This document shows, one piece after another, positions 1-40,766 of a DNA stretch of 40,766 nucleotides. Both the position numbers and the translations under genes were made by a program. Numbering within the stretch: position 1 is the first letter of the stretch; the number at the start of each line of letters is the position of its first letter. Under the pieces are notes generated by a model. That model saw nothing but the letters and a program-made list of their open reading frames with translations. It had not been told where the DNA came from and did no database searches. The stretch lies in NCBI GenBank assembly GCA_001543015.1, contig LFLC01000034.1, positions 1 through 40,766 of the forward strand, written 5' to 3'. The stretch is from Nitrosopumilus sp. LS_AOA. Its GTDB lineage: Archaea > Thermoproteota > Nitrososphaeria > Nitrososphaerales > Nitrosopumilaceae.

Positions 1-21
1 TATACAAAATCTTAATAGCAC

Positions 22-27
22 TTTATT
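22..27 (-). promoter_or_regulatory. Possible eukaryotic poly(A) signal AATAAA
   Basis: Read on the minus strand, AATAAA lies about 85 bases after the stop codon of the receptor-like gene. This spacing suits a eukaryotic 3' end. The motif is short and the region AT-rich, so a chance match is quite possible. Confidence 0.3.
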
Positions 28-112
28 ATACAGTGCAGTATATTATACTATTGGGGGGAAATATTAAATCTTTTTAATAAAGCAAACTAAACAAAAAAGT
101 TAATATAATCCG

Positions 113-2260
113 TTAATTTACTAGTTCTTCTAAGGTTGTTTCTATCTCTATGGATTTGCTTCTTACAAATTCTGCATGCTCTTGAATTGAACTAAGCTCA
201 ACCGCAATACTATCCCTCCTATATGTTAGTACTTTTATTTCCTGTACAAGCGATTCTTTCATCACGTTATTTATAACTTCTTCTGATAAATATTCAACAG
301 CAGGTTGGTTTGTGTATATTCTTTTTTCTTTTGGATCTTTAAGTACGAAATAGAGTTTTGGAATGAAAAGAAAAGACGCAACTAATACCGTGTCTAGTAG
401 GAAGGAAAGACATATAAGCACAAGTGCGAATTCGTACCACTCGAATATTACCGCATTTAAGAATATTCTTAGGAAAGTTAGCATTATAGTAACTAGTGTT
501 GCATATGCAATAGGAACAAATTCATTAACTCCTCTTATCTTAACCTTTCTGATTAGAAATGCAATAAATATGCCCACAATATATAAGATGGATCTTAATA
601 TTGTGTATATTAATGGCACCCATGCAGTAGGTGATTTGATTTCTCCACCAGGTACACAATTAAAAATAATTCTGAATGGGATATTACTATCTTCTGTAAA
701 TGCACTTTTATATGGGTTGATTCCATCCGAGATGTATTGAAGACGAATACCCTCAATCGCACTCCAAACCACATTGTACACAATATCAACAAAAACAAGT
801 GTTAGAGTGCAAATAACGACCTTCCATTCTGGAAAAACCTTGTTTATATTTTGTTTAACCACGACTATATATAGACGAAGCGATTTTCCAATGAGACTAC
901 CGAAAATTAGATCTTTCGCAATGGCAGGTAATGCATACCGAAGGTGACACATCATGGAGCAATACCAGCATGGTTTATCATTTTCGGGTATTTGTTGGTA
1001 AACTAGATTATCTACTAAATAAGGCAATACAGCAAATATTTCGATCACACAACCAATGAATATAAGAGAATTAATGATAGAGCTACTCAATTTGAATACT
1101 TTTTTGTTTCGATAGATCACGTGCACCACTATAATAAAACTTATATAGATCAAGCTGAGGATCATTAATATTACCATTATACCATATACCCATAGGGGTA
1201 AATGATACAAAATAACTCCATCCAATGGTTGGCCTTGTTTGCCAAATAAACGAATACTGCCTTCAGCGAACCCTTTGAATCCATTGTATTCTTCATAGTC
1301 TGCTGATTCTGAAAGGTTATTTAGGTCGTAAACGATATCAAATTTGCCATTATAGAATTCTATTATTTGGCCACGAGTCTCATATCTCGATGAATCCGTA
1401 TAGCTAACTTGGCCTCCAAGCCCACTGAAACTTACATTATGGATTTGTTTCGTCAGTTCTGTCATGTATTGAAAGTTTGTCGTTTTTTTGCTTATATTTT
1501 TATAGTCAAATTCTTCAATAGCATCTGTATGTAATTTACTCAATGCTATTCCTAGAGTCAACATACTGTCAAAACTATACAATTCATAATTCGTACCCGT
1601 ATCTGAGATATTTGCCTGTACAGCACCATAAATTTGATTACTCCTCTCGAGAAACATATTAAATATATCTAACTGATTCACATTTAATATTGTATCGGCA
1701 TTTTGTTTTAGAGTTCTCTCTCTACTAGGCGTCCCCAAATTTCCTAACGCCCCATTCGCTGCGGTTATTATCTCTTCCGCAGTACAATTTCCTCTTATAT
1801 TGTTGCTTATATACCAGGCCTTGGTGTACCATCCAGGAAATAACCATGTAATTCTTGGATAGATAAAACCTTGCTTGTAAGCTAAGCACAGGACATCTCT
1901 AGCTACGTCTTCATAGAAATTTGCAATCACAATTCTATATTTCTGTTCAGAGCTAGAAAATAATAATTCTAATTTCCGATTAATATCCTGCTCATATCTT
2001 ATATCATTTTCATTACTATACCTATCTATTCCCTCACTTATGGTATCTACCCCATTTTTATTCAACTCAGATTGTAATATTTGCGTTGTTCTAATAAAGA
2101 GTACGTTTAAAGAATAGAGTATACTAATACGTCGCCATTTGTAGTATTTTACTAAATTTACCCAAATAGCTGCAGTCTTTGACTCAGTTGGTGAACCTAG
2201 CGTTAAAGAAGGAAATCGAATCGAATCGGATTCTTTATTATTTTGATCTTTGTTCCACTC
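113..2260 (-). CDS. GABA-B-like class C G-protein-coupled receptor, 5' part missing
   Basis: The frame runs from the stop at 113-115 back to an in-frame TAA at 2261-2263. Numbering from a TTG at 2065, residues 1-270 match the second part of the Venus-flytrap ligand domain of GABA-B receptors (for example IANFYEDVARDVLC and WLFPGWYTKAWY). Seven hydrophobic helices lie near 291-315, 328-352, 372-402, 414-436, 480-506, 515-538 and 545-572. Cysteines at the top of helix 3 (366, 369, 373) and Cys470 in loop 2 fit the class C disulfide. FIPK at 567-570 is the class C signature after helix 7, and residues 595-648 look like a coiled coil. The 55 or so codons upstream of the TTG still read like the receptor (YYKWRRISILY), so the TTG is not a true start. 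The signal peptide and first lobe are absent. This is a metazoan-type receptor in an archaeal contig: sponge DNA or transfer. The family call is strong, the origin unresolved. Confidence 0.85.
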   Translation of the reverse strand, partial: EWNKDQNNKESDSIRFPSLTLGSPTESKTAAIWVNLVKYYKWRRISILYSLNVLFIRTTQILQSELNKNGVDTISEGIDRYSNENDIRYEQDINRKLELLFSSSEQKYRIVIANFYEDVARDVLCLAYKQGFIYPRITWLFPGWYTKAWYISNNIRGNCTAEEIITAANGALGNLGTPSRERTLKQNADTILNVNQLDIFNMFLERSNQIYGAVQANISDTGTNYELYSFDSMLTLGIALSKLHTDAIEEFDYKNISKKTTNFQYMTELTKQIHNVSFSGLGGQVSYTDSSRYETRGQIIEFYNGKFDIVYDLNNLSESADYEEYNGFKGFAEGSIRLFGKQGQPLDGVILYHLPLWVYGIMVILMILSLIYISFIIVVHVIYRNKKVFKLSSSIINSLIFIGCVIEIFAVLPYLVDNLVYQQIPENDKPCWYCSMMCHLRYALPAIAKDLIFGSLIGKSLRLYIVVVKQNINKVFPEWKVVICTLTLVFVDIVYNVVWSAIEGIRLQYISDGINPYKSAFTEDSNIPFRIIFNCVPGGEIKSPTAWVPLIYTILRSILYIVGIFIAFLIRKVKIRGVNEFVPIAYATLVTIMLTFLRIFLNAVIFEWYEFALVLICLSFLLDTVLVASFLFIPKLYFVLKDPKEKRIYTNQPAVEYLSEEVINNVMKESLVQEIKVLTYRRDSIAVELSSIQEHAEFVRSKSIEIETTLEELVN

Positions 2261-2915
2261 TTATCAATTTTTTGTTAGTATGTTTTTTTATTTTTTTCTA
2301 AAATATTATGATATAATCTTTTAATGATAATGATCTCTTCATCATTGATTTCAATATTACATGTGTTTCAAATTGTTAATTGATCTAACGTTGAAGATTG
2401 TGTAAATGTTATTTATTTTTGAATATTTTTTGCAAGATTATTTCCAATTTCAGTAATTTCCATTAAAATCACCCAAAAATTATTTTTTTCATATTTCATT
2501 GAGATTTTTTCAATATTTCGTTTCATTATGGTGGGTACATGTGAAGGAACCCATGAAATATGATCTGCCCGAGTTTAAATGCTAATTCAGAGTGCTTATA
2601 GTTCAACATGACTATTCTCTCATTTAGCTGATTTCACTCACACCCACAAAAAATTTTCTATAAACTTAAAGAAAATAATACCAATTTGGGAAATATTTGA
2701 CCGTATTTTATTGAAAATCATATCATAATTCATGAATTATCCAACTTTTAGATGAAAAATATTTGTAATTGGATTTGGAAGCATGTGAAATTAATAACAT
2801 GCTGTCTATCAAAATTATTTTGTAAGTATGATCTATTTGATGGTTTTTACTTTAAAATTATTATCAACATAAAATATTTCTTTATTGTGATTACGAAATA
2901 ATCTTTTAAATTGTA

Positions 2916-2974
2916 AACAAAACATGTTACACAACAAAACATGTTACACAACAAAACATGTTACACAACAAAAC
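2916..2974. repeat. 17-bp tandem repeat, 3.5 copies
   Basis: The unit AACAAAACATGTTACAC occurs three times head to tail at 2916, 2933 and 2950, followed by the first eight bases of a fourth copy. The copies are identical. Each contains the palindrome AACATGTT. Confidence 0.95.
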
Positions 2975-3183
2975 AATATCTATTGATAATTTACTTATAA
3001 TCTTGAATCCTTGTCATAGATAATTTATACTGCAAAAGTATTAGATGTGACTTTGCGTATTCATTATGTTGATTTATGTTCTAATGTGAATAAACATAGA
3101 TGGAAAAATTCCATTAAAAATTTAGAGATGATGAATCATGGAAAATTAAAATATAATTCAGTATTTTTGATGATGATCAAATT

Positions 3184-3328
3184 TTCTCAATCTTGCATGA
3201 CTCCTGTGAGTATCACTCTAAAACTTCTTCTCAATCTTGCTTGATTCCTGTGAGTATCACTCTAAAACTTCTTCTCAATCTTGCTTGATTCCTGTGAGTA
3301 TCACTCTAAAACTTCTTCTCAATCTTGT
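3184..3328. repeat. 44-bp tandem repeat, about 3.3 copies
   Basis: A 44-base unit beginning TTCTCAATCTTGC repeats with exact spacing; the CTCAATCTTG anchor falls at 3186, 3230, 3274 and 3318. The first copy has two or three substitutions (GCATGACTCC against GCTTGATTCC); the second and third are identical. There are no unique spacers, so it is not a CRISPR array. Confidence 0.95.
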
Positions 3329-3591
3329 ATTGTTGATTTTTAAGGAAAAATCAAAATTTATTATGTTAAAATAGAAATTCAACCTCGTCTGAAATTAATA
3401 GATCGCTTGGTAAGAAAAAAATTCTAACTAATTTTCTCATTCCTTGATCGATATTGAGATAATTAATGTCTATTATGTAATTTGAACCTAATTTTATTCA
3501 AAATCATAAAATCTTAGTAAATACTGTAAAATTATCAACAATTGATGTGAAAAGTATAGAAAATCCCATTTTTGGAATATTCAGCTTATCA

Positions 3592-3599
3592 TTATATGC
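3592..3599 (+). promoter_or_regulatory. TATA box of the giant FnIII gene
   Basis: TTATATGC lies about 27 bases upstream of the ATG at 3623. This is the usual archaeal distance from TATA box to transcription start, so the message would begin at or next to the start codon. No Shine-Dalgarno sequence precedes the ATG, which fits a leaderless transcript. Confidence 0.55.
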
Positions 3600-3622
3600 T
3601 ATAATTTTGTAATTTTAGGCAC

Positions 3623-3742
3623 ATGGGACACAATTGGAGTGTAGTATTAGATCGACTTGTAATTATTTTGCTAGCTGTAATACTGCTTGTCCCGCCAGCA
3701 GCTCTTCCTTTTTCAGAACCAGTCCCACAAGCATTTGCACAA
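3623..3742 (+). other. Signal peptide of the giant protein
   Basis: Residues 1-40 have basic and polar residues, then a run of about 16 hydrophobic residues (LVIILLAVILLVPPAA), then a polar stretch ending QAFA before QTNF. The layout is a standard Sec signal with an A-x-A cleavage site near residue 39. Confidence 0.85.
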
Positions 3743-6700
3743 ACTAATTTTCCTCCAACATATCTTGATACTTTTGGAAGTCAAGGAAACGGGAATGGTG
3801 AATTTGGAAATAATGGACCTTGGGGGATTGATGTTACACCATCTGGTGATGTTTGGGTCATGGATTACAAAAATGAACATGCACAAAAATTTTCATCTTC
3901 TGGAGATTTTCTTTTATTAATTGGTTCTGTTGGCAATGGCGATAGTCAGTTTAACAATAATGGACCGCGCGATATTGCAGTAGATTCTACTGGTAGCTTT
4001 TGGATTACTGATACCAAAGATCATAAAATTAAGAAATTTGATTCTAATGGAAATCATTTACTAACATTTGGTAGTCAAGGTTCTGGTGATACTGAATTTA
4101 GACAACCAAGTGGAGTTGCAATTGATTCTTTAAACAATGTTTATGTTGTAGATACAAACAATGAACAAATTAAGAAATTTGATTCTAATGGAAATCATTT
4201 ACTAACATTTGGTGGTGTAGGTAATGGCGATAGTCAGTTTATAAATAATGGTCCTAGAGGTATAGCAATAGATTCTTTAGATAACATTTGGGTAACTGAT
4301 ACTGCAGCTCATAAAATTAAGAAATTTGATTCTAATGGAAATCATTTACTAACATTTGGTAGTCAAGGTTCTGGTGATACTGAATTTAGACAACCTAATG
4401 CTATTGCAGTGGATTCTTTTGATAATGTTTGGATTGCAGATACTAATAATGATCGAATTGTAGCTTATGATTTATCTGGAAATTTTTTAACAAAATATGG
4501 TGTTAAAGGTTCTGGAGAAGGAGAATTTGGTGATAATGGTCCTAGAGGAATATCTTTTGATAGTGCATCTAGTATTTTTTATGTTACTGACACAAAAAAT
4601 AATAGGATACACAAATTCCAAAATAATCTAACTATTGCATTATCTGTACCTGGGACTCCAACTAATCTAATTTCTACTGCAGGTGACACTGAGGTTTCAC
4701 TTTCTTGGACTGCTCCTGCTGATGATACTGTAATTGATTATTATGCCGTTCAATCTAGATTGACTGGTTCTGGTTCTTGGAGTTTACTTGGAAATATTCA
4801 GACTACGTCTGCAACTGTTACTGGATTAACTAATGACTCTGAATATGAATTTCAAGTATCTGCTTACAATTCTGTAGGGGGTGGGTCTACAGTCTCTGTA
4901 TTTGCAACTCCTGTTGCATCTGTTACTACAATTGATCCTCCCACTAATCTAATTGCTACTGCAGGTGACACTGAGGTTTCACTTTCTTGGACTGCACCTA
5001 CATCATCTTCATCTGATATTGTATTTGATAATGTTGTAGATAATTCTAATAATCTTTGTACTGGTACATCCTGTTCAATTTCCATCACTGTTGCAGAAGG
5101 TAATAATCGTATGATCATTGTTTCTACTGCTGATGAAGATCCAACTCCTGATGATATTGATTCAATTGATGTTAATGAAAACACTGATGTTGGTATTCTT
5201 GTAGGACGTGAAGATGTTGTAACTGGAACTGGTCAACAAGTAGAACTATGGAGAATTATGGAATCTGATATTACTACTGGCTCTAACACTATTACAATAA
5301 ATTATTCTTCTTCAATTAGTGGTGGTGGCATAACTGTAATGTCATTTTCTAATGTATCCCAACAAGCAGAAGAATCTGAAAATTCTGCTACTGCTACAGA
5401 AACTAGTAATGTTAGTGCAATTGTAACAACACAAACTGATGGTGCCCTCATTGTATCTGTTGTTGGTAATGGTCAGGGTGGATCTTATATCTCTCATGGA
5501 ACTGATCAAATTGAGCAAGCAGATTTTAACCCATCTAGTGCAGCCATGTCCGTCACTACTGAAATTAAAACAATTGCCGGTTCTGATACTCAATCTCACA
5601 CTTCTAGTTCTAGTGCAAATAGGCATGCACAATATGTCGGAGTATTTGCACCTGTATCCAGTGGAGTATCTATCACTGATTATAAAATAGAATATAGTTC
5701 TAATTCTGGTTCTTCTTGGAGTACTTTTCCTCATGGTGATGCCAGTACTACTGAAACAATTTCTGAATTAACTAATGATCAAGAATATTCATTTCGTGTA
5801 TCTTCTGTAGCATCTGATGAGACTAGTTCTCCATCTGATATTGTAATTGCAACACCAGGTGGTGAATCTAATGTACCTAATGCCCCTACTAATCTAACTG
5901 CTACTGCAGGTAATACTGAAGTCACACTTTCATGGACTGCTCCTTCTGATGATGGTGGCTCTTCACTTACTGATTATGTGTTAGAATATAGCTCTAATGA
6001 TGGCTCTACTTGGATAATCTTTGATGATGGTATTGACCTTACAACCTCTGCTACGATAACTGAATTAACTAATGATCAAGAATATTCATTTCGTGTTTCT
6101 GCTGTTAACTCTAGTGGTACTGGTGCTGGTACTCCATCTCGCACTATAACTGCAACACCTGTTGATGCAGGTAATGTACCTAATGCCCCTACTAATCTAA
6201 CTGCTACTGCAGGTAATACTGAAGTCACACTTTCATGGACTGCTCCTTCTGATGATGGTGGCTCTTCACTAACTGATTATGTTGTACAATATCGCACTAT
6301 TGATTCTTCAATTGTTTCTCTGTTGAACAACAAGTGTCTTGATGTTGTAGATTCTAGTAATGGCGCCAATGTACAAATGATTACTTGTGATAATTCTGAT
6401 AATCAAAAATGGAATATTGATGGAGATACTATCACATCACAACTAAACGACAAATGTCTTGACATTGAAGGTGGAAACACTAGTGATGGTGCCAACGTTT
6501 TGATGTGGACGTGTCATGGTGGAGATAATCAAAAATGGATTGAATCTGCTGAAAATGAATGGTTAACATTTGAAGATGGGTCTGAAACTGCTGTTAGTAC
6601 AACTGTGTCTAATCTTATCAATGGTCAAGAGTATGAATTTCGAGTATTTGCAGTAAATGCAATTGGAACTAGTTCTGCATCTAATGTTTCTACTGCTACT

Positions 6701-9700
6701 CCTTCTGTTACGGGAACTGTACCTAATACTCCAACTGGTTTGTCTGCTGTTCCTGGAGATACTCAAATTACACTTTCATGGACTGCTCCAACTGTTGATG
6801 GTGGTTCATCCATTACTGATTACATTATTGAATATTCTTCTGATGCTGGTGCTAGCTGGTCCACTTTTACTGATGGTACAAGTTCTTCAACTTCTGTAAT
6901 AATTACTGGACTTGTAAATAATCAAGAATACACTTTCCGTGTTTCTGCTGTTAATTCTACTGGAACTGGCCCTACATCTTTACATATTCTTGCAACACCA
7001 AATCCTGCAACCACTCTTGAAGTTAGAGTTAATCATGATGATGATGATGCAGAAGAAAAAGTATCAAATGGTCGCATTGATCTTTCTAGTAGCGATTTAG
7101 AATTAGTTGATGAGGGTAATAGTGAACAAGAAGTAGGAATAAGATTCAATGATATTACAATTCCACCTACTGCTATAATCTCTAGTGCTTTTGTTCAGTT
7201 TACTGTAGATGAAACTGATGATGATCCAACAAATCTAACAATTTTTGCAGAAGATGTTGATAGTTCTATGACTTTTGATGATGATAATGATAACATTACT
7301 GATAGACCAAAAACTACTACGTCTATATCTTGGTCATTAATACCTGCATGGAATACCGTAGGTGAAGCAGGTAATGATCAAAAAACCCCTGACATTAAAA
7401 CTATAATTCAAGAAGTAATTGATAGAGACGGATGGAGTTCTGGTAATTCATTATCTATTATTATTACAGGTGATGGGGAACGAACTGCTGAATCTTATAA
7501 TGGTGATTCTAGTAAAGCACCACAACTTATCATAAATTATTCTACTGCTGTAGAGCCACCAAGTCAACCAACAGCTCTTACTGCTATTCCTGGAGATACT
7601 GAAGTCTCACTCACTTGGGCTACTCCATCAAGCAATGGTGGTGCTTCAATTACTGATTACATTATAGAATACAGTGATGATGCTGGTTCAAATTGGACAA
7701 TATTTGAAGATGACACTAGCACTACAACTTCTGTCATTATACCAAGTTTACTTAATGGTGTAGAGTACACTTTCCGTGTTTCTGCTGTTAATTCCAGCGG
7801 AACTGGTCCTGTTTCATCTACTGTAACTGCTACTCCATCATCACTTCCTGATGCTCCAACTAATCTTGTTGCTTCTGGTGGAAATAATCAAGTCTCCCTT
7901 ACCTGGACTGCACCTGTAATCACCGGCGGTTCCCCAATCACTGATTATATTATAGAATTTAATGCTGGTTCTGGATGGACTACATTTGATGATGGCGAAA
8001 GTACTACCACTTCTGCTATTGTCAATGATTTAGTCAATGGCCAATCCTATTCCTTTAGAATTTTATCTGTTAATTCTGTAGGATCTAGTATTCCATCTGA
8101 CTCTGCATCCGCAATACCAACTTCTACATCTACGGCACCAACAAATCTTGTAGCTACTTCTGGTGATAGTCAAGTATCACTTACATGGCTTCCTCCTTCG
8201 GATGATGGTGGCTCCCCAATCACTGATTATCTTGTAGAGTATAGTGATGATGCTGGTGATACTTGGGATACATTTGCAGATGGTACTAGTGATACTGCTT
8301 CTGCTATTGTTATTGGTTTAGTTAATGGACAAGAATATTATTTCCGTGTCTCTGCAGTTAATGCTGTTGCAACCAGTCTTCCATCTGGCATTGTAATTTC
8401 AATTCCAGGATCTGCTCCTGATAAACCAACTGATCTAATTGCAACAAGAGGTAATGCTGAAGTATCACTTACATGGATTGCACCACTTGATGATGGTGGC
8501 TCCCCAATTACTGATTATATTATAGAATTTAGCCTTGATGGTTCATCTTGGACTATAATTAATGATGGTCCTGGTACTGGTACAACAACTACTGTTACTG
8601 GTTTAACTAATGGTGAAATCTATTCTTTTAGAATTTCTGCAGTTAATGCTATTGGTACTGGTATTCCATCTCTTGTTGTAGTTGCAACACCTGCAACTAT
8701 TCCTGATGCACCTGATACATTTGTAGGGGTTAGAGGTGATACCCAAGTTTCCTTATCTTGGATGGCTACTTCAAATAATGGTGATGCAGTTACTGATTAT
8801 ATTATAGAATTTAATGATGGTTCTGGATGGACTACATTTGATGATGGCGAAAGTACTACCACTTCTGCTATTGTCACTGATTTAGTTAATGGTCAATCAT
8901 ACTCCTTTAGAGTTTCTGCAATAAACTCTGTTGGTTCTAGTTTGCACTCTACAACTATTTCTGTAACACCTGCAACTCTTTCTACTCCTCCTCTTAATCC
9001 TGTAGCAACGTCTGGTAATGCCCAAGTATCTTTGTCATGGGATGTTCCTGCTGATGATGGAGGTGAAGATATTGTTGATTATGTTATTGAAGTTAGTCTT
9101 GATAATACTAATTGGACAGTTTACACTGATGGTGTTGACCTCGCAACTACTGCAATTGTAACTAGTCTGATAAATGGACAAACTTACTATTTCCGTATTT
9201 TGGCAGAAAATGATGTTGGTACAAGTATTCCATCTGATGTAATTAATGCTATTCCTGCAACTGTTGCTGGTGCTCCAACTAATCTAGCTGCAACTGTTGG
9301 TAACACTGAGGTTTCACTTTCTTGGACTGCACCATTAAGTACTGGCGGTTCTCCAATTACTGATTATCTTGTAGAATATAGTTCTGATTCTGGTTCTACT
9401 TGGACTATCTTTGATGATGGTACTAGTACTACAACTACTACAACTGTAACTAATCTATTAAACGGCCAATCATATGACTTTAGAGTTTTTACAATAAACT
9501 CTGTTGGTCCAAGTAATCCGTCTGTTCTAATTGATATCACACCTGCTACTGTACCTGCAGCTCCAACTAATCTTACTGCAACTGCAGGTGATACCACAGT
9601 CTCACTCTCATGGACAGCTCCAACAAACATTGGCGGTTCTCCAATTACTGATTATCTTGTAGAGTATAGTGATGATGCAGGTGATACTTGGAATGTCTTT

Positions 9701-12700
9701 GATGATGACATCAGTACTACTCCTACTTCAACTGTAACTGACTTGTCAAACGGTCAATCATATGACTTTAGAGTTTCAACAATAACATCTGTTGGCACAA
9801 GTATTTCGTCTGATGTTGTAGATGCAACACCTGTAACAACTCCTGACGCTCCAACTAATCTATCTGCAACTGCAGGTAACACTGAAGTCTCACTTACCTG
9901 GACTACACCTGTAATTACTGGCGGTTCTGATATTACTGATTATCTTGTAGAGCATAGTACTGACGGTTCTACTTGGACTACTTTTGATGATGACATCAGC
10001 ACTGAAACCTCTGCAACTGTAACTGACTTGTCAAACGGTCAATCATACTCCTTTAGAGTTTCAGCAATTAATGAAGTAGGTACTGGCACTTCATCCCTTG
10101 TTGTAGATGCAACACCTGCTACAACTCCTGAGGCTCCAACTAATCTTGTTACAGTACATGGCAACACTCAGGTAACTCTCTCTTGGACTGCACCTGTAAT
10201 CACCGGCGGTTCCCCAATCACTGATTACCTTGTAGAGTTCAACGATGGTTCTGGTTGGGAAACATTTGCAGATGGCACAAGCCCATTAACTACTGCAACT
10301 GTAACTGATCTAACGAACGGTCAATCATATTCATTTAGAGTTTCAGCAATTAATGAAGTAGGTACTGGCACTTCATCCCTTGTTGTAGATGCAACACCTG
10401 CAACAACCCCTGATGCTCCAACTAATCTATCTGCAACTGCAGGTAATACTGAAGTCTCACTTTCTTGGACTGCTCCATCTGATGGCGGTTCAACAATCAC
10501 TGATTACCTTGTAGAGTTCAACGATGGTTCTGGTTGGGAAACATTTGCAGATGGCACAAGCCCATTAACTACTGCAACTGTAACTGGTCTAACAAACGGT
10601 CAACAATACTCCTTTAGAGTTTCAGCAATTAATGCAATTGGTACTGGTTCTACATCTCTTGTTGAAATTATAACCCCTGCAACAACTTCTACTAAACCTT
10701 TACAATTATCTGCAACTCCTGGTGATGGTAAAGTCTCCCTTACTTGGGTTGCACCAACAAACAATGGAGGTGCAACAATTACTGACTATCTTGTAGAATA
10801 CAGTACTAATGAAATCGATTGGACTATCTTTGATGATGGTACTAGTACTACTCCTACTGCAACCGTAACTGACTTGTCAAATGGCCAATCATACTCCTTT
10901 AGAGTTTCAGCAATTAATGAAGTTGGTACTGGTACTCCTTCTGATACTGTAACTGCAACACCTGCTACAACATCTGAGGCTCCAACTGGTTTAACTGCTA
11001 CATCTGTATCTTCTACAGCAATTGATCTTTCATGGACTGCACCTCTTGACACTGGTGGTGAACTAATTATTGGTTACCAAATTGAAAGACAAACTGGTAC
11101 TGGTGTATTTGAAATAATTGTATCTGATACTGAAACTACTGATACTGCATACAGTGATTCTGAATTAACTGCGGGAACTAGCTATACTTACAGAGTGGCA
11201 GCTATAACTACAACTGGCACTGGTGCTGTTTCTGGTACTGCTGGTGCCACCACCTTTGATTTACCTACTATTCCAACTAATCTAACTGCTGTCGGTGCTA
11301 ACACTGAAGTTACATTAACTTGGACTGCTCCATCTGATGGCGGTTCAACAATCACTGATTACCTTGTAGAGTTCAACGATGGTTCTGGTTGGGAAACATT
11401 TGCAGATGGCACAAGCCCATTAACTACTGCAACTGTTACTGGTCTATTAAACGGCCAATCATACGACTTTAGAGTTTCTGCTGTAAATGCAATTGGCACA
11501 GGACCAACATCAAATATTGCAACTGCTACTCCTTCATTATCTGTTACAATCATTCATCAAATTTCTCAATCATCTGATGATGCAGAAGAAAGTTTGATTG
11601 GTAATCAAAATAACAAAGAATTAGTATGTCATAATGGTCACACCATTTCAATTTCTGAAAACGCATTATCTGCACATCTAAATCATGGAGATACACTTGG
11701 TGCATGTGATGGCAGTGATACTGCTGGTCGAGTGAATCTTGATAGTAGTGATTTGGATCTAGATCAAGAGGATTATGTTGGTGTAAGATTTAATGGATTA
11801 AACATTCCATCAGGTTCTACAATATCAAATGCATATGTTGAATTTACTTCTGAAGACAATGAATCAGGTTCATCATCTGTTACTATTTATGGTCATGATG
11901 TTGATGATGCCCCAACATTCACTGAAGATGATAATAATATTTCCTCAAGAGTTTCAACTAGTGCAACTATTTCTTGGATAATTCCTACTTGGTCTGAAGA
12001 TGAAGTGGGCCCTGATACACAAACTCCTGACATTACAACAATACTTCAAGAACTTATTGATAGACCTGGTTGGCAATCTGGAAATTCATTTGTTTTGATT
12101 TTTGAAGAAGTTAATCATAACAATGACCGAGATGCATATTCTTATGATCAATCTCCAATACAATCTCCAAAATTATACATTACATTTGATTTCCCACAAA
12201 ATGTTCCAGACACTCCTGAAAATCTAACTGCAACTGCTGGTGATGGAGAAGTTTCTCTCTCATGGGATGCCCCATCTAACAATGGCGGTGCACTGATTAC
12301 TGACTATCTTGTAGAATACAAGTTATCAACTGAACCCACAGTTTGGACTCCATTCCCACATGGCGATGCTAGTACCACTGAAACAGTCACTGGTCTCATA
12401 AACGGACTATCCTATGACTTTAGAGTTTCTGCAGTAAACTCTGTTGGCACAAGTGATCCATCTGATGTTGTATCTGAAACTCCTATAGGCGTACTTGGTC
12501 CTCCAACTAATCTAATTGGTACAAGAGGTAATGCTGAAGTCTCTCTCTCTTGGACTGCTCCTCCTAGCGGCAGTTCCCCAATTACTGATTATCTTGTAGA
12601 GGTCAATGATGGTTCTGGTTGGGACCCATTTGTAGATGATGTTAGTACTGATACTTTTGCAACTGTTACTGGTCTAACAAATGGACAATCATACGACTTT

Positions 12701-15700
12701 AGAGTTTCAGCAATTAATGCAATTGGAACTAGTGCTCCATCAAATATTGTAACTGTAATTCCTGCTACTGTTCCTGATGCTCCTACTGATCCTGTTGCAA
12801 CCGCTGGCAATGCTGAAGCATTCTTCTCATGGACTGCTCCTACTGGTTCTGCAACTGGCGGTTCCCCAATCATTGATTATATTGTAGAGTATAGTTCTGA
12901 TTCTGGTTCTTCTTGGATTACTTTCCCTGATGGTTTTAGTACTGATACTTTTGCAACTGTAACTGGTTTGAATAATGGTATTGAATATCAATTTAGAGTA
13001 TCTGCAGTTAATGATGTTGGCACTGGTGCATCATCTATTCCTGTTGTACTTACTCCTGCTACTGTTCCTGATGAACCAACTGATTTGGATCCAACTCCTG
13101 GTAACACAGAAGTTGACCTAACTTGGGTTGCTCCCGTAAACAATGGCGGTTCTCCAATCACTGATTACCTTATCGAGTATATTGTTGATGGAGTGAACTG
13201 GATTCCATTTGATGATGGACCTCCAAGTACTACAACTTCTGCAACTGTAACTGGTCTAACAAATGGAGTTCTAACTGGATTTAGAGTATTTGCAGTTAAT
13301 GCAATTGGTACAAGTCTATTACCATCTAATGTTGTAACTGCAACTCCTGCTACTGTTCCTGACGCTCCAACTAATTTAGCCGCTACTCCTCTTGATTCCC
13401 AAGTACTGTTAACATGGACTGCTCCTACTGGTACTGGAACTGGCGGTTCACCAATAACTCAATATGTTGTTGATTATTCTACTGATAACTTTGCAACATT
13501 TACTTCTGTAATCAGTGCCAACATTGCATTTACTGTTAGTCCTCTTAACAATGGACAAGAATATCAGTTTAGAGTATTTGCTGAAAATGCTGTTGGTCTA
13601 AGTGAAGAACCATCTGATACTGCAATTGCAACCCCTGTTGGATTTTATGATGCTCCTGAAAATCTAGTTGCTACAAGAGGCAATGCAGAAGTCTCACTTG
13701 TTTGGGATGCACCAACTAACAATGCAGGTTTACCGCTACTTGATTATCTTGTAGAATACAAATTAACATCTGAGCCAACAATTTGGACTACTTTCCCACA
13801 TGGTACTACTACTCCTGCCACCATTGTAACTGGTCTAACAAATGGATTATCATATGACTTTAGAGTATCTGCAATTAATGCACTTGGAACTGGTGCCTCA
13901 TCTACTGTTGCAACTGCAACTCCAGCTACTTTACCTGATAAACCAATAGGTCTAGACACCACCTTTGGAAATAGACAAGTCTCCCTTACTTGGACTGCTC
14001 CATCTGATGGCGGTTCCCCAATCATTGATTATGTTATAGAATACAAGTTAACATCTGAGCCAACAGTTTGGACTATATTTGCAGATGGTACTAGTGCTGC
14101 AACTACTGCAACTGTCACTGGTCTAACAAACGGACAACCTTATGACTTTAGAGTATCTGCAACTAATGATGTCGGAACTGGTCCTGTATCTGCCACTGTT
14201 ACTGATACACCATTTACAGTTCCTGATGCTCCAACAAATCTTAGTGTAGAACTTCAAAGCGGCCAAGTAAATCTTGAATGGGTTGCTCCAACAGATGACG
14301 GTGGTTCTCCTGTCATTGATTATCTTGTAGAGTATAGTATTGATGGCACCTTCTGGTTTTTGATTATTGATTTTGTTGACCCAGCAACTACAACTGCACT
14401 TACTATAGATGATCTTATCAATGGCCAAGAATACTTTTTCCGTGTATTAGCTGTTAATGCAATTGGAAATAGTCTTCCATCTGGATTTGTTGGAACAGTA
14501 CCTGCAGGACCACCTGATGCCCCAACTGGGTTAATTACAACTCCTGGTAATTCTCAAGTCTCACTTGTCTGGAATGCACCACTTGATGATGGTGGCGCAC
14601 CACTACTTGATTATCTTGTAGAGTATAGTGCTGATTCTGGTACCACTTGGATTACGTTTGATTTTACTGGTGGTTTAACTACTACTACTACTATTGCTGG
14701 TCTAACAAACGGTGTTGATTACTCCTTTAGAGTGTCTACAATTAACGAAGTTGGTGCTGGTGACTCATCTACTGTTGTAAATGCAACTCCAGTTACAATT
14801 CTTGGTGTACCAACTAACCCTGCTGCATTACGTGGTAACACCCAGGTAATTCTTTCATGGACTGCACCAATAAACGACAGTGGCTTACCAATTACTGATT
14901 ACATTATAGAATCTAGTACTGATGGTGTCATTTGGATTACATTTGCTGATGGTACAAGTACTGCAACTTCTGCAACTGTTGACAACTTGACTAATGGTGT
15001 TACATATCAATTCCGAGTATCAGCTGTTAACGCGGTCGGTACCGGTGCCACATCAAATATTGTATCTGCAATTCCTTCTACTACCCCTGATGTACCACTT
15101 GCATTATCTACAGTACCTGGAAATGCCTTTGCTACACTTACTTGGTCTACCCCTATTTTTGATGGCGGAAATGTAATTACTGATTATGTTCTCGAGTATA
15201 GTGCTGATTCTGGTGCTACTTGGATTATATTTAATGATGGCACTAGCACTGCACTTTCAGCTACTGTATCTAGTCTAACAAACGGTGTTGATTACTCCTT
15301 TAGAGTATCTGGTGCTAACGTAATTGGTACTGGTCCACCATCTAATGAAGCCAGTGCAATTCCAATTGATTTATCCGTACCTCCTTCTGGACTTACTGCC
15401 ATTACTGTTTCATCTACTCAAATAGATCTTAATTGGATTGCACCTGCAAGTACTGGTGTTGTAACTGGTTATCAAATTGAAAGACAAACTGGTACTGGCT
15501 CATTTACAATAATTGCATCTGATACTGGATCTACTAATACTACGTATATTGATTCTAGTTTAATTGCCGGTACTGATTACACTTATAGAGTTTCAGCAAT
15601 TATTTCTACTGCTGGTGCTGCTTCTGGTACTGCTAGTGCAACCACATTTAATTTTGCAAATGCCCCAACTAATTTAACATCTGATGCTGGAATTTCTCTA

Positions 15701-18700
15701 GTATCTCTGTACTGGACTGTCTCCTCTGATGATGGCGGTTCACCAATTACTGATTATATTGTAGAATATAGTGATGATTCTGGTACTACATGGAATACAT
15801 TTGATGATGGTCTTAGCACTACAACTACTGCAATTGTAACTGGTCTAACAAACGATGTATCTTATTCATTTAGAGTTTCAGCAGTAAACTCTGTTGGCAC
15901 TGGAACTGCATCCGTTATTGCAACTGGAACCCCAATTACAGTTCCTGATGCCCCAACTGGATTAACTACAATATCTAACAATACTTTTGTTACATTATCT
16001 TGGACTGCACCAACTGATGACGGCGGTTCTTCAATCACTGATTATATTGTAGAGTATAGTATTGATGGAACTAACTGGACCACATTTGATGATGGCACAA
16101 GTACTGCAACTACTGCCACTGTAACTAATTTGATAAATGGACAACAATACAACTTTAGAGTTTCTGCAGTAAACTCTGTTGGTACCGGAGATACATCTAC
16201 TCCTGCAACTACAACACCTGCAACAACATCTGATGCCCCAACTGATCTTATTGCCGTTCCTGAGGATACTTTTGTTACACTCTCCTCCTGGACTGCACCA
16301 ACTGATGACGGCGGTTCTTCAATCACTGATTATATTGTAGAGTATAGTATTGATGGAACTAACTGGACCACATTTGATGATGGCACAAGTACTGCAACTA
16401 CTGCCACTGTAACTAATTTGATAAATGGACAACAATACAACTTTAGAGTTTCTGCAGTAAACTCTGTTGGCACTGGCACTCCTTCTGACACTGCAACTGT
16501 AACTCCGGCCACACTCTCTTCAGCTCCATTTGGATTGTTAACTGCCGTACTTTCTGGCACTGCAATTGATTTATCGTGGACTGCACCAACTGACACTGGC
16601 GGTGCAGTAATCACTGGATATAAAATTGAAAGACAAACTGGATCTAATGCATTTGTAACAATTACTGCAAATACTGGATCTACTAGTACTGCATATGGTG
16701 ATTCTGGATTATCTCCTGGCATAACTTACACTTATAGAGTTTCAACTGTAACTGCTGCAGGTACTAGTGACTCTACTGGTGCCACTGCAACCACATTTAC
16801 TTTGCCTAGTTCCCCAATTACTTTAACTGCCACACCCGATGATGCTATTACATCTCTTTTCTGGTCTGCACCATTAAGTGACGGCGGTTCCCCAATTACT
16901 GATTATCGTGTAGAATACAATGATGGTACTGGCTGGGTTGTATTTGATGATGGTGTTGGTTTGAATACTACAACTGTTGTAACTGGTCTAACAAATGGAG
17001 TAGAATATGTATTCCAAGTACTTGCAATGAACTCTGTTGGTACTGGCCCTGCATCAAACATTGTACCTGCAACACCCTCTGGAGTACCAGATACCCCATC
17101 TGGATTGATTCCAATCTTGGGTAATACTCAGGTCTCTCTCACATGGGGTACTCCATCTAACAATGGTGCTTCTATCTCCAATTATCTTGTAGAATTCAAT
17201 GCTGGTTCTGAATGGATTTCGTTCCCTGAAACTATTTCATTGACTTCTGTAACAGTTGATAATCTGTCAAACGGTATATCTTACTCCTTTAGAGTTTCTG
17301 CTGAAAATGCTGTTGGCACAAGTCCTGTATCTGCTGATGTAACTGCAACACCTGCTACTACTCCTGGTATCCCAACTGGTTTATCTGCAATTCCTGATAA
17401 CAAACAGGTCTCACTTTCATGGGTTGCTCCATCTGATGGCGGTTCCACAATCACTGATTATCTTGTAGAATACAGTGATGACGATGGTGTAACTTGGAAT
17501 ATCTTTAATGATGGCACAAGTTCTAGTACATTTACAATTGTTACTGATTTGAACAATGGTAAGGAATACCAATTTAGAGTTTCAGCAATAAACTCTATTG
17601 CACCTGGTTCACTATCTGCTATTGTTAATACAATTCCAATTACTGTTGCTGCATCTCCAACTGGATTAACTGCAACTACTGTTTCATCATTACAAATTAG
17701 TCTTGTATGGAATGCCCCAAGTGGAACAGGCGGTTCCCCAATCATTGGTTATCTAATTGAACGATATGATGACACTCTCAGCAAATTTGTTACACTTGTG
17801 GCTGATACTGGTAATACATCTACATCTTATAGTGACACTGGATTGGATCCTGGAGTTAACTATCAATATCGTGTATCTGTAAATACTGATGCTGGTACAG
17901 GTGATCCATCTGGTAAATCTAGTGCTACAACACTTAGTATTCCATCTGCTCCAACTAATTTGACTGTCACCCCTGGTGATTCTCAAGTACTGTTAACATG
18001 GACTGCTTCTACTGGCGGCGGTGTTTCAATTGATGATTATGTTATCGAGTATAGTTTAGACTCTGGTTCAAATTGGAATACGTTTGATGATGGTGTTAGT
18101 ACTTCAACTACTGAAACAGTTACTGGTCTAGCCAACGGACAAGAGTATCAGTTTAGAGTTTATTCTGTTAACTCTGTAGGTAATAGTCTTACATCTAGTG
18201 TTGAAACTGAAACACCATTTGCTCTTCCAGACGCTATTACTAATCTTGTAGCTGCCCGTGGTCCTGCTGATGCTAAATTAACATGGACTGCTCCTGCTGA
18301 TAATGGACGTCCAATTACTGACTATGTTGTTGAGATTAGTAATGACGATGGTGTTACATGGGTAGTTTATGATGATGGCGTTACTACTGATCCATCTGCA
18401 GTCGTATTGGAATTAGTTCCAGGACAAACAACTCAATTTAGAGTATATGTTATTAATTTGGCTGGAACTGGACCTGTTTCAAATATTGCTTCTGCAACAC
18501 CTGCAATTGTACCAGATCCTCCAACAGGATTGATTGCTATACTTGACACTGAAACTTCTACTAGTGCTACTGTTGTATTGACTTGGAGTCCTCCATCATC
18601 TGATGGTGGTGCTGCTATCACTCAGTATATTATTGAGATTTCAGATGATAACTTTTTGACAAAACAAAATATACTTCACTCTGGAACTAGTTTTACAATA

Positions 18701-21700
18701 ACTGATCTTCTAAACGGTGTTGATTATTCATTTAGATTAAAATCTCTAAACTCTATTGGTACAAGTGAACCTTCTGTATCCGTATCTGTATCTGTATTTG
18801 ATAAACCTACATTTGATGCTAAAATTATTGCAACTCCTGGAGATTCCAGTGCCATCTTAAAATGGGATGTTGTTGCCGATGATAATGGAAGTGAAATCAC
18901 TGAATACAGTGTTATTAGAAGAACAGTTGATACAACTGATGCTGATGGTGATGGATTAGACGACATTATTATGACGCCTCTTCCGCAATCTCAACTTGTT
19001 TATGATACAGAAAATATTGCAACGGTAACTTCCATTACTGTTATTAATTTAACAAATGATGAAACGTATGTCTTTGAAGTTGCTCCTGTAAATGCTGCTG
19101 GTCCAGCAACATCTACAAACGCTGTTGTTGTAATTCCACACAGTGCAGCTGAGGATGAAAACGTAGAGTTTGTAGAGAATCCTGATATCTCTGCAGAGCA
19201 AGAGGCTGCACAAGAAGATAAAGGAAGGGAAGGCGATTACATTCCACCTTCTTCTAGTCTTGTAAATGGAACGGACTTTGATTTCTTTGATACCTCTTAT
19301 AATCAGAATATCATTTATGCTGATTTAGTAACTGATGATGAATTAAACAATCCTGCAACTTTGGCAACAGCATATGGTCTCCCAGAGTATTCCCCTCCTG
19401 AGGAATTAGGAGAAGATCAAGTGTGGGCTGTACCTCCTGCAATTATAGAATTAGAGGAAACTGGTTTCCAAACAATTGTAACTATAAGTCCTGCTAATGC
19501 CCCAACTAGTTTATCAGCTACTTCTGGACAACCAAATCAAATTCCCCTCTCATGGGTTGCTCCATCTGATGATGGCAGTTCTACAGTAACTGGTTATCTT
19601 GTAGAATACCTCTTTGACGAAACTTGGTATAGTGTTGATCAGACTATTAGTTCTACAAATTTAACTTTCCCTGATTCTATTAATGGACAACAATACTCCT
19701 TTAGAGTTTATGCCATTAATGGTGCAGGTATTGGAACTGTATCTTCAACTGTAGTTGCAACATCTTTTGATGTACCAAAAGCCCCTGTTGATGTTACAAC
19801 CGGTTCTGGTAACGCACAAGTTGTAATATTGTGGACTGCTCCATCTGATGGCGGTTCCCCAATCACTGATTATATTGTTGAGACTAGTATGGATTCTGGA
19901 ACCACATGGACTACATATGATGATGGTGTTGGAATTCTTGCTCTTGCAAGTGTAATGGGTCTAACAAACGGTCAGGAAATTTATCTTAGAATATCTGCAG
20001 TTAATGCTGCAGGAACTGGACTTGCATCAAATGCTGTAAGTGAAATCCCTGCAACTATATCTGATAGACCAAGCGGATTAATTCTTACTGTTGTTTCATC
20101 TTCCCAGATTGATATTTCTTGGAATGCTCCTGGTGATACCGGCGGTTCTTCAATTATTGGTTATAAAATTGATAGAAGCATATCTTCTGGACCGTTTACC
20201 ACTATTGTGGATAACACAAACAGTATTTCTACTAATTATAGTGACGCTAATCTATTTGCAGGAGTTGATTATTCTTACAAACTATATGCAATAACTACTG
20301 CTGGAACTAGTGATTCATCTGGTATTGCACAAACAACAACATTTGATGTTCCACAATCTCCTACATCTCTTAGTATCGGTGCTACCAGCTCTTCATTAAA
20401 TTTGATATGGCTTGAACCTGATAATGACGGTGGTACCCCAATTACTGGATATCAAATTGAACGTAAAGTAGTTGGTGGTGAATTTGAAATATTGATATCT
20501 AATACTGGCAGTACTACTACTGTCTATGATGACACTGGTTTGACTAGTGATACTACATACACTTACCAAGTTTCAGCTATCAATGCTGTTGGTACAAGTA
20601 GTTCATCTGATACCGAATTTGAAACAACTTTGGGTTCACCTAGTGCCCCTCTTGGATTAGAAGCAACTGCAGGTAAGGATAAAGTACAACTTGTTTGGGG
20701 AACTCCATTTAGTGATGGTGGTGAAGATGTCATTGATTATATTGTACAGTATAAGATAAAGACTGCCGCTAGTTGGAGTACCTTTAATGATGGTGTTGGA
20801 ATTGATCTTATTGCACTTGTGACCCCGCTTACAAATAATGTGGAATATTCATTTAGGGTTCTTGCTGTTAACTCTATTGGAACTGGTGTTGCATCTGCAA
20901 TAATAGATGCAAAACCCTCAATCCCCGGTTCTGCAGCAGCTTACAGCATTAGTGAAATTGAAAGTGGACAAGATGTATTTTTACCACATAATGAAGACGA
21001 ATCACTTGATAATGGTGGCAAGATGGTTGGTGTAAAGATTACTCCGACAGAAAAAATGTCCTCTTTCTTTATGACTTCAACATTCCAGAAAGATGCTCCT
21101 ACAGGAATTACCCAAGGTGCTGACATGTATCTTAAATTTGAGTTAGACTTTGTATCTGAAGAAGAAAGTACTGCTACTCTTCCTGGTGCCCCAACAAACC
21201 TATCTGTAATTTCCACTGTATCTACACAAGCCAACCTCTCCTGGACTGCTCCATCTGATGATGGCGGTGCGGATGTAGCCGGATACAAAATAGAGAGAAG
21301 TATTGATGCTGGTTCTTCTTGGTCTGTTATTGATGCTGATACAAAATCTACTAGTACTAGTTATACTGAAGGCGGATTAACAAACGGTCAGACATACTAT
21401 TACAAAGTTTCTGCAATTAACTTGAAAGGAACTGGTACTGCATCTGATACTAGTAATGTTACTCCCCTTGGTACTCCATCTGAACCATTTAACATCACTG
21501 CAGCTCCTGAGGCATCTGGAGAACTAACTCTTACTTGGACTGCTCCACTTGATGATGGCGGTTCTTCAGTAACTGATTATCTAATTCATTATACTACTGA
21601 TCTTCAATTCTGGAATACGTTTGATGATGGCACTAGTGCTGCAACTACTACAACTGTAACTGGTCTAACAAACAATCAGAACTACATATTCCGTATTTTT

Positions 21701-24700
21701 GCAGTCAACTTTGTGGGAACTGCAAACCCATCTGATCTTGTAAGTGGAACTCCATCTATTGTAGTAGATATTCCAAGTTCATTGAGTACTACAGCTATAT
21801 CTGCTGCTGAAATTGATCTTTCATGGGTTGCACCTTCTTCTCCTGGTGGAACAATAACTGGATATCAAATTGAAAGACAGATTGGAACTATTTTTGATAC
21901 TAATTGGATGGTGATTGTATCAGATACTGCTACAACTACAACTGTTTATTCTGATACTGGATTATTTGGTGGTACCACTTATTCTTATAGAGTATCTGCA
22001 ATTACTGATGGTAGTAATGTAGGCACTTCATCTAGTGCTTCTCAGTCTGTTACCTATTCTGTATCTGATGCTCCTACTGGAGTCACTGTTGTTTCATTAC
22101 CTTCAAAGTATGTTCTTTCATGGACTGCTCCATCTGATGATGGTGGTCAAAGCATCTTTGATTATTTCGTACAATCTAGTATTGATGGTGGTACCACGTG
22201 GAAAACATTAATTGATAATGTTGATACAAAGACATCTCTTAGTGTTACCGGTGATGATGCACAAAATGGTGTTACCTACACACTTAGAGTATATGCTGTA
22301 AATCTTATTGGCACAAGTTCTGCATCTCCAACAGTCACTGTGACTCCTTTGACTGTACCAACTGCACCACGAAGCTTGGATGCAACTTCTGTTTCTGGCC
22401 AAGTTACATTATCTTGGGCTGCACCACTTGATGATGGTGGTGCTGCAATTACTGATTATATTGTTAGGTTTAGTGATAATGATGGTTCAACATTTAGTAC
22501 ATTTGCAGATGGTACTAGCACTGCAACTACTGCAACTGTAACTGGTCTTACTGATGATGTACAATACCAATTCAGAATAACTGCTGTAAACTCTGAAGGA
22601 AGTGGACCTGCATCATCTGGTAGAACTGTAACTGTGGGTGTTACAGTTGAAGATGATACTAACGATTTTACATCAATTGAAGTCACATTTTTGTTTGGTG
22701 AAAAATCAGGTTCTGAACATCCAATAATTCCTGAAAATTCTGTAAACACTGCTTTGATATGTCCAGAACCCCAAGTTTACTTTATCACAGATAATAACGA
22801 AACTGTCTTTACTGATATTACTATAACTAGAAGTCCACTTGGTGATATTACTGATTCTTGTGCATATTCTGCAATATTACCCCACTTCTCAACTTATGGT
22901 ATTAGTACAATTGATTCTAAATTTGCTGTTGGTGCTGCAGGTCTTGCAGTAGCAGGAGGCAATGTAGCATTACCCCCAATAATTACTGGCATTGCCATGT
23001 ATTCATTTGGAGCCCCAACACTAAACGAAGATGGACAGTTGGTCTTTACAAAGACAGGTAGCTATCAACCAATAACAGAATATAGTCAAACTTTGCCAAC
23101 TACCACACTCATTGCCGGAGAAACATCCCAGATTGCAGTTCGAATATTTGATTACAATGGACCTGAGGCAGTTGAACATGTTGGATTGTATTTGAATTTG
23201 TTTGGTGTTGAATATCAAACTGAAGATAGTGATACGTATATCCTATATGATGAAGGTGAAGACTTTACATTAGTTGATCCTACTGGATTGTTATCTGATG
23301 TCAGTGTTTCTACAAGAATAGAGGATACTCTGCTTTGGGTAATATTTGATATGACATTTGAACAAACATTGGATACATCTAACATCAACGTTAATGCTTG
23401 GAACTCACATCGTGCAAGAGCTGAACATGTGGCATATGAAATATTGAAAGTCACTGATCTACTTCCTGGAATTGAACAAATTACTGGAAGTGATGTGACA
23501 GGTAGCAAAGTTGATACTAGTTTCTATATTGTAGAATCAGTTACAGATAGTTGTGAGGTATGCTCTTCTCCATTTGAATTAACTTTTATTGATGATGAAA
23601 TTCAATGGACAAATCATGATTCATCGATTAGGACTATAATTAGTGGTGATCAGATATCTGGATTTGATGGATTGTTTAAGAGCAACTTTATCTTCCAAGA
23701 TAATTCTTATTCTACAACAATCGAAAACTCTGATTATTATACAATGTATGATATTCTTGAAGACCAATACCATAGTTCTATGATTGTAGAAGTAAGTGAA
23801 GATCCAATTACTGATGCAAGATTGTTGGAGAGTCCAACAATGCCATACACTCATCGTGCATCAAAAATTACATCTGCATCCACTTCTGGAATGTTTGCTA
23901 TGGATGTTTCAATACCTGACACTCTTAGATTATTTGGTAGTATTTACGATGTTGACACAAGACAAGCTGTATTGTTAGATATTGTAGGGCCTGAAGGCAT
24001 TGTGGCTGGTCTTAAATTGTCATCTAATTCTGATGGATACTTTACTACAATCCAAAATATACCAGATACTTGGGATGATGGTGTTTACACTGTTTCATTT
24101 AATGTTACTGAAAAACACATCACATCAATATACTTTAAACTAGAATCCGGTAAGATTTTACCAATGTTTGTACCTACTACTGATGTTGTTACATTTGCTG
24201 AATCTATTATCGTAACTACTCCTGAATTGATACTTTTGCATGCTGGTTCATTAGGACGTGATGGAAATATGTTGATTGTAGAAGGACATATTGATTCTGG
24301 ATATGGACGTGTTGTAATTTCTATTGAAAACCCAGATGACACTGTAGATGAATATACTGTACTTTTGAATGGCAAACAGAAATACTCTTTGCCATTAATT
24401 CGAACTGAATGGTTATCTGGTGACTATACCGTTACTGTATCTGATGAGAAAACTGACTTTGCCACTAAACAGTTTACGGTATTTGAAGATGAGGAAACAA
24501 AATCCGCACTTGAACATGAATTTGAATCTGTTAAAGCAGATGGATTAGTTGTTATCAATAATATTAATACTGAAGTTATTTTGCTTGCAGATGATTACTT
24601 TGAGCAAATAGACACATTTACTGCAGAATCCGTGTTTGGTAGTCTACACATAACTCGACCTGATACAAAGATTTCTCAAAGTACACTTGAAATGTCTGGA

Positions 24701-25237
24701 ACTGTGGGTGAGTCTCTTTTGAATCAGGAATCTCTTGGATTAATTGAAATAACTTTGATTAGACCTACTGGTGATATTGAAAAAATATCTACTTTAATTA
24801 CAAGTGACGGAATATTTGAGACTATTCTTATTGAATCTTGGTTATCTGGAGATTATACTGTAGAGGCATCTTATAATGATAATATCATTGCTGAGTTAAC
24901 TTTCTTCATAGGGGATAGAACTACAAGCGATGTAACTCCAATAGCATGTCCAACTTCTGATTGTGTATCAATTGAATCAGAGCCTGAAGATGAAATTTCT
25001 AATGCCCCAATTATGATCGTCTTTACTGGTGATGTTGAAAATGTTGATACTAGTATTTTACTTGAATTCACTATTGTAAGACCTGATAACACTTCCTTTG
25101 ATTTGACTGCTTTGTTGTCAAATACTGGAGAACTTGAATCTCAATTAATTCATAGTGAGTCATGGATGTCTGGTGTATACACTGTAATTGTTAGTTATCA
25201 TGGAGAACAATTATCAGCTGCATCATTTAGAAAATGA
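3623..25237 (+). CDS. Giant secreted multidomain FnIII protein (7204 aa), putative adhesin
   Basis: One uninterrupted frame. Residues 1-39 form a Sec signal peptide (hydrophobic core IILLAVILLVPPAAL, likely cleavage after AFA). Residues about 40-340 are an NHL beta-propeller. About 53 FnIII domains of roughly 90 residues follow, with the pattern SLSWTAP, GGSPITDYxVEYS, W-F-DG, NGQxYxFRVSAVN-VGTG and TPA-VPDAP. They are interrupted by four inserted modules and two low-complexity linkers. The final 870 residues carry Ig-like modules typical of thaumarchaeal surface proteins. No C-terminal membrane helix or PGF/PEF-type sorting motif is visible, so attachment may be through the S-layer. No enzyme motif is seen. 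FnIII and lectin domains suggest binding of proteins or glycans outside the cell. FnIII-rich proteins are recurrent in sponge symbionts, and giant surface proteins are known in Cenarchaeum/Nitrosopumilus relatives. The exact ligand is unknown. Confidence 0.93.
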   Translation: MGHNWSVVLDRLVIILLAVILLVPPAALPFSEPVPQAFAQTNFPPTYLDTFGSQGNGNGEFGNNGPWGIDVTPSGDVWVMDYKNEHAQKFSSSGDFLLLIGSVGNGDSQFNNNGPRDIAVDSTGSFWITDTKDHKIKKFDSNGNHLLTFGSQGSGDTEFRQPSGVAIDSLNNVYVVDTNNEQIKKFDSNGNHLLTFGGVGNGDSQFINNGPRGIAIDSLDNIWVTDTAAHKIKKFDSNGNHLLTFGSQGSGDTEFRQPNAIAVDSFDNVWIADTNNDRIVAYDLSGNFLTKYGVKGSGEGEFGDNGPRGISFDSASSIFYVTDTKNNRIHKFQNNLTIALSVPGTPTNLISTAGDTEVSLSWTAPADDTVIDYYAVQSRLTGSGSWSLLGNIQTTSATVTGLTNDSEYEFQVSAYNSVGGGSTVSVFATPVASVTTIDPPTNLIATAGDTEVSLSWTAPTSSSSDIVFDNVVDNSNNLCTGTSCSISITVAEGNNRMIIVSTADEDPTPDDIDSIDVNENTDVGILVGREDVVTGTGQQVELWRIMESDITTGSNTITINYSSSISGGGITVMSFSNVSQQAEESENSATATETSNVSAIVTTQTDGALIVSVVGNGQGGSYISHGTDQIEQADFNPSSAAMSVTTEIKTIAGSDTQSHTSSSSANRHAQYVGVFAPVSSGVSITDYKIEYSSNSGSSWSTFPHGDASTTETISELTNDQEYSFRVSSVASDETSSPSDIVIATPGGESNVPNAPTNLTATAGNTEVTLSWTAPSDDGGSSLTDYVLEYSSNDGSTWIIFDDGIDLTTSATITELTNDQEYSFRVSAVNSSGTGAGTPSRTITATPVDAGNVPNAPTNLTATAGNTEVTLSWTAPSDDGGSSLTDYVVQYRTIDSSIVSLLNNKCLDVVDSSNGANVQMITCDNSDNQKWNIDGDTITSQLNDKCLDIEGGNTSDGANVLMWTCHGGDNQKWIESAENEWLTFEDGSETAVSTTVSNLINGQEYEFRVFAVNAIGTSSASNVSTATPSVTGTVPNTPTGLSAVPGDTQITLSWTAPTVDGGSSITDYIIEYSSDAGASWSTFTDGTSSSTSVIITGLVNNQEYTFRVSAVNSTGTGPTSLHILATPNPATTLEVRVNHDDDDAEEKVSNGRIDLSSSDLELVDEGNSEQEVGIRFNDITIPPTAIISSAFVQFTVDETDDDPTNLTIFAEDVDSSMTFDDDNDNITDRPKTTTSISWSLIPAWNTVGEAGNDQKTPDIKTIIQEVIDRDGWSSGNSLSIIITGDGERTAESYNGDSSKAPQLIINYSTAVEPPSQPTALTAIPGDTEVSLTWATPSSNGGASITDYIIEYSDDAGSNWTIFEDDTSTTTSVIIPSLLNGVEYTFRVSAVNSSGTGPVSSTVTATPSSLPDAPTNLVASGGNNQVSLTWTAPVITGGSPITDYIIEFNAGSGWTTFDDGESTTTSAIVNDLVNGQSYSFRILSVNSVGSSIPSDSASAIPTSTSTAPTNLVATSGDSQVSLTWLPPSDDGGSPITDYLVEYSDDAGDTWDTFADGTSDTASAIVIGLVNGQEYYFRVSAVNAVATSLPSGIVISIPGSAPDKPTDLIATRGNAEVSLTWIAPLDDGGSPITDYIIEFSLDGSSWTIINDGPGTGTTTTVTGLTNGEIYSFRISAVNAIGTGIPSLVVVATPATIPDAPDTFVGVRGDTQVSLSWMATSNNGDAVTDYIIEFNDGSGWTTFDDGESTTTSAIVTDLVNGQSYSFRVSAINSVGSSLHSTTISVTPATLSTPPLNPVATSGNAQVSLSWDVPADDGGEDIVDYVIEVSLDNTNWTVYTDGVDLATTAIVTSLINGQTYYFRILAENDVGTSIPSDVINAIPATVAGAPTNLAATVGNTEVSLSWTAPLSTGGSPITDYLVEYSSDSGSTWTIFDDGTSTTTTTTVTNLLNGQSYDFRVFTINSVGPSNPSVLIDITPATVPAAPTNLTATAGDTTVSLSWTAPTNIGGSPITDYLVEYSDDAGDTWNVFDDDISTTPTSTVTDLSNGQSYDFRVSTITSVGTSISSDVVDATPVTTPDAPTNLSATAGNTEVSLTWTTPVITGGSDITDYLVEHSTDGSTWTTFDDDISTETSATVTDLSNGQSYSFRVSAINEVGTGTSSLVVDATPATTPEAPTNLVTVHGNTQVTLSWTAPVITGGSPITDYLVEFNDGSGWETFADGTSPLTTATVTDLTNGQSYSFRVSAINEVGTGTSSLVVDATPATTPDAPTNLSATAGNTEVSLSWTAPSDGGSTITDYLVEFNDGSGWETFADGTSPLTTATVTGLTNGQQYSFRVSAINAIGTGSTSLVEIITPATTSTKPLQLSATPGDGKVSLTWVAPTNNGGATITDYLVEYSTNEIDWTIFDDGTSTTPTATVTDLSNGQSYSFRVSAINEVGTGTPSDTVTATPATTSEAPTGLTATSVSSTAIDLSWTAPLDTGGELIIGYQIERQTGTGVFEIIVSDTETTDTAYSDSELTAGTSYTYRVAAITTTGTGAVSGTAGATTFDLPTIPTNLTAVGANTEVTLTWTAPSDGGSTITDYLVEFNDGSGWETFADGTSPLTTATVTGLLNGQSYDFRVSAVNAIGTGPTSNIATATPSLSVTIIHQISQSSDDAEESLIGNQNNKELVCHNGHTISISENALSAHLNHGDTLGACDGSDTAGRVNLDSSDLDLDQEDYVGVRFNGLNIPSGSTISNAYVEFTSEDNESGSSSVTIYGHDVDDAPTFTEDDNNISSRVSTSATISWIIPTWSEDEVGPDTQTPDITTILQELIDRPGWQSGNSFVLIFEEVNHNNDRDAYSYDQSPIQSPKLYITFDFPQNVPDTPENLTATAGDGEVSLSWDAPSNNGGALITDYLVEYKLSTEPTVWTPFPHGDASTTETVTGLINGLSYDFRVSAVNSVGTSDPSDVVSETPIGVLGPPTNLIGTRGNAEVSLSWTAPPSGSSPITDYLVEVNDGSGWDPFVDDVSTDTFATVTGLTNGQSYDFRVSAINAIGTSAPSNIVTVIPATVPDAPTDPVATAGNAEAFFSWTAPTGSATGGSPIIDYIVEYSSDSGSSWITFPDGFSTDTFATVTGLNNGIEYQFRVSAVNDVGTGASSIPVVLTPATVPDEPTDLDPTPGNTEVDLTWVAPVNNGGSPITDYLIEYIVDGVNWIPFDDGPPSTTTSATVTGLTNGVLTGFRVFAVNAIGTSLLPSNVVTATPATVPDAPTNLAATPLDSQVLLTWTAPTGTGTGGSPITQYVVDYSTDNFATFTSVISANIAFTVSPLNNGQEYQFRVFAENAVGLSEEPSDTAIATPVGFYDAPENLVATRGNAEVSLVWDAPTNNAGLPLLDYLVEYKLTSEPTIWTTFPHGTTTPATIVTGLTNGLSYDFRVSAINALGTGASSTVATATPATLPDKPIGLDTTFGNRQVSLTWTAPSDGGSPIIDYVIEYKLTSEPTVWTIFADGTSAATTATVTGLTNGQPYDFRVSATNDVGTGPVSATVTDTPFTVPDAPTNLSVELQSGQVNLEWVAPTDDGGSPVIDYLVEYSIDGTFWFLIIDFVDPATTTALTIDDLINGQEYFFRVLAVNAIGNSLPSGFVGTVPAGPPDAPTGLITTPGNSQVSLVWNAPLDDGGAPLLDYLVEYSADSGTTWITFDFTGGLTTTTTIAGLTNGVDYSFRVSTINEVGAGDSSTVVNATPVTILGVPTNPAALRGNTQVILSWTAPINDSGLPITDYIIESSTDGVIWITFADGTSTATSATVDNLTNGVTYQFRVSAVNAVGTGATSNIVSAIPSTTPDVPLALSTVPGNAFATLTWSTPIFDGGNVITDYVLEYSADSGATWIIFNDGTSTALSATVSSLTNGVDYSFRVSGANVIGTGPPSNEASAIPIDLSVPPSGLTAITVSSTQIDLNWIAPASTGVVTGYQIERQTGTGSFTIIASDTGSTNTTYIDSSLIAGTDYTYRVSAIISTAGAASGTASATTFNFANAPTNLTSDAGISLVSLYWTVSSDDGGSPITDYIVEYSDDSGTTWNTFDDGLSTTTTAIVTGLTNDVSYSFRVSAVNSVGTGTASVIATGTPITVPDAPTGLTTISNNTFVTLSWTAPTDDGGSSITDYIVEYSIDGTNWTTFDDGTSTATTATVTNLINGQQYNFRVSAVNSVGTGDTSTPATTTPATTSDAPTDLIAVPEDTFVTLSSWTAPTDDGGSSITDYIVEYSIDGTNWTTFDDGTSTATTATVTNLINGQQYNFRVSAVNSVGTGTPSDTATVTPATLSSAPFGLLTAVLSGTAIDLSWTAPTDTGGAVITGYKIERQTGSNAFVTITANTGSTSTAYGDSGLSPGITYTYRVSTVTAAGTSDSTGATATTFTLPSSPITLTATPDDAITSLFWSAPLSDGGSPITDYRVEYNDGTGWVVFDDGVGLNTTTVVTGLTNGVEYVFQVLAMNSVGTGPASNIVPATPSGVPDTPSGLIPILGNTQVSLTWGTPSNNGASISNYLVEFNAGSEWISFPETISLTSVTVDNLSNGISYSFRVSAENAVGTSPVSADVTATPATTPGIPTGLSAIPDNKQVSLSWVAPSDGGSTITDYLVEYSDDDGVTWNIFNDGTSSSTFTIVTDLNNGKEYQFRVSAINSIAPGSLSAIVNTIPITVAASPTGLTATTVSSLQISLVWNAPSGTGGSPIIGYLIERYDDTLSKFVTLVADTGNTSTSYSDTGLDPGVNYQYRVSVNTDAGTGDPSGKSSATTLSIPSAPTNLTVTPGDSQVLLTWTASTGGGVSIDDYVIEYSLDSGSNWNTFDDGVSTSTTETVTGLANGQEYQFRVYSVNSVGNSLTSSVETETPFALPDAITNLVAARGPADAKLTWTAPADNGRPITDYVVEISNDDGVTWVVYDDGVTTDPSAVVLELVPGQTTQFRVYVINLAGTGPVSNIASATPAIVPDPPTGLIAILDTETSTSATVVLTWSPPSSDGGAAITQYIIEISDDNFLTKQNILHSGTSFTITDLLNGVDYSFRLKSLNSIGTSEPSVSVSVSVFDKPTFDAKIIATPGDSSAILKWDVVADDNGSEITEYSVIRRTVDTTDADGDGLDDIIMTPLPQSQLVYDTENIATVTSITVINLTNDETYVFEVAPVNAAGPATSTNAVVVIPHSAAEDENVEFVENPDISAEQEAAQEDKGREGDYIPPSSSLVNGTDFDFFDTSYNQNIIYADLVTDDELNNPATLATAYGLPEYSPPEELGEDQVWAVPPAIIELEETGFQTIVTISPANAPTSLSATSGQPNQIPLSWVAPSDDGSSTVTGYLVEYLFDETWYSVDQTISSTNLTFPDSINGQQYSFRVYAINGAGIGTVSSTVVATSFDVPKAPVDVTTGSGNAQVVILWTAPSDGGSPITDYIVETSMDSGTTWTTYDDGVGILALASVMGLTNGQEIYLRISAVNAAGTGLASNAVSEIPATISDRPSGLILTVVSSSQIDISWNAPGDTGGSSIIGYKIDRSISSGPFTTIVDNTNSISTNYSDANLFAGVDYSYKLYAITTAGTSDSSGIAQTTTFDVPQSPTSLSIGATSSSLNLIWLEPDNDGGTPITGYQIERKVVGGEFEILISNTGSTTTVYDDTGLTSDTTYTYQVSAINAVGTSSSSDTEFETTLGSPSAPLGLEATAGKDKVQLVWGTPFSDGGEDVIDYIVQYKIKTAASWSTFNDGVGIDLIALVTPLTNNVEYSFRVLAVNSIGTGVASAIIDAKPSIPGSAAAYSISEIESGQDVFLPHNEDESLDNGGKMVGVKITPTEKMSSFFMTSTFQKDAPTGITQGADMYLKFELDFVSEEESTATLPGAPTNLSVISTVSTQANLSWTAPSDDGGADVAGYKIERSIDAGSSWSVIDADTKSTSTSYTEGGLTNGQTYYYKVSAINLKGTGTASDTSNVTPLGTPSEPFNITAAPEASGELTLTWTAPLDDGGSSVTDYLIHYTTDLQFWNTFDDGTSAATTTTVTGLTNNQNYIFRIFAVNFVGTANPSDLVSGTPSIVVDIPSSLSTTAISAAEIDLSWVAPSSPGGTITGYQIERQIGTIFDTNWMVIVSDTATTTTVYSDTGLFGGTTYSYRVSAITDGSNVGTSSSASQSVTYSVSDAPTGVTVVSLPSKYVLSWTAPSDDGGQSIFDYFVQSSIDGGTTWKTLIDNVDTKTSLSVTGDDAQNGVTYTLRVYAVNLIGTSSASPTVTVTPLTVPTAPRSLDATSVSGQVTLSWAAPLDDGGAAITDYIVRFSDNDGSTFSTFADGTSTATTATVTGLTDDVQYQFRITAVNSEGSGPASSGRTVTVGVTVEDDTNDFTSIEVTFLFGEKSGSEHPIIPENSVNTALICPEPQVYFITDNNETVFTDITITRSPLGDITDSCAYSAILPHFSTYGISTIDSKFAVGAAGLAVAGGNVALPPIITGIAMYSFGAPTLNEDGQLVFTKTGSYQPITEYSQTLPTTTLIAGETSQIAVRIFDYNGPEAVEHVGLYLNLFGVEYQTEDSDTYILYDEGEDFTLVDPTGLLSDVSVSTRIEDTLLWVIFDMTFEQTLDTSNINVNAWNSHRARAEHVAYEILKVTDLLPGIEQITGSDVTGSKVDTSFYIVESVTDSCEVCSSPFELTFIDDEIQWTNHDSSIRTIISGDQISGFDGLFKSNFIFQDNSYSTTIENSDYYTMYDILEDQYHSSMIVEVSEDPITDARLLESPTMPYTHRASKITSASTSGMFAMDVSIPDTLRLFGSIYDVDTRQAVLLDIVGPEGIVAGLKLSSNSDGYFTTIQNIPDTWDDGVYTVSFNVTEKHITSIYFKLESGKILPMFVPTTDVVTFAESIIVTTPELILLHAGSLGRDGNMLIVEGHIDSGYGRVVISIENPDDTVDEYTVLLNGKQKYSLPLIRTEWLSGDYTVTVSDEKTDFATKQFTVFEDEETKSALEHEFESVKADGLVVINNINTEVILLADDYFEQIDTFTAESVFGSLHITRPDTKISQSTLEMSGTVGESLLNQESLGLIEITLIRPTGDIEKISTLITSDGIFETILIESWLSGDYTVEASYNDNIIAELTFFIGDRTTSDVTPIACPTSDCVSIESEPEDEISNAPIMIVFTGDVENVDTSILLEFTIVRPDNTSFDLTALLSNTGELESQLIHSESWMSGVYTVIVSYHGEQLSAASFRK
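3740..4640 (+). repeat. NHL-repeat beta-propeller of the giant protein
   Basis: Residues about 40-340 hold roughly six NHL blades of 45-50 residues. Each has FGSxGxGxxEF, a GIAxDS strand, a VWVTDTxNxxI strand and KFDSNGNHL. NHL propellers bind proteins, RNA or glycans; in a secreted protein, protein or glycan binding is more likely. Two adjacent blades were recently duplicated as a unit (see the 87-base identical blocks). Confidence 0.88.
4021..4395 (+). repeat. 87-bp identical direct repeat in the NHL region (4021-4107 and 4309-4395)
   Basis: The two blocks are identical base for base and 288 bases apart, which is 96 codons or two blades. The third copy of the inner part, at 4168-4213, shows the blade-level periodicity of about 144 bases. 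Identity at synonymous positions points to recent duplication or gene conversion. Confidence 0.9.
5008..5665 (+). other. Unrecognised beta-rich domain inserted in FnIII domain 2
   Basis: FnIII domain 2 breaks after SWTAPTSSSS and resumes at VSITDYKIEYSS. Between lie about 220 residues (462-681) rich in beta-forming residues, including a short Cys pair (LCTGTSC), GNNRMIIVSTADED and GGGITVMSFSNV. The pattern resembles secreted bacterial beta-sandwich modules. The insertion falls in the loop between the B and C strands, so both folds could stay intact. I do not recognise a named family. Confidence 0.6.
5869..6270 (+). repeat. 99-bp identical direct repeat (5869-5967 and 6172-6270)
   Basis: The starts of FnIII domains 3 and 4 are identical over 99 bases, 303 bases apart (101 codons). 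The identity ends just before the point where domain 4 goes on to carry the lectin insertion. Confidence 0.9.
6299..6550 (+). other. Ricin-type lectin module nested inside FnIII domain 4
   Basis: Residues about 893-976 contain two copies of the ricin B / R-type lectin pattern: NNKCLDV then DNQKW, and NDKCLDI then DNQKW. They lie between the C strand (YVVQYRT) and the rest of the FnIII domain (W-TFEDG then GQEYEFRVFAVN). The QxW motif and the cysteine pairs (KCLD with ITC or WTC) are typical of galactose-binding beta-trefoils. A full trefoil needs three repeats and only two are visible, so it may be partial or may dimerise. It implies glycan binding. Confidence 0.78.
7015..7555 (+). other. DNRLRE-like beta-sandwich module 1
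   Basis: Residues about 1131-1311 begin LEVRVNHDDDDAEE and contain VGIRFNDITIPPTAIISSAFVQF, a central W-xxx-W stretch, TPDIKTIIQEVIDRDGWSSGNS and a closing PQLIINY strand. The layout matches secreted DNRLRE/CBM96-like modules found at bacterial cell surfaces. The acidic DDDDAEE start could bind calcium. Its function here is inferred as structural or glycan binding. Confidence 0.6.
10216..11436 (+). repeat. Block repeated three times in FnIII domains 15, 16 and 19
   Basis: Bases 10216-10307 and 10495-10586 are identical (92 bases, offset 279). Bases 10466-10581 and 11321-11436 are identical (116 bases, offset 855, or 285 codons). All three encode the segment around ITDYLVEFNDGSGWETFADG. The third copy is separated by two unrelated FnIII domains, so more than simple tandem duplication is involved. 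Confidence 0.88.
11536..12195 (+). other. DNRLRE-like module 2 with a CHNGHTI insert
   Basis: This module (residues about 2639-2858) repeats the scheme of module 1: SQSSDDAEES, VGVRFNGLNIPSGSTISNAYVEF, W-xxx-W, TPDITTILQELIDRPGWQSGNS and PKLYITF. Inside it, residues encoded near 11620-11720 form a compact segment, LVCHNGHTISISENALSAHL followed by NHGDTLGAC. That Cys/His motif recurs in secreted bacterial proteins and may bind a metal. It is absent from module 1. Confidence 0.62.
16001..16470 (+). repeat. 182-bp perfect duplication of most of an FnIII domain (16001-16182 and 16289-16470)
   Basis: FnIII domains 33 and 34 share 182 identical bases at an offset of 288. Weaker similarity upstream (ATACTTTTGTTACA) is out of register by three bases, because domain 34 has one extra serine codon before WTAP (LSSWTAP). 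The lack of any synonymous difference suggests the newest duplication in the gene. Confidence 0.93.
19135..19495 (+). other. Acidic linker between FnIII domains 43 and 44
   Basis: About 120 residues without the FnIII pattern, rich in Glu, Asp and Gln (AAEDENVEFVENPDISAEQE), followed by a Tyr- and Pro-containing stretch (YGLPEYSPPEELGEDQVW). It may be a flexible spacer or an unrecognised small domain. A second, shorter linker lies at about 20915-21185. Confidence 0.6.
22635..25237 (+). other. C-terminal surface-protein region with four Ig-like modules
   Basis: After the last FnIII domain come a segment with a Cys pair (ICPEPQVYF and TDSCAYS) and a hydrophobic stretch (AVGAAGLAVAGGNVALPPII) too interrupted by Gly and Pro to be a clear anchor. 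Then follow four modules at about 23908-24160, 24220-24486, 24630-24920 and 25005-25230. Each ends in a W-x-(S/D)G-x-YTV strand (WDDGVYTV, WLSGDYTV, WLSGDYTV, WMSGVYTV). This scheme is common at the ends of thaumarchaeal exported proteins and probably holds them at the cell surface. Confidence 0.65.
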
Positions 25238-25242
25238 TTTAA

Positions 25243-25258
25243 TTCTATTTTTTTTATT
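25243..25258 (+). terminator. T-rich transcription terminator of the giant gene
   Basis: The 22 bases between the giant gene and the convergent SDR gene contain CTATTTTTTTTATTCTT. Oligo-T runs end transcription in archaea. There is no room for a separate terminator for the SDR gene, which must end inside the giant gene. Confidence 0.55.
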
Positions 25259-25259
25259 C

Positions 25260-27032
25260 TTATCTTGATTCATCAACACAGAACGTAACTTCTGCTGATG
25301 AATTTGAACTATCAGATACTAGATAATTTAATGCATCTGCAATTTTTTGATTATCTGGTTCTGCTCCTGCCACTGTTCCTGAAAATATAGTAAACATTCT
25401 GATTTTTGATTTTAATACATCAGATAATTCTTGATTAACTGTAGTTGTAAATGGTCTTAGTGCTCCTCTAAACACTTCAACTTGAGCTCTTTGAGTTCCT
25501 GTAATTTTTCGTCCAACTGGCAAGTCAGGACCAATAATCATTATTGCTCCCTTTGCATCTTTGTATAGTCGTGGATCATCACTTCCACCTGGAACAAATT
25601 GCTCTAATGCTCTTTGAGCAACAGTTGCAGGTGTTGTGATAAATTTCTCAGTTAACTCCTCCCATGACTTTCTTGATAATTCAGTTAATTTTGAAATTTC
25701 AGGTAATTTTCCTGTAATGTGAATTACGGCAAGAATTTCACCAATGTTTGTTTTTGCAGTGTTTAACCATTTTTGAATCTCATCAGGATTTTTAATATCT
25801 ACAATATGGGAATGGAATTTACTGCTAATGTATTCTTGCAGGTCTGCAGGAGTTGATTGGGAGATGAAACATGCAACTTTGCCTCCGTTTTTCTCAACAT
25901 GCTGTGCCAAAAATTCAACTCTTTGCGCATCTGCTTTGTCAGTTGCATCAATTGTAAACACTATTGCTTTTCCTGAAAAATCCGGTTGGTGTACGCTTGG
26001 AGTGGCAGTTCCAATATGTGGTTTTACTGGATAAAATACTCTATCGCCTGGAACTACTTTACCATTTAGAATTTTTGCAATCTCATCATCACACAAATTG
26101 AGAACCATTTCTGACACCTGTCCTTGAGAAAGAAATTCTCTATTTGCAATCATGTGGGATGTATTATTTTGAACTTTTTCAGCTATGCTTTGAATTTTGT
26201 TTAATAGATTTGTAAATGTCTCAGCTAATTTTGAAACATCTTTTCCATTTGCTAGTTTTTCTGCAGCTTTGAGAATTCCATCTTTGATTACCTTTTCATC
26301 CTCTCCTAATAATGGGAGTAGTTCATTACTTGCAGCAGCCACTTCAGTTGGAATTAAATCCTCAAACCCACTAACTCTCATAAATTCTGATGCAGCTTTT
26401 GGATAAACTGTTTTGTAAATTCTATCTGAATGTACTGGCCCTGGATTTGTTGCAATGGATATGATTCCCTTATCTGTTAATTCCCATGACATTGCCTCAG
26501 CTAGTCTATTTTTAGCACCCTGAGCTGCAGTGTATGGACTTCTAAATCTATATGGTCTCTGCTCTAGTGGTCGCTCTTCTGTAAAGAATGTTGAAATTGT
26601 AATAATTTTTCCTCTTTCTTTCATTACTTTTAGTGCTTGCACTGAACCCCAAAATGTCCCAGTAAGATGAATTCCAATTGTACTTTTGAATTCATCTAGT
26701 GGTGCATTAGCAAAACAAGTTACTGGTCCTGAAACTCCTGCGTTATTAATCACATAATCTAAATTGACATTATCCTTTTTGAGTGAATCAAACATCCCAT
26801 TCATTGCTGATTCATCTGCAACATCTATTCCTGAAAAAATTCTAACTATGGCACCACTGTTATTTTGTGAAATAATCTCCTCTAACATCTTTGATGTTTC
26901 ATCAAGTGGTTCTCTCCTTCGTCCAAGAATGATTACTCCTGCACCATTTTCAACAAATCTTTTGGCAATTGCTTTACCAATTCCTGTCCCACTACCCGTG
27001 ATTAGAGCAATTTTATCTTGAAATTTTAACAT
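25260..27032 (-). CDS. Double short-chain dehydrogenase/reductase (SDR), 590 aa
   Basis: The N-terminal half is an SDR Rossmann domain: TGSGTGIG at residues 12-19 for NAD(P), NNAG at 96-99, a candidate Ser147, Tyr167 and NPGP. The usual catalytic YxxxK reads YTAAQ, so the lysine is replaced by Gln171. The second half (about 340-590) looks like a degenerate SDR fold without the glycine motif. This double layout and the NPGPVHSDRI segment recall the N-terminal half of Chloroflexus malonyl-CoA reductase, which reduces malonate semialdehyde to 3-hydroxypropionate. A role in the carbon-fixation cycle is therefore possible but unproven. The ATG at 27032 is chosen over a TTG at 27047 because a TATA box lies about 28 bases upstream of it. 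Confidence 0.82.
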   Translation of the reverse strand: MLKFQDKIALITGSGTGIGKAIAKRFVENGAGVIILGRRREPLDETSKMLEEIISQNNSGAIVRIFSGIDVADESAMNGMFDSLKKDNVNLDYVINNAGVSGPVTCFANAPLDEFKSTIGIHLTGTFWGSVQALKVMKERGKIITISTFFTEERPLEQRPYRFRSPYTAAQGAKNRLAEAMSWELTDKGIISIATNPGPVHSDRIYKTVYPKAASEFMRVSGFEDLIPTEVAAASNELLPLLGEDEKVIKDGILKAAEKLANGKDVSKLAETFTNLLNKIQSIAEKVQNNTSHMIANREFLSQGQVSEMVLNLCDDEIAKILNGKVVPGDRVFYPVKPHIGTATPSVHQPDFSGKAIVFTIDATDKADAQRVEFLAQHVEKNGGKVACFISQSTPADLQEYISSKFHSHIVDIKNPDEIQKWLNTAKTNIGEILAVIHITGKLPEISKLTELSRKSWEELTEKFITTPATVAQRALEQFVPGGSDDPRLYKDAKGAIMIIGPDLPVGRKITGTQRAQVEVFRGALRPFTTTVNQELSDVLKSKIRMFTIFSGTVAGAEPDNQKIADALNYLVSDSSNSSAEVTFCVDESR

Positions 27033-27055
27033 CGATAATGTGTCCAAACTTTTAT

Positions 27056-27065
27056 GATATTTAAT
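27056..27065 (-). promoter_or_regulatory. TATA box of the double-SDR gene
   Basis: On the minus strand ATTAAATATC is centred about 28 bases before the ATG at 27032. This predicts a leaderless transcript and supports that start over the TTG at 27047. Confidence 0.45.
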
Positions 27066-27152
27066 TGGATTGGTAAATTATGGATTGGTACTAATTCTCA
27101 TTAGAATCCACATTTGTTGATTGAATTCTTAAGATATGATGACATTTTGATT

Positions 27153-27590
27153 ATGGGTGAAATAATAATTCGAGAAGCATCTGAGAGAGATATTTCTAAT
27201 ATTTTATTATTGTATGACTTGGGACGGACAAAACCTATTGATTCTGTAAATGCATTTGGAAAACTAGTATTGTAATACATCATAGATTCAGATAAACAAA
27301 TTCTTGTTGTAATGTTGGGTATGAAAATAATTGGTATGATGAGCGTGATATTTTGCCAAGACTTAATCAAATTACTTGTGAAATGTATGTCCAGAATTAA
27401 TTGCTCTTAAAAAATATCAAAATATGGGAATAGAAAAAAAATTAATTACCCATTGAATAATTATTTTAAAATGCAAAAAATATCATAGAATTAGACTAGA
27501 ATCTGGAAATTCTAGAAAAGAATACATCCATTCTACAAACATTTAGGATTTGAACCGTCTGCATTTTCATTTACATTGAATCTGGAATAG
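27153..27590 (+). pseudogene. Broken GNAT-family acetyltransferase
   Basis: The 5' end reads MGEIIIREASERDISNILLL, a typical GNAT start, up to a TAA at about 27273. Similarity continues past that stop (ILVVMLGMKIIGMMSV). The 3' end reads RLESGNSRKEYIHS in one frame, then YKHLGFEPSAFSFTLNLE before a TAG at 27588-27590, the classic GNAT C-terminus. At least two frame changes and one or more stops interrupt it. Intact relatives transfer an acetyl group from acetyl-CoA to amines or protein N-termini. Sequencing error is unlikely to explain so many lesions. Confidence 0.8.
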
Positions 27591-27611
27591 TTTTTCAATA
27601 CGAATAATATT

Positions 27612-27705
27612 TTACAATGTTTTTAGAATTTCAACAATTTCAGTCCTTCTAAATGGTTTTTCAACTAGGCGGGATCCATTAACTGCATTATCTTTATTTG
27701 TAGGT
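27612..27705 (-). pseudogene. Remnant of a response-regulator receiver domain
   Basis: Reading back from the TAA at 27612-27614, the last residues are GSRLVEKPFRRTEIVEILKTL. This is the ending of a CheY-like receiver domain, with the conserved K-P pair before helix 5. Upstream the frame gives only ILPTNKDNAVN and then loses similarity; the phosphate-accepting Asp and the rest of the domain are missing. It looks like the surviving tail of a deleted two-component gene. Confidence 0.6.
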
Positions 27706-27722
27706 AAGATTCATGATTTTTT

Positions 27723-27959
27723 ATGCATGATTCAGAGCCTGACACATTTGTCTATAAAACATGGCCTGAGAAATATAGTGATATGTTAAAAAATATTGGC
27801 ATTGATTCCAAATCAAAAGAAATTGGAACTGATGAAATTGAAAAAGGTGATTATTACAGTAGATATTTTTCTCAAACTCCAAGAATGGTAACTAACAAGG
27901 GATGTCTTGATGTCAAAAACTCTAACATTGATGTCATACAAATAATTCAAAAGGGATAA
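27723..27959 (+). CDS. Small hypothetical protein, 78 aa
   Basis: Soluble, charged protein (MHDSEPDTFVYKTWPEKYSD start) with no signal peptide, membrane helix or metal motif. Its TAA overlaps the ATG of the next gene by one base (TAATG), so the two are very likely co-translated. I do not recognise the family. The coupling and the stop-free frame in archaeal codon style suggest a real gene, probably lineage-specific. Confidence 0.65.
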   Translation: MHDSEPDTFVYKTWPEKYSDMLKNIGIDSKSKEIGTDEIEKGDYYSRYFSQTPRMVTNKGCLDVKNSNIDVIQIIQKG

Positions 27960-28339
27960 TGATGCAAGATCCAAATCCACTTCCTTGGGGCGCACAAGAT
28001 AGATTTCAAGCACATTTTATTGTAAAAAAAGATCCAGGTACAAATGATATTCGATATGTTGCAAAAACCAAACTTATCACTACTGGTCATTTTGGTTCAA
28101 AAACAGTATCTAAAGTTGAATGGGTTGGCGGTGATGGTTTGACTAAACTACTAAATGATGATTCTGAGTTAAATGAAATGATTGCAAAACAAACAGTCAA
28201 AGATGCAACAATCTATGTTGAACCTACTGATAATGTAATTCGAATCAGAGGTAAATGGGATAACCATATTGCTTTTGGAATTTCAAAAGAACTTTATGAA
28301 ATTTATGATAAAATTGCTGGACACATAAAGGCAATTTAG
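27959..28339 (+). CDS. Hypothetical protein, 126 aa
   Basis: Soluble mixed alpha/beta protein (MMQDPNPLPWGAQDRFQAHF start). Features include ITTGHFGSKTVSKVEWVGGDG, a lysine- and aspartate-rich middle and IRIRGKWDNHIAFGISKELY near the end. No catalytic or metal motif is clear. It starts on the last base of the upstream gene's stop codon, with a second ATG at 27962 as an alternative. Its stop overlaps that of the convergent tRNA endonuclease gene by three to four bases. Family not recognised; conserved thaumarchaeal protein is my guess. Confidence 0.7.
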   Translation: MMQDPNPLPWGAQDRFQAHFIVKKDPGTNDIRYVAKTKLITTGHFGSKTVSKVEWVGGDGLTKLLNDDSELNEMIAKQTVKDATIYVEPTDNVIRIRGKWDNHIAFGISKELYEIYDKIAGHIKAI

Positions 28340-28872
28340 GCTTTCCACCAATCTAAGGCAAGAAAATCTACTTTATCTTTACCTTTTGGAATTGCTAAGA
28401 TGAATTGTTTTCTAACTGATGTTGCTAGTCTTCCTGCAAGAACAATTTCAGTTGATGATATTGATTCACTTCTATTATACACTTGAATCAAAAATGGGGC
28501 ATGATCAATTCCTGGACCTTTTTCATAAACTGCAAAATCACAACCAAATTTTATTCCTGGATTAATTATGTATCCTTTATCTCTAAAGTTTTTGTAAACT
28601 AGATATTTTTTATCAAATTCATGAACCTCTTTTTTACAAATTTCAATCATTTGCTTTACAGTTAATTTTTGTTTTAATTTTGTAATAGTTATTTTCTTTT
28701 TTTCTAAAAGGTATAATCCCTCAATTAAATCTAAAATTAATGGCACATCTATTTCTTCAATTTTTGGTTTTGGCATACCAATTGGTTTTCCATAATATCC
28801 TTGACTGAAAAGTTTGCGTGAATCCTCGATATTCCAAACAATGATTCTATTTTCAACTAGTTCACTTTTCAT
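28336..28872 (-). CDS. endA: tRNA-splicing endonuclease
   Basis: This enzyme cuts introns from precursor tRNAs at bulge-helix-bulge sites. The C-terminal catalytic domain has the Tyr-His-Lys triad: Tyr116 in CDFAVYEKGPGIDHAPF, His124 in the same motif and Lys155 in SVRKQFILA. It ends in a conserved tryptophan-rich tail (LALDWWKA). The N-terminal part contains YGKPIG and the ICKKEVHEFDKKYLVYKNF helix seen in archaeal EndA. At 178 residues it is the short alpha-type subunit, expected to form a homotetramer or pair with another subunit. Confidence 0.93.
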   Translation of the reverse strand: MKSELVENRIIVWNIEDSRKLFSQGYYGKPIGMPKPKIEEIDVPLILDLIEGLYLLEKKKITITKLKQKLTVKQMIEICKKEVHEFDKKYLVYKNFRDKGYIINPGIKFGCDFAVYEKGPGIDHAPFLIQVYNRSESISSTEIVLAGRLATSVRKQFILAIPKGKDKVDFLALDWWKA

Positions 28873-28956
28873 AAATTTGTGAAACTAGTAAACGTATATG
28901 AATTCTCTAGTTGAGTGAATCAAAAATAAAGTAAAAATAGAATTGTATTTTTTTGG

Positions 28957-29610
28957 TTATAGGCTTAATGCTAGTAGAATGAACGAATCAGAAACTTTTT
29001 GACATTTGTCTGCCATTTCCTCAATTCCCTCAATTACGTCTTTAATTAACAGCAATTCTTTTGTGTTTGTTACTTCAGATAGAAGTTTTATTGTTGCCTC
29101 TCTGTATTTGATGTCAATTTCTCTTTCAATTGTTTGTGTCTCTTGAGCTAATTCAATTGCATTTGCAGTGTTTGTAGTCAAACTTCTAATAATTTCATTG
29201 AGTTTGTACACCTCATCTACCACTAGTTCAATTAATTTTGTAATGTCTTTGTCAAGTTTTGCAGCTTTTAATGTGGCTGGTTTTACGTTTGAGAGTTTGA
29301 ATGCAATGCCTGTAATGTAACCTGCAATCTCATCCATAGTATATGCTGTGTTTAGAAGATTTTCTCTATTCATGATTAATCCTCCAACATCTGCTACTTC
29401 TCGTGTGATTTTTCTTCTGAGACTTTCAACTTCTTCCTCTATTGTTGAAATTTGTTCTAGAACGTTTTTGATCCCTGTCTTTTCTTTTTTCATCATAAGA
29501 TCAGGTAGTGTTGCAAGTTCTCTGGCAGCATTTAGAATTCTGTTAATTTCGTCTTGTAATACTGCTATAGCCTTTCTTTTTGCTTGAACTTCAAGTTCTC
29601 CGCTATACAT
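28957..29610 (-). CDS. DUF47 / PhoU-like phosphate transport regulator
   Basis: All-helical protein of 217 residues with heptad patterns throughout, ending ELLLIKDVIEGIEEMADKC-KVSDSFILLAL. The (E/D)xxxD-type acidic motif DVIEGIEEMADKC is the metal-binding helix of DUF47/PhoU proteins. Relatives sit beside low-affinity phosphate transporters (Pit) and modulate them, but no transporter is next to this gene. The ATG at 29610 is preferred over a TTG at 29622: a strong Shine-Dalgarno sequence AGGGAGGT (29623-29630) lies 12 bases before the ATG but directly against the TTG. Confidence 0.82.
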   Translation of the reverse strand: MYSGELEVQAKRKAIAVLQDEINRILNAARELATLPDLMMKKEKTGIKNVLEQISTIEEEVESLRRKITREVADVGGLIMNRENLLNTAYTMDEIAGYITGIAFKLSNVKPATLKAAKLDKDITKLIELVVDEVYKLNEIIRSLTTNTANAIELAQETQTIEREIDIKYREATIKLLSEVTNTKELLLIKDVIEGIEEMADKCQKVSDSFILLALSL

Positions 29611-29622
29611 AACAAAAGCCAA

Positions 29623-29630
29623 ACCTCCCT
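29623..29630 (-). promoter_or_regulatory. Strong ribosome binding site of the DUF47 gene
   Basis: AGGGAGGT on the minus strand is a near-perfect anti-16S match. It decides the start in favour of the ATG at 29610. It also shows that this gene is translated from a leadered or internal message, unlike the apparently leaderless genes nearby. Confidence 0.6.
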
Positions 29631-29676
29631 CAGGTAATTTAAATCATCTATGCTTTTTGATGTTTTTTGAGCATGA

Positions 29677-31449
29677 TCACATCAAATTTTTGTCATGTGC
29701 AATCTTATTTTGTCCTTTGAATAGTGTGATCACCTCCTCATTTGTTGATGCATCCTCTACTGCTTTCTCCATTCTTATTTTTCCAGTAAATTTTGGAAAT
29801 CTTAATGCCAGACCTGTATCTTTTCGAATTTTGTTTTTTGCTGCTTGGTGAATTGGACTTAGGGTAATATCTGATGCAACTATTTCAATTACTAGTTCTG
29901 GTTCAAACCATACATCTGCCTCCATTTCACTATCAATTCGTGGATTTTTTTTGATTGTAACTTTGGGATGTAAAATTTGATATAATTGATCTAGGCTTTC
30001 ATCTGAAAATCCAGTACCCACTTTACAAATACTTGTGAATGTATCCTCATCTTCCTCATATGTTGCAAGTAACAGTGTCCCATAGTTGCCTGTTCTTCTA
30101 CCCTTTCCAAAATACCCGCCAATCACTACAAGATCCAAACTATCCCCAAGCTCGTTTTGATATTCTCTTTTTAATTTTAACCAGTGACTTCCTCTAGATC
30201 CTGCCCGGTATGGTTTGTCTAGTATTTTTAGCATCAACCCTTCACTTCCTGCATTAATACTATTTTCAAAAAACTCTTCAATGTCATTTTCATTTTTTAC
30301 TATGGTCATTGGAATATGTTTTGCATAATCATCTTCACTCACAACTTTTTCTAGTTTCTCTCTTCGCTCTTTGTAGTTTAATTCTAGGCAACTCTTTCCA
30401 TTACAATATAAAATATCAAAAAAATTAACTGTGATGGGATATTGTGTAACTGCTTTTTCTATTTTGTATTTTCTTCGTCTATGCATTAATTCTTGGAATG
30501 GTAAAAATTCTCCAGTATTCTCATTAATTGCTACAGCTTCTGCCTCCAAAATTACATTATCTGCATGAATTGTTTTAGGAATTTTCTCAATTATATCTGG
30601 ATAATAACTTGAAATATTTTCTAAACTCCTTGAAAATAAAACTACTTTGTTCCCTTCAATGTGAAGTTGTACTCTTTCCCCATCTAGTTTGTATTCTGCA
30701 GCAAATTCATTTCCAATTTTCTCAATTGCTTCTTTTTCACTCTTTACTCTGTCTGCAAGCATTGGTCTGATTGGATTAAATAAAATAATTTCAAATTCTT
30801 TAATTCCATCAATCCCCTTACTTGCAATAGTTTCTGCAACTTTTCCCAAGTCACTTGAGACATTGTATGCGTACTGCAAAATTTTTCTATTCTCTTTATC
30901 TCCTGAAAATGCAATTGCTAATGCATCCATAACCGTATTTTCTGCTACTCCTAACCTCAGAGTTCCAAGTAATAGTTTTAGGATAAATTTTGCCTCAACT
31001 GGTGATGCGTCATTTAGCAATCCTGCAATATACACCATTTTCCTATTTTGAGTTTTCATTCCTTCTAGTTCTGCAATTGTAAATAGAGTATCATAGACAC
31101 GCTCGATTGTAATGTCTTGTACCATGAATGTGGTTTGTTCTTTTTGCTCTAAAATTATAGAAGCTGCATGACCCAAGTCACCACATTTTTTGTATTCATT
31201 TTCAATTTTTTTTATTGCCTCATCAGTTCCAGCTGATTTTGCAATTGCACCTATTGCCAATCTTTCAGCAACTCCTAATTCCACCCCTTCAAAGTCTGGT
31301 CGAAGTTTTCCTTGTAGCAAATATACTATTTTTGCAATAACATCTTGTGGTGTTTTTTCAAATAATTCCACCAAATATTGAGTTAATTCTAGTCGCTTTC
31401 TAGTTGATTCCATTTTGTTAAATGAATCAGCTAAAATAGAAAACTCCAT
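29677..31449 (-). CDS. lig: ATP-dependent DNA ligase, archaeal type
   Basis: Seals nicks in DNA during replication and repair through a ligase-AMP intermediate. The order is an N-terminal helical DNA-binding domain (1-225), adenylation domain and OB domain. The AMP-accepting lysine is K254 in EYKLDGERVQ (motif I). Motif III-like NFFDILY, motif IV EGLMLK and motif V WLKLKREY are present. Length (590) is normal for archaeal LigI. The gene follows the small membrane-protein gene on the same strand and precedes the DUF47 gene. Confidence 0.97.
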   Translation of the reverse strand: MEFSILADSFNKMESTRKRLELTQYLVELFEKTPQDVIAKIVYLLQGKLRPDFEGVELGVAERLAIGAIAKSAGTDEAIKKIENEYKKCGDLGHAASIILEQKEQTTFMVQDITIERVYDTLFTIAELEGMKTQNRKMVYIAGLLNDASPVEAKFILKLLLGTLRLGVAENTVMDALAIAFSGDKENRKILQYAYNVSSDLGKVAETIASKGIDGIKEFEIILFNPIRPMLADRVKSEKEAIEKIGNEFAAEYKLDGERVQLHIEGNKVVLFSRSLENISSYYPDIIEKIPKTIHADNVILEAEAVAINENTGEFLPFQELMHRRRKYKIEKAVTQYPITVNFFDILYCNGKSCLELNYKERREKLEKVVSEDDYAKHIPMTIVKNENDIEEFFENSINAGSEGLMLKILDKPYRAGSRGSHWLKLKREYQNELGDSLDLVVIGGYFGKGRRTGNYGTLLLATYEEDEDTFTSICKVGTGFSDESLDQLYQILHPKVTIKKNPRIDSEMEADVWFEPELVIEIVASDITLSPIHQAAKNKIRKDTGLALRFPKFTGKIRMEKAVEDASTNEEVITLFKGQNKIAHDKNLM

Positions 31450-31487
31450 TCTAATCCTCTACATAATCCTGAATAAAAGTCTGAATC

Positions 31488-31901
31488 TTAGATGTATCGG
31501 AATATTGTTGGTTTATCTGACTTTGGAACATCCGATACTAGTGCAAAATTGTATAATGGATGGGACTCTTTGTACTGTTTCATAAAACTCCATGCAACAT
31601 CATGTGTTTTGAATTGTGTTCTAATCCCATCAATCTGACTTTTCCCCCCAAACACATCAAAGACTACTACTGAATATCCTTTAGGACGATTGTGAGGTTT
31701 TGCTTTCAAAAACCATGCAAATGCAAATATCAGCACTGCTCCTAAAATCACATATTCTCCTGCTAGTTTGAAAAATGTGATAATGATTCCTGGAATGGTA
31801 TGCCCAAATAAAACAATCATAAAATTTGAAAATGAAATTACTGCTAACCCTGTGATGAGATATGTTTTCCAATCAAATATTATTTGAAAGACATTTTTCA
31901 T
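31488..31901 (-). CDS. Small membrane protein, 137 aa
   Basis: Two hydrophobic helices (about residues 15-33 and 42-65) with a tight turn containing HTIPG are followed by a soluble tail of about 70 residues. The tail contains SVVVFDVFGGKSQIDGIRTQF and FALVSDVPKSDKP. No known motif is seen. It sits 38 bases upstream of the ligase gene and downstream of the FBP aldolase/phosphatase gene on the same strand. Probably a conserved thaumarchaeal protein of unknown function. Confidence 0.75.
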   Translation of the reverse strand: MKNVFQIIFDWKTYLITGLAVISFSNFMIVLFGHTIPGIIITFFKLAGEYVILGAVLIFAFAWFLKAKPHNRPKGYSVVVFDVFGGKSQIDGIRTQFKTHDVAWSFMKQYKESHPLYNFALVSDVPKSDKPTIFRYI

Positions 31902-31962
31902 ATATTTAGAATAACTCCTTTTTTGATTTAACTATTTCTTATGATTTGAAAATAATATGTTA

Positions 31963-33099
31963 TTAATCAGGATCTTCGTAATTCTGTTTCTTCACACCAC
32001 TAGAAAAATTACCCTCTATTGGTTTCATTTTACTTTCAAGAACACTCATTCTTGCCTTGTACCCTTCGGCATACTCTAATTCTGATGGAACTAGTGTTGC
32101 TGGGTGGAAGAATCCTTGACTTCGCATTGTTATTGCTTTTTTTGTTGCAATTTCTCTAATGTAATCCCAATCTGGAGTTGAGAATCCATCAAATGGACCT
32201 GTAAACTTTCCATTATGCATACTAAACACTAAAGCCTCAACTATTGGAATACAGAAATTAATTGTTGCAGCAGAATTTAGTTTAACTGGCATTAATGGCA
32301 TGTTATGACTTCCTCTTGTATTTCCTGAAACAAAATGTGGATTGCTAAATGCACTTCCAACTTCTTCAGTAGCTGGGAACATTTTTTGTGTTCTAACCAA
32401 ACAAATTGGATCATCTTTTCCAACATAAGTTCCTGCAATGTTGTGTAGTCTATCAGTTGATGCTGCAAGAATTGGTTCTCCATCTTTGGTTGTGACCGTA
32501 TCTACAACATATCTGCTAGGATACATTAGTGCTGCTTCAATTGTAGGTTTGTCTTGCCATAGTTCAAGTCTTGCAACTTTACCTTCTTCTACATCCATGA
32601 TATTCATAATTACTCCACCTGCAAGATTTTGGTTTACAATTAATCCCGTGTTACTAAGTGAGTCTACAAACATTCTATAAATTGGATAATTGAATGCGCC
32701 AGGTTCTGTCTTGTCTGCTGCAAATACTGTAAATGCCTCATTTTGTCTTTCTTCAAATTCCATCTCTGCAACTCCTGGACCCATACCCTTTACATTTCCT
32801 GAAAAAGAATCTTTTAGCAAGTCTTGTCCTGCTCCATACAATCCTTCATCTTTTGCAACTTGGGTTCCTGCCATGAATGCATCCCATGCCATTTTGTGAA
32901 TTTGTTCATTATCTACACCATGGGTGTGAGACATTACAATGTGAGTGTCATCTCCACAATATCCAATATAATAATCAATTAGTAATTCTGATCTTTCTTT
33001 TACTACATCTTTGATTGCTTGAATTAATGCGTCACTTGGCTTTGTATGTCCTCCAACTCCACCAACATCTGCTTTGATAACTGATACTGTAATCTTCAT
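31963..33099 (-). CDS. fbp: Fructose-1,6-bisphosphate aldolase/phosphatase (bifunctional)
   Basis: Makes fructose 6-phosphate from triose phosphates in one enzyme, which drives gluconeogenesis one way in archaea. The type V family signature is present: SVIKADVGGVGGHTKPS at the start, YIGYCGDDTHIVMSH for magnesium binding, FSGNVKGMGPG and NQNLAGGVIMNIMDV. At 378 residues it is full length. The ATG at 33099 gives the usual MKITVSVIKAD start; GTG codons at 33117 and 33111 are alternatives. An AAGGTGG at 33115-33121 lies a little far from the ATG for a ribosome site. In this autotroph it feeds fixed carbon into sugars. Confidence 0.96.
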   Translation of the reverse strand: MKITVSVIKADVGGVGGHTKPSDALIQAIKDVVKERSELLIDYYIGYCGDDTHIVMSHTHGVDNEQIHKMAWDAFMAGTQVAKDEGLYGAGQDLLKDSFSGNVKGMGPGVAEMEFEERQNEAFTVFAADKTEPGAFNYPIYRMFVDSLSNTGLIVNQNLAGGVIMNIMDVEEGKVARLELWQDKPTIEAALMYPSRYVVDTVTTKDGEPILAASTDRLHNIAGTYVGKDDPICLVRTQKMFPATEEVGSAFSNPHFVSGNTRGSHNMPLMPVKLNSAATINFCIPIVEALVFSMHNGKFTGPFDGFSTPDWDYIREIATKKAITMRSQGFFHPATLVPSELEYAEGYKARMSVLESKMKPIEGNFSSGVKKQNYEDPD

Positions 33100-33197
33100 A
33101 TCTTCGATCACAACCACCTTGATTTATGTGCTTTTGGAAATTAATTTGATCTAAAATATTTGAAGAAAAGTGATATTTTTTTCAAAAATTCATAACA

Positions 33198-33207
33198 GTA
33201 ATAAATC
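33198..33207 (+). promoter_or_regulatory. Probable TATA box of the EF-1A operon
   Basis: GTAATAAAT is centred about 26 bases before the ATG at 33228 and could give a leaderless or very short-leader message. A second AT-rich block (TTTTATCG at 33210) is too close to the start for that arrangement. The two divergent genes share this 128-base region. Confidence 0.35.
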
Positions 33208-33227
33208 CCTTTTATCGCTGGTGTCAT

Positions 33228-34526
33228 ATGGCAGACAAACCTCACCTAAACATGATTGTAACAGGTCACATTGATAATGGAAAATCAACAACAATGGGTC
33301 ACTTCTTAATGGATCTTGGAGTTGTAGATGAAAGAACTATTGCAGCACATGCAGAAGAATCAGAAAAGACCGGAAAAGGTGATACTTTCAAGTATGCTTG
33401 GGTTATGGATAATATTAAAGACGAAAGAGAAAGAGGAATTACAATTGATCTCGCTTTCCAAAAATTTGAATCAGCAAAATACTTCTTCACATTAATTGAC
33501 GCTCCTGGTCACAGGGACTTTATTAAAAATATGATTACTGGTGCTTCTGAAGCAGATGCAGCCATCCTAGTACTTTCAGCTAAAGAAGGTGAAACTGATA
33601 CTGCAATTGCTGCAGGTGGACAAGCAAGAGAACATGCATTCTTGCTAAAAACACTCGGTGTAAGCCAACTAATTATTGCAATCAACAAGATGGATGCAGT
33701 TGACTATAAAGAGGACGCATTCAATGCAGCCAAAGAGAAAGGTCAAAACTTGGTTAAATCTGTAGGTTACAAACTAGACGATGTAGCTGTTATTCCAGTT
33801 TCTGGATGGAAAGGTGATAATTTAGTTAAGCAATCTGAGAACATGTCATGGTATACTGGAAAAACACTTCTTTTAGCATTTGATGACTTTAAAGTAACAG
33901 AAAAACCAGTTGGTAAACCACTACGTGTTCCAATTCAAGATGTTTACACAATTACTGGTGTTGGCACTGTACCTGTTGGTAGAGTGGAGACCGGAATTAT
34001 GAAAGCAGGTGATAAAATAGTTGTAATGCCTTCAGGTGCTGTTGGTGAGATTAAATCTATAGAGACTCACCATACTGAAATGCCATCTGCAGAAGCAGGT
34101 GACAATATTGGTTTTAACCTTAGAGGTATTGAAAAGAAAGATATCAAAAGAGGCGATGTTCTTGGAACCCCTGATGCACCACCAAATGTTGCAAAAGAGT
34201 TCAAAGCACAAATTATAGTAATTCACCATCCAACAGCAATTGCTCCTGGTTATACTCCAGTAATGCATGCACATACTACACAAGTAGCAGCAACTGTTAC
34301 AGAATTTCTCCAAAAGATAAATCCTGCAACTGGTGCAGTTGAGGAAGAGAATCCAAAGTTCCTTAAAGTTGGAGATTCAGCAATTGTAAAAATTAGACCG
34401 GTGAGACCAACTTGTATTGAAACTTTCAAAGATTTCCCTGAGATGGGTAGATTTGCACTCCGAGATATGGGTGCAACTATTGCTGCAGGAATTGTAAAAG
34501 AAATTACAGAATTCTATAAACCATAG
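33228..34526 (+). CDS. tuf: Translation elongation factor 1-alpha (EF-Tu homologue)
   Basis: GTPase that brings aminoacyl-tRNA to the ribosome. G1 reads GHIDNGKST (instead of the common GHVDHGKST), switch I has DERERGITID, G3 DAPGH, G4 NKMD and G5-like PVSGWKG. Domains 2 (VGRVETGIMKAGD) and 3 (HPTAIAPGYTPVMHAHT, FPEMGRFALRDMG) are complete, 432 residues in all. It heads an operon with rps10 eight bases downstream, the usual archaeal pairing. Confidence 0.98.
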   Translation: MADKPHLNMIVTGHIDNGKSTTMGHFLMDLGVVDERTIAAHAEESEKTGKGDTFKYAWVMDNIKDERERGITIDLAFQKFESAKYFFTLIDAPGHRDFIKNMITGASEADAAILVLSAKEGETDTAIAAGGQAREHAFLLKTLGVSQLIIAINKMDAVDYKEDAFNAAKEKGQNLVKSVGYKLDDVAVIPVSGWKGDNLVKQSENMSWYTGKTLLLAFDDFKVTEKPVGKPLRVPIQDVYTITGVGTVPVGRVETGIMKAGDKIVVMPSGAVGEIKSIETHHTEMPSAEAGDNIGFNLRGIEKKDIKRGDVLGTPDAPPNVAKEFKAQIIVIHHPTAIAPGYTPVMHAHTTQVAATVTEFLQKINPATGAVEEENPKFLKVGDSAIVKIRPVRPTCIETFKDFPEMGRFALRDMGATIAAGIVKEITEFYKP

Positions 34527-34534
34527 GCGATTTT

Positions 34535-34843
34535 ATGACTCAAACCGCCCGCGTCAAACTAACATCCACTAATTTGCCAAAATTAAATGGCGTTTGTGGT
34601 GAAATTATGGGCATAGGTAAAAAAACCGGTGTCAAAGTTAAAGGTCCAACTCCACTTCCTGTAAAAAGATTACATGTTGCAACCCGAAAATCACCATGTG
34701 GTAGTGGTACTGAAACCTATGAAAAATGGGAAATGAAAATGCATAGACGAATTATCAATATCAACGCTGATGATAAAGCAATTAGACAATTAATGAGACT
34801 CAAAATTCCTGATGATGTCTACATTGAATTGTCCTTGACCTAA
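34535..34843 (+). CDS. rps10: 30S ribosomal protein S10
   Basis: 102 residues with the S10 hallmarks: ARVKLTSTN start, GPTPLPVKRLHVATRKSPCG loop that reaches into the 30S head, ETYEKWEMKMHRRIININ and a closing IPDDVYIELSL strand. It begins eight bases after the EF-1A stop and is certainly co-transcribed with it. Confidence 0.98.
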   Translation: MTQTARVKLTSTNLPKLNGVCGEIMGIGKKTGVKVKGPTPLPVKRLHVATRKSPCGSGTETYEKWEMKMHRRIININADDKAIRQLMRLKIPDDVYIELSLT

Positions 34844-34881
34844 TTTGGTATCCTTAAATTATCGAAATTTTGATGATAAAC

Positions 34882-35079
34882 ATGGTTGAAGAAAATATTG
34901 AAGAAGAAGTAGAAGAAACCCCTGTTGAGACTTTTGAAGTACATTACTCTTGTCTTAGATGTGCAACTAGTGTTTCAAACACCGAATTATCTAGATTACC
35001 TGAAATCAAATGTATTTGTGGATTTCGAGTATTTACCAAAGATAGACCACCTGTTGTAAAAACAATTAAAGCAATCTAA
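34882..35079 (+). CDS. rpo12: DNA-directed RNA polymerase subunit Rpo12 (RpoP)
   Basis: Small zinc-binding subunit of the archaeal RNA polymerase (RPB12/RPC10 family), 65 residues. After an acidic N-terminal tail come YSCLRC, a leucine-proline turn (LSRLPEIKC) and GFRVFTKDRPPVVKTIKAI, the invariant RPP ending. The second metal pair reads CIC, one residue shorter than the usual CxxC. The ATG at 34882 is chosen over one at 34870 because a TATA-like TTAAATTA lies about 25 bases before it. It follows rps10, consistent with a conserved information-processing cluster. Confidence 0.93.
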   Translation: MVEENIEEEVEETPVETFEVHYSCLRCATSVSNTELSRLPEIKCICGFRVFTKDRPPVVKTIKAI

Positions 35080-35080
35080 A

Positions 35081-35278
35081 TTATCTGTCTTTTTTGTAAC
35101 TATGCTCTCTTTGTAAATGCGTTCTCATATCTTCCATATTTGAGAAATACTTACTACACTCTTTACAATCATACTTCAAATCTTTGCCATGGATAATTTC
35201 TTGATGATTCATTAATTCTTCTTCTTTTGAAAATTTTTTGTTACACACATTACATTTACTTTTTTTAAAAAATCCCAC
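35081..35278 (-). CDS. Small C2H2 zinc-finger protein, 65 aa
   Basis: Two C2H2 fingers: CNVCNKKFSKEEELMNHQEI with a following IIH, and CKECSKYFSNMEDMRTHLQREH. This is the classical TFIIIA-type spacing, rare but known in archaea, and suggests DNA or protein binding. The GTG at 35278 is preferred over an ATG at 35335, because the latter would overlap the upstream zinc-ribbon gene by 19 codons in another frame, whereas the GTG follows the upstream TAG directly (TAGAGTGGG). Translational coupling is likely. Its stop lies one base beyond that of the convergent rpo12. Confidence 0.78.
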   Translation of the reverse strand: MGFFKKSKCNVCNKKFSKEEELMNHQEIIHGKDLKYDCKECSKYFSNMEDMRTHLQREHSYKKDR

Positions 35279-35279
35279 T

Positions 35280-35690
35280 CTACCCAAACTCTGCTTTTTT
35301 TCCATCCCAACATGTTCTACAAAGCTGACCTTCAACCTTCCATGTTCCTTTTGGATTGTATCTAATTAATCCCATTTTTGCCCCACATAATGCACAGAAA
35401 TTTTTCTTTTTACCAAAATTTTCTTCTTTTTCATCAAAACATGTTTTGCATAGTAATCCATCCATGTCCCATTGCCATCGTGGTTCCCACAAATCTGTAA
35501 TTTTTTGAGTGTTTTTACATAGAACACATGGTTGTCGTACTTTTCCTTCATAGTATTCCTTTGATTTATCAAAATGACAATCCCCACAAAGTAGACCTTT
35601 GATGTTCCACTCTTTTTTTGGTTTGTGTTTGTGCGTTAGTACTTTATCACATACTGCGCAATTTTTTGGCTTTTTGCTAAATAATCCCAT
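35280..35690 (-). CDS. Triple zinc-ribbon protein, 136 aa
   Basis: Three repeats of a four-cysteine ribbon: CAVC with CGDC, CVLC with CKTC, and CALC with CRTC. Each has a conserved W-x-(I/M/V)-(K/D/E)-G-(L/Q)-LC core (WNIKGLLC, WDMDGLLC, WKVEGQLC). Eight to twelve cysteines imply up to three structural zinc ions. No enzymatic motif is seen. It is coupled to the C2H2 gene downstream. A nucleic-acid or protein adaptor role is inferred; the family is not one I can name. Confidence 0.8.
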   Translation of the reverse strand: MGLFSKKPKNCAVCDKVLTHKHKPKKEWNIKGLLCGDCHFDKSKEYYEGKVRQPCVLCKNTQKITDLWEPRWQWDMDGLLCKTCFDEKEENFGKKKNFCALCGAKMGLIRYNPKGTWKVEGQLCRTCWDGKKAEFG

Positions 35691-35758
35691 GTCTTTGAGA
35701 ATTTATGATATGATATATTCTATAAATGTAAACAAAATGAAAATATCAAAAAATGGCT

Positions 35759-35890
35759 CTATTTGTTTAAGATTTTCTCAAGAGCTTGACTTACGTTAAG
35801 CATTCCATTTTTCTTTGCAAATTCTTCGATCATTTTGAATTGTTTTTCAGTAAAACAAACTGGCATTGAACGGTTTTCCATGAATATCAT
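35759..35890 (-). CDS. Tiny helical protein, 43 aa, ribbon-helix-helix-like
   Basis: The frame from ATG 35890 (or the in-frame ATG at 35881, MENRSMPVCF) to TAG 35759 encodes a short beta-like stretch (RSMPVCFTEKQ), a helix (FKMIEEFAKKNG) and a second helix (NVSQALEKIL). That layout resembles ribbon-helix-helix DNA-binding proteins such as CopG/Arc types, which often regulate their own operons. It lies 69 bases upstream of the zinc-ribbon gene on the same strand. Too short for certainty, but the codon choice and pattern look genuine. Confidence 0.6.
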   Translation of the reverse strand: MIFMENRSMPVCFTEKQFKMIEEFAKKNGMLNVSQALEKILNK

Positions 35891-36532
35891 TTGAATTTTT
35901 AACTAATATCTTTTTCTCTTGAAAATTAGATCATATTTTCTCTAAATTCATATATTTTTTCAGAGTTATAATTTTATTCTGTGAGTGAATATGGCATGAA
36001 TTCATTGTTAATATTAAAAATGAGTTTAGGGCTTAAGGTCCATTCTGATGCAGACTTAGACGACAGCCCATCTTGCTTAATCGCAGTTATTTGTATAAAC
36101 TGCTATCCGCAATTACATTATGTCAAATTTGGTAATGTGTTCTTGTTTGAACTTTGTAAACATTCATCATATCAGTTTGATCAAAATAAAATACCATAAT
36201 ACTATCTAGTCATTTTTTTTACTTTACACAAGTTTACGACTTATACTAAAAAACTGAGGATAGTTTGCTCTCTATTTTTTACTATTTTAAAATATAATTC
36301 ATGATTTGTTTTCATTTTGAACCCTCATCATGTTTTTTATCCTGAAACGACAAAGATCCTTATACTATTTTTGATTATAGTATCTTGCAGACTAACACTA
36401 ATGATGGTTGGGCACTTTTCCTAACTATCATTGGCTATATTCTAAAATTGTTTTACAAATTATTTTTTTCTAGAATTGCATCTTTTAGTAATATTTGGAA
36501 AGATATTTCAAACCATTTATTCTATAATTATT
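35891..36532. other. Intergenic region without a clear gene
   Basis: About 640 bases. The part at 36020-36120 is less AT-rich than its surroundings and holds a hairpin at about 36085-36105 (GCAGTT, nine-base loop, AACTGC) and a pair GGGCT/AGCCC about 40 bases apart. Plus-strand frames at 35981-36199 (72 codons, GTG start) and 36385-36570 do not resemble known proteins. It could hold a small RNA or the worn remains of a gene; I cannot identify either. No tRNA fold was found. Confidence 0.5.
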
Positions 36533-37045
36533 ATGACAAAAAAACGTCAAATCTTAGTAATTGGAAATAATACAAATGGTTGTACTCCAAAACATGAAAA
36601 AATTGCATATGATATTGGAGTAGAAATTGCAAAATCTGACTCTGTATTGATTACTGGTGGCTTGGGTGGTGTGATGGCTGCAGCATCTCATGGTGCACAT
36701 GATGCAAATGGATTAACAATTGGAATAATTCCTCAAGATGATCCTTCAATGGCCAATGAATTTTGTGATATTGTTATTCCAACTGGAATGGGACTTACTC
36801 GTGACTATCTAAATGCCCTTAGTGCTGATGGTGTTATTATTGTAGGTGGTGGCTCTGGTACTTTATCTGAGGCATGTGCATCATACATGTACAAAAAACC
36901 AATGGTTGCCGTTCGAAATTTGGCTAGTTCAGTTGAGCCATACATTGATGATTATATTGATCATAGAAAAAATATCAAAATTATTGGAGTTGATACTCCT
37001 CAAGAAGCAGTAAAGACAATTTTGGAATTGATTACCTCAAAGTAA
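36533..37045 (+). CDS. LOG-like nucleotide-binding protein (TIGR00725/SLOG type)
   Basis: 170-residue Rossmann-like protein: ILVIGN at the first strand, a long helix, VLITGGLGGVMAAASHGAHD, IGIIPQDD, TRDYLNALSADGVIIVGGGSGTLSEACASY and a C-terminal helix. The two glycine loops match the PGGxGTxxE-type nucleotide site of the LOG/DprA/molybdenum-cofactor-carrier superfamily, with GGGSGTLSE here. Lysine-decarboxylase annotations of such proteins are misleading; the ligand is probably a nucleotide or cofactor. The ATG at 36533 puts the first strand next to the start; an upstream start would add an unlikely hydrophobic stretch. Its end overlaps the next gene by nine bases. Confidence 0.82.
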   Translation: MTKKRQILVIGNNTNGCTPKHEKIAYDIGVEIAKSDSVLITGGLGGVMAAASHGAHDANGLTIGIIPQDDPSMANEFCDIVIPTGMGLTRDYLNALSADGVIIVGGGSGTLSEACASYMYKKPMVAVRNLASSVEPYIDDYIDHRKNIKIIGVDTPQEAVKTILELITSK

Positions 37046-37840
37046 GTTTGACTCACTTTTTTTGTATAATTTAATATGACTATATGCACCAAAGGCCCAT
37101 AATATGTATGCCCAACTAAACAATATGTCTAGAGGGTGTCCAGGATAGTATGCGTCATCTACTGAAAAAATGAGATAACTTGTATCTGCAATGACCCACA
37201 GAATTGTACCTAATAGTATCATGGTCCAAAGTAAATTCACTTGTCCTCTAAAGAAAAGAATTGTAGCGATGATTGAAGGTATTATAATTATTGCATCTAG
37301 TATTGGATAAATTGCGTATAGGAAAATTGTCAACCCATCTAGTTTTTCACTTTCTATATCAAATGTAAAGTACAATGTTGGAATTACTATTAACAATGAA
37401 ACTAGTACTGATATTGTGATGATCTTTTTTGTAATGATTTGTTTTCTTGGTAATAAATAAAATATTGTAAACGAGAAGAACAACGGATACCCAATAATGT
37501 AAAAAATATCACTTGTTAATGTTGAAATATTTTCAATATCATATTCATAATCATAGCTATAGGTATTTTCTCCTACAAACCAACAAACAAAAGTTAATGT
37601 AAATAAGATCCATGCAACACTATGATTTCCACGTATGCCATATCTTAATACCAGTATTGATCCTAAAATAATAACAACAATTGGTGTTATGATATAAAAT
37701 ATATCTGTCATATACCTATCTTCTGTAATGAAAAATTCTTCTTGATTGACTATATTTCCAATTAAAAATACCACTACTACGGCAATAAGTGAGAAAATTA
37801 GAATATTTTTGTTTTCTAATGTGTCAAAACGTGTCTTCAA
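37037..37840 (-). CDS. Eight-helix membrane protein, 267 aa
   Basis: Eight hydrophobic segments near residues 12-30, 43-62, 71-90, 105-125, 137-158, 168-190, 198-220 and 235-255. Conserved-looking polar features within or near helices include WFVGENTYSY, WVIADTSYLI and YPGHPLDILFSWAYILWAFG. It starts with TTG (37838-37840) four bases after the stop of the upstream small gene, so the pair is translationally coupled. No transporter or enzyme motif is recognised; the Trp/Tyr-rich helices recall archaeal sensor-type membrane proteins. Confidence 0.78.
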   Translation of the reverse strand: MKTRFDTLENKNILIFSLIAVVVVFLIGNIVNQEEFFITEDRYMTDIFYIITPIVVIILGSILVLRYGIRGNHSVAWILFTLTFVCWFVGENTYSYDYEYDIENISTLTSDIFYIIGYPLFFSFTIFYLLPRKQIITKKIITISVLVSLLIVIPTLYFTFDIESEKLDGLTIFLYAIYPILDAIIIIPSIIATILFFRGQVNLLWTMILLGTILWVIADTSYLIFSVDDAYYPGHPLDILFSWAYILWAFGAYSHIKLYKKSESNLL

Positions 37841-37842
37841 GA

Positions 37843-38127
37843 CTATCCTTCCATGATAGTTAGAAATTGTATGATGGGTTTGTCCATGTTTGTTTTTTGT
37901 AATCTCACATTGATTGTTTTTAGAATACCTTGATAGGCATTTCCAAATAATTCCTTTAATATTTTTTTGAGATATTCTGGATGTTTTAGAGAATCTGAAA
38001 TTTCACAATTATATTCTTCTTTTAGCCTTGATTTGACTAGTTCTAATTCTGGGTTTCCCATTTTAAGAAGTGCGTGTTCTACTGATAATGTGACTAACGC
38101 TTCAATCATTTCCTTATCATATAACAT
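37843..38127 (-). CDS. Small helical protein, 94 aa
   Basis: Soluble, mostly helical, with an acidic and leucine-rich N-terminal half (IEALVTLSVEHALLKMG) and a basic C-terminal half (ILKTINVRLQKTN). It ends MEG-stop, four bases before the TTG of the eight-helix membrane protein, suggesting the two act together. A preserved ATG at 38127 follows an AT-rich spacer. I do not recognise the family; relatives seem likely only in thaumarchaea. Confidence 0.72.
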   Translation of the reverse strand: MLYDKEMIEALVTLSVEHALLKMGNPELELVKSRLKEEYNCEISDSLKHPEYLKKILKELFGNAYQGILKTINVRLQKTNMDKPIIQFLTIMEG

Positions 38128-38226
38128 GAAACAAAATATTTTTTACATTATTTATAATCATCATAAAATATTTTGTCTTTGTAGATCATTTAATCTAGAC
38201 AAAAATTGCTAATCTGATTACACAAA

Positions 38227-39366
38227 TTATTGCATAGATACAAGCAATGGATCTGGTTTGTAAAACTCTCCATGCTCTTTTGCTAATTTGTTTAACTCTT
38301 CTACGATTTTTCTAATTCCAATCTCCTTTGCTGTTTCAAACAGTGGTTTTTTCAAACCCAATCCTAGTTTTGCAGCTTTTTCAATCTCTTCAATATCTGA
38401 TGCCCCATTTGTAATGAGCCATGCCGCATTGTTTAGAATATTTGCCACAATCTGAATTGGATTGCATTTGGCAGCTAGTTCTTCTGAGAGCGAAACTCGT
38501 TCATATTTGTCATCTGAATATTTGTAGTATCCTTCACCTGATTTTTGTCCCAATTTTTTATCATCAAACATTTTCTCAACTAGCGGGTGTGGGTTTATTA
38601 CTTTTTTATCTCGTAAATACATCTCAGTTGTTGCTTTGTGAATTACATCCATACCCGTAAAGTCTGCCAACTCAAATATCCCCATAGGAAAGCCAAGTTT
38701 GAATTTTACAGCAGAATCAATTTCCTCTAATGTTGCACCTGTTCTATCTTTAAGAAAACAAGCTTCGTGAACCATTGGGATGAATAGTCTATTGATGATA
38801 AATCCTGGAACATCTTTTCTGCATACTACTGCTTCTTTGTTAACTGACTTTACATATTCTAGAGTTAAATCTGTAACTTCTTGACTAGTTTTCTCTCCTG
38901 GAATCACTTCAACTAGTTTCATTAATTGTGGTGGATTGAAAAAATGAATTCCGATAAATTTTTCAGGACGAGATGTTGTATTTGCTATTTCTGTAATTGG
39001 CAATGTACTTGTATTTGATGCAAATATCACTTCAGGTGCTGCAACTTTATCTAATTCTTCATAGACTTTTTTCTTTAAATCCATTATTTCTGGAACCACC
39101 TCGATAATTAATTCTGCATCTTTTACAGCATCACTCAAATCTACAATTGGTGTGATTCTTGAAAAAATTGAATCCCCCTCTTCTTTTGAAATTTTTTCTT
39201 TTGATACTAGTTTATCTAAACTCCATTTTATTTTCTCCATAGCTTTATCCAAAAATTCTTTTTTGATATCACGTAATACCACATTATATCCTGCAGTTGC
39301 TGAGACTTGGGCAATTCCATGTCCCATAACTCCTGAACCTAAAACTGTGATATTTTTTACTTTCAT
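38227..39366 (-). CDS. 3-hydroxyacyl-CoA (3-hydroxybutyryl-CoA) dehydrogenase
   Basis: NAD-dependent enzyme that oxidises (S)-3-hydroxybutyryl-CoA to acetoacetyl-CoA, a late step of the thaumarchaeal 3-hydroxypropionate/4-hydroxybutyrate cycle. Rossmann motif GSGVMGHG near residue 10, FASNTSTLPITEIA, GIHFFNPPQLMKLVEVI with the catalytic His, PGFIINRL and the substrate helix domain MGIFELADFTGMDV are all present. At 379 residues it exceeds the 280-290 of single enzymes: a second C-terminal helical domain (from about residue 295) resembles a repeat of the first. The ATG at 39366 puts the Rossmann strand at the start; upstream codons add an unlikely basic leader. Confidence 0.93.
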   Translation of the reverse strand: MKVKNITVLGSGVMGHGIAQVSATAGYNVVLRDIKKEFLDKAMEKIKWSLDKLVSKEKISKEEGDSIFSRITPIVDLSDAVKDAELIIEVVPEIMDLKKKVYEELDKVAAPEVIFASNTSTLPITEIANTTSRPEKFIGIHFFNPPQLMKLVEVIPGEKTSQEVTDLTLEYVKSVNKEAVVCRKDVPGFIINRLFIPMVHEACFLKDRTGATLEEIDSAVKFKLGFPMGIFELADFTGMDVIHKATTEMYLRDKKVINPHPLVEKMFDDKKLGQKSGEGYYKYSDDKYERVSLSEELAAKCNPIQIVANILNNAAWLITNGASDIEEIEKAAKLGLGLKKPLFETAKEIGIRKIVEELNKLAKEHGEFYKPDPLLVSMQ

Positions 39367-39566
39367 GTTTTTCAAAAAACCATGTTTCCTTTTTAATGTA
39401 TTTGAGGGCTCAAAATCGTTACTAATGATCACTTGGAACTATTCTTACACCTATTACTTTTTTGGAAAAATCTTAGGTAAATCCTGTATTTTCAATTGAT
39501 TAAAAATTTCATGTTTATTTTTTCAAACAGACAGTAAATTATTAAATAAAATCAGGTAAAATCTTT

Positions 39567-40394
39567 GTGCAAAAACAAGAATCTACTGATATTGAGACTA
39601 TACATACTCTAAATGAATTACGTTTTATTCAAAAAATGAACAAATCACTCACAACTGTGCTAAATGATAAAATCCATCAAATTGAGAAATTAAACAAACA
39701 CCTAGCTGAACAAAATTCAAAAAAAGATGATTTTATCAGTATTGCAACTCATGAATTAAAGTCACCAATTCACCCAATTCTTGGATTTGCTGAACTTGCA
39801 AAAACTGGAATTATGTCTAATGATGAGGCATGGACCGGTGTAGTTGAGATGGCCACCCAATTACAGAATCTAATTGGCGTGATTTTGGATGCAAATCATA
39901 TTGATAGAAATTCATTAAAATTAACAATTTCAGAAATTAATCTTAAAGATATCATTACTCAAAAAGTAATGATTTCAAAATCTTCTCCTGACTGCATGGT
40001 ACCAATTTTATGTGAATTAGGAGATGATATGATTATTTCTGGTGATATAGTTCGTTTAGGTGAAGTGTTTCAAAATCTTCTAAATAATTCAATAAAATTT
40101 ACTGAAACTGGATTCATCAAAGTTTCAGGACATGTTGATAAATCAAATAATGAAATACTCTTAAGATTTTCTGACTCTGGTACTGGTATACCAACTGAAG
40201 TTGAAGAAAATATTTTTGAAAAATTTGTTACCAAAAATACAGATTCTCAAAAACCAGGAACTGGATTGGGATTATTTGTATCAAAAGGAATTATTGAATC
40301 TCATGGGGGAAAAATTTATGCAAATAATAATTTGGATGCTGGTGCCACTTTTACTATTATTCTCCCCATTACTCAATTAGAATCTCATCAATAG
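39567..40394 (+). CDS. Soluble sensor histidine kinase without a sensor domain
   Basis: Residues 15-55 form a coiled coil, followed by a HisKA helix with the phosphorylated His62 in SIATHELKSP. A HATPase_c domain follows: N box NLLNNSIKFTE, G1 box FSDSGTGIP, F box IFEKF and G2 box GTGLGLFVSKGIIESHGG. No membrane helix, PAS or GAF domain is present, so the signal must come through a partner. The start is a GTG at 39567; an AT-rich ATTAAATAA about 25 bases upstream could be its TATA box. No receiver gene is adjacent; the nearest trace is the receiver-domain remnant at 27612-27705. Confidence 0.9.
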   Translation: MQKQESTDIETIHTLNELRFIQKMNKSLTTVLNDKIHQIEKLNKHLAEQNSKKDDFISIATHELKSPIHPILGFAELAKTGIMSNDEAWTGVVEMATQLQNLIGVILDANHIDRNSLKLTISEINLKDIITQKVMISKSSPDCMVPILCELGDDMIISGDIVRLGEVFQNLLNNSIKFTETGFIKVSGHVDKSNNEILLRFSDSGTGIPTEVEENIFEKFVTKNTDSQKPGTGLGLFVSKGIIESHGGKIYANNNLDAGATFTIILPITQLESHQ

Positions 40395-40542
40395 TTTTTT
40401 CAATATTATTTTCATATTTTATTTTTAAAATTTCCTGGATATTTTTTTGTACAAATTTTTAATAATTTCTTGTTCTCCTTTTTCTACTTGTTCATTTTGA
40501 TATAACACTCATTTATCTTAAATATAATTAAATAAATTATTG

Positions 40543-40728
40543 ATGACAATTTTGTGGGTAGTAATTGGGCTAGGAATTGTTTGTGTGGGTTTTTTGATTA
40601 GAAAATATATGAATACCCACAAATATGATTATGTCCAATTGAATTTACATTGTAAAAATTGCGGCGATGTTACAAATGGATTAAAATGCTCTCAATGTGA
40701 AAATGAAAAACCATCTAAAAATTATTAG
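40543..40728 (+). CDS. Membrane-anchored mini zinc-ribbon protein, 61 aa
   Basis: One N-terminal helix (ILWVVIGLGIVCVGFLI) followed by a basic stretch and a four-cysteine ribbon (CKNCGDVTNGLKCSQC). A zinc ion bound near the cytoplasmic membrane face is likely. The ATG at 40543 is used; a TTG directly before it is an alternative. No known family is recognised, but similar short TM-plus-ribbon proteins are common in thaumarchaea. Confidence 0.7.
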   Translation: MTILWVVIGLGIVCVGFLIRKYMNTHKYDYVQLNLHCKNCGDVTNGLKCSQCENEKPSKNY

Positions 40729-40766
40729 TAATTGAGAAAATCTATAAAATCAATGTTTTGAATAGA

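Follow-up and report, generated by a model that had tools for sequence, protein, structure and literature searches.

An animal-type GABA-B-like receptor fragment at the end of a Nitrosopumilus contig, most probably the product of chimeric assembly

Determining whether an archaeon can encode a class C G protein-coupled receptor (GPCR) is the question raised by a single open frame at one end of a contig assigned to Nitrosopumilus sp. LS_AOA. To our knowledge, the class C family is viewed as restricted to eukaryotes, and a true archaeal member would overturn that view. The window analysed here, 40,766 nucleotides, is the entire contig (C37) and belongs to a bin of 67 contigs and 1.93 Mb, with a listed completeness of 98.63% and a listed contamination of 0.02%. 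The initial annotation had offered two explanations for the receptor: either host DNA had become attached to the contig, or a receptor gene had entered the archaeon. Judged from the sequence data described below, the contig is very probably (roughly 95%) a chimera in which animal DNA was joined to a Nitrosopumilus-like archaeal contig as an artefact of assembly, such that there would be no archaeal receptor and the eukaryote-only view of the family would stand.

A GABA-B-like receptor cut within its flytrap domain

The frame lies on the minus strand at 113-2260 and is open from stop to stop over 715 codons, while the plus strand across the same interval is stop-rich. Its protein matches nearly the whole seven-transmembrane (7TM) profile of class C receptors (Pfam 7tm_3, PF00003; profile positions 8-251 of 251, E 1.5e-19), with 73.8 bits in a profile scan of the bin's own genome, where the family cut-off is 33.5 bits. 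It also matches the ligand-binding Venus-flytrap family ANF_receptor (PF01094) over positions 160-348 of 353 when Pfam is run on the protein (E 4.3e-12), and over positions 87-348 of 353, at 1361-2233 of the window, in the own-genome scan. The best relative of solved structure is GABA-B1 (PDB 9jr0, E 1.6e-31), whose match spans both domains in order, followed by GABA-B2 and GABA-B1 from other entries. Pfam found no cysteine-rich NCD3G domain in the protein, so that the flytrap is joined directly to the 7TM domain, which is the GABA-B architecture (PMC12716839). An FIPK motif is present at residue 632. The C-terminal 52 residues, which contain neither proline nor glycine, show a heptad periodicity reached by only 0.5% of shuffled sequences, and the coiled coil is judged from this heptad contrast.

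The fragment is an ordinary animal-type GABA-B-like class C receptor, as the initial annotation had proposed from the second part of a flytrap domain, the FIPK signature and a terminal coiled coil, all of which we recovered; the significant class C matches (7tm_3 and GABA-B1) settle the identity check that it had suggested. Its seven membrane helices were recovered in part: a simple hydropathy scan gave six clear helices, and the seventh is probably present given the full-length 7tm_3 match. Metazoan GABA-B receptors share with this protein the direct flytrap-7tm_3 junction, the FIPK motif and the C-terminal heptad region, but the protein on the contig lacks the N-terminal part of the flytrap. 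In its own organism, ligand binding would be expected to close the flytrap domain, the 7TM domain would then activate a G protein, and subunits would pair through their C-terminal coiled coil. The receptor has no role in the archaeon.

The gene is incomplete at its 5' side. The first ATG of the frame is codon 202, leaving no native start, and an in-frame stop lies upstream of the frame, at the join with archaeal DNA. Instead of a complete flytrap domain with a signal peptide, the ANF_receptor match begins at profile position 87, beside the end of the frame, and no further piece of the domain was found in 2262-3600. The receptor is therefore a fragment of a class C family member that has lost its start codon and the N-terminal portion of its flytrap at the join, the gene having been cut in the middle of that domain and at a boundary in composition. 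We considered whether the join might instead be a 3' splice site, as the minus strand just before the frame (TACTAAC...ATTGATAAG) resembles a branch point and acceptor. That reading is disfavoured by the composition there, which is already archaeal, and by the T-rich character of a verified acceptor elsewhere in the bin (on C8, below); these points are not decisive, and truncation is the preferred explanation. Beyond the other end of the gene, its 3' flank occupies 1-112 (minus strand) up to the end of the contig and contains an AATAAA at 22-27, about 90 nt past the stop codon; this would suit a eukaryotic poly(A) signal, although the indication is weak in AT-rich DNA.

The join and the archaeal side of the contig

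The receptor fills the terminal 2.26 kb at the left end of the contig, with native DNA on one side only; no run of N separates it from the archaeal genes. Under a Markov model of the archaeal genome, the score falls steeply over 1-2250 and then recovers immediately beyond. Observed/expected CpG is 0.84 in the receptor, compared with 0.44 in 2262-3600 and 0.40 in the archaeal genome, and the corresponding TpA values are 0.98, 0.69 and 0.70. The codon score of the receptor falls at the 1.2nd percentile among 251 archaeal frames. The best switch point, 2226-2240, lies no more than about 35 bases from where the frame ends (2260), and a joint model trained only on the foreign ends of two other contigs (C8 and C36, below) placed it at 2227; the join can thus be assigned to 2226-2262. 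A comparison of k-mer profiles on either side had been proposed as a check, and composition does flip from foreign to archaeal at about 2226-2260.

Owing to the archaeal composition of 2262-3600, the noncoding stretch that separates the receptor from the first archaeal gene (2262-3622) can be attributed to the archaeon. Its last ~140 bases (3480-3622) align with sequence upstream of that same gene in two related records, of which one is a Thaumarchaeota metagenome-assembled genome (MAG; NORP47), and where other genes, and no receptor, lie upstream. This noncoding stretch by the join also holds a perfect 17-bp tandem repeat of 3.5 copies (2916-2975) and a near-perfect 44-bp tandem repeat of 3.3 copies (3184-3327). 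A possible decayed archaeal gene at 2275-2526 (minus strand) was discarded, having no convincing homologue.

The first archaeal gene past the join (3623-25237, plus strand) encodes a 7204-aa surface protein with NHL repeats at its N-terminus and a great number of fibronectin-III-like repeats, in which a ricin-type lectin stretch is also embedded. Two records (L060 and L061) contain relatives that are shorter, at 2183 aa or more. L061 is a contig filed under a Phycisphaerales bacterium MAG (OFTM359) that carries a 68% relative of the gene together with its upstream DNA; it is probably archaeal and was binned with a bacterium. Other archaeal genes on C37 include those for a tRNA endonuclease, a PhoU-like protein, DNA ligase, FBPase, EF-1A and ribosomal protein S10. 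From about 2260 to 40766 the contig is truly archaeal, its source being a Nitrosopumilus-like ammonia oxidiser.

Eukaryotic genes at other contig ends of the bin

A composition scan covered both ends of all readable contigs, 1.39 Mb of the 1.93-Mb bin; the other 0.5 Mb or so consists mostly of the interiors of long contigs, and two contigs (C54 and C65) read entirely as N. Besides the rRNA operon, the strongest foreign signatures were the end of C8, the start of C36 and the receptor stretch itself. Under models trained on the C8 or the C36 end, none of 1,144 archaeal 2-kb windows scored as high as the receptor stretch (+30.2, where the archaeal maximum was -8.1, and +7.2, where it was -22.3), and with cross-trained models the stretches on C8, C36 and C37 all exceeded those 1,144 windows. 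Two of the outliers were native, an ordinary branched-chain amino-acid ABC transporter region on C12 and the rRNA operon on C11; composition alone is thus no proof, and for C8 and C36 it was gene content that decided. The start of C59 and the end of C22 were mildly foreign in composition and gave no family match.

The end of C8 (9654-14108) carries a spliced FAN/NSMAF gene with PH_FAN (E 3.4e-39), BEACH (E 1.6e-45 and 7.3e-48) and WD40 matches. A 449-bp GT-AG intron interrupts it, and excision of this intron restores the BEACH frame; BEACH was found neither elsewhere in the bin nor in 14 control genomes. The gene adjoins an archaeal integrase gene. The start of C36 (1-2600) contains one or more exons of TTC21/IFT139 (Pfam E 3.2e-31; PDB TTC21B, E 1.3e-16), with GT...AG exon edges. 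Further animal-like frames are seen in the same 2600 bases, and archaeal genes begin at about 2950. Near this join, at 2855-2950 and just past an archaeal gene, lies a long inverted repeat (GGCGTAAACCCC...GGGGTTACGC) for which Rfam gave no match. Finally, C49 begins (1-680) with a frame-broken, coiled-coil piece resembling KIF3A (PDB E 9.7e-7). The query was approximate, two reading frames having been joined and the first residues being inexact, and for this reason we consider C49 only a probable further chimeric end. Two, and probably three, other ends therefore show the same wrong joining to eukaryotic, probably host, DNA.

Chimerism, its alternatives and the source of the foreign DNA

The terminal position of the receptor, the truncation of its gene, the sharp switch in composition and the intron-bearing eukaryotic genes at other contig ends together point to a chimeric contig, and support the suggestion of the initial annotation that host DNA had been joined to archaeal DNA. 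Bases 1 to about 2260 would represent a stretch of an animal genome with the 3' part of a GABA-B-like receptor gene, joined to archaeal DNA at a point within the flytrap domain. The joining probably took place while the library was being prepared or in assembly, and library ligation, amplification or a graph error may each account for it. Chimeric or contaminated MAG contigs of host-associated microbes share foreign contig ends, sharp switches and truncated foreign genes with the contig described here and, as in such MAGs, several contigs are affected despite a listed contamination of 0.02%. A literature search on chimeric contigs yielded nothing specific.

The nearest competitor, which we regard as very improbable, is horizontal transfer, wherein eukaryotic DNA was integrated into the chromosome of a host-associated thaumarchaeon recently, repeatedly and perhaps as degraded fragments. 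Receptor and archaeal genes do share one contig without an intervening run of N, and sponge-associated Thaumarchaeota have been reported to carry eukaryote-like protein domains (PMC7848895). However, a gene that had entered the archaeon would be expected as an intact, expressible frame, and this one is cut at the join, with no ATG before codon 202, retains a foreign dinucleotide and codon signature, and reaches the end of the contig rather than being flanked by native DNA on both sides. The distribution of the gene is also unfavourable to the transfer envisaged earlier: the receptor was found in none of 40 close relatives, 7tm_3 exceeded its cut-off in none of 397 other genomes of the phylum (sub-threshold matches reached 20.9 bits in G258 and 18.2 bits in G075), and neither a viral contig collection nor a species-level genome collection, the latter searched by peptide pattern, yielded a copy. 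Moreover, the C8 and C36 ends, with their spliceosomal intron or GT...AG exon edges, could not be expressed in an archaeon, and a transfer scenario has to posit several independent and recent insertions that bear introns, every one of them interrupted by a contig end.

It is less credible still that the stretch is archaeal and encodes a membrane protein of the archaeon's own, which has a periplasmic-binding-like domain and merely resembles class C receptors. Archaea do have ANF_receptor-like binding proteins, with matches in the bin itself (on C14, C28, C23 and C12), and the family is matched in several control prokaryotes too. In contrast, 7tm_3 occurs in none of the 14 control genomes and stays below its cut-off in the 397 others, the GABA-B1 match runs through both domains in order, and the composition of the receptor is foreign. 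The converse arrangement, archaeal DNA inserted in an animal genome of which the contig is a piece, would equally place both kinds of DNA side by side, but is scarcely conceivable with 38 kb of intact archaeal genes (those for DNA ligase, FBPase, EF-1A, S10 and others) beyond the join and with the same pattern on two or three further contigs of a bin that is 98.6% complete.

Returning to the chimeric contig, the combination of FAN, TTC21 and a GABA-B-like receptor with a direct flytrap-7TM junction points to an animal genome, and KIF3A fits with this. FAN and TTC21 occur outside animals too. The foreign DNA would plausibly come from a sponge or some other host, or from an animal represented in the same sample, and the fragments are a hint that animal and archaeon live together or were sampled together. 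They also serve as a warning: despite its listed completeness of 98.6% and contamination of 0.02%, this bin has pieces of animal genes at several of its contig ends, and these can be misread as eukaryote-like symbiosis genes. A sponge is a plausible donor, since Nitrosopumilus species are known sponge symbionts (PMC7848895) and one sponge, Ephydatia muelleri, has more than 120 metabotropic GABA receptors (PMC7385117).
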